Source of the DNA: an uncultured Bacteroidia bacterium
GTDB lineage: Bacteria; Bacteroidota; Bacteroidia; Bacteroidales; UBA932
DNA: 64,000 nucleotides
Direction of reading: 5' to 3'
Assembly: GCA_902785785.1 (NCBI GenBank)
Contig: CADAAA010000006.1
Coordinates: 102,867 to 166,866, forward strand
Shown: positions 1 to 64,000 of the stretch, piece by piece
Layout: the number at the start of each line of letters is the position of its first letter
Numbering within the stretch: the stretch's first letter is position 1
Notes under the pieces: generated by a model
The model's input: the letters and a program-made list of their open reading frames with translations, nothing else
Told to the model about the DNA's origin: nothing
Databases searched by the model: none
Position numbers and translations under genes: made by a program

Positions 1-980
1 GCCGTTTCGGAATGATTTGGATTGACCGCGCCGCTGGATGACCCGCCGTTGAAGTTGGGTATCATGAGGTTGGGCAATTCCTCCCAGCCATAGGACCAGG
101 CCGTGGCATAGTTGATGTCGAGGCCGCCGGAGGCAGCGTTACTCGCCGAGGCGAGTTCCGAGCCGCCGCGTGTGGACTGGGCCGTGTACTTGTACACGGG
201 GATCAACTTGTTGGCATTGGTGGCAATGCCGGCGAGACCCATGACTATCAGCAGTGCCGAGGCCGCGAAGAAGCGGCCGAGGCTTCCCCTGCGTGCCTTG
301 TCGGCCAGCAGCCAGACAAGCAGTGCAAGGGCATAGATGATCAGCATCAAGGCCAGGTAGTAGGTGATCTGCTGATGGTTCGCCTTGACCTGGAAACTCA
401 CGGCAAAGGCGAACAGAACGGCCCCGAGAAGTGTCTGAGGGAGCCACTTCTTCCAACCTTTGCCCCCCTTCAAAGCTTTCTTGTAGGTGAAAATGAAAGC
501 CGCGAGCGCCCAAGGCAAGTAGGCGATGGCCTGCATCTTGGTGTTATGGCCGACCTGGATGATCTGGAAGTTGTACGAGCAGAACGCCACGGCGATGGCG
601 CCTCCGGCCGCAATCATAGGGGATACGCCGAGCGAAAGCAACAGCAGGAAGCCTCCCAGAAGGGCGAGGAACAGATAGGTGGCAGGACGCTTTCCTATCA
701 GAAGCGCATCGTAAATGGCCTGGGTCCAGTCACCCTGGCGCGGGGCGGAAAACGTAGTGGTAGGCATGCCGCCGAACATCGCATTCGTCCAGGATGTAGG
801 GTCGTCGGGGTGTGCCTTGTTCCACTCATTCATCTCGTGTGACATCCCGACATAGCCGGAGATATCGCTCTGGTTCACGATCTTGCCACTCAGCACCTGG
901 GGAACGAAGGCGTAGGCGATGACGAGGAAAAACAGGATGATGCCCGCGAAGGTCAGTATCTTTTTCAGTCTGTTGCTCAT
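1..980 (-). CDS. YfhO-like multi-pass membrane protein (partial, N-terminal part)
   Basis: An open frame runs from an ATG at 980-978 off the left edge, giving about 326 residues. It starts with a hydrophobic segment (residues 8-25), then an extracytoplasmic stretch containing NQSDISGYVGMSHEM and a WTNAMFGGMP motif, then several transmembrane helices. This layout matches the large Bacteroidetes YfhO-family membrane proteins (glycosyltransferase-C-like fold, a family assignment from memory). The start lies one base after the mutS stop codon, so the two genes are very likely cotranscribed. The substrate is unknown. The end of the gene lies outside the window. Confidence 0.75.
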   Translation of the reverse strand, partial: MSNRLKKILTFAGIILFFLVIAYAFVPQVLSGKIVNQSDISGYVGMSHEMNEWNKAHPDDPTSWTNAMFGGMPTTTFSAPRQGDWTQAIYDALLIGKRPATYLFLALLGGFLLLLSLGVSPMIAAGGAIAVAFCSYNFQIIQVGHNTKMQAIAYLPWALAAFIFTYKKALKGGKGWKKWLPQTLLGAVLFAFAVSFQVKANHQQITYYLALMLIIYALALLVWLLADKARRGSLGRFFAASALLIVMGLAGIATNANKLIPVYKYTAQSTRGGSELASASNAASGGLDINYATAWSYGWEELPNLMIPNFNGGSSSGAVNPNHSET

Positions 981-981
981 A

Positions 982-3765
982 TTACAGTCCTAATTCTGCT
1001 TTCATTGAACGGAGCAGGTCGAATGCCTGCATGGGGGTCATATTGTCAAGGTCTGCGGCATTCAGCTTGTCGCGGATGGCGCCCAGCGTCGGGTCGTCGA
1101 GCTGGAACAGCGACAGCTGGAAGCCGGGGGTTTCTTCGGGCTCAACCGCCGGTTGCACCCTCTCCTTTTCCAAGGGGACGGCCACCGGCTCACGTCTGCT
1201 AGTACCCCGTTCGGGGGACGCCGACCCGTTCCGGGTAAATGCTCGCCCGGTGGCCGTCTCCTCGGAAGAAGGAGTCATTCCGTCAGATTCTTCCATGCTG
1301 ACGATGGACATCTTTTCCGCAAGGCCGTAGACGCGCGGGGTGGAGCCGCCTTCGAGCTGCGCGAGGGTGCGCTCGGCGGAGTCGAGCACCTCGCGCGGCA
1401 TGCCGGCCAGCCGCGCCACGTGGATACCGAAGCTGTGCGCAACGCCACCTTCCTTCAGTTTGCGGAGGAAGATGACCTGCTTGCCGGCCTCCTTGACCGC
1501 GATATGGAAATTCTTCACGCGCGGATAGATGCTCTCGAGATCGTTCAGCTCGTGGTAATGCGTCGCGAAAAGGGTCTTGGCGCGGTGCCCGTGCTCGTGG
1601 AGATACTCCACCAGGGCGCGGGCGATCGACATGCCGTCGTAGGTCGACGTGCCGCGGCCGATCTCGTCCAGCAGCACCAGCGAACGCTCCGAAAGGTTGT
1701 GCATGATCATCGCCGTCTCGAGCATTTCCACCATGAAGGTGGACTCGCCGCGGGAGATGTTGTCGGATGCGCCTACACGGGTGAAGATCTTGTCGAAATA
1801 CCCTATGGTGGCGCTGTCGGCCGGCACCCAGCTGCCGACCTGGGCCATCAGCACGATGAGTGCGGTCTGGCGCAAAAGGGCGGACTTACCGGCCATGTTC
1901 GGGCCGGTGAGGATGATTATCTGCTGCTGTTCGGCATCAAGATAGACGTCGTTCGGGACGTACTCCTCGCCGGGGCCCATCATCTTCTCGATGACTGGAT
2001 GGCGGCCAGCGCGGATGTCGAGGGCGAGGCCGTCCGTCATGACCGGACGGCAGTAGCCGCTGTCGGCCGCCAGGTCGGCGAAGCCGGACAGGACATCCAG
2101 CCGCGCCAGTATCTGGCAATTGGCCTGAATGTCGCGGATAAAGCTTTGGATCTCTCTCACGAGATCGGAATATATCCGGCTCTCAAGCTCGTAGATGCGT
2201 CCTTCAGCCGAGAGGATCTTCTCCTCATAGACTTTCAGTTCCTCTGTGATATAACGTTCGGCATTGACAAGTGTCTGCTTGCGTATCCACTCCTCAGGGA
2301 CCTTGTCCTTGAAGGTGTTGCGGACCTCGATGTAGTAGCCGAATACGTTGTTGTATCCTATTTTCAGCGAGCTGATGCCCGTGCGTTCTATCTCGCGCTG
2401 CTGCATCTGCAGGAGGTAGTCCTTGCCGCCCCGGGAGATGTCGCGGAGCTCGTCCAGTTCCGCGTCCACGCCGGGGGCGATGATATCGCCCTTGCCAAGC
2501 TGGGCGGCGGGGTTGGCGGCCATCGTGCGACGGATGTCGCCGAGGAGGCCGCCGCAGCCGCGCAGTTCCCCGACCATACGGTCGAGTTCGGCCACGCCGC
2601 GGCCGCGGCAAAGCGCGGCGACCGGGTCGGTCTGCTCCAGCGAACGCCCGAGCTGCATCACTTCGCGCGGCAGGATCTTGCCGGTCGCCGCACGCGAAAG
2701 GATGCGCTCCAGGTCGCCCACGTTGGACATCAGTTCCTGAAGCTCACGAAGGTCCCCGTCCTCTTTCACGAAATGCTCCACCACGTCGTAGCGGGCGTTC
2801 AGCTCGGCGATGTCAAGGACTGGCATCGAGAGCCATTGGCGGAGCAGGCGGGCGCCCATGGGGGAACTGCAGCGGTCGATGACATCGACCAGCGAAGTTC
2901 CCTCCGCGCCCGCAGCCGACCCGAATATCTCGAGGTTGCGGAACGTGAACTTGTCCATCCAGACGAACTTTGAGCCGTCTATCCTGGATATCGAGCAGAT
3001 ATTGCCCAAACCGGAATGGTGCGTCTGCTCCAGATAGACGAGCAGCGCCCCGGCGGCGCAGATGCCAAGCGGACAGGAATCTATGGCAAAACCCTTCAGT
3101 GACTTGACTCCCAACTGCTTGCGGAGCTTGTCCTCGGAAGCGTCCTTGACGAAAGCCCATTCGTCCAGGGTCGTGATATATGCCTGGGTTCCGTACTTTT
3201 CCTTGACGGACTTCTCGTAGCCGCGCGGCACGACGAGCTCCTTCGGAGCGAAGGAGGCCAGCAGCGTACCGACATAGTCGGCCGTACCTTGCGCGACCTT
3301 GAATGTACCGGTGGAAGCATCCAGGAAAGCGGCTCCGCAGCTCTCTCCGTGGAAGAACAGTCCTGCCAGGAAATTGTTCTCCTTCTGGACGAGCATCTGC
3401 TCCCCGAAAGCGACACCGGGGGTCACTATCTCAGTAACGCCGCGCTTGACGATGTTCTTCGCCAGTTTCGGATCTTCAAGCTGGTCGCAGATGGCCACTT
3501 TGTAGCCGGCACGGATCAGCTTCGGCAGATAGGCGTCGATGGCGTGGTACGGAACGCCGGCCATGGGGATGGCGTCGGCCATCGCACTGGACCGCTTGGT
3601 CAGCACGATACCGAGGACCTTGCTGGCTATCGCAGCGTCCTCGCCGTAAGTCTCGTAGAAGTCCCCGCAACGGAACAGCAGTATGGCATCGGGGCACTGG
3701 GCCTTGAAGCTGAAGAACTGCTTCATCATCGGGGTCATCGGATCTTTTTCCTTCGTCTTCGCCAT
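982..3765 (-). CDS. mutS: DNA mismatch repair ATPase MutS
   Basis: Recognises base mismatches and small loops and starts methyl-independent mismatch repair. The 927-residue product begins with the mismatch-binding domain containing the FYE motif (about residues 37-39, in CGDFYETYG). It continues through connector, lever and clamp domains to the ATPase domain, with Walker A GPNMAGKS near residue 625, the SRGESTFMVEM segment and Walker B LVLLDEIGRGTSTYDG. The C-terminal dimerisation tail is present. At 927 residues it is longer than typical MutS proteins (about 850-880). Part of the excess is a palindromic insert encoding residues about 836-860 (GRAFTRNGSASPERGTSRRE), which lies in the flexible linker after the ATPase domain and so probably does not disturb function. 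The YfhO-like gene follows after one base. Confidence 0.97.
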   Translation of the reverse strand: MAKTKEKDPMTPMMKQFFSFKAQCPDAILLFRCGDFYETYGEDAAIASKVLGIVLTKRSSAMADAIPMAGVPYHAIDAYLPKLIRAGYKVAICDQLEDPKLAKNIVKRGVTEIVTPGVAFGEQMLVQKENNFLAGLFFHGESCGAAFLDASTGTFKVAQGTADYVGTLLASFAPKELVVPRGYEKSVKEKYGTQAYITTLDEWAFVKDASEDKLRKQLGVKSLKGFAIDSCPLGICAAGALLVYLEQTHHSGLGNICSISRIDGSKFVWMDKFTFRNLEIFGSAAGAEGTSLVDVIDRCSSPMGARLLRQWLSMPVLDIAELNARYDVVEHFVKEDGDLRELQELMSNVGDLERILSRAATGKILPREVMQLGRSLEQTDPVAALCRGRGVAELDRMVGELRGCGGLLGDIRRTMAANPAAQLGKGDIIAPGVDAELDELRDISRGGKDYLLQMQQREIERTGISSLKIGYNNVFGYYIEVRNTFKDKVPEEWIRKQTLVNAERYITEELKVYEEKILSAEGRIYELESRIYSDLVREIQSFIRDIQANCQILARLDVLSGFADLAADSGYCRPVMTDGLALDIRAGRHPVIEKMMGPGEEYVPNDVYLDAEQQQIIILTGPNMAGKSALLRQTALIVLMAQVGSWVPADSATIGYFDKIFTRVGASDNISRGESTFMVEMLETAMIMHNLSERSLVLLDEIGRGTSTYDGMSIARALVEYLHEHGHRAKTLFATHYHELNDLESIYPRVKNFHIAVKEAGKQVIFLRKLKEGGVAHSFGIHVARLAGMPREVLDSAERTLAQLEGGSTPRVYGLAEKMSIVSMEESDGMTPSSEETATGRAFTRNGSASPERGTSRREPVAVPLEKERVQPAVEPEETPGFQLSLFQLDDPTLGAIRDKLNAADLDNMTPMQAFDLLRSMKAELGL
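1162..1274 (-). repeat. In-frame coding palindromic element, copy 1 (inside mutS)
   Basis: A 58-base core (1189-1246) is flanked by inverted arms of 27-28 bases (1162-1188 and 1247-1274). The arms pair except for two mismatches, one of which can wobble, and one bulge. In the mutS reading direction the core matches the core at 54224-54281 at 51 of 58 bases. The core is read as GRAFTRNGSASPERGTSRRE. A small nested hairpin (CCCC, GAAC, GGGG) sits inside it. The arms have a different sequence from those of copy 2 yet are self-complementary. Confidence 0.85.
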
Positions 3766-3806
3766 CTTGATGATATAGTTTTCCAGGGCGTTTTCTCCCT
3801 ATCATA

Positions 3807-3814
3807 CAAAGTTA
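3807..3814 (-). promoter_or_regulatory. Putative -7 box for mutS
   Basis: On the minus strand TAACTTTG fits the Bacteroidetes -7 consensus TAnnTTTG, 41 bases before the mutS start. No clear -33 TTG is seen at the right distance. Confidence 0.4.
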
Positions 3815-3881
3815 ATCAATATTTGCGAATCTGCGGCCTTTTCACTTACATTCCATTCCCGCCGTTTTACCGCAACCAAGT

Positions 3882-3912
3882 TTTGAAAGCGTTTTGAAAA
3901 AGCGTATATTTG
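3882..3912 (+). promoter_or_regulatory. Bacteroidetes-type promoter of the glycosyltransferase gene
   Basis: TTTG at 3882-3885, a 19-base gap, then TATATTTG at 3905-3912. This is a near-ideal match to the sigma-ABfr pattern, and lies 40 bases before the ATG. Confidence 0.7.
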
Positions 3913-3952
3913 TGTTCCGCAGATTGGCGGGAGCTTTGGATAAACGATTCGG

Positions 3953-5317
3953 ATGAAAAGGGTTTTGGTCATATCGTATTATTGGCCGCCGGCCGGAGGG
4001 TCGGGGGTCCAGCGTTGGACTAAATTCTCAAAGTACCTGCCATCCGAAGGCTGGCAGCCGGTAATCTACACCCCGGAGAATCCTGAGCTCTCTTCCGTGG
4101 ACATGACATTGTTGGATGACATCCCGGCCGAGGCTGAAATCATCCGGAGACCGATACTTGAGCCTTACGGGATCTACCGCCGCCTGATGGGTTCCAATGC
4201 TTCCACGGACATGAAAACGTTGATCGGTAATGACGCAGCCAAAGCGACCGGCGGCGAGGTCAATCCTATTTCCGGAGGAAGCAAGAGTTGGAAGCAGAGC
4301 CTGTCGCTTTGGATCAGGGGCAATCTTTTCGTTCCCGACCCGCGTGTCTGGTGGCTCCGGCCGTCAGTACGTTTCCTGAAGAAGTATCTTAAAGAGCATC
4401 CTGTAGATGCGATCGTTACTACCGGTCCGCCTCAGTCGATGCACCTGATCGGCCTCAAACTGCACAAGGCGACCGGCATTCCGTGGGTGGCCGATTTCCG
4501 GGATCCGTGGACCAAGATGTTTTACTACAAGCACCTGCATCTGTCAAAGGCTGCGGACCGCAAGCAGCACCGCATGGAGAAAGCGGTATTGGACGGGGCT
4601 TCGGCCGTCATCTCCGTAACCCCGCTGGTACAGCGGGAGTTCCAGGAGATGACCCGCACGCCCGTCGTCCTCATCACCAACGGCTTTGACGAGGACGACT
4701 ACCCGGATATGTCCGCCACTGGTACTGACGGTCTTGACAATGCCATGGAGTTCCGAGTGACGCATACGGGACTGTTTGCAGAGGACGGCAATCCTTTGAC
4801 GCTATGGGATGCTTTGGCTGAAAAATGCGCCGCGGACGAGGCTTTCAAAAGCGCACTGCGCATCCGCCTCATCGGCAAGGTCGATGAGGCCATCATCACA
4901 GCCATAGAGGCGCGCGGGCTCGGCCCCAACCTCGTCAACCTCGGCTACAAGCCCCACAACGAGGCCGTCGCCGAGCAGCGAAGCGCCTCCATGCTCATCC
5001 TCCCCCTGCGACAGGAGCCCGAGTACCGCAACGTCCTGCCCGGAAAGATTTTCGAGTACCTGGCGGCACGGCGGCCGGTACTGGGCATCGGCCAGGAGGA
5101 CGGAGCAGCCGCCCAGGTCCTGGCCGACACACGCTCCGGCGTCATGTGCAACTGGGACAATGCCGCGGGCATCCGCTCCGCGGTAGACCGCGCCTGGTCC
5201 ATGCACCTCGCCGGCCAAGGTCGTTCTTCCTTCCCGGCTTTCAATCCCGGCGACATAGAGCGCTACACCCGCCGCCACCTGACGCACGTCCTCGCCACCC
5301 TCCTCAACCAGCTCTAG
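3953..5317 (+). CDS. GT-B fold glycosyltransferase (GT4-like)
   Basis: A 454-residue cytoplasmic or membrane-associated glycosyltransferase. The N-terminal MKRVLVISYYWPPAGGSGVQR is the typical beginning of Bacteroidetes group-1 transferases. The mid part holds the acceptor-side domain with VADFRDPW. The C-terminal Rossmann domain has the nucleotide-sugar loop LPGKIFEYLAARRPVLGI with its conserved Glu. Such enzymes usually act in surface polysaccharide or LPS assembly; sugar and acceptor cannot be told from the sequence. It is monocistronic, transcribed divergently from mutS and convergent with the esterase gene 17 bases away. Confidence 0.85.
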   Translation: MKRVLVISYYWPPAGGSGVQRWTKFSKYLPSEGWQPVIYTPENPELSSVDMTLLDDIPAEAEIIRRPILEPYGIYRRLMGSNASTDMKTLIGNDAAKATGGEVNPISGGSKSWKQSLSLWIRGNLFVPDPRVWWLRPSVRFLKKYLKEHPVDAIVTTGPPQSMHLIGLKLHKATGIPWVADFRDPWTKMFYYKHLHLSKAADRKQHRMEKAVLDGASAVISVTPLVQREFQEMTRTPVVLITNGFDEDDYPDMSATGTDGLDNAMEFRVTHTGLFAEDGNPLTLWDALAEKCAADEAFKSALRIRLIGKVDEAIITAIEARGLGPNLVNLGYKPHNEAVAEQRSASMLILPLRQEPEYRNVLPGKIFEYLAARRPVLGIGQEDGAAAQVLADTRSGVMCNWDNAAGIRSAVDRAWSMHLAGQGRSSFPAFNPGDIERYTRRHLTHVLATLLNQL

Positions 5318-5334
5318 CGGCTCTCACTCCAGTT

Positions 5335-6957
5335 CTACCTGGCGGTAAGTTGCTCCAGAAGGGTGCGGCATTCGCGGTCGGGGTCGTTCTTGGCCTCACA
5401 GACGTCGTTCAGTACCATGACCTCACCGTTCTCGGCGGTATACTTTGGCCAGGTCGGGAGGGAGGCGCAGTTGGGATCGCCGGTGCGCATGAACGCGAGC
5501 AGGGCGTCGGACATCTTGTCCGACAGTGCGCGCGGCCTGGCACCGCCGCCAGTATGGGTGATCATTACGTCGGTGTTGTGCAGCCAGAAGCAGATGTCCA
5601 GGCAGTGGAAGGCGCGCATGCGGCCGTCGAAGAGCGGTGGCTGCCAGCCGAACCACGCCATGTATACGGGCGACTTCTGGCGAAGTTTGGTATTGGCGGA
5701 GCGGATGACGTTGGAACGGACACCGGTCAGCATGGCCCAGACCTCGATGGGGCGGAGGTCAGGGAAAGTCTTGGCGTAAGCCTCGACGATCTGGCGGGTA
5801 TTCTCTCCGTAACGTGAAGACAGCCTTTCGACTACGCCGTCCATGGTGATATCTTCCAAGGCTGCCTCGGTACGGTCAGGATTCTGCTCCTGGAAAACGG
5901 TGCAGTAAAGCAGCGGGATGTCCGGTACATTGGGGTCGGCCGGATCGAAGAACTCGAACGGGAGGTCGATGCCGTCGGACACCGGGCTGAAGCCGGCGCG
6001 CATGCCGGTCTCGGCCGCCATGCGCCGGGACGCCCGGTTGGCCAGGTCATAGTACTCCTCCCACGGCATCTCCTGAAGTTTGTCGATCTGGGCGGGCTTA
6101 AGGCCGGCCTCTTTCAGAATGTATTCGCCGAGCTTCTCGGCGGAAGCCTTGTCGGAGCCGCGTACGCTGTTGCCCGACAAGGCGACGCCCTTGTGGACAA
6201 GGCCCTTGGCCGCAGGCATGGCGGCGATCATGCTGACCTTGGAGCCGCCGCCGGACTGGCCGATCACCGTGACATTGCCCGGGTCGCCTCCGAAGTTGGC
6301 GATATTGTCGTGGATCCACTGAAGGGCAGCGACGATGTCAAGCATTCCTACATTACCGGAGTGGAGATACTTCTCACCTCCTACGGAAGCGAAATCGGAA
6401 TAGCCGAATGCATTCAGGCGATGGTTGACCGAGCAGAAGACCACGTCGCCGTATTTCGCAAGATTCTCCCCGCCATAGCCGTTCTGTTCGATGGCATTGC
6501 CGCTGGAGAAACCGCCGCCGTGCAGCCAGACGATAACAGGGCGCTTCCCGGCATCCAGTTTCGGCGTCCAGACGTTAAGGCGAAGGCAATCCTCGCCTAT
6601 AAGGTCATAGTTCCAAGCATCAACGAGGAAGGCCGCAGACTCCGGCTCGCGTGGATAACCGACTACCTGAGGTGCGGACTCTCCGTAATTGTAAGCATTG
6701 CGTATGCCTTCCCACGGCTCCGGCTTCTGCGGAGGCATGAAACGGTTCTTTCCGCCGGTAGGAGCACCGTAGGGAATGCCCTTGAACTGATAGATGTCGT
6801 GGAGGATGTAGCCGCGGACCTTGCCGTACTGGGTCTGGGCTACGGCAATGTCATCGCCGATGAACATCTGCTGGCCGTCGTCGGCCTTCTCCCCCTTCGG
6901 GGAGCCGCAGGCCGCCGCGAAAAGGGCTGCGGCCGCGAGGATGAGGATCTTTTTCAT
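5335..6957 (-). CDS. Carboxylesterase type B family lipoprotein
   Basis: 540 residues of the type-B carboxylesterase (COesterase) alpha/beta-hydrolase family. The N-terminus is a lipoprotein signal peptide ending in AAACG (lipobox Cys at residue 17), so it is exported and probably membrane-anchored. Seen motifs are FKGIPYGAP, the oxyanion region WLHGGGFSSGNA and the nucleophile elbow GQSGGG with Ser near residue 233. It is the last gene of a unit with the GH2 and GH9 genes (27 bases after GH2). Inference: removes ester substituents from the glycan attacked by those enzymes, but substrate is unproven. Confidence 0.85.
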   Translation of the reverse strand: MKKILILAAAALFAAACGSPKGEKADDGQQMFIGDDIAVAQTQYGKVRGYILHDIYQFKGIPYGAPTGGKNRFMPPQKPEPWEGIRNAYNYGESAPQVVGYPREPESAAFLVDAWNYDLIGEDCLRLNVWTPKLDAGKRPVIVWLHGGGFSSGNAIEQNGYGGENLAKYGDVVFCSVNHRLNAFGYSDFASVGGEKYLHSGNVGMLDIVAALQWIHDNIANFGGDPGNVTVIGQSGGGSKVSMIAAMPAAKGLVHKGVALSGNSVRGSDKASAEKLGEYILKEAGLKPAQIDKLQEMPWEEYYDLANRASRRMAAETGMRAGFSPVSDGIDLPFEFFDPADPNVPDIPLLYCTVFQEQNPDRTEAALEDITMDGVVERLSSRYGENTRQIVEAYAKTFPDLRPIEVWAMLTGVRSNVIRSANTKLRQKSPVYMAWFGWQPPLFDGRMRAFHCLDICFWLHNTDVMITHTGGGARPRALSDKMSDALLAFMRTGDPNCASLPTWPKYTAENGEVMVLNDVCEAKNDPDRECRTLLEQLTAR

Positions 6958-6984
6958 ATAGTTCCGGTTTTGGGGATAATTATC

Positions 6985-9900
6985 TTATTTCAAGGTGGTT
7001 TCGGGCACGTTGAAGCCGCTCAGGGTGAGGTACGGCCTGCCGGCGCAGTCCTCCTTCCGGACTTTCACCCGGACGGTCTTGGACTCGCCCGGCATCAGGA
7101 AGAAATAGTTGTCGGAATAGAGCACCGGGAGCACGAGGTCGCCGGTCCCGGAGTCCATGACCTTGAGGCGGAGCATCAAGGCCGGGACCGACCCGTCATT
7201 GCGCACCGTAAGTTCGAAGGCGTGCTCCGTGTCATTGGAGGTACGCGTAACTTTCCATTCCGGCGATGCCTGCTCCACGGTGCGCAATGCTTTCAGGTTG
7301 CCTTCCTCTCGGCCGCGCCAATAGAGGTTCTCGGAGAGAACAGATCCGGCCGCGCCGGTCAGCCGCAGCCTGATGAAATACACCTCCGTCAGCTCTGCCG
7401 GGAACTCCAGCGGGAAACAGACCACGGTCTCATCCTCGCGGATGTCCAGCGGGGCCTCACGGCTCCAGACGATGGAACCGTCGAGATTGACGAGATCACA
7501 TGAGGCCGTGAGGCCCTGCCTCAAGCCTGCGTGATAGTTCACCACTTCTATATCGTCGTGGAGAGGATTCCAAAGGATATGGAGAGGCTCGCAGGCCTTC
7601 TTGCTCCCGAAATATGCGCCGGTGGGCTCGAAATAATAGTCGTAGGTCTGCCATACCATCGAAGGCCAGGCAGGATGGCTCATCCAGAGTATCATGCCCC
7701 GGCGCTGCTCGCTGCGTGCTTCGAAGATAGCCCTGTAACCGTCGTAATTGACCCACTGGGCCAGGGCGGAGAACTCCTTGGCATCAGCCGGTTCGCCGAA
7801 GGCCTTGGCAATGATGCCGTTGAAACTGTCCGCCGACTGGGCGGAAGCGGCACCGGGCACTACACCGAGGGTATAGTCGTGCAGACCATAGATGGGATTG
7901 GGATGCTGCATCGTGTTGACCGGCTCGATATTCTCTATGCCGAAAGCGCGGACCATGTCCTCATAGTTCATCACGTTGGGCATTCCGCGTTCACTGTGGA
8001 AAGTTTCGTGCCCCCAAAGGCTGAAGTAATCCTTTGGCGGGAGTGCCCGATAAGGGCCGCCGCCGCTGACCACGCCTGCCGCGGAATGCGGGATGTAATG
8101 CATTCCGGGGTGCTCGCGAGCGACCGCTTCTGCAAGGAAGACGTCAATCTCCTCCGGAGGATTGCCTTCGTTGCGACCGACGTAGATCGCGAGCGAAGGA
8201 TGGTTGCGGATGCGCCGGATATACTCCTCCGCGACTTCCTCGAAGAGGCCGGGATAATAAGGATCGGGGCCATCCCAAGGGTTGGCCAGCCAGAAATCCT
8301 GCCAGATCATGACGCCGTGGCGGTCACAGGCCTCGTAGAACTCCTTGTCACCGGTCATTCCGACCCAGTTGCGGATGATGGTGAAATTCATGTCGGCATG
8401 GTAGGCGACCGCTATGTCGTATTCGCGTCCGCGATAATTGAGGAGCATTTCGGGGAATCCCCAGTTGCCGCCGAAGCCGATGAAACGGCGGCCGTTGACA
8501 TACAGGCTGAGCCTTTCAGGCTCGCCTGACGACTCGAAGCCGCCCTTTTGGAGGCCGGGCGTCGGGTCATATCCGTCCACGGAGAAGTCCATCTGGCGGA
8601 CTCCGGACTTGAAGGAGACTTCGTCAGAGACCTTTCTGTCCGTGACGAATGAGAAACTCACATCATACAGGTTCTGTTCACCGTAGCCTTTCGGCCACCA
8701 GAGTCTGGGGTGGTCGAGGTGAAGGGCGGGGACCTTGACGGTCCTGGATTCGCCCGGGGCGAGGGTCTGGGCGAGCTCGAACCCGGCGTCGCCGAAGGCG
8801 CCGCGGAGCGAGCCCTCAACGCTCCGGGCGGAATGATTGACAAGAGTCACCTCTGCGTATACATCTGCGGAAGTGGTATCCGGCAGCGGCAGGACGGTCC
8901 GGACAAAGGGATCGGCTATGCTGACAGTCCCCTTGTATGTGATATAGACGTCGTCCCATATACCGATGTCACGGCCGCGGACCGTCGGGATCCAGTCCCA
9001 GCCGACGGTCGCGTGCATCGTGGGGTTGTCGGCGCCCACGATGCCGCCGTTCTGGTCGGAACTGTACGCAGTCTGCTCTTTGACGGCTCCGTAATGGATA
9101 TTCTCATGGATGAGGACGGCCAGGTCATTCCGGCCTTCCTTCAAGATGCCGGTCACGTCGAACTCTCCTTCGCGGAAAGCCCCCTCGATACGGCCGAGAG
9201 AGACTCCGTTCAAGTATACATCCGCCTTCCAATTTATGCCGTCGAAATGCAGGAACTGGCGCTCGGAGTCCAGGTGTGCATCAAAAGTGTCGCGGTACCA
9301 GAAAGGAGAACGGAAATAAGAGTCAGAGCCAAGGAACTGGTTGTCGGCAAATGCCGGATCGGCGACGGCGCCGGCATTGACGAAGCTTGCGAGTACGGTG
9401 CCGGGCACCGTGGCCGGCATCCAGGCGCCGTCGTCATACGACGGGCCAGAGAGGGCCGCACCGTCGGCCTGCACCAGGGAGGCGCGCCGGAGCTTCCAGG
9501 CTCCGCCTGCAAGGTCCTGACGCGCGCCCCGGCGCGCAGGCGCGGCCTTCGGCACGGCGGCTGCGCCGCCGCGCCCGTACACCTCGAGCTCGGCGAGCTC
9601 GAGCGGCCGCCCGTCCGCCGAGGCGGCGAACGCCGCCCGGACATAGCGCGCCCTGGCGGACTTAGCGAGTTTCACTTCGCCAAAGTCCGCGGCGCTGCCG
9701 ATCCTTGCCACCGATGTCCAAACTATATTGTCATAAGATGTCAGTATCTCCCCGGATACCGCAGGGTTCAGCCAATGGAAAACCAGCTTATCGAACTCCG
9801 ACTCGAAACCCAGGTCCACCGTAACCCACTCGTCAGCCGCTCCGGCGCTCCGCCAAGCGCTGACGAACCTAGTACTCGGCAGGACATCGAGCAACTCCCC

Positions 9901-10542
9901 GCCCATATAGAAATTGACCGTATTGAGAGACAATGCGTCGGCTCCGTTGACATCGAAATCCATCCGGAAAACAGAATACTCTACAGGCTCTTCCAAATCA
10001 ACGGAACAGGAGAACTCCCATCGCCCGGACACTGGATCCCAACCCAGTTCCTCCCAGCTTGTCCCATCTTTCGATCCGTAAACCGTTACCTCTCCCCTTA
10101 CGCCGCCGGCGCCCATTATCTCTATCCTGTCGGTCTGCACGGACATTCCGTGGAAAGCGATCTCGACAGTCGGATCCGGTATCCTGAACTCGATCCTTGA
10201 GTCCGGTTTCCCGTCGAAAAGTCTCTCGTGAAGTTCCCTTACCACCTTTCCGCTTTGCATTCCGGAGCGATAGCTGATGTCGACATACGCTGCCGGCTCT
10301 GTCCCGATGATGCCGTCGGTGACAAGCTGGGATGTCAGGTTGTAGTCATAGCAGGATGACTGGTAAGTGATACGCTCCAGCGCTATGTTGCGGTAGCTGC
10401 GGTCACCTTTCACGAGCGACGGGGCGAAGGATTCGTCAGGATCGCCTGGATAGACTCCGATGCCGCGCGTGGCGGCCGTCCGCTCCCGGGAGCAGCCTGC
10501 CAGCGCCGCAACCGCAGCGGCCAGAAGGAGGATACGCTTCAT
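6985..10542 (-). CDS. Glycoside hydrolase family 2 lipoprotein, exo-beta-glucosaminidase/beta-mannosidase type
   Basis: 1185 residues with lipoprotein signal (LAALAGCS, Cys 17). About residues 30-330 look like one or two discoidin-type (F5/8) carbohydrate-binding modules with jelly-roll patterns. The GH2 sugar-binding domain starts near residue 350 (WKLRRASLVQ). An immunoglobulin-like domain and the TIM barrel follow. The acid/base Glu is in YVGRNEGNP (near residue 790) and the likely nucleophile Glu in HSERGMPN (near 851). The segment WQDFWLANPWDGPDP and the overall plan resemble CsxA-type exo-beta-D-glucosaminidases and GH2 beta-mannosidases. Fifteen bases separate it from the GH9 gene upstream. 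Exact sugar is inference. Confidence 0.85.
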   Translation of the reverse strand: MKRILLLAAAVAALAGCSRERTAATRGIGVYPGDPDESFAPSLVKGDRSYRNIALERITYQSSCYDYNLTSQLVTDGIIGTEPAAYVDISYRSGMQSGKVVRELHERLFDGKPDSRIEFRIPDPTVEIAFHGMSVQTDRIEIMGAGGVRGEVTVYGSKDGTSWEELGWDPVSGRWEFSCSVDLEEPVEYSVFRMDFDVNGADALSLNTVNFYMGGELLDVLPSTRFVSAWRSAGAADEWVTVDLGFESEFDKLVFHWLNPAVSGEILTSYDNIVWTSVARIGSAADFGEVKLAKSARARYVRAAFAASADGRPLELAELEVYGRGGAAAVPKAAPARRGARQDLAGGAWKLRRASLVQADGAALSGPSYDDGAWMPATVPGTVLASFVNAGAVADPAFADNQFLGSDSYFRSPFWYRDTFDAHLDSERQFLHFDGINWKADVYLNGVSLGRIEGAFREGEFDVTGILKEGRNDLAVLIHENIHYGAVKEQTAYSSDQNGGIVGADNPTMHATVGWDWIPTVRGRDIGIWDDVYITYKGTVSIADPFVRTVLPLPDTTSADVYAEVTLVNHSARSVEGSLRGAFGDAGFELAQTLAPGESRTVKVPALHLDHPRLWWPKGYGEQNLYDVSFSFVTDRKVSDEVSFKSGVRQMDFSVDGYDPTPGLQKGGFESSGEPERLSLYVNGRRFIGFGGNWGFPEMLLNYRGREYDIAVAYHADMNFTIIRNWVGMTGDKEFYEACDRHGVMIWQDFWLANPWDGPDPYYPGLFEEVAEEYIRRIRNHPSLAIYVGRNEGNPPEEIDVFLAEAVAREHPGMHYIPHSAAGVVSGGGPYRALPPKDYFSLWGHETFHSERGMPNVMNYEDMVRAFGIENIEPVNTMQHPNPIYGLHDYTLGVVPGAASAQSADSFNGIIAKAFGEPADAKEFSALAQWVNYDGYRAIFEARSEQRRGMILWMSHPAWPSMVWQTYDYYFEPTGAYFGSKKACEPLHILWNPLHDDIEVVNYHAGLRQGLTASCDLVNLDGSIVWSREAPLDIREDETVVCFPLEFPAELTEVYFIRLRLTGAAGSVLSENLYWRGREEGNLKALRTVEQASPEWKVTRTSNDTEHAFELTVRNDGSVPALMLRLKVMDSGTGDLVLPVLYSDNYFFLMPGESKTVRVKVRKEDCAGRPYLTLSGFNVPETTLK

Positions 10543-10557
10543 ATAAGGATTAGTTTG

Positions 10558-13107
10558 TTATTCGAGCAGGTCCTTCGCCGCAAGGACGAGGAACATGTAG
10601 TGTGAAGATCCGCCACCCATCACATACTCCACCTGTTGCCATAGGAACGGGAAGGTCAGCAACTCGGGGAAATCGGGGCGTATCAGTGCCGTACCGGAAA
10701 CGGTGCCTCCGGGAACATAGGTCCAGTCGGCGCGGTTGAAGCCATATCCGACAGTCGTTGACTGGGCGCCTACGCCGCCAGCGAAGGAAGCCTGGTTGGA
10801 TCCGGGGTGACGTCCCAGGATGAAGTTCAGTGCATCGAACACCGGGTCGGCATCAAAGATGTCGGGGTATTCCTTTGCAAGGAAATAGTGGCGATAGCCG
10901 AAGGACTGGATGTCCCAGCCCGCGCCCCAAATGCTCGGACGGTACGGAACCCCGTACGGGGTCTCCGCCGTCTGGGCATCCAGCCGGTCGCGGTAGCGCA
11001 GCAGCGCTTCGCGGAATGCTGCGCACTGCTTGCGATACTTCTTGTCGCCCTCCATCTGTTTCTCCACGCGGGCGATATACCATGCGCAGTTGGCGGCAGA
11101 CGCCACTATGGCGTCCCAATTACCGACTATGAAGTCAAAATACCGCTGCTCTCCGGTGGTAAGGTAAAGCTCGACCGCCAGCTGCATGCGGCCCATGGGG
11201 CCGCCGGCGCGGCCGGTCTGCGCCTGAGCCCCGGCCTCGTCGAAGACCTGCCGGGCGATTTCCACGCAGCGGTTTGCGAGCGTGTCATTGAGGCCGCGCA
11301 GCGCGCGGGCCGACGCGGCGACATTCACCGCCGTCGAGACACCGTTTCCGCTGTCGGGGAATATCCACCGGTCGTCGTCATTGCCGAGAATGCCGTCGGT
11401 GGCGTAGGAAGGATCGCCGAGAGTGGCATACTGCCGCAGGTTGTTGGTGATGATTCCCCTGGAGAAATGTCCTCCCATCGCATCATAGCAGGCAACGACG
11501 TGCAGCATTCCGTGCTCGATCTGCTGCTGGATGTCATTCTTGCCGTCCGGCTCATGGATCTCGACCGTACGCTTATGCTGGTCGATGGCCGTTGCGTCAA
11601 TCTCCGGATGGAAATTCTCAAGGGCCATCGTCAGGATATAGCATTCGTTGCCGGTGGTATGGCGCACATCGTCATCGCCGGCATCGTGCCAGCCGCCGAT
11701 GTTGACTCCCGGAACGACCTCGAGGGGCTTGAAGGAGGTAGGGTTGTCATCACGCTGTACATAACCGTCGATATGGTTGCCCACCGGAGCCATCTGGGCG
11801 TCGTCCATGTGGCATGTATTGTGCCAGACCTTGTACTTGTCCGCGACCCTCATGTGGCACATCTGGTATGGCAGGAAGTACTCCACCACAGGCTGCCACA
11901 CTCCCCTGTCGTATACGTCCGAGGCTATACGGAAGATAGGGGAACTCCTGTCTCCGTAATGGACGGCATAGAGTCCTTCCTCCTCGATATCGGAGAAATC
12001 CACCTTGAGATAGTTGTAGCGCAGGAAAGTGCCATCCCATAGCTCTGCGGGATAGTTTTTCACGAAGTGTTCGCCGTCAGCGTCAAAGCGTACGAGCGTC
12101 GCTCCCACGAGCGGCGGGTCGCGACGGTCCGTCTCGATGATGGCGACCTTGTCCTGGTTCGGGAGATAACCCACCTGGGAGGTCTGGACCACCGGGGGAT
12201 AAGTCCAGCCGGGGACCACGTTGGGCTCGATATACCACTGGACAGCTCCCTTGGTCGCACCGGCGGGTATATCGGAACGGACGACGAACCAGCCGTTGGT
12301 GTGGTTCATACGGCCGTCATACAGCTTGAGATCCGCACCATTGAGCGACTTGATGGTCAAACGGCTGTACGGATCGTCCGGACGGGAGGTGAATGACTTG
12401 CCCACGGCATAAGGCTCGGCGATGACGGCGTCAGCCGTATACGGGCTGAAGCCTTCGCCGATCAAATGCTTGATATCGGTATCAGGAGCGTTCTTAGGAC
12501 GGAAGTCGCCAATGCTCTTATACACATAGCTTTCCTGGGTCAGAAGCGGAGAATTGGGCTGCTGGGGGTATATGCCCTGCTTGTCGTCCATTATCCAGGG
12601 CTTGCCGAAAAGGTCCCCCGGGAAGAACTCGATATTGAATCCCGCACGTCCGAGGAGCTCCTCGGGGACCGGAGTATCCAGGTCCACAGTCACGAGGAAG
12701 CCTTTTCCGGACGGCTCCAGCGTGACGGTATAGGTCACACGATAATCCGGGTATATCATCGGGTTGAAGCCCGTGAAATGACGGCTTGAATCCGGGAAGC
12801 ACAGGGTGGTCACTATACGGTTGCCTTCTATCTTGCGATCCAGCTGCTTCGGGACCGGCTGCCACTGGCCGGGCGTAGGCTCGAAACGGATGTCGCCGTT
12901 GCTTGCGACGCGGTGACCGTTCATCAGGACTGAAATACCGCCCTGATGGCCTTCGGGATAAAAGTCATCGAAAGCCATCACGTCCACCCCGTCACGGTTG
13001 AAGTATCCGGAAGGATTAAGGGTGAAGTCCTGGGCATTCAGCGGACAAAGGAAAGCCGCGGCAGCAAGCAGCGCCGTGACTGGAGCAAGCAAAGTAAAGC
13101 GTTTCAT
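10558..13107 (-). CDS. Glycoside hydrolase family 9 enzyme with N-terminal Ig-like domain
   Basis: 849 residues, secreted (signal peptide ending LCPLNAQ). An N-terminal beta-rich domain is followed by the GH9-associated Ig-like domain (VGYLPNQDKVAIIETD) and the (alpha/alpha)6 barrel. Catalytic-base region GGWHDAGDDD matches the GH9 DAGD motif, and the C-terminal acid Glu is probably in QQVEYVMGGG. GH9 contains cellulases and also some exo-beta-glucosaminidases. Next to a CsxA-like GH2 enzyme the latter specificity is possible, but this is inference. First gene of the GH9-GH2-esterase unit, with a good promoter 27 bases upstream. Confidence 0.8.
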   Translation of the reverse strand: MKRFTLLAPVTALLAAAAFLCPLNAQDFTLNPSGYFNRDGVDVMAFDDFYPEGHQGGISVLMNGHRVASNGDIRFEPTPGQWQPVPKQLDRKIEGNRIVTTLCFPDSSRHFTGFNPMIYPDYRVTYTVTLEPSGKGFLVTVDLDTPVPEELLGRAGFNIEFFPGDLFGKPWIMDDKQGIYPQQPNSPLLTQESYVYKSIGDFRPKNAPDTDIKHLIGEGFSPYTADAVIAEPYAVGKSFTSRPDDPYSRLTIKSLNGADLKLYDGRMNHTNGWFVVRSDIPAGATKGAVQWYIEPNVVPGWTYPPVVQTSQVGYLPNQDKVAIIETDRRDPPLVGATLVRFDADGEHFVKNYPAELWDGTFLRYNYLKVDFSDIEEEGLYAVHYGDRSSPIFRIASDVYDRGVWQPVVEYFLPYQMCHMRVADKYKVWHNTCHMDDAQMAPVGNHIDGYVQRDDNPTSFKPLEVVPGVNIGGWHDAGDDDVRHTTGNECYILTMALENFHPEIDATAIDQHKRTVEIHEPDGKNDIQQQIEHGMLHVVACYDAMGGHFSRGIITNNLRQYATLGDPSYATDGILGNDDDRWIFPDSGNGVSTAVNVAASARALRGLNDTLANRCVEIARQVFDEAGAQAQTGRAGGPMGRMQLAVELYLTTGEQRYFDFIVGNWDAIVASAANCAWYIARVEKQMEGDKKYRKQCAAFREALLRYRDRLDAQTAETPYGVPYRPSIWGAGWDIQSFGYRHYFLAKEYPDIFDADPVFDALNFILGRHPGSNQASFAGGVGAQSTTVGYGFNRADWTYVPGGTVSGTALIRPDFPELLTFPFLWQQVEYVMGGGSSHYMFLVLAAKDLLE

Positions 13108-13133
13108 ATTAAGTATTGTAAGGATGTTCCCTA

Positions 13134-13164
13134 CAAATTTAATGAAACGCTCAGACTATCGCAA
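13134..13164 (-). promoter_or_regulatory. Promoter of the GH9-GH2-esterase unit
   Basis: Read on the minus strand: TTG (13164-13162), a 20-base gap, TAAATTTG (13141-13134), ending 27 bases before the GH9 start. Close fit to the Bacteroidetes consensus. Confidence 0.65.
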
Positions 13165-13174
13165 CCCCGAGGAA

Positions 13175-13708
13175 TCAGAAGCGGAAAGCCAGACCGGCAT
13201 ACGGCAGAAACAGGATATGGATGTAGCCGTCACAGCTGGTCTTACTTACGAACTGACCCAGGTCCAGATCACATCCTACGTTAAGAGCAAGGTTATTGTC
13301 CAGCAGCATCTCGTAAGACGGACGAAGGAAAAGGTCGGGATCGTATCTTAAATGGTCAGAATTGAATTTCACTCCCGCTTTGATATCAAAACGCCGGTCC
13401 TCTCTTGTCTTGCTGACTTTTCCGTATTCAATGAAAACACCATACATCAGCGGACGTTCCCCTCTGTCATAAAAAACCCTCCTCCCGTCCGGACGCTGCG
13501 TCAGCATCAATCCTCCACCGAAGAAACGGCCTTTCCCGTTGGTCCATCCGTGTGAAGTAGAGATAGAGAAAAACGGTTTCTTCTGGAACATGACACCGGC
13601 CTCCAGCGAACCGCTGTAACCATTGTCAGCAAAACTCTGCGCCGGGGCGGGCGCTGCGAAGCATAGCAGCCCCGCCGCTATAGCTATTATCAATCTTCTC
13701 ATATTCAT
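13175..13708 (-). CDS. Small outer-membrane beta-barrel protein, unknown function
   Basis: About 177 residues. A start at MNMRRL (13708) or MRRL (13702) puts a normal signal peptide first, with a likely cleavage after APAPAQ; a longer frame from 13729 would add seven residues before it. The mature part alternates polar and hydrophobic residues in strands and ends in LAFRF, with the terminal Phe typical of outer-membrane barrels. Transcribed divergently from another barrel gene. No family is recognised. Confidence 0.65.
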   Translation of the reverse strand: MNMRRLIIAIAAGLLCFAAPAPAQSFADNGYSGSLEAGVMFQKKPFFSISTSHGWTNGKGRFFGGGLMLTQRPDGRRVFYDRGERPLMYGVFIEYGKVSKTREDRRFDIKAGVKFNSDHLRYDPDLFLRPSYEMLLDNNLALNVGCDLDLGQFVSKTSCDGYIHILFLPYAGLAFRF

Positions 13709-13795
13709 GTCATTAGAAGTTTTCCACATAATAGATGCATTTTTAAGTAGAAACGTTGCACGGTCCGGGTTTTATGCGACTTGTGGAAAAAGTGC

Positions 13796-13803
13796 TATCT
13801 TTG
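13796..13803 (+). promoter_or_regulatory. Putative -7 box for the 13828 gene
   Basis: TATCTTTG matches TAnnTTTG and lies 24 bases before the ATG. A proper -33 TTG is not evident. Confidence 0.4.
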
Positions 13804-13827
13804 TTTTTGCCAGAAATCCACTGAACC

Positions 13828-14637
13828 ATGAGGAAGAGCATTGTTTTCGTTATAGCCGCGCTGGTTGCATTGGCCGGCGCAGAAGCGGCCGCGCAGACGG
13901 CGCAGAGCGCGTCGGCTGCCGGGGCCGCACAGACGGCCAAGGCCGTGCGGCCCGCCGGGCAGGGCCTCGAAGAGATCCGCTTCGGCGTAGGCGTCCGCGG
14001 CGCCGTGGACCGTACCCTCAGGAACGGTTCTCCGGAAATCGTCTCTCTGTCCTATGCCCGATACAACCAGAAAGGACTCGGATTCCGGACAGGACTTGAA
14101 TTCATGCCCGTCAACATGAAGATCGACTCATACTTCGGCGTGCCTGTGGCGTTCTCGGCGCGGACGCGCTCGCGGACTTTCTCCCAGTCCGTCAGGACCG
14201 GCCTCGAGTCCGCTGCCGTCGGCGCGGTCCGCGACGCCGTCTACGGCTATGAGCCGAATGCCCGGAGCATACTCGGCGACTTCATAATCGGTCTCTTCAA
14301 TCGCGCTGAATTCTTTGCTGGCCTCACTCCCGGATACATTTTTGGATCCAATGTCCCCCGCGGCTTATCCTATGGCGAAACCACAATAACGGAACAGACT
14401 GTCGACCTTATCCACCGCCTTTCATTTACAGCCGACGTCGGTTTCTCTATGTCCTTCCGCATCTGGAACTTCAACCTGGGCTTCGCCCCGGCCGTTCACT
14501 ACTACCTGACCAGGAACTACGTATACGTCTCCGAGACTTCACCCATCAGCGGTGAATTAGGCGGCGCCCCCATCATCAAGGAGACCCCCGTCCGCTTCCA
14601 ATACTCCGTCCTCGGCTACCTCAGCTACTCCTTCTGA
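13828..14637 (+). CDS. Outer-membrane beta-barrel protein, unknown function
   Basis: 269 residues with a signal peptide (MRKSIVFVIAALVALAGAEA, cleavage probably after AAAQ). An Ala/Gln-rich stretch (residues 25-45) is followed by beta-strand-like segments such as FRTGLEFMPVNMKI and FRIWNFNLGFAPAVHYYL. The C-terminus LGYLSYSF ends in Phe, as expected for insertion by BamA. No known family is recognised. It faces the smaller barrel gene at 13175-13708, and the two may form a divergent pair. Confidence 0.65.
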   Translation: MRKSIVFVIAALVALAGAEAAAQTAQSASAAGAAQTAKAVRPAGQGLEEIRFGVGVRGAVDRTLRNGSPEIVSLSYARYNQKGLGFRTGLEFMPVNMKIDSYFGVPVAFSARTRSRTFSQSVRTGLESAAVGAVRDAVYGYEPNARSILGDFIIGLFNRAEFFAGLTPGYIFGSNVPRGLSYGETTITEQTVDLIHRLSFTADVGFSMSFRIWNFNLGFAPAVHYYLTRNYVYVSETSPISGELGGAPIIKETPVRFQYSVLGYLSYSF

Positions 14638-14769
14638 CAACACCCTTTCCAACAAAACCGTCCTATCTTAGCCGCTCTATCAATGCCCGGACTGACAAAG
14701 CTCGGCCAGATATAACCCAGCCATAAAAAGCTCATCCAACCCCACTAAATATAGCCCGACCGTCGGACG
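14638..14769 (+). other. Gene-free stretch before the first repeat
   Basis: No open frame, promoter or strong hairpin is visible here. Together with the repeat at 14770-14880 and the short RAYT upstream region it makes a 307-base gene-free interval. Confidence 0.6.
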
Positions 14770-14880
14770 GCCGTGATTTGTAACACGTTGATTGACAGGA
14801 TAATCCCTATTTTCTCCCTTGCAAAAATGACAAGGGAGAATTTAACTAATCCCTTATCTTACAATTGTTTACAAATCACG
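14770..14880 (+). repeat. RAYT-associated double-hairpin repeat, copy 1
   Basis: Perfect 12-bp terminal inverted repeat: CGTGATTTGTAA (14772-14783) and TTACAAATCACG (14869-14880). An inner hairpin of 10 bp with a 9-base loop (TTCTCCCTTG 14812-14821, CAAGGGAGAA 14831-14840) lies exactly 40 bases from each end. The same plan and much of the sequence recur at 15876-15988 on the other side of the transposase gene. Confidence 0.85.
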
Positions 14881-14944
14881 CAACAAAGATTTGTTTAAAC
14901 GGATAGTTATCCGTAGTATTGCATCGACCAAAAACACTTAAACT

Positions 14945-15889
14945 ATGAGGGGAAGAAATAACAGATTGTATCGTGACGGCTGCGCCCATCACGTTTTCCT
15001 TAAGGCGCTCGATGGGAACGTCCTTTTCTATAGGACTGAAGATTATGTCTTTTTCCTAACTCTTCTGTACTATACTGCCAGACGCTATGGAATCGGGATC
15101 GAAGCCGTCTGTATAATGTTCAACCACGTGCACATCTTTGTCAAGCCGACGGACAGCAGAAGGTTCAAAGCCTTTTTAAATGACCTTCAGCACAGGTTTG
15201 CGATGGTGTACAACAAAGAGTACTCCCTCAGCGGTTCCCTGATGATGCATGCCGGCTTTGCTCCCAAGGGTTCCAGGAAGAGCATCCTCTCCTGCCTTAT
15301 CTACATCGTCAACAACCCCGTGGCGGGCAATCTGACATCAAATGCACTGGGGTACAAATGGAACGTGCTGGCATACTTCGGGAACAGCAATCCTTTTTCG
15401 GAAAGACTGGTCAAGCGGGAATGCAGGTTCAGGATGCGGAGAGCGCTGAAGATGGTGGACTATTATTCTACCCACGGGAAGTATCTGGATTACAATCTAC
15501 AGGAACGGATACTTGACGGACTCACCAAGTCGGAGAAAGCACAGATAGTCGATTACATCATCTGCAAATACAATCCCGTGGACTATGGTTCACTGATCTC
15601 TCGGTTCGGTTCGATCGAGTCCCTTGCCATAGCGGCAGAGTCCACAACAGGCAATGAATACGACCTTCCTGAACCACGGGAAGACTACTCCATATATACC
15701 AAGATGCTACGGATAACGCAACGCTCCGGAATTGACCATCATGGATTCCGTTTTAACCGGATGGACAAGGACGATTATGTGCGTTTAGGAAAAGCGCTGA
15801 CGGTAATCCCGAGAATGACCCACACCCATCTCCGCCGGTTCCTGCGGCTCCCAGCAGACCACCCCCAGAGATTTAGCCGTGATTTGTAA
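14945..15889 (+). CDS. RAYT-type Y1/HUH transposase (REP-associated tyrosine transposase)
   Basis: 314 residues. The Y1 transposase domain (IS200-like fold) occupies about residues 1-140. It has the HUH metal-binding motif in FNHVHIFVKP (near residue 61) and the likely nucleophile Tyr in CLIYIVNNPV. The C-terminal ~150 residues form a helical extension common in RAYTs. Such enzymes nick single-stranded DNA at palindromic REP sequences and are thought to spread them. Flanked closely by two copies of one repeat; its TAA stop codon lies within the left arm of the second copy. A 7-bp inverted repeat, ACGGATA/TATCCGT (14899-14914), lies just upstream and could be an operator. Confidence 0.85.
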   Translation: MRGRNNRLYRDGCAHHVFLKALDGNVLFYRTEDYVFFLTLLYYTARRYGIGIEAVCIMFNHVHIFVKPTDSRRFKAFLNDLQHRFAMVYNKEYSLSGSLMMHAGFAPKGSRKSILSCLIYIVNNPVAGNLTSNALGYKWNVLAYFGNSNPFSERLVKRECRFRMRRALKMVDYYSTHGKYLDYNLQERILDGLTKSEKAQIVDYIICKYNPVDYGSLISRFGSIESLAIAAESTTGNEYDLPEPREDYSIYTKMLRITQRSGIDHHGFRFNRMDKDDYVRLGKALTVIPRMTHTHLRRFLRLPADHPQRFSRDL

Positions 15890-15988
15890 TATGTTGATTT
15901 ACAGGAAAATCCGCTATTCCTCCCTTGCATAATTGACAAGGGAGGATTCAACTAAATCCCTGAACAGCAGGGAATTGCAAATCACGGC
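15876..15988 (+). repeat. RAYT-associated double-hairpin repeat, copy 2
   Basis: Terminal arms GCCGTGATTTGTAA (15876-15889) and TTGCAAATCACGGC (15975-15988) pair with one mismatch. The inner hairpin TCCTCCCTTG (15918-15927) / CAAGGGAGGA (15937-15946) has the same 10-bp stem, 9-base loop and 40-base offsets as copy 1. One stem pair differs from copy 1 by a compensating change (T:A to C:G). The left arm contains the stop codon of the transposase gene. Confidence 0.85.
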
Positions 15989-16040
15989 GGCGAGGAAAGG
16001 AGGAATGAGAGGTGAGAAAAGGCTAGGAAAGAGGAGGAGG

Positions 16041-16078
16041 AAAAAAATCAAGGCTGGTCCGGGAGGATCAGCCTTGAT
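16041..16078 (-). terminator. Terminator of the ribosomal protein operon
   Basis: On the minus strand a 14-bp stem with one mismatch (arms 16065-16078 and 16047-16060), a 4-base loop and a run of seven T. It lies 21 bases after the rpsC stop and ends the operon there. Confidence 0.85.
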
Positions 16079-16099
16079 CAAGTATTTGCAAAGAGTGTA

Positions 16100-16858
16100 T
16101 TACCTGGTGCTGTCGCGACGCGGGCGGCGGTCACCGCCGCGGCGTCCGCCGCGGTCACCGCGGCCACCGCGCTCGCCACGGCCCGAAGGGGCCTGGGCGT
16201 TGGCGGCGATGCCGGCGTTCGGGGTCAGATCCTGCTTGCCATAGCGCTCGCCGTTGCAGATCCAGACCTTGATGCCGAGGCAACCGACCTTGGTGTTGGC
16301 GATTGCGAGAGCATAGTCGATATCGGCACGGAAAGTATGGAGCGGGGTACGACCCTCCTTGAACATCTCGGAGCGAGCCATTTCGGCGCCGCCGACGCGG
16401 CCGCTGATCTGGATCTTGATGCCCTCTGCACCAACCCTCATGGTGTTGGCGATGGCCATCTTGATGGCGCGCCTGTAGGAGACGCGGCCCTCGATCTGAC
16501 GGGCGATGCTGTCGGCTACGATGCGGGCGTCGACCTCGGGGCGCTTGACCTCGAAGATGTTGATCTGGACGTCCTTCTTGGTGACCTTCTTGAGCTCTTC
16601 CTTGAGTTTGTCGACCTCGGTGCCGCCTTTGCCGATGATGACACCCGGACGGGCAGCGTGGATGGTGACGGTGATGAGCTTGAGGGTACGCTCGATGACG
16701 ATCTTGGAAAGGCTGGCCTTAGAAAGACGGTTCATGAGGTACTTGCGGATCTCGTAGTCCTCGGCGATCTTCTCTGCGTAGTTACCACCACACCAGTTGG
16801 AATCCCAACCACGGGTGATACCGATTCTGTTGCTGATAGGATTAGTTTTCTGTCCCAT
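16100..16858 (-). CDS. rpsC: 30S ribosomal protein S3
   Basis: 252 residues when started at [17 protein letters not shown] (ATG at 16858). The frame is open further upstream, but that would overlap rplV. It contains the KH domain with [13 protein letters not shown] and the S3 C-terminal domain ([15 protein letters not shown]). The extra RG-rich tail (about 25 residues, [15 protein letters not shown]) is a Bacteroidetes feature and likely binds RNA. S3 lines the mRNA entry channel of the small subunit. Last gene of the unit: a strong terminator follows instead of rplP. Confidence 0.97.
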
Positions 16859-16862
16859 ATTA

Positions 16863-17279
16863 TTACTCCTCCACTGCTGCTGGTTTAACATCGAGAACGA
16901 TGGTCACGTGGTTGGAACGCTTGCGGATGCGTCCGGCACGGCCCTGAGGGCAAGGACGGATGCGCTTCAGCGTGCGGCCTTCGCCGACCATGATGGTCTT
17001 GACATAGACATTGCCGTTGTCGAGCTCCTTGCTCTTCTCCGGATTCTTGGCCTCCCAGTTGGCGATGGCGCTGCGGAGAAGCTTCTCGAGACGGATGGAA
17101 GCCTCCCTCTTGGAGAACTTCAACAGGTCGAGAGCGCGGTTGACCTCGACGCCTCTGATGGTGTCGGCCACCAGGCGCATTTTACGGGGGGAAGTGGGGA
17201 CGTCATTCAGCTTGGCAATAGCTGTAACCTTCTTGGCCTCCTTGAGGCCTTCTGCCATAAGTCTTTTACGCTTTCCCAT
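16863..17279 (-). CDS. rplV: 50S ribosomal protein L22
   Basis: 138 residues: [19 protein letters not shown] near the N-terminus and the L22 hairpin region ending [23 protein letters not shown], whose loop reaches the peptide exit tunnel. Four bases before rpsC and five after rpsS, in the usual S10-operon order. Confidence 0.97.
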
Positions 17280-17284
17280 AGTGA

Positions 17285-17557
17285 TTACTTCTTATTGTTA
17301 CCTGAATGACCTCTGAAGTTGCGGGTGGGAGCGAACTCGCCCAGCTTGTGACCCACCATCTGCTCAGTAACGTAAACAGGAATGAACTTGTTTCCATTAT
17401 GAACTGCGACAGTATGGCCGATGAAGTCAGGGGAGATCATGCTGGCGCGGGACCAGGTCTTGACCACCTCCTTCTTCTTGCTACCATCATTCATAGCAAG
17501 AATTCTCTTTTCCAGGGCTTCCTGGATATAGGGACCTTTTCTTAAAGAACGACTCAT
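17285..17557 (-). CDS. rpsS: 30S ribosomal protein S19
   Basis: 90 residues, normal length. [11 protein letters not shown] at the start and the conserved [29 protein letters not shown] region, which binds 16S rRNA in the head with S13, identify it. Twenty bases after rplB. Confidence 0.97.
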
Positions 17558-17577
17558 AATCTCAAAGTTTTATCCTG

Positions 17578-18402
17578 TTATTTCTTTCTTCTTTCAATGA
17601 TGAACTTGTTGGAAGCGGCCTTCGGATTACGGGTCTTGTAGCCCTTTGCAGGGAGTCCCTTGCGGGAACGCGGGTGACCTCCGGAAGCACGGCCTTCACC
17701 ACCACCCATCGGGTGGTCGACAGGGTTCATGACAACACCACGGTTGTGCGGGCGGCGTCCCAGCCAGCGGCTGCGACCGGCCTTGCCGAACGACTCGAGG
17801 TTGTGGTCAGGGTTGGAAACGGTACCGACCGTGGCGCGGCAGGCGACGGACACCATCCTGGTCTCGCCCGAAGGCAGACGGAGGACAGCATACTTGCCCT
17901 CGCGGGCAGCGAGCTGTGCGAAAGTACCGGCGGAACGTGCCATGGCGGCACCCTGGCCGGGACGGAGCTCGATGTTGTGCACGAGAGTACCAACAGGAAT
18001 TTCACTGAGAGGGAGGGCGTTGCCGACCTCGGGAGCTACGCCGCTGCCGGAGGCGATAACCTGGCCCACCTTGATGCCGTTGGGAGCGATGATATAGCGC
18101 TTCTCGCCATCCTCGTACTGCACGAGGGCGATACGGGCGGAGCGGTTCGGATCATACTCGATGGTCTGGACCGTTGCGGTGCACTCGTCCTTGTCGCGGA
18201 GGAAGTCGATGATGCGGTACATCCTCTTGTGGCCGCCGCCGATGTAACGTACGGTCATCTGACCGGTGTTGTTGCGGCCGCCGGAGCTCTTAAGGGGTTC
18301 GAGCAATGATTTCTGGGGTTTCTTGGTGGTGATGTCGTCGAAAGCGCTGATCACCTTGTTCCTCTGACCGGGGGTAACCGGTTTGAATTTTCTAACTGCC
18401 AT
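17578..18402 (-). CDS. rplB: 50S ribosomal protein L2
   Basis: 274 residues. It binds 23S rRNA near the peptidyl-transferase centre. The C-terminal [17 protein letters not shown] motif with its conserved His, and [10 protein letters not shown], are diagnostic. The gene lies between rplW and rpsS in standard order. Confidence 0.98.
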
Positions 18403-18416
18403 TGTCTGTCCCTCCC

Positions 18417-18707
18417 TTAAATATTAGCATAGAAGTCGATCTTATCGTCACCGGCAAGGGTGATGTAAGCCTTCTTGAAATGGTTCATACGTCCACGGAG
18501 AAGTCCGGCCTTGGTGTAACGGGACTTTCTCTTTCCGTGATAATTGGCGGTATTGACGTCGGCAACGGTAACGTTGTACATCTGCTCGACGGCCGCCTTG
18601 ATCTGAAGCTTGTTGGCCTTACGGTCTACGATAAAGCCATAACGGTTCAATTTGTCGCCCTGATCCGTCAGCTTCTCAGTAACGATTGGCTTAATAATGA
18701 TTCCCAT
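18417..18707 (-). CDS. rplW: 50S ribosomal protein L23
   Basis: 96 residues from ATG at 18707 ([14 protein letters not shown]); an in-frame TTG two codons earlier is less likely. L23 sits at the tunnel exit and docks trigger factor and SRP. The segments [20 protein letters not shown] and KKAYITL are typical. Confidence 0.95.
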
Positions 18708-18730
18708 CTTCAAATAATTTTAAGGTGGTC

Positions 18731-19357
18731 TTACTTAACTCTCTCGGCGAGGATATCCTGGACTCCGTCAACCAGCACCAGTGAATTGGCATTCATGATG
18801 GCGTAGGTGTTGATTTCGTCGACAGTGATGACCTTGGCCCAGTCAAGGTTGCGGGAGGAGAGGAGGATGTTGTCATTGTTCTCGGGGAGAACGACGAGGA
18901 CCTTCCTGTCACCTGCCTTGACATTGTTGAGGATCTGGATGAACTCCTTGGTCTTGGGGGCCTCCATGGTGAAAGGCTCGACCAGGGTTATAGCGTTCTC
19001 CAGCGCCTTGTAAGAAAGGGCGGAAACGCGGGCGAGGCTCTTGACCTTCTTGTTGAGCTTGGTGTGATAGAAACGCGGGACGGGACCGAACACGCGACCA
19101 CCGCCTACGAAAATGTTGGCCTTGAGGGAGCCGTGGCGTGCGCCGCCGCCGCCCTTCTGGCGACCGAGTTTCTTGGTGCTGTATGCAACCTCGCTGCGGT
19201 CCTTGGTCTTGGCATTGCCATGACGCTGGTTGGCGAGGTACTGGACGACGTCGAGATAGATGACGTGGTCGTTCGGGGTTACTCCGAATACGTTCTCGGG
19301 GAGAACCACTTTCTTTCCGGATGCAGATCCGTCAATTTTCAAAACTTCCAATTCCAT
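18731..19357 (-). CDS. rplD: 50S ribosomal protein L4
   Basis: 208 residues from ATG at 19357 (MELEVLKIDG); the frame is open six codons further. The conserved loop RQKGGGGARHGSLKANIFVG reaches into the exit tunnel. In enterobacteria L4 also represses its own operon; whether that holds here is unknown. Four bases after rplC. Confidence 0.96.
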   Translation of the reverse strand: MELEVLKIDGSASGKKVVLPENVFGVTPNDHVIYLDVVQYLANQRHGNAKTKDRSEVAYSTKKLGRQKGGGGARHGSLKANIFVGGGRVFGPVPRFYHTKLNKKVKSLARVSALSYKALENAITLVEPFTMEAPKTKEFIQILNNVKAGDRKVLVVLPENNDNILLSSRNLDWAKVITVDEINTYAIMNANSLVLVDGVQDILAERVK

Positions 19358-19361
19358 ACTC

Positions 19362-19988
19362 TTAAGCCTCCACAATTACATAAGAACCCTTAGCTCCGGG
19401 AACGGAGCCCTTGACTACGAGAAGGTTGTGCTCAGGGATCACCTTGACCACCTTGAGGTTGAAAACCTTCACCCTTTCATTTCCCATGTGTCCTGCCATG
19501 CGCATTCCAGGGAATACGCGGGAAGGCCATGAGGAAGCACCCATGGAACCGGGGTGACGGAGGCGGTTGTGCTGACCGTGGGTCTTGCCGCCGACTCCCT
19601 GGAAGTGGTAGCGATGTACGACTCCCTGGAAGCCCTTACCCTTGGAAGTACCGACGACGTCGACGAAAGGAACCTCATTGTCGAGGATATCCTGAACGGT
19701 AATCACGTCGCCGAGCTGGAGCTCTCTGGAGAAGTCCGCCGGGAACTCGACGAGTTTCTTCTTGGGAGAAGTTCCTGCCTTTTCAAAATGGCCCTTCAGG
19801 GCCGCACTGGTCTGCTTTTCTTTCTTTTCGTCATAGGCAAGCTGTACAGCGGCGTAACCGTCCTTTTCAACTGTACGGATTTGCGTGACAACGCAGGGAC
19901 CAGCCTCGATGACGGTGCATGGCATGTTCTTACCATCAGCACCGAAAACGGAAGTCATTCCGATTTTCTTTCCAATTAATCCAGGCAT
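19362..19988 (-). CDS. rplC: 50S ribosomal protein L3
   Basis: 208 residues: [16 protein letters not shown] at the start, and the long loop with [19 protein letters not shown] and [23 protein letters not shown] near the peptidyl-transferase centre. It is the first gene of this transcription unit. In most bacteria rpsJ (S10) precedes it; here a promoter and the manC gene do. Confidence 0.97.
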
Positions 19989-20026
19989 TGGTGTGATTAA
20001 TTAACTGTTTATTAATACATTAAATA

Positions 20027-20048
20027 AGCCCGCACAAAAATGCGGGCT
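20027..20048 (-). terminator. Hairpin between manC and rplC (terminator or leader hairpin)
   Basis: Perfect 8-bp stem AGCCCGCA/TGCGGGCT with a 6-base loop. On the minus strand it is followed by TTATTT, a weak T tract. It can end manC transcripts. However, it lies directly after the rplC -7 box, so it could also form at the very 5' end of the rplC mRNA. Confidence 0.6.
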
Positions 20049-20049
20049 G

Positions 20050-20079
20050 CAAATATACGAATATATTTTTAAATATCAA
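20050..20079 (-). promoter_or_regulatory. Promoter of the rplC-rpsC operon
   Basis: Minus strand: TTG (20079-20077), a 19-base gap, TATATTTG (20057-20050). An excellent Bacteroidetes consensus match, about 60 bases before the rplC start. Confidence 0.75.
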
Positions 20080-20101
20080 GCGGTTGATATCCATTTATTT
20101 A

Positions 20102-21199
20102 TTAGCGGAACTTCTCGTACTCCGGCATGGCGATGTTGGAGATTACTTCCTTCGCTTTCTGCTCGTCGCGCGGGCAGACCATGAGCACATCCCCGGTGTC
20201 AACCACGATGAAATTGTCCAGTCCGCGGACGACGACGAGCTTGTCACGATCTGTCGTATATACAAGTGTACTCTTGTTGTCTGCACAGAGGGAAGGCCCG
20301 GCGAGCGTGACATTTCCATCAGGCTCAAGCCCGAGGCTGGACACGAAACTGAACAGGGACTCCCAGCTCCCGATGTCGTGCCAGCGGAATTTTGAAGGAT
20401 AAACCCATGCTTTATCCGTCTTCTCCATGACTGCATAGTCGATGGATATCTTACTGATGCCGGAATAGGCCCTTTCAAGGAAAGCCGCCTCCCCCGGGGT
20501 GCCGAGTTCAGTCTCCCAGCCTCGGAAGAGGATCTCGACCTCGGGCATGTGCTTCGCAAGCTCGTCGCGGATGGACTGTGCCTTCCAGACGAAGATACCG
20601 GAGTTCCAGAAGAACTCCCCGCTATGGAAGAATACCTCGGCGAGGTCCTTATCGGGCTTCTCGGTGAAGGTCTTGACCTTGACGGGCTTGCCTTCCTCCT
20701 CAACTCCGTAGGTCACCCCTTGGATATATCCGAAATTGGTGTCGGGCTTGTCCGGGACGATGCCGAGGGTTATGAGGGCATCCGAGCCTGCGGCATATTC
20801 GAGGGCGTTGCAGATTGTATTTTCGAATACATCCTCATCAAGGATGATGTGGTCGGCAGGGGTCGCCACCATCACGGCATCGGGGTCGCGCATCAAAAGC
20901 TTGAAAGTCGCCAGGGCGATACACGGCGCGGTGTTGCGGCTGAAAGGTTCGAGGATGATGTTTTCCTCGGGAACTTCGGGCAAGGTCTCGCGTACCATGT
21001 CATTGTACCGCACCTGCGATACTACCAGTACGTGGTCCGCCGGGACTATCTTGGAAAAACGCTCGTAAGCCAGACGCAGGAAAGACTTGCCGTCAGGTGT
21101 CAGTTCCAGGAACTGCTTGGGCTTGTCCTCACGGCTCACGGGCCAGAACCTGGAGCCGATGCCTCCGGCCATTATGACACAATAATTATGGTTATTCAT
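20102..21199 (-). CDS. manC: Mannose-1-phosphate guanylyltransferase
   Basis: 365 residues. Makes GDP-mannose from GTP and mannose-1-phosphate, a precursor of capsular and O-antigen sugars such as GDP-fucose. The nucleotidyltransferase signature GGIGSRFWPVSREDKPKQFL is near the N-terminus, with the metal-binding region ATPADHII and the FTEKPD motif further on. It lacks the C-terminal isomerase domain of bifunctional enzymes. Six bases after yraN, probably in the cdaA-mutS2-yraN-manC unit. Confidence 0.93.
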   Translation of the reverse strand: MNNHNYCVIMAGGIGSRFWPVSREDKPKQFLELTPDGKSFLRLAYERFSKIVPADHVLVVSQVRYNDMVRETLPEVPEENIILEPFSRNTAPCIALATFKLLMRDPDAVMVATPADHIILDEDVFENTICNALEYAAGSDALITLGIVPDKPDTNFGYIQGVTYGVEEEGKPVKVKTFTEKPDKDLAEVFFHSGEFFWNSGIFVWKAQSIRDELAKHMPEVEILFRGWETELGTPGEAAFLERAYSGISKISIDYAVMEKTDKAWVYPSKFRWHDIGSWESLFSFVSSLGLEPDGNVTLAGPSLCADNKSTLVYTTDRDKLVVVRGLDNFIVVDTGDVLMVCPRDEQKAKEVISNIAMPEYEKFR

Positions 21200-21205
21200 T
21201 GGTTA

Positions 21206-21589
21206 TCAGTAGTTTATTGGTATATAAGCCTGTGGATAGTATTTCGTTTCAACTTTTTCTCCTTCAAAAATCACACTAAACACGTCGAAAAAAACCTCCT
21301 TCTGCACCAAAAGCGGTTTGTTCTCCGCCGAATGCAGATAGGCTCGTGCTGCAGCTGCCAGTCTCTTCTGTTTCCGGTAGCCGACATTCTCCTCGGGGCC
21401 GGCCTGGACCGGCGCCACGCGGCTCTTGACTTCCACGAAGTGGATGCCGGACGCGTCGGTCGAGACGATGTCGACCTCGAGGTGGCCGCTGCGCCAGTTG
21501 CGGGCGACGACCTTGTGGCCGTTCCGCTCCAGATACCCGCATGCCAGATCCTCCGCCATGCGTCCTATTCTCATCCTTGAAGTCTCCAT
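21206..21589 (-). CDS. YraN family (UPF0102) nuclease-fold protein
   Basis: 127 residues. It has the restriction-endonuclease-like core of UPF0102: GRMAEDLACGYLERNGHKVVARNWR, then the acidic/catalytic pattern HLEVDIVS and IHFVEVKSR (Glu/Asp...E-x-K). Function in the cell is not established for the family. Starts at METSRM or at MRIGRM five codons later. Twelve bases after mutS2. Confidence 0.88.
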   Translation of the reverse strand: METSRMRIGRMAEDLACGYLERNGHKVVARNWRSGHLEVDIVSTDASGIHFVEVKSRVAPVQAGPEENVGYRKQKRLAAAARAYLHSAENKPLLVQKEVFFDVFSVIFEGEKVETKYYPQAYIPINY

Positions 21590-21601
21590 AGTTCCTATCT
21601 C

Positions 21602-24133
21602 TCATTCGAACTCCACGATCGTCACCCCGCTGCCGCCGAACTGGATGTGTTCGTCATGGCAGCTGACTCCGGGAATGGTCCTGAGGTATTTCTGTATCTC
21701 TTCGCGCAGCACGCCCGTTCCCTTGCCATGGATGATGCGCACGCTGCCCATGCCCAGCATCATCGCGTCGTCGATGTAATGCGTGACGATGTCGAGGGCA
21801 TCGCTCAGGCGCTCGCCGCGCACGTCGAGCTCCGAACGGAAATTGAGCTTGCGGGCCGTAATGCCGGGGTCCTCGCGCTGCTGCGGCGGCCGGAAGCTTT
21901 CTTTGGCCGCAGCCTTGTATTCGTTGGAAGATATGCGTTCCACGCGGTCAAGCGGCATCTTCGTACTGAGGTTGCCTACGGCAAGCGTGACGGCCTTGTT
22001 CGAGACCTTGGTCACTTCGCCGACCATGCCGTTGTCCTTGACGCGGACCTTCTCGCCTACCTTGAGAGGCGCGGTGCGGAAGGCCTCCAGGCGGCGCGTC
22101 TCGGCCGCCTCGCGGTCGAGCGCCTCGCGCGTAGAGGCGTCGGCGCGCCGCGCTTTCCTCACCCGTTCCTTCTCCTGGCGCTTGCCGAGCTGCTCGAGTT
22201 TGCCCTCGATGTAAGAGTCGCGCTCGCGCTGCTGGCGTGTCTTGCGCTCCTCGAGCGCCGCGATGAAGCCCTGCAGCTCCTTGCGCGCCTCCTGGGTCTG
22301 CGACTTCTCGGCCTGCGCCTCCTTGATAGTGCGGATGGTGGTCTCAACCTGCTTGTTGGCTCCCTTGATAATCTCTTCCGCCTCCTTCCGGGCCTCGGCA
22401 AGGATATCCTTGCGCTGCTGCTGGAGATCCTGGAGCTCCTTCTGGTATTTGCCAGTAAGGCCTTCCAATGTACGGTCCGCCACCTTCACCTTCTGGAGCT
22501 TTTGGTCCAGCACGCGGCGGTTGCGGGCTATCTGGCGCAGGTTGCGCTCGATGCCCACGAATTCCTCACCGGCACGCTCCTCTGCATCCTTGACGATTGC
22601 CTCCGGGAGCCCCATCTTACGGGCAAGTTCAAAGGCGAACGAATTGCCCGGCAGGCCCATCTCGAGCTGGAACAGCGGGACGATGTTCTGCGCGTCGAAC
22701 AGCATGGCGCCGTTCGTCGCGCCGTTGTCGCCAGCAGCGGCGTACAGCTTGAGGTTGGTGTAGTGGGTAGTGATAACGGCGTAGACCCCGCGGCGGTCAA
22801 ACTCGCCGAGGATGGCCTCGGCGATGGCGCCGCCGGCGGTGGGCTCCGTGCCGGAGCCGAACTCGTCGATGAGTACGAACGAGTCCTTGTCAGCCTCTGC
22901 GAGCATGCCCTTCATGTCCGTCAGGAAGGAGCTGTACGTGGAAAGGTCGTTGTCGATGGACTGGTCGTCACCGATGCTGACCATTATGCGCTTGAAAACC
23001 GGCAGTTCGGAAGTCTCCGAAGTCGGGATCAGCATGCCCCACTGGAACATGTACTGGAGCAGTCCGGCGGTCTTGAGGCAGACGGACTTGCCGCCGGCGT
23101 TGGGACCTGAGATGACCAGGATATGCTTGTCGGCGGTGAGTTTCATCGTCAGCGGGACGATGGCCTTGGACTCCTTCTTAAGCGCACGTTCAAGAAGGGG
23201 GTGGCGCGCCTTGCGGAGCTGCAGCGCGCCGTCCGCCGAGATTACCGGCATGCCGGCGATGAAATCCAGGGCGGTCTGGGCCTTGGCCATGATGAAATCG
23301 ATCTCGCCGAGGAATGTAGCGGCCTCGATGAGCTCCGGCACATACGGGCGAAGGAACCCGCTGAAATCGTACAGGATACGGGATATCTCCCTGGCCTCGT
23401 CGAAACGCAGCGAACTGATCTCGTTCTCCATCTCGATGATCTCGACCGGCTCGATGAACACGGTCTTGCCCGAAGCGGACTCGTCATGGACGAATCCCTG
23501 GAGCCGTCGCTTGGAGGACGCCGCGACGGGGATAAGGAACTTGCCGTCGCGGACGTTCACGGAGGCATCGGCCTCGACGACGCCGTCCTCCTGGGCCTTA
23601 CGGAGTATCGCAGCGGCCCTGCGGGAGATGGCGGACTCCGTATCTCTCAATCGTTTACGTATGTCGTAAAGAGCATCTGACGCCGTATCCTTCATCTCGC
23701 CGTAACGGTCGATGATTGAGTCTATCCGCTTCTGTACGTCGCGGAAATTGCCCACGCGTGAGGCCATCCTCTTGAGGTTGGGATAGATGCCGTCCTTCAT
23801 GCCGGCGAAGAACGAGGACACCTTGGCCAGCGTCCCGATCATGGTCCTGAGTTTGCCGACCGATAGCAGGTCGATGCTGTATCCTTCCTTCAGCAAGGGC
23901 TTCAGGAACGGCAGCGCATCTATATATCCCGTAGTCGGAAAAGACTCCTCGAACATCACTATGAGACGCATCTCATCGGTCAGCAGAAGCCTGTGGCGTA
24001 TAACCCCGGGGTCGGTTGAGAACTGCTCGGACGCGACGCGGTCCGCAGCATAATCGGTGCTGCAGCGGTCCGCGATGATCTTCCTGACGCGGTCGAATCC
24101 AAGTTTTTCCTCCAGTCTGCTGTCGATGGCCAT
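21602..24133 (-). CDS. mutS2: MutS2 family ATPase with Smr nuclease domain
   Basis: About 843 residues. It has a MutS core without mismatch-recognition domains, Walker A GPNAGGKS near residue 344, Walker B FVLIDEFGSGTEPTAGG, a long coiled coil (about 510-640, rich in Glu, Gln, Arg) and a C-terminal Smr domain with ELDVRGER and RIIHGKGTGVLRE. The family acts on branched DNA and, in some bacteria, on collided ribosomes. The ATG (24133) overlaps the cdaA stop as TGATG, so translation is likely coupled; a GTG one codon earlier is also in frame. Confidence 0.94.
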   Translation of the reverse strand: MAIDSRLEEKLGFDRVRKIIADRCSTDYAADRVASEQFSTDPGVIRHRLLLTDEMRLIVMFEESFPTTGYIDALPFLKPLLKEGYSIDLLSVGKLRTMIGTLAKVSSFFAGMKDGIYPNLKRMASRVGNFRDVQKRIDSIIDRYGEMKDTASDALYDIRKRLRDTESAISRRAAAILRKAQEDGVVEADASVNVRDGKFLIPVAASSKRRLQGFVHDESASGKTVFIEPVEIIEMENEISSLRFDEAREISRILYDFSGFLRPYVPELIEAATFLGEIDFIMAKAQTALDFIAGMPVISADGALQLRKARHPLLERALKKESKAIVPLTMKLTADKHILVISGPNAGGKSVCLKTAGLLQYMFQWGMLIPTSETSELPVFKRIMVSIGDDQSIDNDLSTYSSFLTDMKGMLAEADKDSFVLIDEFGSGTEPTAGGAIAEAILGEFDRRGVYAVITTHYTNLKLYAAAGDNGATNGAMLFDAQNIVPLFQLEMGLPGNSFAFELARKMGLPEAIVKDAEERAGEEFVGIERNLRQIARNRRVLDQKLQKVKVADRTLEGLTGKYQKELQDLQQQRKDILAEARKEAEEIIKGANKQVETTIRTIKEAQAEKSQTQEARKELQGFIAALEERKTRQQRERDSYIEGKLEQLGKRQEKERVRKARRADASTREALDREAAETRRLEAFRTAPLKVGEKVRVKDNGMVGEVTKVSNKAVTLAVGNLSTKMPLDRVERISSNEYKAAAKESFRPPQQREDPGITARKLNFRSELDVRGERLSDALDIVTHYIDDAMMLGMGSVRIIHGKGTGVLREEIQKYLRTIPGVSCHDEHIQFGGSGVTIVEFE

Positions 24134-24939
24134 CACTGTTTGGGTTCTTCCTTGCCCAGCGTAGGACTGAGCAGCAGTTTGAGGTCGTAAGTATTCTCGA
24201 TGGGACGGAGACGGCCTTCCTTTACATAAGAGATATGGCCGGTCTCCTCGGAGACGACCACTACCGTGGCGTCGCTCTCCTCGGTAATGCCGATGGCAGC
24301 TTTGTGGCGCATACCGAAACTGGCAGGAATATCCGTACGGGAGGTTATCGGGAGGGTGCAGCGGGCAGCCACGATGCGGTCGCCGCGCACGATCATCGCT
24401 CCGTCATGGAGCGGGGAGTTCTTGAAGAAGAGATTGAGGATGAGCCGGCGGCTCACCATGGCGTCCAGCCTGTCGCCGGTCTCGACGATGTACTGCAGAG
24501 AATCCTGTCCGGGAATGACGATGAGGGCGCCGGTCTTCTGCTCGCCCATTACGCGGCAGGCCTCGGCTATCTCCTCGACGGTCTTCTCGGCGACATTGGC
24601 TCCCCTGCCCTCCACGAGCCGGCCTATCATCTTGCGCCACCAGCTCGAACTGCCGCCAACCCTTATCAGGAAATGGCGGATCTCCGGCTGGAAAATGATG
24701 ATCAGCGCCAGGAGTCCTACGTCGAACAACGTGTTCATCAGCGAGGTCATCAGCTTCATGTTCAGAGACCCGACGATGACACGCACGATGAGAAGCAGGA
24801 TGATGGCTATGAAAATGTTCATGGCCGACGACCCCCTGATCCACCTGAACAGGACGTACAGGATGACCGCCACCATCAATATATCCAGGATATCGATGGC
24901 GGACAAGCTCAAGAAACCGAAAATCTCCAAAAACATCAT
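24133..24939 (-). CDS. cdaA: Diadenylate cyclase (CdaA/DacA type)
   Basis: About 268 residues. Makes c-di-AMP from two ATP at the cytoplasmic membrane. Three transmembrane helices (about residues 10-80) precede a DAC domain with the DGAMIVRGDRI motif near residue 179 and, further on, GMRHKAAIG, the equivalent of the usual RHR motif with Lys in the last place. In-frame candidate starts are ATG at 24939 or 24936; TTG at 24948 overlaps a -7 box. First gene of the unit with mutS2, yraN and manC. Confidence 0.92.
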   Translation of the reverse strand: MMFLEIFGFLSLSAIDILDILMVAVILYVLFRWIRGSSAMNIFIAIILLLIVRVIVGSLNMKLMTSLMNTLFDVGLLALIIIFQPEIRHFLIRVGGSSSWWRKMIGRLVEGRGANVAEKTVEEIAEACRVMGEQKTGALIVIPGQDSLQYIVETGDRLDAMVSRRLILNLFFKNSPLHDGAMIVRGDRIVAARCTLPITSRTDIPASFGMRHKAAIGITEESDATVVVVSEETGHISYVKEGRLRPIENTYDLKLLLSPTLGKEEPKQ

Positions 24940-24945
24940 AGCTTG

Positions 24946-24953
24946 CAAAGTTA
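24946..24953 (-). promoter_or_regulatory. Putative -7 box for cdaA
   Basis: TAACTTTG on the minus strand, only 6 bases before the first ATG of cdaA. If used, the transcript would have almost no leader. No clear -33 TTG was found. Confidence 0.35.
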
Positions 24954-25137
24954 CTCATTCGCCGGCGATTTGGCAAGCGCCCGGCCCCTTTCCCTTTATC
25001 TACCCCATGTCCGGCCATATAAAAAGATGTTTTTTTTGAGTCTCACGTCAGAAAAATATCTTTTTGTATGAAAAAGACAGATTGTTTTCGTAGCATTGCG
25101 ACGGAACAGGCTGTTCCGTACAAATCATTTATGAACT

Positions 25138-25491
25138 ATGAAAAAGATCCTTGAAGTTCTCCAATACGGAGATATCGACATCCGCTTCAACACGGATATC
25201 GACGTAATGAAAAACCCGGATGCGGTCCAGGAGGTTATTGCAAAAACGTCCCTGGCAATGACCACGACACTCTGGGGAGGAAATGAACAGAGCGTGCTTG
25301 CAATGATACGGGCGCTGTCCATCGCCGATCTAGGGGTCAGCGTGAACCGTAAGGAAATGATCCGGTTCCTTGACGACTCGTCCAGAATCTGTGCCCTTAC
25401 ACTGGAAGAATGGCGGAAAATGATGGAGAGCAAAGGCACCAAAGTCCAGGTCTTCCCGCCGAACATCAAGCCTTCCGGAACAAAGAGCTGA
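25138..25491 (+). CDS. Conserved-looking small protein, unknown function
   Basis: 117 residues, soluble, no signal peptide or membrane segment. Sequence features are an N-terminal acidic part (VLQYGDIDIRFNTDIDVMKN), a central helix (AVQEVIAKTSLAMTTTLWGG) and a C-terminal basic part. Codon use resembles its neighbours. It lies alone on the plus strand between cdaA and the phosphodiesterase-fold gene. I do not recognise the family; nothing in the context tells its role. Confidence 0.6.
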   Translation: MKKILEVLQYGDIDIRFNTDIDVMKNPDAVQEVIAKTSLAMTTTLWGGNEQSVLAMIRALSIADLGVSVNRKEMIRFLDDSSRICALTLEEWRKMMESKGTKVQVFPPNIKPSGTKS

Positions 25492-25533
25492 CATGCGACG
25501 AGCCGAAAGACAAGGTATTAAGTCGCAGAAAAA

Positions 25534-26367
25534 TCAGAAGACAAGGACGGCCTTGACGGGGAAATGGTCGGAGATGAAGGTACGCTCGTAGTAGGATTTG
25601 GTAACTGTCTCGAAGCGGGTGCAGTTGAAGCCCTTGTACCAGACATAGTCGATGGTGCTCTGGGACTTGCCCCAGCCGTTGTACGAGAAGTGATCGTCAG
25701 AAACGACCGCTGAGGCGCGGGCATTCTGGAAACCGTCCTTCATTGGAGCGAGGAAGGCGTTGGAGGCCTCCATATTGAAATCACCCGTGACGATGACGGG
25801 CAGGCCCTCCTTGTTCAGTTCGGCAATCTTGTCGGTGAGCAACTTCACTCCTTTTTCCTGTGCCTCGGCGCCGACATGGTCGATATGGGTATTGACAAAG
25901 AAGAACTTACGGCCCGTTGCCTTGTCCTTGAAGACGGCCCATGTGGCGCAGCGGTTACATGCGCCGTCCCAGCCGCGGCTGGCGACATCGGGAGTGTCTG
26001 ACAGCCAGAAAGTTCCCCATTTCTGGAGTTTGGTGGTCTTGGTGTTGTACATCACGGCCATGAACTCTCCTCCCTTCTTGCCGTCGTCACGGCCGACGCC
26101 TATGATCTTGTAGTATTTGTCAAGGACCTCTCCGAGATACTCGAACTGGTCAAACAGAACTTCCTGCAGGCCGACGACGTCGGGGCGCTGGTCGTCCAGC
26201 ATCATCGCGGAGGCAGGGTAACGGTACTGCCAGGAATTGGTACCGTCCTCGGCGGTTCCGTAACGGATATTGTAGCTCATGGCGACGATGCCCTCCCTCT
26301 CCCCTTTCGCGAATGTCGCCAAGGGGAGAAGGATGATGGCCGTCAGTATCAGGAAAAATCTTTTCAT
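25534..26367 (-). CDS. Secreted endonuclease/exonuclease/phosphatase family protein
   Basis: 277 residues with signal peptide (MKRFFLILTAIILLPLATFA). The EEP fold is shown by MSYNIRYG at the start, VVGLQEV with the metal-binding Glu, FVNTHIDHVG, VIVTGDFNMEA and the terminal FISDHFPV. Members hydrolyse phosphodiester or phosphomonoester bonds in nucleic acids, lipids or inositol phosphates; substrate cannot be read here. Eighteen bases after glyS, so probably cotranscribed with it. Confidence 0.87.
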   Translation of the reverse strand: MKRFFLILTAIILLPLATFAKGEREGIVAMSYNIRYGTAEDGTNSWQYRYPASAMMLDDQRPDVVGLQEVLFDQFEYLGEVLDKYYKIIGVGRDDGKKGGEFMAVMYNTKTTKLQKWGTFWLSDTPDVASRGWDGACNRCATWAVFKDKATGRKFFFVNTHIDHVGAEAQEKGVKLLTDKIAELNKEGLPVIVTGDFNMEASNAFLAPMKDGFQNARASAVVSDDHFSYNGWGKSQSTIDYVWYKGFNCTRFETVTKSYYERTFISDHFPVKAVLVF

Positions 26368-26385
26368 AGCCGTAAAGTTCCGGGA

Positions 26386-27924
26386 TTAAAGATTCCGGAG
26401 AAGGTTGTTGAGGTTGACCTTGCGGTCGATGAGGGCGCGGAGTTCCGCAATGGGGACGCGCTCCTGCTGCATCGTGTCGCGGTCGCGCACGGTGACGCAA
26501 TTGTCCTCGAGCGAATCATGGTCGACGGTGATGCAGAACGGGGTGCCGATGGCGTCCTGGCGGCGGTAACGCTTGCCGATGGAATCCTTCTCGTCGTACT
26601 GGCAGTTGAAGTCGAACTTGAGGTCGTCCATAATCTTCTGAGCGAGCTCCGGCAGGCCGTCCTTTTTGACGAGCGGCATGACCGCAGCCTTGACAGGAGC
26701 GATGGGAGCAGGGATGGAGAGGACTACGCGGCTCTCGCCGTTCTCGAGTTGCTCCTCCTTGTAGGAATGCGAGAGGACGGCCAGGACCATGCGGTCCACG
26801 CCGATGGAAGTCTCGACAACATAAGGGGTATAGCTTTCGCCGGCCTCGGGATCGAAGTACTGGATCTTCTTGCCGGAGAACTTCTGATGGTTGCCCAGGT
26901 CGAAGTTGGTGCGGGAATGGATGCCCTCGAGCTCCTTGAATCCGAAGGGGAACTGGAACTCGATGTCGGTAGCGGCGTTGGCGTAGTGAGCGAGCTTCTC
27001 ATGGTCGTGGAAGCGGTAATTCTCGGCGCCCATGCCGAGGTTGACATGCCACTTCATGCGGGTTTCCTTCCACTTGGCGAACCAGTCGAGCTCGGTGCCG
27101 GGCTTGATGAAGAACTGCATCTCCATCTGCTCGAATTCGCGCATGCGGAAGATGAACTGGCGTGCGACGATCTCGTTGCGGAAGGCCTTTCCGATCTGTG
27201 CGATACCGAAGGGAATCTTCATGCGGCCGGTCTTCTGGACGTTCAGGTAGTTCACGAAAATGCCCTGGGCGGTCTCAGGACGCAGATAGATGGTGTTGGC
27301 GCCGTCTGCAGTGCTGCCCATGGAGGTGCTGAACATGAGGTTGAACTGGCGGACGTCGGTCCAGTTGCAGGTGCCGCTGATAGGGCAGACGATGCCGCAG
27401 TCGATGATGATCTGGCGGTACTCGGCGAAGTCATTTGCCTTCTCGGCCTTGACGTAACGGTTGTGGACCTCGTCCCACTTGGCCTGCTCGCGCAGGACGT
27501 TGGGGTTCGTCGCGCGGAACTGTGCCTCGTCGAAGCTGTCGCCGAAACGCTTGCGGCCTTTGGCGACCTCCTTGTTTATCTTTTCCTCGATCTTGCCGAG
27601 ATAGTCCTCGATAAGGACGTCGGCGCGGTAGCGCTTCTTGGAGTCCTTGTTGTCGATAAGCGGGTCGTTGAAAGCCCCTACGTGGCCGGACGCCTCCCAG
27701 ATGCGGGGATGCATAAATATGCAGGAATCGATGCCCACGATGTTCTCGTTGAGGCGCGTCATGGCGTTCCACCAATACTGCTTGATATTGTTCTTGAGCT
27801 CGACGCCCATCTGTCCGTAGTCGTACACGGCGGCCAAGCCGTCATAGATCTCGCTGGAAGGGAAAATGAATCCGTATTCCTTGCAGTGCGCGACAAGTAC
27901 TTTGAAAAGTTCTTCCTGTGTCAT
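26386..27924 (-). CDS. glyS: Glycyl-tRNA synthetase, dimeric class II type
   Basis: 512 residues, alpha2 (eukaryote/archaea-like) type rather than the alpha2beta2 GlyQ/GlyS pair. Charges tRNA-Gly. The N-terminal LVAHCKEYGFIFPSSEIYDGLAAVYDYG, class II motif 2 region RPETAQGIFVNY near residue 214, RNEIVARQFIFRMREFEQMEMQFF, and motif 3 GVDRMVLAVL near 376 are all seen. An anticodon-binding domain is at the C-terminus. A putative -7 box precedes it inside the end of folK. Confidence 0.97.
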   Translation of the reverse strand: MTQEELFKVLVAHCKEYGFIFPSSEIYDGLAAVYDYGQMGVELKNNIKQYWWNAMTRLNENIVGIDSCIFMHPRIWEASGHVGAFNDPLIDNKDSKKRYRADVLIEDYLGKIEEKINKEVAKGRKRFGDSFDEAQFRATNPNVLREQAKWDEVHNRYVKAEKANDFAEYRQIIIDCGIVCPISGTCNWTDVRQFNLMFSTSMGSTADGANTIYLRPETAQGIFVNYLNVQKTGRMKIPFGIAQIGKAFRNEIVARQFIFRMREFEQMEMQFFIKPGTELDWFAKWKETRMKWHVNLGMGAENYRFHDHEKLAHYANAATDIEFQFPFGFKELEGIHSRTNFDLGNHQKFSGKKIQYFDPEAGESYTPYVVETSIGVDRMVLAVLSHSYKEEQLENGESRVVLSIPAPIAPVKAAVMPLVKKDGLPELAQKIMDDLKFDFNCQYDEKDSIGKRYRRQDAIGTPFCITVDHDSLEDNCVTVRDRDTMQQERVPIAELRALIDRKVNLNNLLRNL

Positions 27925-27944
27925 ATTGTCAATTGTTTATCGTG

Positions 27945-27952
27945 CAAAAATA
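27945..27952 (-). promoter_or_regulatory. Putative -7 box for glyS
   Basis: TATTTTTG on the minus strand, 20 bases before the glyS start and next to the folK stop. The -33 region would lie within folK and has no clear TTG. Confidence 0.35.
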
Positions 27953-27953
27953 A

Positions 27954-28439
27954 TCATTTCCTTTTAAAAAGAGCCGGGAACGCCCGGCGAAGCCGCTGAT
28001 TTGCGATCTCGCCGAGCGGAACGAGCACGAAATCGCGCTCCGCGATGAGCGGGTGCGGGACCTGAAGGCGCGGGTGGTCGATCGTGTGCGTACCGAAAAA
28101 GAGAATGTCGATGTCGATGGGACGCGAGTGATAGATGCGACGGCCGGAGGCGTCGAATTCGGGGGTGCCGGCGCGGCCGAGGCGGCGCTCGACGGCCTTG
28201 ACTGTGTCAAGGACTTCCAGCGCCTGCGCCTCCGCGCCGACCCGCTTGCGCGGCAGCGCGTACATCACTGCGCAGTTGAGGAAATCCGGGGCCTCGAAGC
28301 CCCAGGAGGGCGTTTCAATGACGCTGGAGAGGCATTTGTACCCTATCCCGAAGGCTTCGTCGAGCATGGCGAGCGCCGCCTCTATGTTGGCGCGGCGGTC
28401 GCCCATGTTGGAGCCAAGTGAGAGGTACAGATGGATCAT
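27954..28439 (-). CDS. folK: 6-hydroxymethyl-7,8-dihydropterin pyrophosphokinase
   Basis: 161 residues. Transfers pyrophosphate from ATP to hydroxymethyl-dihydropterin in folate synthesis. Diagnostic segments are YLSLGSNMGDRRANI at the N-terminus and the signature RPIDIDILFFG followed by HPRLQVPHPLIAERDFVL. One base separates its ATG from the stop of the DUF59 gene. Confidence 0.95.
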   Translation of the reverse strand: MIHLYLSLGSNMGDRRANIEAALAMLDEAFGIGYKCLSSVIETPSWGFEAPDFLNCAVMYALPRKRVGAEAQALEVLDTVKAVERRLGRAGTPEFDASGRRIYHSRPIDIDILFFGTHTIDHPRLQVPHPLIAERDFVLVPLGEIANQRLRRAFPALFKRK

Positions 28440-28440
28440 T

Positions 28441-28851
28441 TCACTTGACCACTTCTACATCGTCATCGTCGAAATCGATGTCGTAGCCCAGGATGACGCG
28501 GGCCTCATCGGAGAGCATGCTCTGGTCCCATGCCGGCTCGAAAACAAGATCGATCTCGCAGCCGGTGACGCCAGGGACGTCCTCCACATTGCTCTTTACA
28601 TCCGCCATGACCTCGTCGGCCATCGGACAGTTGGGGGCAGTGAAGGTCATCTTGATATACACCTGCCGGGATTTACGGATATTGAGTTCGTAGATCAGTC
28701 CCAAATCGTAAATGTTGACCGGAATCTCCGGATCATAGACTTGCTTCAGGGCAAGTATGACCTTCTCGTAGAGAGGAGCTATCTCCTTTATGTCTTCGGC
28801 CGTAAGAACTTCTTCCACAGCCTCTTTCTCTTTCTTTTCAAACAGTCCCAT
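28441..28851 (-). CDS. DUF59/MIP18 family Fe-S assembly factor (SufT-like)
   Basis: 136 residues. The MIP18 domain is seen in LKQVYDPEIPVNIYDLGLIYEL, MTFTAPNCPMADEV with the conserved Cys, and EIDLVFEPAW. An acidic C-terminus (DIDFDDDDVEVVK) follows. The family helps mature Fe-S proteins. Six bases after sufE, which supports that role. Confidence 0.88.
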   Translation of the reverse strand: MGLFEKKEKEAVEEVLTAEDIKEIAPLYEKVILALKQVYDPEIPVNIYDLGLIYELNIRKSRQVYIKMTFTAPNCPMADEVMADVKSNVEDVPGVTGCEIDLVFEPAWDQSMLSDEARVILGYDIDFDDDDVEVVK

Positions 28852-28857
28852 TTCTCT

Positions 28858-29283
28858 TCACAGGTTGGATTCGGCGGCGGTGTGGATGGTCTGGATCATC
28901 GACACGAGGCCGTTGGCACGGGTGGGGGAAAGATTCTCCTTCAGGCCGATGCGGCCAAGGAAGGAGAAGTCGTCGGCCGCAATCTCCTCCGGAGTGCGGC
29001 CGGAATAAACGCTTATGAGCAGGGAAATGATTCCCTTGGTGATGATGGCGTCGCTGTCAGCGGAGAAGTACAGTCTCCCCTCCTCCATGCTCCAGTCGAG
29101 CCAGACACGTGACTGGCAGCCTTTGATGAGCCTGTCATCCGTCTTTTTCTCCTCCGGATACGAAGCCAGGTTCTTGCCAAGCTCGATCAGATATTCGTAT
29201 TTATCCAGCCATTCGTCGTACATGGAGAAATCGTCCACGATCTCCTCCTGCACTTCCTTCAAGGTCCTTTCCATCATTGTCAT
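28858..29283 (-). CDS. sufE: SufE, sulfur acceptor for the cysteine desulfurase
   Basis: 141 residues. Takes the persulfide sulfur from SufS and passes it to the scaffold. The catalytic Cys is in KGCQSRVW near residue 54; GRTPEEIAADDFSFLGRIGL is conserved. The ATG overlaps the sufS stop (ATGA), so the two are translationally coupled. Confidence 0.95.
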   Translation of the reverse strand: MTMMERTLKEVQEEIVDDFSMYDEWLDKYEYLIELGKNLASYPEEKKTDDRLIKGCQSRVWLDWSMEEGRLYFSADSDAIITKGIISLLISVYSGRTPEEIAADDFSFLGRIGLKENLSPTRANGLVSMIQTIHTAAESNL

Positions 29284-30509
29284 ACAAGCATCGTTATTGC
29301 GCGGTCAAGCGACTGCAAGAAACGTTCCGCCTCTTCCATCGTATTATAAGGAGCGAAGGAAGCGCGCAGCATACCCGTGACACCGAAGCGGTCCATGAGC
29401 GGTTCCGCACACATCTGGCCGGACCGGACGGCTATGCCCATCTTGTCCAGAAGCAACGCCATATCCTCGTGATGGGCCCCCTTCACAGCGAAGGAAAAGA
29501 GCGCAATCTTATCAGATGTTCCACGAGGAACACCATACAGTTTAATCCTGTCGTCGGCCAACAGAGCGTTCAGGACAAAGTCACGGACTCTGTCTATATA
29601 TTCCGTTAACTCCTTGTCTTTCAGTGCTTCCGCAAGTTCAAGCGCAGGCTTGAGGGTGGGAGTGCCGGCTATGTTCTGGGTGCCGGCCTCGAACTTCCCG
29701 GGAAGAGGCGCATAGGTCGTTCCGGAGAAACTTACCGACGCTATCATCTCACCGCCGCCCATGTAAGGAGGCATGGCGTCCAGCAGTTCCTTGCGTCCAT
29801 AAAGGACTCCCGTGCCGGGCGCAGCATAGACCTTGTGTCCGGAGAAAGCATAGAAGTCACAGCCGAGGTCCGCAACATCCGCCCCCGTATGCACGACACC
29901 TTGCGCACCATCCACTAAAACCGCACAACCTTTTGAGTGACAAATGTTTACAATTTCCTTTACAGGGTTTATGATGCCAAGTACATTGGATATCTGTGCG
30001 ACGCACATCAGGCGCGTACGGTCAGTCAGGAGGCTGTCGAGAAGGTCGATACGGAGATGGCCTTCATCGTCCACGGGCAGGACCTTGAGGACCGCTCCCT
30101 TGCGGGAGCACATCATCTGCCAGGGAACGATGTTGGAGTGATGTTCGGCCTCGGTGACGATGATCTCGTCGCCTGGCTTCACGAAGGCCTCGCCGAAACA
30201 GAAAGCAACCAGGTTGATGGAAGCCGTCGCTCCGGAAGTAAAGACGATCTCCTCGCGGCTCTCCGCATTGAGGAACGCCCTGACAGCATCCCTTGTGGAC
30301 TCGTATTCTTCGGTCGCATCAGCCGCAATCTTGTGGACTGCACGGTGGAGATTGGCGTTGTGACGCTCCGTCATGTCCACCCATTTTTCAATTACGGAAG
30401 CAGGACGCTGGATGGTGGCCGCGTTGTCCAGATAGACAAGCGGCTTGCCGTATACTGTTTCCGAAAGGGCCGGGAACAACTTCCTGAGTTCTTCTACATT
30501 CACTTTCAA
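29280..30509 (-). CDS. sufS: Cysteine desulfurase SufS
   Basis: 409 residues. PLP enzyme that strips sulfur from cysteine for Fe-S clusters. The PLP Lys is in SGHKVYAAPGTG (near residue 223), and the active Cys in RSGQMCAEPLMDRFG (near 365). No ATG is available: the frame begins at TTG (30509) or GTG (30503), giving MKVNVEELRKLFPALSE or two residues less. SufBCD are not in the window, so the scaffold genes must be elsewhere. A degenerate parS-like 16-mer lies inside at 29517-29532. Confidence 0.95.
   Translation of the reverse strand: MKVNVEELRKLFPALSETVYGKPLVYLDNAATIQRPASVIEKWVDMTERHNANLHRAVHKIAADATEEYESTRDAVRAFLNAESREEIVFTSGATASINLVAFCFGEAFVKPGDEIIVTEAEHHSNIVPWQMMCSRKGAVLKVLPVDDEGHLRIDLLDSLLTDRTRLMCVAQISNVLGIINPVKEIVNICHSKGCAVLVDGAQGVVHTGADVADLGCDFYAFSGHKVYAAPGTGVLYGRKELLDAMPPYMGGGEMIASVSFSGTTYAPLPGKFEAGTQNIAGTPTLKPALELAEALKDKELTEYIDRVRDFVLNALLADDRIKLYGVPRGTSDKIALFSFAVKGAHHEDMALLLDKMGIAVRSGQMCAEPLMDRFGVTGMLRASFAPYNTMEEAERFLQSLDRAITMLV
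29517..29532 (+). other. Degenerate parS-like 16-mer within sufS
   Basis: TGTTCCACGAGGAACA differs at one position from the perfect palindrome at 31202-31217. It lies in coding sequence, where codons for GVPRGT produce it, so chance is possible. Confidence 0.3.
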
Positions 30510-30529
30510 TACATTTGCAGCGGAGTCTG

Positions 30530-30537
30530 CAAATTTA
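30530..30537 (-). promoter_or_regulatory. Putative -7 box for sufS
   Basis: TAAATTTG on the minus strand, 20 bases before the TTG start. No clear -33 element. Confidence 0.4.
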
Positions 30538-30571
30538 AGAAACTAATCTTTCTTTTGACACTTATTTCTTA

Positions 30572-30579
30572 TAAATTTG
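30572..30579 (+). promoter_or_regulatory. Putative -7 box for ruvA
   Basis: TAAATTTG, 24 bases before the ruvA ATG, back to back with the sufS box. The nearest TTG is only 14 bases upstream. Confidence 0.4.
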
Positions 30580-30603
30580 CGTAATACATAAGCTATCATC
30601 ATC

Positions 30604-31197
30604 ATGATCGACTACATCTCCGGTACTATCGCCGACCTCTCCCCCACCCGTGTCGTCGTGGACAACCACGGCATGGGCTACGGACTTGAGATCTCGCTTC
30701 AGACATACGAGTCCCTTCAAGGCAATACCCAAGCCAAAGTCTATGTGCTTACCACCATCAACCAGCGCGACGCCACGGAAGTGATGTACGGGTTCGCCAC
30801 CAAGGATGAACGGGAGTTGTTCGAACTTATCGTCGGTATTTCCGGCATCGGCGCTGCATCTGCGAGAATGACCCTTTCCTCGATGAGTTCCGAAGAGTTT
30901 CGAGAAGCCATCTTGTCGGAGAACATCAACAAGATCAAGTCGGTCAAGGGTATCGGACTGAAGAGCGCCCAGAGGATGATACTCGAGCTTAAGGACAAGA
31001 TAGTCAAGGGAGAAGGAGCCAGTGTGGATGTGCTTATCAGACCTGACAACAACACCGACATTGAGGAAGCTACCATTGCCCTCACCAACCTCGGCTTCTC
31101 CAAGCCGAACGTCAACAAAGCAATCCAGACTATCCTCAAGAAGAATCCCGGCGCAAAGGTCGAAGAGATCATCCGTACTGCTCTACAGATGCTCTAA
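30604..31197 (+). CDS. ruvA: Holliday junction DNA helicase subunit RuvA
   Basis: 197 residues. Tetramer that binds Holliday junctions and loads RuvB for branch migration. Begins MIDYISGTIADLSPTRVVVDNHGMGYG (OB domain), then the two helix-hairpin-helix motifs (GISGIGAASARMTLSSM and VKGIGLKSAQRMILELKDK) and domain III from about 150. ruvB is 9 kb away on the other strand rather than adjacent. A parS-like palindrome follows 4 bases after the stop. Confidence 0.96.
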   Translation: MIDYISGTIADLSPTRVVVDNHGMGYGLEISLQTYESLQGNTQAKVYVLTTINQRDATEVMYGFATKDERELFELIVGISGIGAASARMTLSSMSSEEFREAILSENINKIKSVKGIGLKSAQRMILELKDKIVKGEGASVDVLIRPDNNTDIEEATIALTNLGFSKPNVNKAIQTILKKNPGAKVEEIIRTALQML

Positions 31198-31201
31198 TAT
31201 T

Positions 31202-31217
31202 TGTTCCACGTGGAACA
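31202..31217 (+). promoter_or_regulatory. parS-like centromere site
   Basis: TGTTCCACGTGGAACA is a perfect 16-bp palindrome matching the bacterial parS pattern (TGTTnCACGTGnAACA), in the 21-base gap between ruvA and mnmG. mnmG (gidA) is next to parAB near oriC in many bacteria. Known role of such sites: ParB loading for chromosome segregation. Confidence 0.75.
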
Positions 31218-31218
31218 T

Positions 31219-33165
31219 TTATCTTCCGAAATACACTAACAAAACAGAGATATCGGCAGGAGAAATTCCTGATATCCTGGAAGCCTGAGCTATGGTTACC
31301 GGACGATAGCGCTTAAGTTTCTGGCGACATTCGATAGTCAGACCAGAGACCTTGTCGAAGTCAAAATCCTCCGGTATACGCAGATCCTCGAGCTTCATTA
31401 TCTTGTCTGCAATGCGTTGTTCCCTCTCTATATAGCCTTGGTATTTAATGGCTATTTCTACGGAATCATATACTTCCTTGCGATAGATTTCAGTAATCTT
31501 TTCCTCATTCTGCGAAGGCGGAAGGACAGGATTCTCCTCCCCTTTCATCTCGAGCCCGGAGAACGATGAATGTATCTCCGCACTACACAATGAGAGTAAT
31601 CCTGAAAGGGAAACTTCCGGTCTGGAGGCAAGGTCTGATATCTTTTTAGAGTCCGTTATTGGAGTGGATCTGACACTCTCAAGGTAAGGATTAACCTTCT
31701 GTCGGGTGAGGTTTTTGTTCTCACAAAACTCCTTCAAATGATCAGCATCCTCATATTTCTTCTGCGTATACGCATAACGGAATTCATCAGCAAGACCGAT
31801 GGAATGCGACAACTCTGTAAGGCGTAGGTCGGCATTGTCCTGACGCAGCAGGATGCGGTATTCAGCACGCGAAGTAAACATTCTGTAAGGCTCGTCAACG
31901 CCCTTTGTGACTAGGTCGTCGATGAGCACACCTATATACGATTCATCCCTGCGAAGGACGAAAGGATCACGCTCCCGACACTTCAAATGAGCGTTTATGC
32001 CGGCCATGATACCCTGAGCCGCTGCTTCCTCATAACCCGTGGTTCCGTTGACCTGACCAGCCAGGAACAAGTTTTCGATTACTTTCGATTCGAGGGAAAG
32101 TTTCAGCTGTGTAGGGTCGAAATAGTCGTATTCGACGGCGTATGCCGGTTTGAAAATCTTGGCATTCTCAAGTCCGGGGATGGCATGAAGGGCGTCCAGT
32201 TGCGTATGCAGCGGTAGCGATGAGGAAAAGCCCTGAAGATAATACTCGTGCGTTCCCCTACCCTCCGGCTCCAGGAAAAGCTGATGCGAATCCTTGTCCG
32301 CAAAGACGCGGAGCTTATCTTCAATACTCGGACAATAACGCGGCCCCCGGCCGTGGATCATTCCCGTAAAGAGCGGGGATTCATCGAAACCGCTACGGAG
32401 TATGTCATGAACCTTCTCGTTGGTATGAAGGATATAGCAAGGCATCTGGGGCGTTCCATTCTGCACGGCGGAAAGATACGGAAGGAAAGAAAACTTATCC
32501 GGCTCGTCATCGCCGTACTGTCGGACTAGCGGATCCGTATCGATGGAAGAAATGTCGATACGCGGGGGAGTCCCGGTCTTCATCCGCTCGGTGGAGATAC
32601 CCATCGAAGCGAGCTGTTCGGTCAGACCGTATGACGACTTCTCCCCTATCCTTCCTCCTTCGAACTGCGTGCGCCCGATGAAAAGTTTGCCGTTCAAGAA
32701 GGTTCCTGTGGTCAGAATAACCGTCTGAGACTTGAAAATCGCCCCGGTAGTCGTACAAACTCCCGCGATTTTTGAATTCTCAAAGAGAAAAGAAGTCGCA
32801 GAATCGGCATAAATATCTAATTTACAATTACTTTCGAGGATTTTTCGCCAGTACAGCGAAAACATGGTTTTATCGCACTGCGCACGGGGGCTCCACATGG
32901 CTGGACCCTTGGATTTATTGAGCATACGGAACTGCAAAGTGGCAGCATCCGTGACCATGGCCATATACCCTCCAAGTGCATCTATTTCCTTTACTATCTG
33001 CCCTTTAGCTATACCTCCAACGGCGGGATTGCACGACATTCGGGCGAAGCCGAGCATGTCCGTGGAGATCAGAAGGACCGTCGATCCCATCCTCGAAGCG
33101 GCCATAGCAGCCTCGCATCCGGCATGTCCGCCTCCGACAACTATGACATCATAATTATTCTGCAT
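31219..33165 (-). CDS. mnmG: tRNA uridine-5-carboxymethylaminomethyl modification enzyme MnmG (GidA)
   Basis: 648 residues. FAD enzyme that with MnmE modifies the wobble uridine of several tRNAs. The dinucleotide-binding [17 protein letters not shown] is at residues 11-27, [17 protein letters not shown] follows, then the FAD domain and the helical C-terminal MnmE/tRNA-binding part ([19 protein letters not shown]). Starts two bases after the ybeY stop. Confidence 0.97.
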
Positions 33166-33167
33166 AA

Positions 33168-33593
33168 TTATGCATTAAGGGATTTGCGAAGCGAGAGATA
33201 ATAGTCCTCTTTTTCGCGCATGGTCTTCTGCTCCTCCTCGGTATGGTCGTCATATCCGATCAGGTGGAGGAGACCATGAACCATGACGCGGTTCAGTTCT
33301 TCCTCGAACTCCGCTCCATACAGGACTGCGTTCTCGCGGACCGAATCGACGCTGATGAAGAGATCGCCGGAAAGAATGTTACCTTCACAGTAGTCGAAGG
33401 TGATGATATCCGTGAAATAGTCGTGCTGGAGATAACGCATGTTCACGTCAAGGATGTAGTTGTCCGAACAGAAGATTATGGACAGGTCTCCGATCCTCCG
33501 GATTTCGCTTTCGGCAACCATCCTGAGCCAGCGGTTATTGAACGTCTTTCCCTTGAATGTGAAAGAAATATCCTCGTTGTAATAGCTTATCAT
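33168..33593 (-). CDS. ybeY: Endoribonuclease YbeY (rRNA maturation factor)
   Basis: 141 residues. Zn-dependent RNase acting on 16S rRNA 3' processing and ribosome quality control. The zinc motif is [17 protein letters not shown] (three His, near residue 110-120). First gene of the ybeY-mnmG pair. Confidence 0.95.
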
Positions 33594-33608
33594 GGTTCAA
33601 AATTTGTA

Positions 33609-33616
33609 CAAATCTA
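33609..33616 (-). promoter_or_regulatory. Putative -7 box for ybeY
   Basis: TAGATTTG on the minus strand, 15 bases before the ATG. A matching -33 TTG was not found. Confidence 0.35.
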
Positions 33617-33635
33617 CAACTATTAAATCAAATAA

Positions 33636-33666
33636 TTGGATTTGAAAATAATTATTTATATCTTTG
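33636..33666 (+). promoter_or_regulatory. Promoter of tonB
   Basis: TTG (33636-33638), a 20-base gap, TATCTTTG (33659-33666), 32 bases before the ATG. Good Bacteroidetes consensus. Confidence 0.65.
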
Positions 33667-33698
33667 GAACGTAAACCGACTATTTTAAAAACACTAAT

Positions 33699-34391
33699 AT
33701 GCAAGTCAAGAAATCACCTAAGGCCAGCCTTGAGAACAAAAGACTGCTCTTTACAGAGATTGGTTTCATTGTCGCCCTTCTGATCGTGTGGGGAGCTTTC
33801 TCCTACACCACCAAGGAAAAGAAAACTGCTCTGTTTGATGATGTCAATCAGGAACTGATTGAGGAAGAGATTATCCCTATCACCCAGGAGACCCCTCCTC
33901 CGCCGCCGGAGACTCCCAAAATCCCCGTCCTTTCCGACCAGATCGACATCGTCGACGATGATATCAAGCTTGAGGACAACCTCATCCTCGACCTCGAGGA
34001 CAACGCCAATCTCGGTGTCGAGATCACCGATTACGTCGAGGCCATCGAAGAGGAGGAAGTAGAGGAGGAAGCCATTCCGTTCCAGCTCGTTGAAGAGAAG
34101 CCTACCTTCCAGGGAGGTGATGCCAACGAGTTCTCCAAATGGGTGAATGCCCACCTCTCTTATCCCGAAGTCGCCAAGGAGAACGGTGTTCAGGGCCGTG
34201 TAACCCTCCAGTTTACCGTCAATCCCGACGGTTCCGTTTCCAACGTCAAGGTCCTCCGTGGTGTCGACTCTTCGCTGGACAAGGAAGCTGTCCGCGTTGT
34301 CTCCAGCTCCCCGAAGTGGAAGCCCGGAAAGCAGAGGGACCGCGCCGTGAAGGTTACCTACACCTTCCCTGTGATCTTCCAGCTGAGGTAG
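33699..34391 (+). CDS. tonB: Energy transducer TonB
   Basis: 230 residues. Couples the inner-membrane proton gradient to TonB-dependent outer-membrane receptors. One transmembrane helix (about residues 20-38), a Pro-rich piece (TPPPPPETPKIP), an unusually acidic spacer (LEDNLILDLEDN and EEEEVEEE, about 85-135), and the TonB C-terminal domain with YPEVAKENGVQGRVTLQFTV and SSPKWKPGKQRD. ExbB/ExbD are not adjacent. Terminator follows. Confidence 0.93.
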   Translation: MQVKKSPKASLENKRLLFTEIGFIVALLIVWGAFSYTTKEKKTALFDDVNQELIEEEIIPITQETPPPPPETPKIPVLSDQIDIVDDDIKLEDNLILDLEDNANLGVEITDYVEAIEEEEVEEEAIPFQLVEEKPTFQGGDANEFSKWVNAHLSYPEVAKENGVQGRVTLQFTVNPDGSVSNVKVLRGVDSSLDKEAVRVVSSSPKWKPGKQRDRAVKVTYTFPVIFQLR

Positions 34392-34412
34392 CATACACAG
34401 TTATGAAAATCA

Positions 34413-34440
34413 AAGGCTGTCCTTCGGGATGGCCTTTTTT
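34413..34440 (+). terminator. Terminator after tonB
   Basis: Stem AAGGCTGTCC / GGATGGCCTT (two G-T wobbles) with a TTCG-type loop, followed by a T run. Confidence 0.7.
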
Positions 34441-34448
34441 CAGTTGAA

Positions 34449-35648
34449 ATGAAGAAAGAAGACAACAACATAGCCGAGACAGGCAAAGCCGTCTTCGTAG
34501 GCATAGTCAGACAGAACGAAGACGAAAGCAAAGTAGGGGAGTACCTCGACGAACTGGAGTTCCTGGCCGAGACGGCCGGAGCTACAGGTGACCGGAAATT
34601 CGTACAGAAACTCGACAAACCCGAAAAAGCTACCTACATCAGAAGCGGAAAACTCGAGGAGATAGCCTCATACTGTGAGGAGAACTGCATCGAATATGTG
34701 ATATTCGACGACGAACTCACAGGAATGCAACAGCGTAATATAGAGAAGGTTATAAAATCCTCACATGTCATAGACCGCACCAGTCTCATACTCGAAATCT
34801 TCGCTCAAAGGGCCCAGACATCGTATGCCAAGATGCAGGTCGAACTTGCCCAGTACAACTACATGCTGCCGAGACTCGCAGGTATGTGGACCCACCTTGA
34901 GAGACAGCGCGGAGGTATCGGAACCAGGGGAGGAATGGGTGAGACCCAGATAGAGATCGACCGTCGTATCGTAAAGGAAAGGATATCACGCCTAAAGGAG
35001 CAACTGAAGAAAGTTGACCGTCAGATGGCCACTCAGAGGGGTAACAGGGGACGCATGGTGCGTCTCGCCCTGGTAGGCTATACCAATGTAGGTAAGAGTA
35101 CTCTGATGAACCTTCTCGCCAAGTCTGACGTCTTCGCCGAGAACAAACTGTTCGCTACCCTGGACACCACCGTCAGGAAGGTAGTGATAGAGAATGTCCC
35201 GTTCCTGCTGAGCGATACCGTAGGATTTATCCGCAAACTCCCTACACAGTTAATAGAAGCCTTCAAAAGTACCCTTGACGAAGTCCGCGAAGCGGATATC
35301 CTGGTCCATGTCGTAGACATTTCCCACAGCGACTTCGAAGAGCAGATGCAGGTAGTGGAGAACACATTGAAGGATATAGGTGCCGGCAATAAACCCATTT
35401 ATGTAGTATTCAATAAGATAGACTCTTATACTTATGAAGAGTACGACGAGTTTTCACTCACTCCTCCGGAGAAGAAGAACCGCACTCTCGATGAATTGAA
35501 GAACCTCTGGATTGCGGACGAGAAGAGTCCGTGCATCTTCATTTCCGCCAAGGAGAAAATCAACATAGAAAAACTCCGCAACGACCTTTACAAGATGGTT
35601 GCGGAGATACATGCGGGGCGTTACCCCTTCAATAATTTCCTATGGTAA
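34449..35648 (+). CDS. hflX: GTPase HflX
   Basis: 399 residues. Ribosome-associated GTPase that can split stalled ribosomes. The N-terminal HflX domain includes TYIRSGKLEEI and FAQRAQTSYAKMQVELAQYNYM, then the marker RGGIGTRGGMGETQIEIDRR, a coiled coil, and the G domain: G1 GYTNVGKSTL near residue 209, G3 DTVGFI, G4 NKID. Ends at a strong terminator shared with sdhB. Confidence 0.96.
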   Translation: MKKEDNNIAETGKAVFVGIVRQNEDESKVGEYLDELEFLAETAGATGDRKFVQKLDKPEKATYIRSGKLEEIASYCEENCIEYVIFDDELTGMQQRNIEKVIKSSHVIDRTSLILEIFAQRAQTSYAKMQVELAQYNYMLPRLAGMWTHLERQRGGIGTRGGMGETQIEIDRRIVKERISRLKEQLKKVDRQMATQRGNRGRMVRLALVGYTNVGKSTLMNLLAKSDVFAENKLFATLDTTVRKVVIENVPFLLSDTVGFIRKLPTQLIEAFKSTLDEVREADILVHVVDISHSDFEEQMQVVENTLKDIGAGNKPIYVVFNKIDSYTYEEYDEFSLTPPEKKNRTLDELKNLWIADEKSPCIFISAKEKINIEKLRNDLYKMVAEIHAGRYPFNNFLW

Positions 35649-35652
35649 AACA

Positions 35653-35682
35653 AAGGGCTGCCGGTCGGGCAGCCCTTTTTCG
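35653..35682 (+). terminator. Bidirectional terminator between hflX and sdhB
   Basis: Perfect 10-bp stem AAGGGCTGCC (35653-35662) / GGCAGCCCTT (35668-35677), 5-base loop, T run on the plus strand and A-rich on the other side; it serves the convergent hflX and sdhB. Confidence 0.8.
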
Positions 35683-35683
35683 T

Positions 35684-36463
35684 TTAATCCGAGAATTTCG
35701 CTTTGAGGAACTCGCGGTTGAGCCGCGCGATGTGCGATACGGATATGCCCTTCGGGCACTCCATCTCGCAAGCGCGGGTGTTGGTGCAGTTTCCGAATCC
35801 GAGTTCGTCCATCTTGGCGACCATGGCCTTGACCCTTCTCTTGGCCTCGGGACGGCCCTGGGGGAGGAGAGCGAGCGAACTCACCCTCGCAGCCACGAAC
35901 AACATGGCGGAACCGTTCTTACAGGTAGCAACGCAAGCACCGCAACCTACACAGGCAGCAGCATCCATGCTCTCCTCAGCCTTGTCGTGAGGAATGAGGA
36001 TATTGTTGGCATCCTGGGCGGAACCGGTACGTACGGAGATGAATCCGCCGGCCTGGAGGATCTTGTCAAACGCACCTCTGTCGACCACAAGGTCCTTGAT
36101 GACAGGGAAGGCGGCGCTTCTCCAAGGCTCCACAGTGATAGTAGCTCCGTTCTTGAAATGACGCATGAACAGCTGACAGGTGGTAACATGGTCGTCCGGG
36201 CCGTGGGCGCGTCCGTCAATATAGAGGGAACAAGCACCGCAGATACCCTCGCGGCAGTCATGGTCGAAAGATACCGGACCGCTGCTCTTGCAGCCACGCT
36301 CGACCGCTACAGGGTCGCACCCCTCGCGGATAAGCTGCTCATTCAGAATATCAAGCATCTCGAGGAAAGATGCATCTTCCTCAATACCAGAAATATGATA
36401 AGTCTCGAAATGTCCTTTTTCCTTGGCGTTCTTCTGGCGCCATATTTTTAAGTTGAATTCCAT
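35684..36463 (-). CDS. sdhB: Succinate dehydrogenase/fumarate reductase iron-sulfur subunit
   Basis: 259 residues. Carries electrons between the flavoprotein and the quinone site. The 2Fe-2S ligands are in [15 protein letters not shown] (near residue 71), the further clusters in [11 protein letters not shown] (near 172) and [12 protein letters not shown]. In gut Bacteroidetes this enzyme usually works as fumarate reductase. Five bases after sdhA. Confidence 0.95.
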
Positions 36464-36468
36464 CTTAG

Positions 36469-38415
36469 TTAGTCTTTATAGTTTCTGGTAACAACCTTGA
36501 TATTTTCATAGACAAGAGGTTCCTTGTGGAGTGCGGGCTCCACGCCGTCTCCCTTGTACTCCCAGGCAGCGACATACATGAACTTGGAGTCGTTGCGCTT
36601 AGCCTCGCCTTCCTCGGTCTGGCTTTCCACGCGGAAATGACCTCCGCAGGACTCCTCACGATTCAAGGCATCGTAAGCCATGAGGGTACCGATCTCGAAG
36701 AAATCCTCGAGGCGGAGGGCCTTCTCAAGCTCCTGGTTGAACTCGTACTGGGTTCCGGGAACCTTTACATTGGCATAGAACTCCTTGCGCAGTTCGGCGA
36801 TATCCTTGATGGCTTTCTTGAGGCCGGCCTCGTCGCGGGCCATACCCACATAGTCCCACATGATGTTTCCGAGTTTCTTGTGGATGGAATCGACGGTCAC
36901 CTTGCCATTGATGGCGAAAAGCCTGTCAATACGCTCCTGAACGGCCTTCTCGGCAGCTTCGAACTCGGGACGGTTGATATCGGTCTTGGGCTCGAGGAAC
37001 TTCTTGGAAAGATAGTCTCCGATAGTGACAGGGATGACGAAATATCCGTCAGCGAGACCCTGCATGAGGGCCGAAGCGCCGAGGCGGTTTCCGCCATGGT
37101 CGGAGAAGTTGGCCTCGCCGATGGCATAAAGACCGGGGATAGTAGTTCCGAGATCGTAATCAACCCAGATACCTCCCATGGTGTAATGGATGGCCGGATA
37201 GATCATCATAGGCTCCTCCCAAGGAGAAGTGGCAGTGATCTTCTCATACATATCGAAGAGGTTGCCGTAACGCTCTGCAACTCTCTGATGTCCAAGCCTG
37301 TTGATAGCCTCGGAGAAATCGAGGAACACGGCCTTTCCTGTCTCATTCACACCGAAACCGGCATCGCAGCGCTCCTTGGCGGCACGCGAAGCGACGTCAC
37401 GGGGAACAAGGTTACCGAAGGCGGGATACCTGCGCTCGAGATAGTAATCGCGGTCCTCTTCAGGAATCTGCGAAGGCTTGATCTTGTGTGCGCGGAGTTT
37501 CTCAACATCCTCAAGTTTCTTGGGAACCCAGATACGTCCGTCATTACGGAGCGACTCGGACATAAGGGTGAGCTTGCACTGCTGGTCGCCGTGCACCGGG
37601 ATACATGTAGGATGGATCTGTGCGAAGCAGGGATTGGCGAAAAATGCACCCTTCTTGTAGCACTGGAGGGCGGCAGAGCCGTTGGAATTCATTGCATTGG
37701 TGGAGAGGAAATAGGTATTTCCATATCCGCCGGTTGCGATGATGACGGCGTGCGCGCCGAAGCGCTCGAGTTTGCCGGTAACGAGGTTGCGGGCGATGAT
37801 ACCCTTGGCTTCACCGTTGATGACTACGAGGTCGAGCATCTCATAACGCGGATAGCTCTTGACGGTACCGGCGGCAATCTGGCGGTTCAGGGCGGCATAG
37901 GCACCGAGCAGGAGCTGCTGGCCGGTTTGTCCACGGGCATAGAAAGTACGGCTCACCTGGACACCTCCGAAGGAACGGTTGGCAAGGTAACCGCCGTATT
38001 CGCGGGCGAACGGAATGCCCTGGGCAACACACTGGTCGATGATGGCTGCACTGACTTCCGCAAGACGATATACGTTGGCTTCACGGGCACGGTAGTCTCC
38101 ACCCTTGATGGTATCGTAGAAAAGGCGGTAGACGGAGTCGTTGTCGTTCTGATAGTTCTTGGCAGCGTTGATACCTCCCTGGGCTGCGATGGAGTGGGCC
38201 CTGCGGGGGGAGTCGCTGATGCAGAAAATCTTGACGTTATAACCAAGTTCACCGAGGGAAGCGGCTGCTGAAGCACCTCCGAGACCGGTTCCTACTACGA
38301 TGATCTCGAGCTTTCTCTTGTTGTTGGGACTGACAAGATGAATCTCCGACTTGCGTTTCGTCCATTTTTCGGCGAGCGGTCCGTCGGGAATCTTTGAGTT
38401 TAATTTTTCGGCCAT
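36469..38415 (-). CDS. sdhA: Succinate dehydrogenase/fumarate reductase flavoprotein subunit
   Basis: About 648 residues from [18 protein letters not shown] (ATG 38415), the usual Bacteroidetes start; the frame extends 28 codons further upstream without family likeness. FAD-binding [19 protein letters not shown], the [18 protein letters not shown] segment with the FAD-linking His, and the catalytic [14 protein letters not shown] region are present. The cytochrome b anchor gene sdhC, which normally precedes it, is absent; an Ntn-hydrolase gene is there instead. Confidence 0.94.
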
Positions 38416-38498
38416 TTTATTGTTGTTATAGATTTGATATTTCAATTCATCCGCAATTTTAGTCATTTTTAGTGAAAAGACCAATCGATTGTCTTCCA

Positions 38499-39734
38499 TT
38501 ATTGAAGAAAAGAAGCGAAGTGCTCCAAATATTCTTCAAAATATTTATTGCAGAACGAAAGATAATCTTCCTTAAAACGGTCGAAACCGTACTCCCCGCG
38601 GGTCCACTTTCCGTAAATGTCCTGCCATCCCGTCTCGAGCATGGACTCAGTCACAAGACAGTTGTGCAGGAGTTCCATCACGTTGTTCATGTCGATGTAT
38701 GCAGGACCGCTGCTGACGTGGAAACGGAATACGGAGTTGTCCCTGATCTTACGGGAGAGGTCGCTCATCCACGCATTACCGGATCCGCCGGATGCCTTCA
38801 TGAAAGAGGGGACCATATCACCGTCACCTGCAAGGAGCGGAACTGTGACCGTACAACATGGATATCCCAACACCGTCCACATGACGGTATGCTGGGGACT
38901 GCTTCCTGGACGGACACCTTCGAAAACAATGGATGATGCAGTACTGCGACGGGGAATAAGATCCTGATCTACAATTATTCCAGTGAAACCTACCGAATTC
39001 CTGAGAGTATGGTAGTCATTGAGCCAGTCAATTCCCGTCATGGCGTTGCGGTAGGAACGGGAAATCCCATAGACAAGATCATGCGGGCCTATGTCCATGA
39101 CACCGTTATCTGCCTGGGCATACATTTCCGCCATGATGGCGGATGCAGTAAGCCAGCGCTCATATCCCTTGTAATCCTCCTTCCTTCCAGATTCGGAGAA
39201 ATTGGTAACTACCCTATATCCTTCGGGAATCTCGTTCACGTCATACTTCACCCAACCGTCGTTGTTTACATCATACCAGGCTGCCCCGCCTGAAGCATCG
39301 ATGATACCGAAATTCGCTTCTACATACAAAGGTTTGGACATATTGTCCAGCAGATTCTCGAAATCCTTTACCGTGGCACAGATACCTAGGGCACGGAACA
39401 TAAGGACGCCTTCGCGGTCCATCATTTCTGCCGGAACGTCGTCATCCTTTATGTTGTAAGATGCCGTGTTGATGATGCAGAACCCGGCGGAGTTGGTGCC
39501 GGCCCACACTTCTCCTCCCTCAGACTCTGAATTGACCTGTCCTATGAAGCCGTATACCGGGCCTCGGAAGTATTCGATACGGGTGTCAAGATGGTCCGTA
39601 TCACGATTCTTGAGCATGAGCGGTTTTCCGCTGGCAGTTGCCTTCCCGGATATGATGACGGCAGTGCAGGCCCATGAGGGTACAGCGCTCCAAATCCCGG
39701 CCAGAATGAGGAGCGAACATATCAACTTTTTCAT
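38499..39734 (-). CDS. Secreted Ntn-hydrolase (C45 / choloylglycine hydrolase-like)
   Basis: 411 residues. The signal peptide ends SVPSWA, directly before Cys 23 ([23 protein letters not shown]). An N-terminal Cys exposed by cleavage is the nucleophile in Ntn amidases; the NRDTD segment carries the conserved Arg-Asp. The family includes penicillin V acylases, bile salt hydrolases and C45 acyltransferases. Substrate unknown; probably periplasmic. Twelve bases after ruvB and 83 before sdhA. Confidence 0.8.
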
Positions 39735-39746
39735 AATCAGTAGTTT

Positions 39747-40775
39747 TCAGAAAAGGCTTCCGGCCTCTGCGGCTGCGGCGCTCTCGAGTCCGAGATGCTT
39801 GTAAGCAAGCTCGGTGGCGACGCGGCCGCGCTGCGTGCGGACTATGAATCCTTCCTTGATAAGGAAAGGCTCATACACTTCCTCCAGGGTACCTTGATCC
39901 TCGCTGATGGCGGTAGCCAGGGTGCCGGCTCCGACCGGACCTCCCTTGAAATTGTTTATGATGGTACGGAGTATCTTGTGGTCGATGGAGTCAAGTCCGA
40001 GAGTGTCGATCTTGAGCTTGTCAAGCGCGTACTTGGCTATCTTGAGATCGATGTGCCCGTCGCCCATGACCTGGGCAAAGTCGCGGACGCGCTTCAGCAG
40101 CGCGTTGGCGATGCGGGGCGTGCCGCGGCTGCGCATGGCTATCTCCCTCGCGGCCTGCTCCTCTATACCAATTTTCAGGATGTATGCGCTGCGCTTGACA
40201 ATCTTGACAAGCTCCTCAGTATCATAATATTCGAGGGCGCATGTGATACCGAATCGCTCGCGCAGCGGCGCGGTGAGCAGGCCGCTGCGGGTGGTGGCGC
40301 CCACCAGCGTGAAATGGTTGAGCGTGATGCGCACCGAACGTGCTCCCGGCCCCTTGTCTATCATGATGTCTATTACATAGTCCTCCATGGCGGAATAGAG
40401 ATACTCTTCCACTTCGGGGGAGAGGCGGTGGATCTCATCGATGAAGAGGACGTCTCCCTCCTCGAGCGAGGTGAGAAGGCCGGCGAGGTCGCCGGGCTTG
40501 TCAAGCACCGGACCGGAAGTAATCTTCATGTTCACTCCCATCTCGTTGGCGATGATATGTGCAAGGGTGGTCTTTCCAAGGCCAGGAGGACCATGGAAAA
40601 GGGTATGGTCCAAAGCCTCCCCGCGGAGTTTGGCAGCCTTGATATAGATATTCAGGTTGGAGACGATCTCCCTCTGGCCGGTAAAATCTTCCAACTCCTG
40701 TGGGCGGATAATTCCGTCCAATTCCTTATCTTTGCTGTCGTTTGTATTGTGGGGGTCGAAGTCGGTCATGTCCAT
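39747..40775 (-). CDS. ruvB: Holliday junction helicase motor RuvB
   Basis: 342 residues from [10 protein letters not shown] (ATG 40775; MTDFD at 40769 is also possible). AAA+ ATPase driving branch migration with RuvA. Walker [21 protein letters not shown], Walker [13 protein letters not shown], sensor [18 protein letters not shown] and the winged-helix C-terminus ([29 protein letters not shown]) are complete. The open frame upstream to 40877 lies in the intergenic region and is not credited. Confidence 0.97.
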
Positions 40776-40791
40776 CGCTCTTTTACAAATA

Positions 40792-40799
40792 CAAATATA
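40792..40799 (-). promoter_or_regulatory. Putative -7 box for ruvB
   Basis: TATATTTG on the minus strand, 16 bases before the ATG; -33 element not clear. Confidence 0.4.
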
Positions 40800-40843
40800 T
40801 ACTTTATTTTTTGAATTTAATGGTTGTGTTAAGGCGGTTGAAA

Positions 40844-41034
40844 TGTTGAAAACTACTGTGAAAGTATTATTTTTCAAGTGCTTGCAACCATTTATGGACT
40901 GTTGAAAAACTGTTGGGGATTACATTGGCGGATAACATTGGGCATACCCTTTCCATCCATCAACAATCCCAACTCCGGTTATCAACATGGTTACCGACAT
41001 TTTTTCAACAGCGTTTTTAAAGAAATGTTGATAA
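40844..41034 (+). other. Cluster of DnaA-box-like 9-mers (candidate replication origin)
   Basis: Five 9-mers of the form TTWTCAACA or its complement: TGTTGAAAA at 40844-40852 and 40900-40908, TTATCAACA at 40979-40987, TTTTCAACA at 41002-41010, TGTTGATAA at 41026-41034. They differ by one or two bases from the classical TTATCCACA. The region is the divergent, locally AT-rich gap between ruvB and mfd, exactly where gene orientation flips from mostly minus to mostly plus. Confidence 0.5.
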
Positions 41035-44000
41035 GTTCAACTTCCACGTCACTTCTCAGGAAAAGCATTGCGGAGAGACGTGAAACCTACTGTTTCGGAC
41101 TGTACCTCTCAGCCCGCTGGTTTGTATTTTCCCAGGCCGCAATTTCCGGCACCCACATGATCCTGATGCCAACGAAGGAAGCGGCGGAGTATTGCGCCGC
41201 GGATCTTTACAATCTGATAGAAGGAGACAGGATATTCTATCTTCCTTCTTCGGGAAGGGGGATTGAGAGGAGCAATTATAAATCGTCGCTAGGAGTGCAG
41301 CGTACAGCCGCAGTAGGGAAGATATTGGAAGGAAAAGGAGACTTCAATGTATTCGTAACTTTCCCCGAAGCCCTGGAGGAGATGATACCGGATCCTTCGA
41401 GCATACGCGGTTCGATAGTAGTGTTGAAGACGGGTGACGAAGTTCCGTACGACGGTTTGAAAGAAAAACTGGCTGAAAGCGGATTCGAGAAGGTGGATTT
41501 CGTGTCCGCGCCCGGACAGTTCGCTTTCAGGGGGTCGGTTGTAGATATTTTTTCCTATTCTTCTTCCGATCCGTACAGGCTTTCGTTCTGGGGTGACGAG
41601 ATAGAGGAAATCCATACATTCGACTGCAATACCCAGTTGTCAAAGGAGAAGTGTGATTCAGTTGAGATCATATCTTCGATAGTATCGGAAGGGGAGGGGG
41701 AGTCACTTGTAGGTATATCTTCAATAATGCCGGATGATACCGTACTTTGGCTCGATTCGTCCGACATGTATTCACACAGGGAGTTTTTTCAGGGGCTCGA
41801 CCGTTTCAGGAAAGTCTACATCGATACTCCCATATCCAGTTCTGTAAGTGATAGAATAGTATTCTCCATCTCTCCCCAGCCGGTATTCAACAAGAACTTC
41901 GAACTCCTGACCGCCGATATCCGTTCGAAGATGGAGACCAAGTACAAGGTATACATCTACGGTGAGAAGGAGTCCCAGCTCGGAAGGCTTCGTTCCATAC
42001 TCCTGCAGAACGGCGCCATCGTACCGCAGTTCGTTTCCGGCAAGAATCTCCACAACGGATTCATCGACTCGGAGAACAAGGTTTGCTGCTACTCCGACCA
42101 TGAGATATTCGACCGTTTCCACAGGGTGAGCCTCAGGCGTACGGTGGACAAGAGCGAACAATTGACACTCAACGACCTCAGTGCTTTCAACGTAGGCGAT
42201 TACGTCGTGCATATCGATCATGGAGTGGGTATATTCGGAGGTCTCGTACGTATGAGGGACGACATGGGCCGCGTCAAGGAAGTGGTGAAACTCACTTACA
42301 AGGACGGTGACGTAGTGTTCGTGTCCGTTCATGCACTTAACAAGATTTCCCGCTATAAACCCAGGGAAGGGGAGGCTCCGAAAATCAATAAACTGGGTTC
42401 CAAGAGTTGGCAGGCACTCAAGTCCAACGCAAAGTCCCGCGTCAAGGATATAGCGAAGGACCTTATCCAGCTGTATGCGAAGCGCAGGGCTTCGAAAGGA
42501 TATGCTTTCTCTCCAGATTCGTACCTGCAGGAAGAGTTGGAGTCATCTTTCATGTATGAGGATACTCCCGATCAGGAACTCGCCACGATCGCAGTCAAGC
42601 AGGACATGGAGGACACCTGCCCTATGGACCGCCTTATATGCGGAGACGTGGGCTTCGGTAAAACGGAGATTGCCATCAGGGCTGCCTTCAAGGCTGCCGC
42701 CGACAGCAAGCAGGTGGCAGTGCTCGTTCCTACGACTATCCTGGCACTGCAGCATTTTACCACTTTCACTTCCAGGCTCAAGGACCTTCCTTGTACCGTG
42801 GATTATGTGAGTCGCCTGCGCACCGACAAGGAGATAAAACTTATCCAGGAAAGGGTGAAGCAGGGACAGATAGACATTCTGATTGGAACGCACAAGATAC
42901 TTGGAAAAGGATTCGAATTCAAGGACCTGGGACTTCTCATCATCGATGAGGAACAGAAGTTCGGCGTGGCCGCGAAGGAGAAACTCCGTCAGATGAAGAT
43001 GTCCGTCGACACCCTCACCCTTACTGCCACCCCTATTCCCAGGACCTTGCAGTTCTCCCTGTTAGGTGCTCGTGACCTCTCCATCATCAATACTCCTCCT
43101 CCCAACCGCATTCCTGTCCAGACTGAGATAATCCTTTTCGATGAGAAGGAGATAAAGAGCATCATCAACTACGAACTCGACAGGGGAGGACAGATATTCT
43201 TCCTTCATAACAAGGTGGAAGAACTGTCTTCCATCCATGAGATTCTCCATCGTCTGGTTCCGGACATGCGTATATGCGTGGCGCACGGACAGATGGAGTC
43301 CAAGGAGTTGGAAAACAGGATGCTTGATTTCATGCGGGGAGACTATGACATGCTCCTTTGTACTACCATCATCGAGAACGGTCTGGATATCCCGAACGCC
43401 AACACCATCCTGATAAATCAGGCGCAGAACATCGGCCTGAGCGACCTGCATCAGCTCCGCGGGCGTGTGGGCAGGTCCAACCGCCGCGCATTCTGCTACC
43501 TCATAGTACCTCCGCTCGTTACCATCACCGATGACGCCCGCCGGCGTCTGAAGGCTATCGAGGAATTCTCGGATCTCGGCAGCGGCTTCAACATCGCCAT
43601 GCAGGATCTCGACATACGCGGTGCCGGAAACCTGCTCGGCGCTGAACAAAGCGGTTTCATCATGGACATGGGCTATGAGACTTATCAGAAGATCTTGGCC
43701 GAGGCCATGGAGGAACTTGGAGTAGAAACCGGTATTACTACCAGAAGTTCGAGGAACACCTTCACCGAGGATTGTACCATCGAGACGGACAAACCGGCAT
43801 TCATTCCGGATGAATACATAGATATCAATGCTGAGAAAATAAGGATATACAAGCAGCTCGATTCGATGATGTCCGAAAAGGAGATAGACCGTTTCGCGGT
43901 CCAGACCGCGGACCGCTTCGGCAAACTTCCGCCCGAGGTTGAAAACCTTCTCTATGTAGTAAAGGTGCGCAATCTCGGGGCTTCCCTCGGATTCGACAAG

Positions 44001-44210
44001 ATCATCATCAAGAACGGCATGATGATATTCTTCTTCATCTCAAACCCCATGTCGCCGTACTACCGTTCATCCGTTTTCAAGGATGTCATGGAGAAAGTCG
44101 GCAGGAATCCCATGTTCAGTCTCAAGCAGGTTGAGAACAGGCTGAAACTGGTGGTGAGAGGCGTTGATTCGATGGAAAAGGCCTATTCCATCTTGAAAAA
44201 ACTCCGATAA
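41025..44210 (+). CDS. mfd: Transcription-repair coupling factor Mfd
   Basis: About 1061 residues from ATG 41025 (MLISSTSTSLLRKS). The frame is open back to a GTG at 40878, but those 49 codons overlap the origin-like repeats and do not look like Mfd. It releases stalled RNA polymerase and recruits UvrA. UvrB-like N-terminal module, RNAP-interaction (CarD-like) domain starting FNVGDYVVHIDHGVGIFGG, helicase motifs GDVGFGKTEIA, IIDEEQKFGVAAKEKLR, TATPIPRTLQFSL and QLRGRVGRSNRRAFCYL, and the C-terminal TRCF domain are present. Thirty-one bases before coaX. Confidence 0.95.
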   Translation: MLISSTSTSLLRKSIAERRETYCFGLYLSARWFVFSQAAISGTHMILMPTKEAAEYCAADLYNLIEGDRIFYLPSSGRGIERSNYKSSLGVQRTAAVGKILEGKGDFNVFVTFPEALEEMIPDPSSIRGSIVVLKTGDEVPYDGLKEKLAESGFEKVDFVSAPGQFAFRGSVVDIFSYSSSDPYRLSFWGDEIEEIHTFDCNTQLSKEKCDSVEIISSIVSEGEGESLVGISSIMPDDTVLWLDSSDMYSHREFFQGLDRFRKVYIDTPISSSVSDRIVFSISPQPVFNKNFELLTADIRSKMETKYKVYIYGEKESQLGRLRSILLQNGAIVPQFVSGKNLHNGFIDSENKVCCYSDHEIFDRFHRVSLRRTVDKSEQLTLNDLSAFNVGDYVVHIDHGVGIFGGLVRMRDDMGRVKEVVKLTYKDGDVVFVSVHALNKISRYKPREGEAPKINKLGSKSWQALKSNAKSRVKDIAKDLIQLYAKRRASKGYAFSPDSYLQEELESSFMYEDTPDQELATIAVKQDMEDTCPMDRLICGDVGFGKTEIAIRAAFKAAADSKQVAVLVPTTILALQHFTTFTSRLKDLPCTVDYVSRLRTDKEIKLIQERVKQGQIDILIGTHKILGKGFEFKDLGLLIIDEEQKFGVAAKEKLRQMKMSVDTLTLTATPIPRTLQFSLLGARDLSIINTPPPNRIPVQTEIILFDEKEIKSIINYELDRGGQIFFLHNKVEELSSIHEILHRLVPDMRICVAHGQMESKELENRMLDFMRGDYDMLLCTTIIENGLDIPNANTILINQAQNIGLSDLHQLRGRVGRSNRRAFCYLIVPPLVTITDDARRRLKAIEEFSDLGSGFNIAMQDLDIRGAGNLLGAEQSGFIMDMGYETYQKILAEAMEELGVETGITTRSSRNTFTEDCTIETDKPAFIPDEYIDINAEKIRIYKQLDSMMSEKEIDRFAVQTADRFGKLPPEVENLLYVVKVRNLGASLGFDKIIIKNGMMIFFFISNPMSPYYRSSVFKDVMEKVGRNPMFSLKQVENRLKLVVRGVDSMEKAYSILKKLR

Positions 44211-44241
44211 TTGAGTAAATTCGCATTTTGTATTCCTGGCC

Positions 44242-44970
44242 ATGCAGAATCTTCTGATAGAAACGGGTAATACGGCGCTCAAGGCCGCGCTTTCCGAGGG
44301 GATGACCCTCGGAAAGACTTTCCGTTACCAGGGTGAGAAGAAGACAGAGTTCATCATTTCTCTCATCGAAAAGGAAAAACCTTCGACCGTAGTCCTTGCT
44401 TCGGTATACGACATACCCGCCGCGGACGAGAAGAGGATGCGCAAGGCATGTCCCGACCTCCTGCTTCTTGACCCTTCGCACAGCGGGATCCTGGCGGATT
44501 ACGGCATTCCCTCCCACCTGACTTTCGACCGCGCCGCGGCCATCATCGGGACCCGTTATCTTTTCAAGGGGAAACCTTGTACGCTGATGGATTTCGGTAC
44601 GACGCTGACCATTGATTTCATCGATGCGGACGGGACTTACCTGGGCGGAAACATCTCGCTCGGTTGCCGGACTCGTTTCAAGGCTGTGAACCGTTATTCC
44701 AAGGCCCTTCCCTCTGTCAACATCCCTGACAATCCCCCTCGGACCGGAATGTCCACGCAGTCCTCGATCGAGGCTGGGGTCATTTCGGGCATAATGTTTG
44801 AAATACAGGGATACGTCGATTCCAGACCGGACAATATCGTCGTATTTACAGGCGGAGATGCGAATTATTTTGCAAAAAGGATGAAAAACTCCATCTTTGT
44901 AGTTTGTAACCTGGTATTGATAGGTTTGGCGTTAATCACGGACGAGTATGTTGAAAGGAAGACTTTGTAA
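44242..44970 (+). CDS. coaX: Type III pantothenate kinase
   Basis: 242 residues. First step of coenzyme A synthesis. ASKHA-fold segments seen: LLIETGNTALKAAL (usually DIGNT, so the phosphate/metal Asp is replaced by a Glu-Thr pair), TFDRAAAIIGTRY, MDFGTTLTIDFIDADG and GGNISLGCRTRFKAV. Overlaps the next gene by 23 bases, which suggests a compact operon. Confidence 0.85.
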   Translation: MQNLLIETGNTALKAALSEGMTLGKTFRYQGEKKTEFIISLIEKEKPSTVVLASVYDIPAADEKRMRKACPDLLLLDPSHSGILADYGIPSHLTFDRAAAIIGTRYLFKGKPCTLMDFGTTLTIDFIDADGTYLGGNISLGCRTRFKAVNRYSKALPSVNIPDNPPRTGMSTQSSIEAGVISGIMFEIQGYVDSRPDNIVVFTGGDANYFAKRMKNSIFVVCNLVLIGLALITDEYVERKTL

Positions 44971-46276
44971 GATTCTGGCCGTGTCCCTCGCGATGACTCT
45001 CGCGGGGCTGTCCCTGCATGCGCAGGACGGAGCCTATACCGGCTTCACCCCCTATTCCATTTTCGGAATAGGCGACATTTTTACCCAAGGCTCAGCGTAC
45101 AACAAGGGCATGGGCGGTGTCGGCATAGCCACCAGGAACAAGCGCTATATCAATTACCTCAACCCGGCATCCATCACCGCGAGGGATTCCCTTGCTTTCA
45201 TGGCTGACATGTCGGTGAACCAGTCCAACAGGTATTTCCGGCAGGGGGACATGTCCTCCGCCAACAATACCTTCAATGTCAACAGCATAACCATTTCCGT
45301 CCCGCTCTTCTACCCTTATTCGGCGATGCTGGTCGGCATAGCCCCTTATTCTTCCACGGGCTACAGGTATTCGTATATCCTCGATGACCCCGCAGTCATA
45401 GGCAATACCGGCAATGCCGTTTACTATTCCGCCGGAACGGGCGGCACCTACCAGCTTTTCGGTTCCACGGCAGTTACCTTGTGGAGAAGGCTTTCCCTGG
45501 GTGTGGAAGGAAGGATACTTTTCGGAAAGATAGCCAAGGAGAGTGTATTCTCTTTCGCAAAGTCGGCATACAGCAATATCAATTCCGGCAATACTTTGGT
45601 ACTCAGGGGCAGTTCCGCAAAGTTCGGACTCCAGTATGAGCAGCCGGTTGGAAACAGCAACACCATAGGCATCGGAGCCACTTACTCCACAAGTATCGGT
45701 CTCAAGGGAACGGTCGAGGATTACCGCATTTCGGTAGGCAGTGCACAGTCCGACACACTGCGTTTCTCCCGTGATACCCTCGGCGGGACCATGGGCGGAG
45801 TCTCAGTCCCGAGCGAGATAGGAATAGGTCTTTCCTTCAATCATTCAGACAATTGGAGAGCCGAAATCAACTATTCCAGGTCCGACTGGACGCATTCTGG
45901 TATGGATGTTGCGAAGGGATTTGCAGTGAAAGGCTCTTCGTACTTCGATACAAGGGTATCACAGACGTACAGGGCCGGCTTTGAAATAGTTCCGAACAGG
46001 AATGATATCAGGTACTACTACAAGCGATGCGCATACAGGGTCGGCGCTTATTACGAAGACTCGCGCTTCGCGGTGGATGGAAACCAGATTAAGGACATCG
46101 GCCTTACGTTTGGTGCTTCACTCCCGGTATTCAGGTACTACAACGCCCTGACCTTCGCGGTCGGCCTCGGCCAGAGGGCGTCGACCGCCGGGAACATGAT
46201 CCGCGAACGTTATGTCAACTTCACGGTGGGATTCAGTTTCCACGACATGTGGTTCCGGAAACTGACTTATATGTAG
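44948..46276 (+). CDS. Outer-membrane beta-barrel protein, FadL/OmpP1-like
   Basis: 442 residues with signal peptide (LAGLSLHAQ). It opens with TGFTPYSIFGIGDIFTQGSAYNKGMGGVGIA and NYLNPASITARDS, an arrangement shared by Bacteroidetes outer-membrane transport (OmpP1/FadL-like) proteins where the N-terminal part plugs the pore, then alternating strands up to FSFHDMWFRKLTYM. Possible role: uptake of hydrophobic molecules; unproven. Confidence 0.7.
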   Translation: MLKGRLCKILAVSLAMTLAGLSLHAQDGAYTGFTPYSIFGIGDIFTQGSAYNKGMGGVGIATRNKRYINYLNPASITARDSLAFMADMSVNQSNRYFRQGDMSSANNTFNVNSITISVPLFYPYSAMLVGIAPYSSTGYRYSYILDDPAVIGNTGNAVYYSAGTGGTYQLFGSTAVTLWRRLSLGVEGRILFGKIAKESVFSFAKSAYSNINSGNTLVLRGSSAKFGLQYEQPVGNSNTIGIGATYSTSIGLKGTVEDYRISVGSAQSDTLRFSRDTLGGTMGGVSVPSEIGIGLSFNHSDNWRAEINYSRSDWTHSGMDVAKGFAVKGSSYFDTRVSQTYRAGFEIVPNRNDIRYYYKRCAYRVGAYYEDSRFAVDGNQIKDIGLTFGASLPVFRYYNALTFAVGLGQRASTAGNMIRERYVNFTVGFSFHDMWFRKLTYM

Positions 46277-46307
46277 GATGATTTGAAAAACTAACACTAT
46301 TCAGGAT

Positions 46308-47630
46308 ATGAAAAAGACGATTTTTGCAATTTTGACCATTGCCCTGCTCCTCCCGGGAGCAAAGATGTCGGCTCAGGGTAAATACGGAGCAGACAGCGCG
46401 GAGTGTATCAAGTACCTCTCCTACTATTCGGAGTACTACAAGCAGAAGAATTACGACGAGGCCCTTCCCAACTGGAGGAAGGCTTACAACCTCTGCCCTC
46501 CTACGGCCAGCCAGAACCTCTTCATACATGGTTCCACCCTTCTCAAGCAGGTCATATCCAAGACCAAGGATGCCGAGGCTCAGCGCGCAGTCATCGACTC
46601 GCTCATGACCCTCTATGACATCAGGGCCCAGTACTATCCGAACAACAAGGTCACTTCCCTCAACAACAAGGGACAGGACATGTACAACTATATCAAGGAC
46701 AACCCCCAGAGGCTGTATGACACCTACCAGGAGATCATCGGCGAACTGAAGGAGGCCACCAAGCCCCAGCTCTTCCTGTTCCGCCTCAACTCCGCCATCG
46801 ACCTGTTCCAGGCCGGCAAGCTTAACGCCGAGGATGTCATCAACGCATATCAGACCTCCATGGAGACCCTGAAGAACGCTACCACCGAGAGCGAGGCCGA
46901 GGCCGAGCAGCTTGAGAAGGTCAAGACCGACATCGAGTCCCTCTTCATCACCAGCAAGGTAGCTTCCTGCGACAACCTTATCGCGCTCTTCACCCCCCGC
47001 TTCGAGGCTGATCCCAACAACCTTGACCTCGTGAACAACATCGTCAGGATGATGAGCATCACCGACGACTGCACCGGCAATGACCTTTATCTCAATGCCG
47101 TCACCAACATGTACAAGCTCGATCCTTCGTACAACTCCGCATACTTCCTCTTCAGGCTCAACTCCTCGAGGGGCAATGTAGCCGAGGCCATCAGGTACAT
47201 GGAGGAAGCTATCAATTATCCCGAGTCCGACGCTGCTACCGACGGTGAGTACAACTACGAGCTTGCGGTCTTCTGCTCCAAGAACGGACAGAACGCCAAG
47301 GCTTACGCCGCCGCACAGAAAGCCCTCGAGCTCAATCCTACCTTCGCAGGCAAGGCCTACTTCCTGATGGGAACCATCTGGGGTTCGACCAACTGCGGTG
47401 GAAACGAGATCGAGCGCAGGGCTCCGTACTGGGTTGCCGTCGACTTCCTGCAGAAGGCCAAGAACGCCGATCCTTCCCTCACTGAGGATGCCAACAAGCT
47501 CATCGGCTCCTACTCCGCATACTATCCGCAGACCGCCGAGGCGTTCATGTATGACCTGACCAACGGCCAGTCCTACACCGTCTCCTGCGGCGGCATGAGG
47601 GCTACCACCACTGTCAGGACGCAGAAATAA
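46308..47630 (+). CDS. Secreted tetratricopeptide-repeat protein
   Basis: 440 residues with signal peptide (LLLPGAKMSAQ). Several TPR-like helix pairs are seen: YYSEYYKQKNYDEALPNWRKAY, AYFLFRLNSSRGNVAEAIRYMEEAI, and YELAVFCSKNGQNAKAYAAAQKALEL followed by YFLMGTIWG. Periplasmic scaffolding role is likely but the partner is unknown. It sits between an outer-membrane protein gene and lptC (11 bases), within the envelope unit. Confidence 0.78.
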   Translation: MKKTIFAILTIALLLPGAKMSAQGKYGADSAECIKYLSYYSEYYKQKNYDEALPNWRKAYNLCPPTASQNLFIHGSTLLKQVISKTKDAEAQRAVIDSLMTLYDIRAQYYPNNKVTSLNNKGQDMYNYIKDNPQRLYDTYQEIIGELKEATKPQLFLFRLNSAIDLFQAGKLNAEDVINAYQTSMETLKNATTESEAEAEQLEKVKTDIESLFITSKVASCDNLIALFTPRFEADPNNLDLVNNIVRMMSITDDCTGNDLYLNAVTNMYKLDPSYNSAYFLFRLNSSRGNVAEAIRYMEEAINYPESDAATDGEYNYELAVFCSKNGQNAKAYAAAQKALELNPTFAGKAYFLMGTIWGSTNCGGNEIERRAPYWVAVDFLQKAKNADPSLTEDANKLIGSYSAYYPQTAEAFMYDLTNGQSYTVSCGGMRATTTVRTQK

Positions 47631-47641
47631 TCTTCCGCTCC

Positions 47642-48271
47642 TTGCCGGAATTGAAACATACTTTGAAGAGGATGGCAACCGCAGCTGCGGTTGCTTTCCT
47701 CTTGTTTTCCTGCAAGGGAAAGCTGGCCGAAGCTGACAAACTCGACCTCAAGACCGTCCCGCTCCAGACCATAGACAACATGTTCGCCGTGCAGACCAAG
47801 AACGGCGTGATAGTGATGCGTCTGGAGGCAGACCTTATGGAGAGGTTCGAGAACGATACGGCGTCCCGGGAGACTTTCCCGAAGGGGATAGCCGTATACA
47901 GCTATACTGACGAAGGACTGCTGGAGACAACGATCTATTCCGATAACGCCTTGCATGAGACGGCTAAGCCCGGAGGGGAAGAGCTTTGGGCCGCGTACGG
48001 CAACGTCGTCATCCAGAATGTCATCAAGCAGGAAACGATGGAGACGGACACCCTTTACTGGGACCAGGGAAAGGGAGAGATATGGACGGACTGCTATATC
48101 AGGATGTATTCTCCGGACGGTTTCATGCAGGGATACGGGATGCGTTCCGACGACAAGGCGAGGAACTCGATCATACTCCGTCCCTTCAACAGTTTCGGCG
48201 TCGTGGTGCAGGATACGACGGTGGTAATGATTGATTCTGTTAATTTTATAGGTCCATTTCCTAAAAAATAG
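47642..48271 (+). CDS. lptC: LPS export protein LptC (lipoprotein form)
   Basis: 209 residues from a TTG start (47642), which supplies the basic residues of the signal peptide before the lipobox FLLFSCKG. An ATG ten codons later would leave it without them. The LptC/OstA-like beta-jellyroll part includes IVMRLEADLMERFEND, GIAVYSYTDEGLLETTIYSDNA, YGNVVIQNVIKQETMETDTLYWD and the terminal GYGMRSDDKARNSIILRPFNSFG. LptC passes LPS from LptFG to LptA. Confidence 0.85.
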   Translation: MPELKHTLKRMATAAAVAFLLFSCKGKLAEADKLDLKTVPLQTIDNMFAVQTKNGVIVMRLEADLMERFENDTASRETFPKGIAVYSYTDEGLLETTIYSDNALHETAKPGGEELWAAYGNVVIQNVIKQETMETDTLYWDQGKGEIWTDCYIRMYSPDGFMQGYGMRSDDKARNSIILRPFNSFGVVVQDTTVVMIDSVNFIGPFPKK

Positions 48272-48337
48272 TGTTGTTTTAGCAGAAAATCACTATCTTC
48301 GCACCCCAAATCGAATTTTAATTAAAGTAACAATACA

Positions 48338-50443
48338 ATGGCTGTTCTTCAGACCCTACGCACTAAATTCGGCCTTGCAATCTCAATCATCGTTGCATTG
48401 GGCCTTCTCTCATTTATCATAGACCCCGGACAGATCGAGTCCGCGGTCCGTTCCATGTCATCCAAATACGATGTCGGCAAGATCAATGGAAAGTCCGTTT
48501 CCTACACTGATTTCCAGGAAGATATAGAGCGTTTCACCAGACTCAACGAGCTCATGACCGGTACCTCCGCCTCTTCCGAGGAGGAGCAGACCAAGATCAG
48601 GGACGCCGCCTGGCAGTCGCTCGTCGACAAGTTCCTGTTCGTCAAGGAAGCCAAGGATGCCGGTATCACCGTCGGCGAAGCCGAGATGCTCGACCTTACC
48701 ACCGGTGCCAACCCTTCTCCAATCATTGCCCAGAACGCAATGTTCCTTGACGGCAACGGCAACTTCTCTCCCGACATGGTCGTTGACTTCGTCAGGCTCG
48801 TGAACACCGACGACAACTACAAGCTTTACTGGAACTATCTTCAGAACTCCGTCTATACCCAGCAGTTCTACCAGAAGTACGGCGCCCTCTTCAACGCCAG
48901 CTCCTACCAGAACCCGTTGATGCTCCGCCGCGCCATCGCCGAGAACAACGAGACCACCGACGTTGACTTCGTTATGGTCCCTCTCATGTATGCCGTCGAT
49001 TCCACCATCGTCGTTTCCGACGACGAGATCAAGAATTATTACAATTCCCATAAGGATTTCTTCCGTCAGAACGCCAGCCGCGACCTTGAGTACGTGGTGT
49101 TCGAGGTCGTCCCTTCTGCTGATGACATTGCAGCCGTAGCAGACAAGATGGCCGAGATCCACGAGGAGTTCGCCACTACGGACAACATGAAGAACTTCCT
49201 CCTCAAGAATTCCGACCGTCCTCTTTCCACCTACTGGTACAAGGAGGGAGAGCTCGGCACCATCAACTCCGACGTCGACGCGTTCGCATTCTCCGGACAG
49301 GAGGGCGCATCCCCGGTCTACACCACCGGCGACACCTTCTATTCCGTCAAGGTGATGGATACCGCGATGGTTCCGGATTCCGCATTCGTGAAGCATATCC
49401 TTCTCACCGGTGACAACGCCGCCCATCTGGCCGACAGCCTCGTGCAGGTCGCTTCGCAGAAGGACGCCAGTTTCTCCAACCTCGCCGCTCTCTATTCCGC
49501 CGACCAGTCCACCGCTGCAAACGGTGAGCTCGGATCCATCGGCTGGATGACCCAGACCTACATGATTCCCGGTTTCGAGTCCGTCATCGAGGCTCCCGTC
49601 GGCAAGCCGTTCGTGCTGAACACAGTTTACGGAACCCACGTCGTCCTCGTCTCCGAGAAGTCCGCCCCTGTCCTCAAGAAGCAGGTTGCCATCCTCGAGA
49701 AGACCGCCGTTCCCAGCAACGAGACCTACAACGGCTACTATGCCAAGGCCAACAAGTTCGCCACCATCGCCCATACCGGCAAGAAGGGCGGCAGCGCCGA
49801 GGCCTACAAGGCTGCGCTTGACTCCCTCGGAGTCTATTCTCACCCGATGAACCGCGTCACCGAGGCCACCTCTTCCTATGGTGCCATCGACAACGCCAAG
49901 GAGCTCACCCGCTGGGCTTTCGACCACAAGCCGGGCAATGTCTCCGACATCATCACCGTGAACCAGAACTACTTCTTCATCGCTCTCCTCAACGGTATCC
50001 ATGAGGAAGGTTATGCTACGGTTGCCGAGGCTGCCACGAGCATCCGTGATGAGCTCTACAACACCAAGCTCGGAGAGAAGAAGGCCCAGGAGGTCGCAGA
50101 GAAGATCAAGGGTCTGACCGACCTGCAGTCTGTTGCCGACGCGCTTGACGCTACCATCAGCAGCCAGACCGGCGTTACCTTCGCTACCCTCGGCTCCAGC
50201 GCCCTCGACCCGAAGTTCGTCGGTGCTCTCGTCAACACCCCTGTCGGTGTCCTCAGCGGCCCCGTTGCCGGTCTCATCGGCGTCTATGTCTATGAGGTCA
50301 AGGGTCACGACACCGGTGCTTTCTACACCGAGGATGACGCCGCCCGTTACGAACAGCAGAAGAACCAGTACAATTCCCAGATGCTCATGTCCGTCATGAT
50401 GGATGACGCCGAAGTGAAGGACAACAGGGCCCGTTTCTTCTAG
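48338..50443 (+). CDS. Membrane-anchored peptidyl-prolyl isomerase (PpiD/SurA-like)
   Basis: 701 residues. One N-terminal transmembrane helix (about 12-30, GLAISIIVALGLLSFII), a SurA_N chaperone segment (GKINGKSVSYTDFQEDIERF), then a parvulin domain about residues 345-440 (VKHILLTGDNAAHLADSL, GELGSIGWMTQTYMIPGFE), and a long C-terminal part. It probably folds outer-membrane proteins in the periplasm, as PpiD/SurA do. Codon use strongly favours C-ending codons, hinting at high expression. Possible -7 TATCTTCG at 48294-48301. Terminator follows. Confidence 0.9.
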   Translation: MAVLQTLRTKFGLAISIIVALGLLSFIIDPGQIESAVRSMSSKYDVGKINGKSVSYTDFQEDIERFTRLNELMTGTSASSEEEQTKIRDAAWQSLVDKFLFVKEAKDAGITVGEAEMLDLTTGANPSPIIAQNAMFLDGNGNFSPDMVVDFVRLVNTDDNYKLYWNYLQNSVYTQQFYQKYGALFNASSYQNPLMLRRAIAENNETTDVDFVMVPLMYAVDSTIVVSDDEIKNYYNSHKDFFRQNASRDLEYVVFEVVPSADDIAAVADKMAEIHEEFATTDNMKNFLLKNSDRPLSTYWYKEGELGTINSDVDAFAFSGQEGASPVYTTGDTFYSVKVMDTAMVPDSAFVKHILLTGDNAAHLADSLVQVASQKDASFSNLAALYSADQSTAANGELGSIGWMTQTYMIPGFESVIEAPVGKPFVLNTVYGTHVVLVSEKSAPVLKKQVAILEKTAVPSNETYNGYYAKANKFATIAHTGKKGGSAEAYKAALDSLGVYSHPMNRVTEATSSYGAIDNAKELTRWAFDHKPGNVSDIITVNQNYFFIALLNGIHEEGYATVAEAATSIRDELYNTKLGEKKAQEVAEKIKGLTDLQSVADALDATISSQTGVTFATLGSSALDPKFVGALVNTPVGVLSGPVAGLIGVYVYEVKGHDTGAFYTEDDAARYEQQKNQYNSQMLMSVMMDDAEVKDNRARFF

Positions 50444-50470
50444 AATCATACCGGAATACCGGTCATGAAG

Positions 50471-50504
50471 GATGCATCTCCCTTTCGGGAGGTGCATCTT
50501 TTTT
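50471..50504 (+). terminator. Terminator after the PPIase gene
   Basis: 12-bp stem GATGCATCTCCC / GGGAGGTGCATC (one G-T wobble), TTTC loop, then six T. Confidence 0.8.
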
Positions 50505-50530
50505 AAACAAAAAGCCCCTTGTTCCGTCTA

Positions 50531-50551
50531 TTGGTAAAACATGTTTACCAA
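50531..50551 (+). promoter_or_regulatory. Inverted repeat in the leader of the 50564 gene
   Basis: Perfect 8-bp arms TTGGTAAA (50531-50538) and TTTACCAA (50544-50551) with a 5-base centre, 12 bases before the ATG. Could be an operator or an mRNA hairpin. Confidence 0.4.
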
Positions 50552-50563
50552 ACAGACAAGAAT

Positions 50564-52087
50564 ATGAAAAGAATCTTCAGAATCGCTTGGGTCGCGGCAA
50601 TCGCCGTCGCCCTGGTCATGGCGCCTGAGCAGTCATCTGCTCAGTCAAGGGGCGGAGGCGGCCGTTCGTCGTCTTCCTCCGTCAGCCGCGGATCGTCTTC
50701 TGCGGGTTCCGTTTCCCGGTCTTCAAGTGCCGGACGTTCTTCATACGGTGGCGGCGCCAGCCGCTCTTCTTCAAGTGTTTCCAGGCCGTCCGGCGGCGGC
50801 TCGCGCTCTTCCGCGAGCGTCGGCCGCTCAAGCAGCAGCCGTCCTTCGGCCAGCGTAAACCGCTCGTCTTCGAGCGCTTCGCGCCCGTCTGCAAGCGCTT
50901 CGCGCTCCAGCAGTTCGGCTTCCCGCCCTTCGGTCAGCACCCAGAACAGGCGTTCCTCCAGCGGAACGGCCTCCCGCTCGTCCTCGAGCGCCGGCCGTTC
51001 GTCATCGGGCGTCAGCCGCTCTTCGTCGAGCACTTCGCGTTCCAACGGCAGTGCAGCACGTCCTTCGACAAGCACCCAGAACAGACGTTCCTCCACCGGA
51101 ACGGCCTCCCGCTCGTCTTCGAGCACCGGACGCTCTTCATCGAGCGTAAGCCGCTCCTCGTCCGGTTCGTCCCGCTCCAGCGGAACGGTCAACCGTTCCA
51201 GCAGCAGCAACGGCCGGGCTTCCGTGAACGGAAGGTCGTCTTCGGGACAGGCACGCTCCGGCGGCTCTGCCGCGGGACGGCCCGCAAGGACCGTCACGCC
51301 GGCCCGCCCGCAGGGTGCCGCCGGTAATCGTCCCGGAGCGCAGGCTGGTACGCGCGGAAACATCCGCGCCTCGCAGCCGCCGCGCGACAACGGTCCCCGC
51401 ATCCATCCACGCGAGCGCGATTTCATCGAGCACGGACGTCCCACCCTGTTCTATCACAGGGGACCCCACTTCTTCGGATACAGGGTCCGTGTCCTGCCCG
51501 CGCACTACATCGTAAGGCCTTATTGGGGTATTGACTACTATATCTGCGACGGCATCTACTACCGCTGGTGGAATGACTGCTACTATGTCTGCAGGCCGCC
51601 CTTCGGCATCTTCTTCGACCGTGCCCTGTACAACCTCGACCTCGTACTCTGCGACTTTGCTTACTACAGCACTGTCCGCCGCACCTACAGGATCGTGAAC
51701 GACAACTACAGGACCATCGCCGAGCAGAACGACATCATCGCGCAGAACAACGCTACGATCGCAGCCCAGAACGCTGCCATCGCCAACGGTAATCTCGCTG
51801 CCGACGCGTCGTACAACCTCGCCTCGCGCCTCGGGCTCTTCCAGAGCTACGCGAACGCCAACCAGCAGTACTACTATGACGACGGCATCTTCTTCATAGA
51901 AGGCGCCAACGGACAGTACCAGACCATAGTCCCTCCGGCAGGCGCCCTCATTGCAGAGCTCCCGGACGACTACGAGATCATCACCCTCGACGGGGTGGAG
52001 TATTACAAGGTTGATGACACGGTGTACCGCACCGTGGTCGTGGATGGCAAGGCCCTCTTCGAGGTCCTCGGCCAGCTCCAGAACTAG
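50564..52087 (+). CDS. Secreted Arg/Ser-rich protein with DUF6515-like C-terminal domain
   Basis: 507 residues from MKRIFRIAWVAAIAV (signal peptide, cleavage likely after SSAQ). About residues 28-245 are low-complexity Ser, Arg, Gly and Ala, with a 45-residue near-repeat (RPSxSTQNRRSSxGTASRSS occurs twice, period about 135 bases). Then HPRERDFIEH, a Tyr-rich part (YWGIDYYICDGIYYRWWND), an Asn/Gln/Ala helix (EQNDIIAQNNATIAAQNAAI) and a C-terminal domain (YYYDDGIFFIEGANGQYQTIVPPAGALI) typical of DUF6515. Strongly basic exported part; function unknown, perhaps surface or polyanion binding. The stop overlaps the convergent ychF end. Confidence 0.8.
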   Translation: MKRIFRIAWVAAIAVALVMAPEQSSAQSRGGGGRSSSSSVSRGSSSAGSVSRSSSAGRSSYGGGASRSSSSVSRPSGGGSRSSASVGRSSSSRPSASVNRSSSSASRPSASASRSSSSASRPSVSTQNRRSSSGTASRSSSSAGRSSSGVSRSSSSTSRSNGSAARPSTSTQNRRSSTGTASRSSSSTGRSSSSVSRSSSGSSRSSGTVNRSSSSNGRASVNGRSSSGQARSGGSAAGRPARTVTPARPQGAAGNRPGAQAGTRGNIRASQPPRDNGPRIHPRERDFIEHGRPTLFYHRGPHFFGYRVRVLPAHYIVRPYWGIDYYICDGIYYRWWNDCYYVCRPPFGIFFDRALYNLDLVLCDFAYYSTVRRTYRIVNDNYRTIAEQNDIIAQNNATIAAQNAAIANGNLAADASYNLASRLGLFQSYANANQQYYYDDGIFFIEGANGQYQTIVPPAGALIAELPDDYEIITLDGVEYYKVDDTVYRTVVVDGKALFEVLGQLQN

Positions 52088-53187
52088 ACGTTGAACAGGA
52101 AGTGCATTATGTCGCCGTCCTTGACGACATAATCCTTCCCTTCTATGCCCATCTTGCCCGCAGCGCGGACAGCCGCCTCGGTCTTGTAGGTCATATAGTC
52201 ATCGTATTTGATGACTTCGGCACGGATGAAGCCCCTCTCAAAGTCGGAATGGATGACACCGGCGGCGCGAGGGGCTTTGTCGCCTTTGCGGATGGTCCAG
52301 GCACGGCACTCGTCGGCTCCGGCCGTGAAGAAGGTCTGCAGGCCGAGCAGGCGGTACGCGCCCTGGATGAGGCGGACTACGCCGGACTCCTCCAGACCGA
52401 GTTCCTCAAGGAACATCTGCCTGTCGTCGTAGTCCTCGATCTCTGCGATCTCAGACTCGGTCTTGGCGGCGATGACCAGGATTTCCGCGTTCTCGTCCTT
52501 GACGGCCTCGCGGACGGCGTCGACGTAGGCGTTGCCGGACGCGGCTGAGGCCTCGTCGACATTGCAGACATACATCACCGGTTTGTTCGTGAGGAGGTAA
52601 AGGTCTTTGGCCAGGGCCTCCTCTTCTTCGTTGACGGGGACGACAGTACGGCAGGACTTGCCTTCGAGCAGCGCCGCGCGGTAGCGCTCCAGCAGGTCGG
52701 CCAGTTTGCGGGCTTCCTTGTCGGAGCCCATCTTGGCCTGCTTCTGCACCTTTGCCAGGCGAGACTCCACGGTCTCGAGGTCCTTGATCTGCAGCTCGGC
52801 ATCCACGACTTCCTTGTCGCGGACCGGATCGACGCTGCCGTCGACATGGACTATATTGCCGTCATCGAAGCAGCGCAGGACGTGCAGGATGGCGTCGGTC
52901 TCGCGGATATTGGCCAGGAACTGGTTGCCGAGGCCCTCGCCCTTGCTGGCGCCCTTAACCAGGCCGGCGATGTCGACGATGTCGACCGTGGCCGGAATGG
53001 TCCGCTTCGGCTGGCAGAGCTCCGACAGGGCCTCCAGGCGCTTGTCGGGAACGTTTGTGGAGCCGAGGTTGGGTTCTATGGTGCAGAAGGGGAAATTGGC
53101 GCTCTGGGCCTTTCCTGAGCTGATACAGTTGAAGAGAGTGGATTTACCGACGTTCGGAAGACCGACTATACCGCATTTCAGTGACAT
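52084..53187 (-). CDS. ychF: Redox-regulated ATPase YchF (Obg family)
   Basis: 367 residues. P-loop protein that prefers ATP and associates with ribosomes. G1 GLPNVGKSTLFNCISSG, the marker NFPFCTIEPNLGSTNVPD, G3 DIAGLVKGASKGEGLGNQFL, a coiled-coil insert (about 130-200), and the C-terminal TGS domain (AWTIRKGDKAPRAAGVIHSDFERGFIRAEV). Complete. Its 3' end overlaps the convergent neighbour by four bases. Confidence 0.97.
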   Translation of the reverse strand: MSLKCGIVGLPNVGKSTLFNCISSGKAQSANFPFCTIEPNLGSTNVPDKRLEALSELCQPKRTIPATVDIVDIAGLVKGASKGEGLGNQFLANIRETDAILHVLRCFDDGNIVHVDGSVDPVRDKEVVDAELQIKDLETVESRLAKVQKQAKMGSDKEARKLADLLERYRAALLEGKSCRTVVPVNEEEEALAKDLYLLTNKPVMYVCNVDEASAASGNAYVDAVREAVKDENAEILVIAAKTESEIAEIEDYDDRQMFLEELGLEESGVVRLIQGAYRLLGLQTFFTAGADECRAWTIRKGDKAPRAAGVIHSDFERGFIRAEVIKYDDYMTYKTEAAVRAAGKMGIEGKDYVVKDGDIMHFLFNV

Positions 53188-53209
53188 ACAAATTCATTCT
53201 TTTGTTGCA

Positions 53210-53217
53210 CAAAGGTA
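53210..53217 (-). promoter_or_regulatory. Putative -7 box for ychF
   Basis: TACCTTTG on the minus strand, 22 bases before the ATG. -33 element not clear. Confidence 0.4.
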
Positions 53218-53390
53218 CGAATTTGTAGGATTAATACGAATCCTTATCCTATTTTTACTACTGCCCCGTCGCTTGGTCAGCGTTGTACCCCTTCGGCCAT
53301 ATCGCTTCCCTCCATCGCCGCAATCCGACACCCCAACATGCATTGTATTCTTCCCGGGGCAAAACTGTTTGAAAAGGTTTATTTAAAACA

Positions 53391-54746
53391 ATGATAATGA
53401 AAAGGATAGTATTGATTGTCCCTGTTGTGTTTTTGGCCGTGGCGGTTTTGTTTGGGGCAACGGAATCAGCGGGTACCGGAAGAGAGATCACCGTGATGTT
53501 CTGGAATATGGAGAACTTTTTCGATTTCAAGGATGACGGGACGGGGGAGTCCGACGCGGAGTTTTCGGCTACAGGGCCGAGACGATGGAGCAAGGCAAGA
53601 TTCTACAGGAAATGCCACGCTGTTGCAAAAACCATTTTGTGGGCGGGAAGCGGAACGGTACGAGGCGGCGACAATAATGCCTATACCTCTTTGCCTGATG
53701 TCGTGGGAATGGCGGAGGTAGAGAACGGGTTTGTCCTGACGCAGCTTGTGACCAAGACGGCATTGCGTAAACTGGACTACAAGATCGTGCATTTCGACTC
53801 TCCGGATCCACGGGGGATTGATTGCGCGCTGCTGTACAGGGCTTCCAGGCTCACGCTGGTGAGCGCGAAGCCTTGCCGGGTCAGCGCGCCGGGACTTCAG
53901 ACCCGTGACATCTTGCTGGCACAGTTCATTACAGCCGCCGGGGACAGTCTTGCGGTGCTGGTAAACCATCATCCGTCCAAATATGGCGGCGGGGAGACGG
54001 ACTGGCGGCGTGAGGTCGCCGTGGCCCGCTTGCGGGCCCTGGGCGACTCCCTGGCCACCTCCGGCTGGCCTTTGGCCGTCGCCGTAGGGGACTTCAACGA
54101 CACCCCGGACAACCCCCTCTTCACCCGCCTCCTCCCGGCTTTTTCCCTTTGTAGGATGACCGAGCCGGCAACAGCACATGAAAACCGTCTGGAAAGGCTG
54201 TCTTCGGAGGGGGATGCCGCCGGGCGAGCATTTATCCGGAACGGGTCGGCGCCCCCCGCCAGGGGCATTAGCAGACGTGAGCTGGCGGCATCCCTCTCCG
54301 AGGACGCCAGCCAACTCCAAAAAGGCACTCTTTACGATGACTTCGGAAATGATCGATCTTCTGCGTTCTCGCATGAGGGCAAATCGTCATTGCGGGGACA
54401 GGGCAGTATACGGTTCAACGGGGAGTGGCAACTGATTGACTTGTGCTTCGTATCGCCGGCGCTGGCGGATGCGGCGTCCTTCTCCGTCCTGGAACCTCCG
54501 TTCCTGACGGAGCGTGACGCCGCCCACTCCGGCGAGAAGCCCCTCCGGACCTATTCCGGCCCCCGCTACCTCGGCGGCGTCAGTGACCACCGCCCCATCC
54601 TCGTCCATGTCACCTTGCCTGATGCACCCTCTTTCCCTTCACCCAAATACAGCTTGTACAAAAGAATCATCCAGAATAGAAACTACATGTACAAGTGGTG
54701 GGCTAATAATAGAAAACAACACGAAACACAAACAGCTTGTACATAA
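53391..54746 (+). CDS. Secreted endonuclease/exonuclease/phosphatase family protein with palindromic insert
   Basis: 451 residues with signal peptide (MIMKRIVLIVPVVFLAVAVLFG). EEP motifs: MFWNMENFFDF, VVGMAEVENG, VLVNHHPSKYGGGETDWRRE, VAVGDFNDTPDNPLF and GGVSDHRPILV. Residues about 275-303 (GRAFIRNGSAPPARGISRRE) come from a palindromic element also found in mutS, placed in a loop before LYDDFG. The last ~30 residues after FPSPKYS are encoded by the RAYT-linked TTGTACA repeats, and the stop codon lies in the second repeat unit, so the native C-terminus has been replaced or extended. Substrate unknown. Confidence 0.85.
   Translation: MIMKRIVLIVPVVFLAVAVLFGATESAGTGREITVMFWNMENFFDFKDDGTGESDAEFSATGPRRWSKARFYRKCHAVAKTILWAGSGTVRGGDNNAYTSLPDVVGMAEVENGFVLTQLVTKTALRKLDYKIVHFDSPDPRGIDCALLYRASRLTLVSAKPCRVSAPGLQTRDILLAQFITAAGDSLAVLVNHHPSKYGGGETDWRREVAVARLRALGDSLATSGWPLAVAVGDFNDTPDNPLFTRLLPAFSLCRMTEPATAHENRLERLSSEGDAAGRAFIRNGSAPPARGISRRELAASLSEDASQLQKGTLYDDFGNDRSSAFSHEGKSSLRGQGSIRFNGEWQLIDLCFVSPALADAASFSVLEPPFLTERDAAHSGEKPLRTYSGPRYLGGVSDHRPILVHVTLPDAPSFPSPKYSLYKRIIQNRNYMYKWWANNRKQHETQTACT
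54201..54304 (+). repeat. In-frame coding palindromic element, copy 2
   Basis: Arms 54201-54221 and 54284-54304 pair over 21 bases with two G-T wobbles and no true mismatch. The 58-base core at 54224-54281 matches the mutS copy at 51 of 58 bases, in the same frame and direction. Left arms of the two copies match at about 22 of 29 bases, and changes on one arm are balanced on the other. Confidence 0.85.
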
Positions 54747-54779
54747 AATCCTCCTCAAAACGAGAATCAGCGTACAAGC
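54651..54779 (+). repeat. Left pair of TTGTACA palindromic units beside the second RAYT
   Basis: Unit A: CTTGTACA (54653-54660) / TGTACAAG (54688-54695). Unit B: GCTTGTAC (54735-54742) / GTACAAGC (54772-54779). Unit starts are 82 bases apart and share the context ACAGCTTGTACA. A pair also stands on the other side of the gene. Confidence 0.8.
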
Positions 54780-54796
54780 CACTAAGACTAAAACGA

Positions 54797-55735
54797 ATGA
54801 AAACACTCAAACATCTTTGCTACACATCACATGGAGAGGTGATGTTCAGGAATGTGGACGATATGAACTACGCGTTCAATTCCCTGTGTTCAGCCTTGTA
54901 TAAAACTGACAGCATCTGTCTGGCGGAGGCATTTATCTCGACCCACCATCACGGCTGTTATCTGACTTCCCTTCCGAGGGAACTGATGCATATCCATAGG
55001 ACGTCCTATACAAAATATTTCAACAATAAGTATGGCAGAACAGGATCCTTGGGAGAAAAAGGCTTCTTCATGCAGGAGATAGACGGCCTAAGACACCAGG
55101 TATCGGCAATTACTTATGTATTGAAGAATCCTGTCCATCATGGGATCAGCGCAACTCCGTTTGCATATCCGTATTGTTCTGCCAACGCATTCTTCAGGAA
55201 AGATCTTGGAAAGGATTTTTCGCCTCGTTTGCTGACAAGTGAACAAATACGGATGTCCCTTCCGCGACGTGCAGAATTCGATCCGTCCTGGAAGATGGGA
55301 ACGGAAGGGGTCTTTCTGCGCGAATCGGTATTGGAAACGGCAATGGTTGAAAGCTTGTATTCCACTCCTCAGGCATTCAACTATATGCTTTCCAGGAAAA
55401 GCGGGGAAGACTGGGTAAAGGAACAGGACATGGACTCCGTCTCTTGTCCTCCGGTTACCCTTGAGAATATTGAATCACCACTCTTCACCGGTGGCTCGGG
55501 CAAAGAAGACTCTTTGTTCCATATGCTGCAGAATGAACGTTCGCGTTTCAACCGTTCCGTAATGACAGACCTCAGACTGTGCGGGATTGTCGACATGGAA
55601 TTAGCATCCGGGAAAGCCCCGCGGACGGTCTATCAATTGTCCAACGAAGAAAAGATATGCCTGGCGAATGAAATACACAGGCGTTTCCATTGTGGTAAGG
55701 AGCAGATCAGACGTTGTCTAGCAATGAATGGTTAA
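54797..55735 (+). CDS. RAYT-type Y1/HUH transposase, second family
   Basis: 312 residues from ATG 54797 (MKTLKHLCYTSHGEVMF); the frame is open to a TTG inside repeat unit B. The HUH motif is in FISTHHHGCYLTS and the likely nucleophile Tyr in AITYVLKNPVHHG. A 180-residue C-terminal extension contains a helix-turn-helix-like end (LANEIHRRFHCGKEQIRRCLAM). Not closely similar to the RAYT at 14945-15889 and flanked by a different repeat. Inferred to act on the flanking TTGTACA units. Confidence 0.82.
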   Translation: MKTLKHLCYTSHGEVMFRNVDDMNYAFNSLCSALYKTDSICLAEAFISTHHHGCYLTSLPRELMHIHRTSYTKYFNNKYGRTGSLGEKGFFMQEIDGLRHQVSAITYVLKNPVHHGISATPFAYPYCSANAFFRKDLGKDFSPRLLTSEQIRMSLPRRAEFDPSWKMGTEGVFLRESVLETAMVESLYSTPQAFNYMLSRKSGEDWVKEQDMDSVSCPPVTLENIESPLFTGGSGKEDSLFHMLQNERSRFNRSVMTDLRLCGIVDMELASGKAPRTVYQLSNEEKICLANEIHRRFHCGKEQIRRCLAMNG

Positions 55736-55741
55736 ACAGCA

Positions 55742-55865
55742 TGTACACCAAATACCTTTATGAATGAGATTTTGTGTACAAGAAGTAAACGAAATGGGAA
55801 AAACAGCAGGAAACGGTATCCTCTTGTACAGCTACATTTCAAAGAATAGCAATTCTATGTACAAG
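55742..55865 (+). repeat. Right pair of TTGTACA palindromic units
   Basis: Unit C: TGTACAC (55742-55748) / GTGTACA (55774-55780). Unit D: CTTGTACA (55823-55830) / TGTACAAG (55858-55865). Starts are 81 bases apart. Unit D reads CAGCTTGTACATA on the minus strand, so it is inverted relative to A and B. These units fill much of the gene-free stretch 55736-56067; apart from a -7 box before galK I see nothing else there. Confidence 0.78.
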
Positions 55866-56022
55866 CTGTTCGAAGCGATTGGGAAAGTCAACCTTTTGAG
55901 GCGACGGAGGGGTGTTACTTCTGGCGGCTGGGAAAATAGGAGGCGGAAAGGGTGATGGCTTGGCGGAGGAAATGGGATAGAAAAAAGCGGAAGGAGCAGG
56001 AAGAAGTATGACAATCTTTTCG

Positions 56023-56030
56023 TAAATTTG
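56023..56030 (+). promoter_or_regulatory. Putative -7 box for galK
   Basis: TAAATTTG, 37 bases before the ATG. No TTG at the expected -33 distance. Confidence 0.4.
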
Positions 56031-56067
56031 TAAGAATGCAAAAAGGATAACGAATAAAACTATAACC

Positions 56068-57225
56068 ATGGCAATGAAAGAGAGAATCCAGGAGAAATTC
56101 CGCACCCTTTACGGGCGCGACGGAGAAGTGTTCGCATCGGCAGGACGCATCAATCTTATCGGTGAACATACCGACTATAACGGAGGATATGTATTCCCCG
56201 GAGCCATTGACAAAGGCATCATGGCGGAGATAGCGCTCAACGGGACGGACAAGGTCAAGGCGTATTCCCTCGACTATGACGAGTTCGTAGAGTTCGGACT
56301 CAAGGAGGAAGACAAACCCGAGCAGGCTTGGGCCCGCTATATTTTCGGCGTATGCCGCGAGACGGCCAAGCGCGGCGGCAAGGTCGCCGGCTTCGACACG
56401 GTCTTCGCCGGCGACGTCCCGCTCGGCGCGGGCCTCTCCTCGTCGGCCGCCCTTGAGAGCACTTTTGCCTTTGCCATCAACGAGTTGAACGGTAACGGTA
56501 TCGACAAGTTCGAGCTCGCCAAGATCGGCCAGTCCACCGAGCACAATTACTGCGGTGTCAACTGCGGCATCATGGACCAGTTCGCCTCCTGTTTCGGCAA
56601 GGCAGGATGCCTTATCCGCCTCAACTGCAAGACGCTGGAGTACAAATACTTCCCCTTCGATCCAGAAGCGGCCGGCTACAAGCTCGTGCTGCTTGACTCC
56701 TGTGTCAAGCACGAGCTCGCCTCGTCGGCCTACAACAAGCGCCGCGCCTCCTGCGAGAATGCCGCGGCCGCCATCCGCAAGAACCATCCCGACGTAGAGT
56801 TCCTCTCCGACGCTAAACGTGTCTGGCTTGAGGAAGTGCGTGCCGAGATTCCGGAGGAGGATTTCCTCCGCGCGGAGTACGTCATCGGCGAGGTCCAGCG
56901 CGTGCTGGACGTCTGCGACGCCCTTGAGCGCGGAGACTATGAGACTGCCGGCGAGATGATGTACCAGACTCATTTCGGCATGAGCAAACTCTACGAAGTC
57001 AGCTGCGAAGAGCTTGATTTCCTCAACAAACTTGCCCGCAAGATGGACGTCTCCGGCTCCCGCGTCATGGGCGGCGGCTTCGGAGGCTGCACCATCAACC
57101 TCGTCAAGAAGGAGCTCTATCAGCCCTTCGTAGACGCTGCTGTCGAGCAGTTCACGGCAAAGTTCGGCCACGCGCCGAAGGTCTACGACGTCGTCATCTC
57201 CGACGGCGCGCGAAAGCTTGACTAG
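56068..57225 (+). CDS. galK: Galactokinase
   Basis: 385 residues. Phosphorylates galactose at C1 (Leloir pathway). GHMP kinase with the galactokinase signature GRINLIGEHTDYNGG (residues 27-41), the ATP loop PLGAGLSSSAALE (near 118-130), catalytic Asp region GIMDQFASCFG, and the C-terminal GSRVMGGGFGGC. No other Leloir genes or galactose transporter are adjacent. Terminator follows after 13 bases. Confidence 0.96.
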   Translation: MAMKERIQEKFRTLYGRDGEVFASAGRINLIGEHTDYNGGYVFPGAIDKGIMAEIALNGTDKVKAYSLDYDEFVEFGLKEEDKPEQAWARYIFGVCRETAKRGGKVAGFDTVFAGDVPLGAGLSSSAALESTFAFAINELNGNGIDKFELAKIGQSTEHNYCGVNCGIMDQFASCFGKAGCLIRLNCKTLEYKYFPFDPEAAGYKLVLLDSCVKHELASSAYNKRRASCENAAAAIRKNHPDVEFLSDAKRVWLEEVRAEIPEEDFLRAEYVIGEVQRVLDVCDALERGDYETAGEMMYQTHFGMSKLYEVSCEELDFLNKLARKMDVSGSRVMGGGFGGCTINLVKKELYQPFVDAAVEQFTAKFGHAPKVYDVVISDGARKLD

Positions 57226-57238
57226 AGAATAAATGATA

Positions 57239-57264
57239 GGCCCGCATCACACCGGGCCTTTTTT
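57239..57264 (+). terminator. Terminator after galK
   Basis: 6-bp stem GGCCCG (57239-57244) / CGGGCC (57253-57258), 8-base loop, six T. Confidence 0.75.
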
Positions 57265-57269
57265 GTGTC

Positions 57270-57974
57270 CTATAGACTGCTGAAGGCAGAGATGACGGAC
57301 TCCTTGTATTTGCGTGATACAGGGAGTTTGGTCTCTCCGACCGAGACCGTGTCGGCAGAAACCAGCTTTGCGGAAGCGGCATTCACCAGATAAGAACGGT
57401 GAATGCGCAGGAAGCCTTCGCCCAGGAGGTTTTCCCATTGGGTGATACCGGTCTTGTTGCGGTACGACTCTCCGGCCTGGGTGATGATACGGACTTCGGT
57501 ATCGTTAGACTCGACGTATGCGATGTCCGCAACCTTGAGCGTGACGCTCTGGCGGTCGGAAAAGAAAGTGACGGTACGGTCCTGCTCCTTGAAGCGCCCG
57601 GACAGCCATTTCGCCCATAAGAAATCACCGACAGAAAGTGCGGTAAGGATCAGCCCCAGGAATGCCGGATTGATCAGCATGGGCGGTATGTCCTTCCTGT
57701 TAGCGACAAGCCTGTCAGATGTAATCTCGTACCATACGCAATAGTGCAGGACGATGATAAGCAGGACGACCGATATGAGGACGGCCAGTGAAAGATAGAC
57801 CTTGTCCATCGGTTTCCTGGCCTGAGGCATGAAGTACTCCAGCGCGAGAGCGCAAGGGCAGAACAGCAACGAGACGAGGACGGCCTGGACCGTTGTATAG
57901 TCCAGGCTGACGAGGATGGCGGCGAGAACAACGATGGCCGCCAGCCAATATGCAATGCGTCCGACTGTCTTCAT
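57270..57974 (-). CDS. Membrane-bound LytTR-type transcription regulator
   Basis: 234 residues from MKTVGRIAYW (ATG 57974); the frame upstream to 58121 covers the promoter and is not used. Four hydrophobic helices (about residues 5-130) replace the usual receiver domain. The C-terminal LytTR DNA-binding domain is clear: RTVTFFSDRQSVTLKVADIAYVES, then TGITQWENLLGEGFLRIHRSYLVN, ending SRKYKESV. A signal sensed in the membrane may act directly on DNA binding. Divergent from a small membrane protein gene with both promoters in the 145-base gap. Confidence 0.85.
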   Translation of the reverse strand: MKTVGRIAYWLAAIVVLAAILVSLDYTTVQAVLVSLLFCPCALALEYFMPQARKPMDKVYLSLAVLISVVLLIIVLHYCVWYEITSDRLVANRKDIPPMLINPAFLGLILTALSVGDFLWAKWLSGRFKEQDRTVTFFSDRQSVTLKVADIAYVESNDTEVRIITQAGESYRNKTGITQWENLLGEGFLRIHRSYLVNAASAKLVSADTVSVGETKLPVSRKYKESVISAFSSL

Positions 57975-57981
57975 CTCAAAA

Positions 57982-58012
57982 CAAAAATAGACATTTTCAG
58001 CAGTGTCTGCAA
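57982..58012 (-). promoter_or_regulatory. Promoter of the LytTR gene
   Basis: Minus strand: TTG (58012-58010), 20-base gap, TATTTTTG (57989-57982), ending 7 bases before the ATG. Leader would be very short. Confidence 0.6.
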
Positions 58013-58061
58013 GGCTAAATGTCTTACAGAGGGTTTTGACACGCCTGGAGAAGGTTTCAAC

Positions 58062-58094
58062 TTTGGAGAAATCGGCAGACTTGCCGTAACTTTG
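58062..58094 (+). promoter_or_regulatory. Promoter of the small membrane protein gene
   Basis: TTTG (58062-58065), 21-base gap, TAACTTTG (58087-58094), 25 bases before the ATG. Confidence 0.55.
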
Positions 58095-58119
58095 TGTCGA
58101 ACCAAAACAACAAATAGTC

Positions 58120-58509
58120 ATGAAAGAAGAAGTATATTACGTTGTGGATTCTCTGGGTGTAACACATTCGGAGACCATCGAGAGGACGCGCGCGTCTATC
58201 GGTCAATTGTTCGTTGAAGGCGGTCTTGGATATATGATCATCATCTCCGTCTTCCTTATCCTGCTTCTCCTCGCCGCGTGGAAGGCTCCCCGCTGGGTCA
58301 AGGAGATCGGCATCGGAGCGCTGGTAGTTTCCGCTTTCGCAACCCTTTTGGGATTGCTGCAGGTATTCGATGTACTACAGAGATTCGGCGACGTCTCTAC
58401 CGCCGTCCTCTGCGGCGGGCTAAAGGTTTTGATGATTCCTTTTTTCTACGGACTCATCGTTTATTTCATCTCCCTGGTCATCCGCGTCATCCAGAAACCG
58501 AGGATCTGA
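58120..58509 (+). CDS. Small three-helix membrane protein, unknown function
   Basis: 129 residues. Hydrophobic helices at about 37-55 (MIIISVFLILLLLAAW), 63-85 and 100-122 (IPFFYGLIVYFISLVIRVI), with a short polar N-terminus (MKEEVYYVVDSLGVTHSETIERTR). The helix-loop pattern slightly recalls MotA/TolQ/ExbB segments, but I do not claim that family. Divergent partner of the LytTR regulator, so possibly its target or sensor partner. Confidence 0.6.
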   Translation: MKEEVYYVVDSLGVTHSETIERTRASIGQLFVEGGLGYMIIISVFLILLLLAAWKAPRWVKEIGIGALVVSAFATLLGLLQVFDVLQRFGDVSTAVLCGGLKVLMIPFFYGLIVYFISLVIRVIQKPRI

Positions 58510-58518
58510 CAAGAGTGT

Positions 58519-58626
58519 CGTGCAATGTAATCGCCTGGAACACAGGCAAATAGACAATGTTCCTGTTCTGATTTCAGAACAGGAACATTGCTTTTATGCC
58601 AGAAAACCAATAGGTTACATTGCACG
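58519..58626 (+). repeat. Double-hairpin repeat with RAYT-repeat architecture, copy 3
   Basis: Perfect 12-bp terminal repeat CGTGCAATGTAA (58519-58530) / TTACATTGCACG (58615-58626), 9 of 12 bases like the arms at 14770-14880. A perfect 17-bp inner hairpin (58555-58571 / 58574-58590) lies exactly 36 bases from each end. It fills the gap before the sigma factor gene and can also act as a terminator for the 58120 gene. Confidence 0.7.
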
Positions 58627-58646
58627 CATTATGTTATTTATTGTTT

Positions 58647-58654
58647 TACTTTTG
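58647..58654 (+). promoter_or_regulatory. Putative -7 box for the sigma factor gene
   Basis: TACTTTTG, 36 bases before the ATG, just outside the repeat at 58519-58626; the -33 region would overlap the repeat's right arm. Confidence 0.4.
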
Positions 58655-58690
58655 TGTCCGTTGTGCTACCATAATGTAGAAACGATAGGA

Positions 58691-59194
58691 ATGACCAGAC
58701 AGGAATTCGACATATTCTCGGAAAGCGTCCTCGCGAAACTGCTTGCAGTGGCGCGCTCGTTCAACCGCTTCAATGCGGCTGGCGGAGATGAGTCCGAGGA
58801 TATCGTACAGGAGGCGCTAGCTGACCTGTGGGGCCTGTATGGGAGCGGTTATCCGGTACGGGATGCTGAGGCACTGGCCGTGAAGATAACGAAGACAGTG
58901 TGCGTCGCGCATTACCGGCGCCGCAAGCTGCGGCATCAGCCCCTGCGGGGCGATGCCTACGAAGGCGGCGCCCCAGCTACGGCGGCCACGGACCTGTCCG
59001 ATTTCGTCGAGATCAGGCGCCGCCTCTACGCCGGCTTGAGCGATACAGAGCGTATCTGCCTGGATTTGCGGAACACAGACGGTTTGTCGCTCGACGAGAT
59101 AGCTGCCGCCACGGGCAAACCCAAAGACAGTGTGAAGACGACGATCTCTGCAGCACGACGCAAAATGCTTGAACAATTGAAAAAGGAAATATAA
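58691..59194 (+). CDS. RNA polymerase sigma factor, ECF type
   Basis: 167 residues from MTRQEFDIFSESV (ATG 58691); the longer open frame passes through the upstream repeat. Region 2 is seen in FNRFNAAGGDESEDIVQEALADLWGLY and region 4 in LSDTERICLDLRNTDGLSLDEIAAATGKPKDSVKTTI. Region 2-4 linker includes basic RRRKLRHQPLRG. The stop overlaps the ATG of the next gene (TAATG), the usual ECF/anti-sigma arrangement. Confidence 0.88.
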   Translation: MTRQEFDIFSESVLAKLLAVARSFNRFNAAGGDESEDIVQEALADLWGLYGSGYPVRDAEALAVKITKTVCVAHYRRRKLRHQPLRGDAYEGGAPATAATDLSDFVEIRRRLYAGLSDTERICLDLRNTDGLSLDEIAAATGKPKDSVKTTISAARRKMLEQLKKEI

Positions 59195-59793
59195 TGGAAA
59201 ACCTGACGGATAAGAATATACGAGGTGAGTTGATAGCGCGCTACCTGGAGGCGGAAACGGATGCCCGCGAGGAAACGCTCTTGACGGAGTATTTCGCAGA
59301 GCACGCGCCTGAGGCGGATGAAGCCGCCGTGGCGCGGCTCCTGCTGGCGGAGCGCCCCGAGGCGCTCCTGGCCGCCGGCGAGCGCGCCTTCGCCACGCAA
59401 CCTTCGACCAGCGGTCGACGGCTACACGGGGAAAGGCAACAACCTTCTACCAGCGATCGAAGGTTAAAGGGGCAGTGGCCGGAGCGGCAAGCGGGCGCGG
59501 CCCGGCGCGGCAGGCGGCTCCTTTGGAGCTGCGCCGCCGCGGCCGCCGCGCTCGCGCTCTTCCTCCTGCTGCGCCTCGCGGCGCAGCAGGCCCCGGCCTT
59601 CACTCCGCTGGAGGTCGCCGAGAGCCTCAGCGCCATAGCCAACCTCGGCCTCGGCGACATCGAGTCCGTCACCGCCGTGCCCTCCGGGGCCAATTTCCTG
59701 GTGACCGTCCACCTCAAGGACGGAAGCGACCTGCCATTCATCATGTCCAAGGACGGAGATACCGGTGCCCTGTCCCTGGCTTCAACAGAATAA
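59194..59793 (+). CDS. Probable anti-sigma factor, single-pass membrane protein
   Basis: 199 residues. The N-terminal 65 residues are acidic and helical (LTDKNIRGELIARYLEAETDAREETLLTEYF), as in Bacteroidetes anti-sigma domains. An Arg-rich linker follows, then one transmembrane helix (LLWSCAAAAAALALFLLL, about 106-125) and a small periplasmic part. The linker holds a duplicated motif (QPSTSGRRLHG, QPSTSDRRLKG; period 42 bases). Translationally coupled to the sigma gene, which supports the function. No FecR domain is evident. Confidence 0.75.
   Translation: MENLTDKNIRGELIARYLEAETDAREETLLTEYFAEHAPEADEAAVARLLLAERPEALLAAGERAFATQPSTSGRRLHGERQQPSTSDRRLKGQWPERQAGAARRGRRLLWSCAAAAAALALFLLLRLAAQQAPAFTPLEVAESLSAIANLGLGDIESVTAVPSGANFLVTVHLKDGSDLPFIMSKDGDTGALSLASTE
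59398..59472 (+). repeat. Tandem near-repeat with small palindromes in the anti-sigma gene
   Basis: Two ~32-base units starting CAACCTTC at 59398 and 59440, 42 bases apart. The second contains AACCTTC/GAAGGTT as a 7-bp inverted repeat. In frame, coding the Arg-rich linker. Confidence 0.65.
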
Positions 59794-59806
59794 AACAACA
59801 CAGATT

Positions 59807-60355
59807 ATGACAAGCATTATCCTTACCACCATTTGCGCCTTTGCGCTGAACGCTGCTTCCATCCCTGCCCAGGCGGACACGAACGACATTTATCTGATTG
59901 ACCTTACCAAAGTCGAGAACTTCGACGGTTCTCAGCTCGCAGGCAAGACCATCCGTGCTTATAGTATCCAGAGGGAAAACGTAGGAGGCGTACCGACCCG
60001 CATACATCTCATCACAACGAAGACGGACGGGGCCCAGAATCCCGTGGTCGCCATATTTGACAATGATTTCAACAATGCCACATCGGTTACGGTCGGAGAT
60101 AAGAGCCAACCGTCGATAAACATAAGGACCACCGATCCTTCCTTGTCCGTGGATGATATAGTCTATATCGTGGACGGCAAACAGACAAGCTCGGACGATT
60201 TCAGGAAACTTGACCCCAAGAACATAAAATCTATAGAGGTGATGAAAGGCTCCTCTGCCGCCAAATACCTTCAGGACCTGAAGGATCAGGGCAAATACCA
60301 GGGAGAGACCAATGCTCCCGGAGGCTTGATAATAGTTACGCTGAAGAAAGCATAA
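59807..60355 (+). CDS. Exported protein with TonB-receptor plug-like motif
   Basis: 182 residues from MTSIILTTICAFALNA (ATG 59807, 13 bases after the anti-sigma stop), with a signal peptide. The C-terminal half has VDDIVYIVDGKQTSSDDFRK, then KNIKSIEVMKGSSAAKYL and GGLIIVTLKKA. This is the pattern of the plug domain of TonB-dependent receptors (VDG...IESIEVLKG), but no barrel follows. Probably a product of the sigma/anti-sigma operon; may signal to, or compete for, a periplasmic partner. Function not known. Confidence 0.65.
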   Translation: MTSIILTTICAFALNAASIPAQADTNDIYLIDLTKVENFDGSQLAGKTIRAYSIQRENVGGVPTRIHLITTKTDGAQNPVVAIFDNDFNNATSVTVGDKSQPSINIRTTDPSLSVDDIVYIVDGKQTSSDDFRKLDPKNIKSIEVMKGSSAAKYLQDLKDQGKYQGETNAPGGLIIVTLKKA

Positions 60356-60371
60356 AGTCCACAGCAGGGAA

Positions 60372-60396
60372 CAAAAAAACCGGCATCAGTGCCGGT
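60372..60396 (-). terminator. Terminator of the UPF0324 unit
   Basis: Minus strand stem ACCGGCA / TGCCGGT (60396-60390 and 60385-60379) with a 4-base loop, then seven T. The stop codon of the 60386 gene lies in the loop region. Confidence 0.75.
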
Positions 60397-60664
60397 CGAT
60401 CCACTTCCAGAGTGCGTACATCAGCGCCCCCCAGGCGAGGAACAGCAGGACATAGACGATGTAGGGGATGGATGTGGGATTGCTCTCCCCGCCGACATAT
60501 TTCTCAAATTCAGGGATGTCGGCATAGTAGTAAGCTCCCGCCCCGAAATCCAGGTCCTTCGAGAGCCCTGCTCCCCGGACCATGATGACGATTGCAACAA
60601 TCAAAACAGCCACGGCGACGCATGCCGTGGCTATTTTGAATATCTTCTTTCCTTTCGGGCCCAC
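60386..60664 (-). CDS. Small two-helix membrane protein, unknown function
   Basis: 92 residues. Helices at about 9-29 (IATACVAVAVLIVAIVIMV) and 69-88 (YIVYVLLFLAWGALMYALW) with a Gly/Tyr/Asp-rich stretch between. The start codon touches the stop codon of the UPF0324 gene, so it is coupled to it. Possibly an accessory subunit; the family is not recognised. Confidence 0.65.
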   Translation of the reverse strand: MGPKGKKIFKIATACVAVAVLIVAIVIMVRGAGLSKDLDFGAGAYYYADIPEFEKYVGGESNPTSIPYIVYVLLFLAWGALMYALWKWIDRH

Positions 60665-61992
60665 TACTTGAACAGGTCAAGCACGGGAACCTTGAACACA
60701 ACGCCGCTGAGCAGGAACCACACGGCGAAGAGCGTCAGGGCGATGTTGAAGATCTGGCCGACGATATAGAGCCACAGGACCTTGCCGCCCTGCATCTGCT
60801 TGGCGATCTCCTTGAAGTTGGTGTCGAGGCCGATGCTGGTGAAAGCAAGGACGAAGCACCAGTTCTTGTACTGGTCGAGGACCTTGTTGATGGCGCTCAC
60901 CTGGTCGCCGCCGAAGACGGGCTGGAACAGGAAGGAAGCCAGCAGGGAAGCTACGAAGAAACCGATGATGAACTTCGGGAAACGCTTCCAGATCTCGCCG
61001 GCGCCGACTTTCTGTGCACCGCTGTTCTCCACGCGGGTGGCGAAGAAGATGGCCACGAAGAAGGCGATGAAGCCGATAAGGATGTTCTGGATGCTCTTGA
61101 CGAGCACGGCGGCCTGCTCAGCCTCTGGGCCGAGGGCGTTGCCGGCGAGCACCACGGCGCCCGTCGAGTCGACGGTGCCGCCGATGAGCGCGCCGCCCAT
61201 GAGCTGGTTCATGCCGCAGGCGCGGATGATCATGGGCTCGAACACCATCATCAGGATGGTGAATATGATCGAGATGGAAATGGCGATGGAAAGGTCATCC
61301 TTCTTGCACTTGGCGGCCGCGCCCGTAGCGATGGCTGCGGAAGTACCGCAGACCGAGGTCGCGGCGGCAAGCGTTATGACCAAAGGCTTGTTGTCGAGCT
61401 TCAGGACCTTGGTACCGAATCACCACATGAAGATGATGACGATCGGGGTGACGATCCATGCGATGCCGAGGCCGTAAAGTCCGAACTTGGCGATGTTGCT
61501 GAAGAGCACGGAGAATCCCATGACCACGAGACCGACCTTGATGTAGAACTCAGTACGTACGGCAGGTTTGAGCCACTCGGGGACTCCGACGGTATTGGAA
61601 ACCAGCAGGCCGACGATCAGAGCCCAGAAAGCCCACTCGAGATAGCGGTTGAGGGTGAACTCCGCACTGATGAGGCGGACGATGATTGCCAGGAAGAACA
61701 GCATCAGGAATGCCGGGATGTACTTCTTGAGATCGCCCCCCTGGATCTTGACAGCTCCGGCGAAAAGCACCATGAGCACGGCGCAGGTCAGGACGAGCTT
61801 GCCAAGGAATCCCCAGGTGAACTGGCTCCAGAGGCTCGAAGCCGTGGCGGCTTTCTCGCCAAGGGTCCATGTGCCGAATTTGAGGGCGGAGAAATCGAAC
61901 CAGCCGGTCAGGACAGCGACCGCGCCGATGAAAATGATGATGAAACCTATCCAACAGGCCATCCAATCATCAGATTTCCAATTTTCTTTCAT
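60664..61992 (-). pseudogene. UPF0324 (YeiH-like, putative sulfate exporter family) membrane protein interrupted by one in-frame TGA
   Basis: A single frame of 442 sense positions carries a TGA at 61422-61420 (codon 191), after VTPIVIIFMW. Beyond it the same frame continues FGTKVLKLDNKPLVITLAAATSVCGTSAAIATG, the conserved family core, up to VLDLFK. There is no frameshift. About eleven hydrophobic helices in total. A TGG (Trp) to TGA change is the simplest cause. A separate restart at MVITLAAA (61383) would lack half the helices. The gene is otherwise intact, so the damage is recent or an assembly error. Reading as selenoprotein is not supported. Confidence 0.75.
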
Positions 61993-62030
61993 AACGGTTT
62001 GGGTTTAGCGTTAAACATAGCAAAAATAGC

Positions 62031-62048
62031 ATTTTTTTCTTATTTTTG
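62031..62048 (+). promoter_or_regulatory. Back-to-back -7-like boxes between the UPF0324 and CpXC genes
   Basis: TATTTTTG on the minus strand at 62038-62031 and TATTTTTG on the plus strand at 62041-62048. They would serve the divergent genes; -33 elements are not clear. Confidence 0.35.
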
Positions 62049-62073
62049 TCACATAGCCTATAATTAACGACCG

Positions 62074-62721
62074 ATGACATCAAGGGCAGAAGTCTCCTGC
62101 AGCCACTGTGGCGCACGGAATTCCGTCATTACATACGATAGCATAAACGCCGTTGATAATCCTGAGCTTAAAGCACGGGTACTCGACGGGTCGTTGTTCG
62201 TATGGGAATGCCAGCACTGCGGGGCCAGGAACCTGCTGCGCAGCCAGACCTTGTATCACGATCCTTCGGAACGGCTGATGGTCTGGCTTACCGGGGGCTC
62301 GGAGGAGCTTGAACGGAAGGTCCGGGAGGCTTACGGCGGACTCGAAGAGATGAAGGGTTATACTGCGCGCTTCGTGGACGACCCAGGGTCGCTGATAGAG
62401 AAGGTCAAGGTCTTCGACGCGGGACTTGACGACGTGGTCATGGAAATGGCCAAGTATGTAAGCCGTATCGAAGTGGCGGAGAGCCGCAAGGACCGTTCGG
62501 AGGATATCCTGAACGCAGCGTTCCGTTTCCTGAAGCTGGACGGTGCGGACAATGAGATGACCTTTGCGTACCCTCTCGACGGACAGATGCAGATGGTGGC
62601 CGTGGGATTCAATGTCTATGAGGATTGCCGGGGGATACTTAAGCGCAACCCCGGGATGGCGGCAGCGGCCGCAGGCTTCGCCCGGGTGGACGCGGCCTTC
62701 GTCGAACGTTTTTTTAGATAA
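62074..62721 (+). CDS. CpXC domain protein
   Basis: 215 residues, cytoplasmic. The CpXC domain is defined by two Cys pairs, CSHCGARNSVITYDSINAV and WECQHCGARNLLRSQ, likely a zinc ribbon, with PELKARVLDGSLF between. The rest (70-215) is mostly helical (EELERKVREAYGGLEEMKG, FVERFF). Function of the family is unknown. Twenty bases separate it from the phosphatase gene. Confidence 0.8.
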   Translation: MTSRAEVSCSHCGARNSVITYDSINAVDNPELKARVLDGSLFVWECQHCGARNLLRSQTLYHDPSERLMVWLTGGSEELERKVREAYGGLEEMKGYTARFVDDPGSLIEKVKVFDAGLDDVVMEMAKYVSRIEVAESRKDRSEDILNAAFRFLKLDGADNEMTFAYPLDGQMQMVAVGFNVYEDCRGILKRNPGMAAAAAGFARVDAAFVERFFR

Positions 62722-62741
62722 TCATCATAAAATCTAACGAT

Positions 62742-64000
62742 ATGAAAAAACTGTTTGTCTTTTCCTTGCTGATGGCCCTCTGCCTCAGCCTCGGCGCCCA
62801 GGAAGATGCTGTGAGACTCTTCACCGAGAACCCCGACAGGGCAGCCAACAACATGCACTCCTACGAGTTCGATCCCATTGTCGACACCAAGGCCCCGAAG
62901 GGTTTCAAGCCGTTCTACATCTCACATTACGGACGTCACGGCTCCCGTTACGAGCAGAACTCCACCTTTGCCCGCGCCGCCATTGAGGGCTTCGCATATC
63001 TTGACTCCCTGAACCTTCTCACCGATGCCGGGAAGGCTCTCTATTCCGACGTCAATGCCGTTGTGGAGGCCCACAAGGGCATGGAAGGTTCCCTTACCCC
63101 CCGCGGTGCGCGCGAGCACAAACTTCTGGCCCAGAGGATGTATGAGCGCTTCACTCCGGTGTTCAAGGACAAGGACCGCATGGAGATCAACAGCTTCTCC
63201 AGCACCAATTTCCGTTGCATCGTAAGTATGTGCAACTTCACCAACAGCCTGACGGTGAAATGCCCCGACCACGATTTCTCATTCACCAGCGCGGAAAGGT
63301 TCATGTCCTACATCAACCCCAGCCTCAGCGTCCGCAGGCCCGGCGAGGCGCCCAGGGAGCGCCCTGCTATGCCGGCCGGCTTTCGTCCACCGACCGCTTC
63401 TGCAGCGCCCCGTGCGTATACTCCCGCCACGGGCACTCCCGGCTATGATTTCAAGCGCTTCCTGACCCCTCTGTTCAAGGATTATGACGCTGCCCTCGCC
63501 GCCCTCGGCAACCCCGAGAGCTTCGTCCGCGCGATCTATACCGCCGGAGGTCTCTGCCAGGTCATCGACTTCCTCGGCGTCGATATCTACAGGAAGTATT
63601 TCACCCCCCAGGAGCTGGTCTATTTCTGGGCCAGCGGCAATGACAATATCTACCGCATGTGGGGCGGCTCCGTCGAGAACGGCGACGTCATCCGCTATGC
63701 CATCCGTCCGCTCCTTCAGGATTTCATCGATAAGGCGGACGCCGCCATCAAGCCCGGCAGCCACCGTGCCGCCGACTTGCGTTTCGGTCACGACACCTCC
63801 CTTCTGCCCCTCTTCGCCCTGATGGGCATTGACGACCCGCAGCATCGTATCATGCCGTACCAGCAGGCCCACAATATGGGCTGGTATTCCTTCTTCCAGA
63901 TCGGCATGGCCGCCAACTGCCAGATGATCTTCTACCGCAACAAGAAGGGTGAGGTCCTGACCAAGGTCCTCTACAACGAGAAGGAGGTCCTTATCCCCGA
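62742..64000 (+). CDS. Histidine acid phosphatase, MINPP (phytase)-like (partial, 3' end missing)
   Basis: At least 419 residues, running off the right edge. Signal peptide (FSLLMALCLSLGAQ). The phosphate-binding RHGSRY motif (in YISHYGRHGSRYEQN) and the HD proton-donor motif (LRFGHDTSLLPL) identify histidine phosphatase clade 2. The general form, with NNMHSYEFDPI early on, is like Bacteroides MINPP enzymes that degrade inositol hexakisphosphate. A Pro/Ala-rich stretch (RPGEAPRERPAMPAGF to ATGTPGYDF, about residues 200-235) looks like an extra loop. Confidence 0.85.
   Translation, partial: MKKLFVFSLLMALCLSLGAQEDAVRLFTENPDRAANNMHSYEFDPIVDTKAPKGFKPFYISHYGRHGSRYEQNSTFARAAIEGFAYLDSLNLLTDAGKALYSDVNAVVEAHKGMEGSLTPRGAREHKLLAQRMYERFTPVFKDKDRMEINSFSSTNFRCIVSMCNFTNSLTVKCPDHDFSFTSAERFMSYINPSLSVRRPGEAPRERPAMPAGFRPPTASAAPRAYTPATGTPGYDFKRFLTPLFKDYDAALAALGNPESFVRAIYTAGGLCQVIDFLGVDIYRKYFTPQELVYFWASGNDNIYRMWGGSVENGDVIRYAIRPLLQDFIDKADAAIKPGSHRAADLRFGHDTSLLPLFALMGIDDPQHRIMPYQQAHNMGWYSFFQIGMAANCQMIFYRNKKGEVLTKVLYNEKEVLIP

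Follow-up and report, generated by a model that had tools for sequence, protein, structure and literature searches.

Putative mobile hairpin elements with conserved cores and copy-specific, matched arms in unrelated genes of a Bacteroidales genus

Two hairpins located in frame in unrelated genes

The window, i.e., the whole stretch of 64,000 nucleotides analyzed here, contains two related hairpins, E1 and E2, which are located in frame within mutS and within a gene of the endonuclease/exonuclease/phosphatase (EEP) family, respectively. The genome holding the window is called below the focal genome, while G-numbers (G193, G012, G030, G082 and G089) designate other genomes of the same genus, which we take to be Cryptobacteroides. 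The features of both loci are the following:

982..3765, minus strand: host gene mutS, 927 aa, Pfam MutS_I to MutS_V
1162..1274, minus strand: E1, whole core-1 hairpin, in frame in mutS; fold -66.3 kcal/mol, z -6.48, 0 of 200 shuffles equally stable
1166..1188, minus strand: E1 arm 3' of the core on the minus strand (inverted-repeat scan)
1189..1246, minus strand: E1 conserved 58-base core, the loop of the hairpin; 51/58 identical to the core at 54224
1224..1236, minus strand: possible small inner hairpin of the E1 core, ACCCG GAA CGGGT, read from the sequence
1247..1269, minus strand: E1 arm 5' of the core on the minus strand (inverted-repeat scan)
53391..54746, plus strand: E2 host gene, EEP family, Exo_endo_phos_3, PF19580, E 2.6e-53
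54195..54310, plus strand: E2, whole core-1 hairpin, in frame in the endonuclease gene; fold -75.3 kcal/mol, z -6.38, 0 of 200 shuffles equally stable
54200..54223, plus strand: E2 left arm (inverted-repeat scan), its counterpart in the G193 copy of this insertion can be aligned with it and shows paired changes
54224..54281, plus strand: E2 conserved 58-base core, 51/58 identical to the E1 core
54282..54305, plus strand: E2 right arm (inverted-repeat scan), with paired changes relative to G193
54737..55735, plus strand: ORF adjoining the E2 host gene, weakly like a REP-associated tyrosine transposase (RAYT); NF047646, 18.1 bits against a cut-off of 80, and no Pfam match

The 58-base segment common to mutS and the EEP gene, reported in an earlier note made from the letters of this DNA, is confirmed by the pairwise comparison of both cores (51/58 identical) and by a 31-base pattern covering the most conserved part of core 1, which matches twice in the window against zero matches expected from 100 shuffles. 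The peptides given for the two segments were read correctly, both being in frame in the named genes. As proposed, the hosts are not homologous, since they belong to unrelated families (MutS domains versus Exo_endo_phos_3), and the mutS insert follows the ATPase domain, being located downstream of Pfam domain V which ends at residue 805.

Both segments are, in fact, the loops of long inverted repeats with arms of 23-24 bases or more, which the same note had only partly noticed, and their folds are far more stable than those of shuffles, as listed above. With its arms, an element of this layout (including the second family described below) spans about 105-125 bp, with no gene of its own seen. 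An inverted-repeat scan of the window at a score of at least 15 returned, besides E1 and E2, a single short-loop hairpin at 25016-25070, with three block-shuffled sequences giving 1, 0 and 2 repeats. The possible inner hairpin of the core is invariant in eight core-1 copies except for its first two positions; it is present in the single-sequence folds of the folC and E5 copies described below and absent from the consensus fold, in which covariation was seen in three of the 13 predicted pairs.

Distribution of core 1 and empty sites

The earlier note argued that the segment must have moved and suggested a search for further copies together with an alignment of mutS from relatives. Seven copies of core 1 were found in the focal genome, in mutS, in the endonuclease gene, in folC and at four apparently intergenic sites, and at least three in G193, in the endonuclease gene, in a SpoU-family methylase gene (the family being assigned from the orthologue in the focal genome) and in mutS. 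The folC host matches TIGR01499. Three copies are arranged in tandem on contig C7, outside recognized genes, and another one, E5, is located upstream of putative ribosomal protein genes, assigned by eye. No match to core 1 was obtained in 60 relatives at up to two mismatches, and a looser pattern was positive in two of 400 genus genomes, namely the focal genome and G193. Public contigs of the uncultured Bacteroidales bacterium isolate RUG470 match the G193 loci with 100% identity, and the three real matches among the 18 returned by the looser pattern in a scan of GTDB contigs all belong to RUG470. The other 15 were rejected by eye, as the downstream part of the core is missing. Searches of IMG/VR gave no match to core 1 or to the second core.

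Presence and absence vary between relatives, which, along with the further copies, supports mobility. The folC genes of G193, G012 and G030 lack the insert, with flanks which align on both sides, and the intergenic E5 site is empty in G193. Similarly, the segment is absent from 29 aligned MutS tails of relatives (the 29 best-scoring of 60 other genus genomes), whose linkers vary in length. Two of these 29 tails hold other repeat-like peptides at the linker.

The proposal that the segment keeps one orientation and one frame holds for E1 and E2 and fails as a rule. Two forward registers are used for core 1, one in mutS and the EEP gene and another one in folC, and its reverse strand is read in the mutS and SpoU methylase genes of G193. 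A fortuitous resemblance, a common protein domain or an assembly artefact has practically no chance of being the explanation. Nothing was found in favor of such a reading: it is refuted by the copies and the empty sites, and it also conflicts with the zero matches expected by shuffling, the unrelated host families, the use of several registers and both strands, and the presence of core 1 in a second metagenome-assembled genome (G193, i.e., RUG470).

A second, widespread core family with the same layout

At the methylase gene site, core 1 is present in G193 and a different hairpin, containing a second core (core 2), occupies the same place in the focal genome. An inverted-repeat scan of 622 kb (score of at least 16, loops of 25-140) returned 21 repeats, among them three core-1 copies, three core-2 copies and REP-like repeat pairs, while a block-shuffled control gave one. 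A core-2 motif allowing up to one mismatch was found in 161 of 400 genus genomes, with up to 30 copies per genome and 14 in the focal one, whereas a reversed control pattern gave none among the matches listed. By pattern, core 2 is thus far commoner than core 1 (161 versus two of 400 genomes). No core-2 match was found in plasmid sequences.

Nine core-2 copies were located in a 1.42 Mb sample of the focal genome. Seven are in frame in genes for a SpoU methylase and in aroK, truB, ribF, atpG, tilS and recR, and two are at sites with no recognized gene. Hosts were named with NCBIfam and Pfam; for the aroK product all shikimate kinase models are below their cut-off, and for the methylase the RlmB model is below cut-off and SpoU_methylase passes in Pfam. 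For aroK, ribF, tilS and recR, the best-scoring segment of the profile match has one of its ends close to the insert. Comparison of six G193 copies with the focal sample gave one orthologous site, atpG, which is filled in both genomes. The aroK site, filled with core 2 in the focal genome, is empty in G193, where its loop differs in other ways too. A non-systematic look at the three empty sites (folC, E5 and aroK) showed no obvious direct target-site duplication.

Core 2 is not enriched in open reading frames, with 48 of 74 copies in ORFs of at least 150 aa versus 328 of 370 random windows. Nor is there support for selection on open frames within the core, since shuffles contain about as many of them.

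Taken together, these comparisons indicate that a mobile hairpin has entered several unrelated housekeeping genes while leaving their frames intact, its center being conserved and its arms varying yet matching. That such elements are selfish and mobile is well supported.

The REP-like inverted pairs recovered in the focal genome, GACGGTCC..GGACCGTC, mostly carry GTAG at their foot and, with the RAYT-like ORF adjoining E2, raise the question of whether the hairpins are REP-type repeats moved by the encoded protein. We consider this improbable. The copies have no common stem and their arms differ, the match to the RAYT model reaches 18.1 bits for a cut-off of 80, and it is the GTAG repeats, rather than these elements, which look like the natural partners of a RAYT.

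Arms pair within a copy and diverge between copies

Arm pairing was scored on 74 of 78 core-2 copies, four being dropped as too near a sequence end. Within a copy, the mean score is 18.4 and 50 of the 74 copies reach 14, while the left arm of one copy against the right side of another gives a mean of 6.4, at most 12, and none of 296 combinations reaches 14. In the consensus fold of 20 copies, out of 50 listed, all ten outer-stem pairs change on both sides with pairing kept. The inner stems show almost no covariation in this fold and, as they hardly vary, they provide no evidence for or against their pairing.

The extent of the arms is fairly uniform. In 50 of 74 copies the arm ends 27-35 nt upstream of TGCC. 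Among 35 of the 74 copies, chosen for long and well-paired arms so that the inner values are biased upward, pairing is at least 0.88 up to nucleotide 25 from the core and falls to 0.46 at nucleotides 26-30 and 0.24 at nucleotides 31-35. In these 35 copies, left arms are 0.24-0.47 identical between copies, with the highest values beside the core.

Even among the 28 same-genome pairs with a core identity of 95% or more, mean arm identity over nucleotides 9-25 is only 0.52-0.53, for a background of 0.33. Inheritance of the arms is therefore partial at most, and they change much more rapidly than the cores. Since arm identity still amounts to 0.39-0.46 in same-genome copies with cores less than 90% identical, it tracks core identity poorly. 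Part of the arm is inherited among core-1 copies, as the motif GGCWGCGGAC is common to the arms of folC, of the C7 tandem copies and of the G193 methylase copy. Arms are also partly alike within G089 and within G082. For 14 copies of the focal genome, the 1.42 Mb sample contains no long match to the arms except in the partner arm and in sister copies; elsewhere, the best matches are 13-19 nt long.

Paired arm changes and inverted cores

Six two-copy comparisons provided 155 stem pairs, of which 128 are unchanged and one could not be aligned. All 11 double changes are complementary and none is non-complementary, for an estimated chance expectation of about one in three if the two changes were independent. 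One-sided changes comprise six which still pair and nine which break the pair, and the latter (9/155) indicate that arm matching is not continuous. The four comparisons with aligned flanks (endonuclease gene, L181/L211, truB and ribF) contribute eight complementary doubles, six single changes still pairing and six broken pairs. The two others, L158/L160 (both from G193) and L167/L168, contribute three complementary doubles and three broken pairs; their similarity is limited to 174 and 199 bases, respectively, and they thus may not each represent one insertion. The endonuclease-gene copy is the richest case, with six double changes between the focal genome and G193, including two G-C to C-G changes, for one broken pair. 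In truB, two pairs are broken with no double change, in ribF the arms are unchanged, and L167/L168 account for three of the nine broken pairs.

Paired changes of this kind could also reflect a hairpin kept for a host function as RNA or single-stranded DNA, such as a terminator, a processing site or a regulatory structure, in which selection maintains pairing. The conserved cores of both families, which are predicted to fold, and the compensatory arm changes would agree with this proposal. It is nonetheless unlikely, given that unrelated coding genes contain copies in both orientations and in several registers, that the occupied sites differ between close species, and that nine one-sided changes break pairs. 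Likewise, core 2 had no Rfam match at gathering scores across six loci, and core 1 had none up to E 5 across five.

The orientation of the cores is variable as well. At one and the same mutS site, core 1 points in opposite directions in the focal genome and in G193, as does core 2 at one and the same atpG site. In folC, a small third hairpin is flipped between these two genomes, a second copy in the focal genome being unflipped. Judged from the sequences, opposite cores at one place could result either from inversion between matched arms or from two separate insertions. The divergence of the arms between copies, the second and far commoner core family, and the occurrence of the core in either orientation are observations which go beyond the earlier claims.

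Origin of the arms and proposed mechanism

Sites which are filled in one genome and empty in another inform on where the arms come from, the regions compared for E5, folC and aroK being picked by eye. The right arm of E5, TTACGGCGG-TGTCGAAAA, continues the native flank, its match to the empty G193 site being equaled by one of 5000 shuffles, and the left arm repeats this right arm in inverted form. In the folC copy, the left arm encodes the GLAA found at the corresponding position of the empty G193 gene, an agreement equaled by 202 of 5000 shuffles, and the right arm repeats this left arm in inverted form. By contrast, neither aroK arm is similar to the empty G193 site, 3809 and 4964 of 5000 shuffles being as good. 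A derivation of the arms from the target flank is thus suggestive only, with E5 and folC for it and aroK against it. The aroK mismatch and the partly inherited arms speak against the stronger claim that target sequence has been copied in inverted form into every arm. Native arms read from protein comparison with other genus members were too noisy for use.

One explanation is that the arms originate during insertion itself: the incoming core would prime a fold-back copy of some 20-25 bases of the target flank, and host sequence would thus be duplicated in inverted form in place of the usual direct target-site duplication. The E5 and folC sites, the fairly uniform arm length with its drop in pairing past nucleotide 25, the much faster change of arms than of cores, and the lack of long matches elsewhere in the sample for the arms of 14 focal copies are in line with such a scheme. 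The aroK arms, the GGCWGCGGAC motif common to several core-1 arms and the partial likeness of arms within G089 and within G082 are not, and we regard it as a tentative proposal. With comparable reserve, it is possible that the core alone is inherited and that about 25 host bases are copied in inverted form on or after insertion, which would yield private matched arms, paired changes and core flips.

We favor, with a probability of roughly 0.55, a small selfish palindromic element consisting of a conserved core in a long stem, whose arms are kept matched and rewritten by template switching. The element spreads within the genus and persists both at intergenic landing sites and in frame inside proteins. 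After insertion, template switching of DNA polymerase between the arms would keep them matched and rewrite them: it could copy one arm into the other, run past the old arm end into neighboring host sequence, and flip the core. Four observations would then follow from this single process: arms which match within a copy and are private to it, paired changes, inverted cores, and extension of arms into the flank. Several points speak against this reading, namely the nine broken stem pairs, the poor tracking of core identity by arm identity, the scarcity of covariation within both cores, and the possibility that opposite cores stem from independent insertions. The arms also diverge faster than slow in-place correction alone seems to explain, which favors rewriting at or near insertion. 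As for transposition itself, the element might be moved in trans by a putative enzyme recognizing the folded core as single-stranded DNA or perhaps RNA; no mobilizing enzyme was found for these elements.

Protein-coding palindromes are best known from Rickettsia, and here two core families with the same layout are present in a large Bacteroidales genus in which at least one pair of close species supplies both empty and filled sites. The insertion route of such palindromes thus becomes testable, as does the possibility that the matching of long hairpin arms inside genes is due to polymerase template switching instead of selection. If so, template switching would write new amino-acid stretches into essential proteins.

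Comparison with known systems

MITEs carry terminal inverted repeats which are common to all copies, along with a direct target-site duplication, and REPs have conserved stems. In the present elements, arms pair within a copy only, conservation is central, and no short stem is common to the copies, whose arms are unrelated. REPs are reported to be 20-40 bp long and carry a tetranucleotide tag (GTAG or CGTC) at one end, whereas the present elements have a longer conserved loop. By the arm and loop features compared, the elements are neither REPs nor MITEs. GTAG/CGTC REPs resemble them in being small dispersed palindromes, some of which are located inside genes (PMC3733652). PARCELs, coding repeats with dyad symmetry reported to have spread between genomes, are presented as tandem 25-residue protein repeats, whereas here single hairpins are dispersed (PMC2996958).

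Several reports on template switching are relevant. In E. coli, quasi-palindrome mutation has been ascribed to this process (PMC7202029). In yeast coding inverted repeats, it is described as homogenizing arms and inverting spacers; the study took arms of at least 7 bp, with 10-16 bp among the table rows listed, as compared with arms of about 25 bp belonging to a dispersed element here (PMC8604942). Nematomorpha mitochondria contain perfect inverted repeats in coding genes, which are thought to be actively maintained and for which quasi-palindrome conversion is discussed; these are not mobile elements, and a dispersed conserved core, as found here, does not figure in the available part of that account (PMC6649704).

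A literature search returned no recognized description of either core, and a search with the string CCACCCTCGGCA gave a single match in the portion of the literature covered, unrelated by its title. The closest known system is the one to which the earlier note likened the segment, the Rickettsia palindromic elements (RPEs), which are reported as palindromes of 100-150 bp forming several families, located between genes and in frame in unrelated genes, and encoding a conserved peptide (PMC10969869, PMC4316617). As far as these sources describe them, the likeness holds for behavior, the present elements being palindromes of about 105-125 bp without a gene of their own which are found in frame in unrelated genes and in intergenic regions. 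It does not extend to a single conserved peptide frame, as core 1, with its two forward registers and reverse-strand reading, has none. Similarly, a conserved core flanked by unrelated arms is a feature absent from the RPE descriptions in their available parts. RPE repeats are reported to lose their identity over time (PMC6649704), while the arms of the present elements also show paired changes. Collectively, these elements resemble RPEs in behavior, which does not amount to membership in that class.

Other repeat families

The MutS linker, the stretch after the ATPase domain which carries a core-1 copy in this genome, contains other repeat-like peptides, HCRLDRQSPS and RHYEEQSDVVIS, in two other genomes of the genus (G024 and G080; loci L033 and L039), and ribF (L119) encodes a further one, RHSERSEESI. 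These peptides resemble what other dispersed palindromes would encode. One member of a third family of small hairpins, with arms around a 25-base loop, lies within folC:

L135 9244-9320, hairpin in folC, about aa 241-307

RUG470 (G193) has one copy of this family and this genome two, one of which is reversed and has different arms. Another hairpin family has arms near GAGCGAAAACGGC and the inner part CGGCAGATGC:

L120 3953-4064
L120 7367-7490
L130 17241

At L004 1301-1600 (contig C7 near 131 kb), four repeats that resemble hairpins and have the pattern GGAAC...ATTTCTGTTCC were recognized by eye next to the three tandem core-1 copies. At the position of this tandem cluster, RUG470 has ~5.6 kb of other DNA (C80 7092-12701, L137).

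A RAYT-like ORF and REP-like inverted pairs

Immediately 3' of the endonuclease gene, which hosts a core-1 copy, lies a RAYT-like ORF whose NCBIfam match scores 18.1 bits (cut-off 80):

window 54737-55735, RAYT-like ORF

Several CTTGTAC / GTACAAG repeats were seen by eye ahead of this ORF (window 54640-54800).

Inverted pairs of GACGGTCCANNNTGGACCGTC are dispersed over several loci, most of them preceded by GTA(G):

L119 12298-12391
L133 5821-5912
L143 17336
L144 2975
L145 11453
L235 16465

These pairs resemble GTAG-type REPs.
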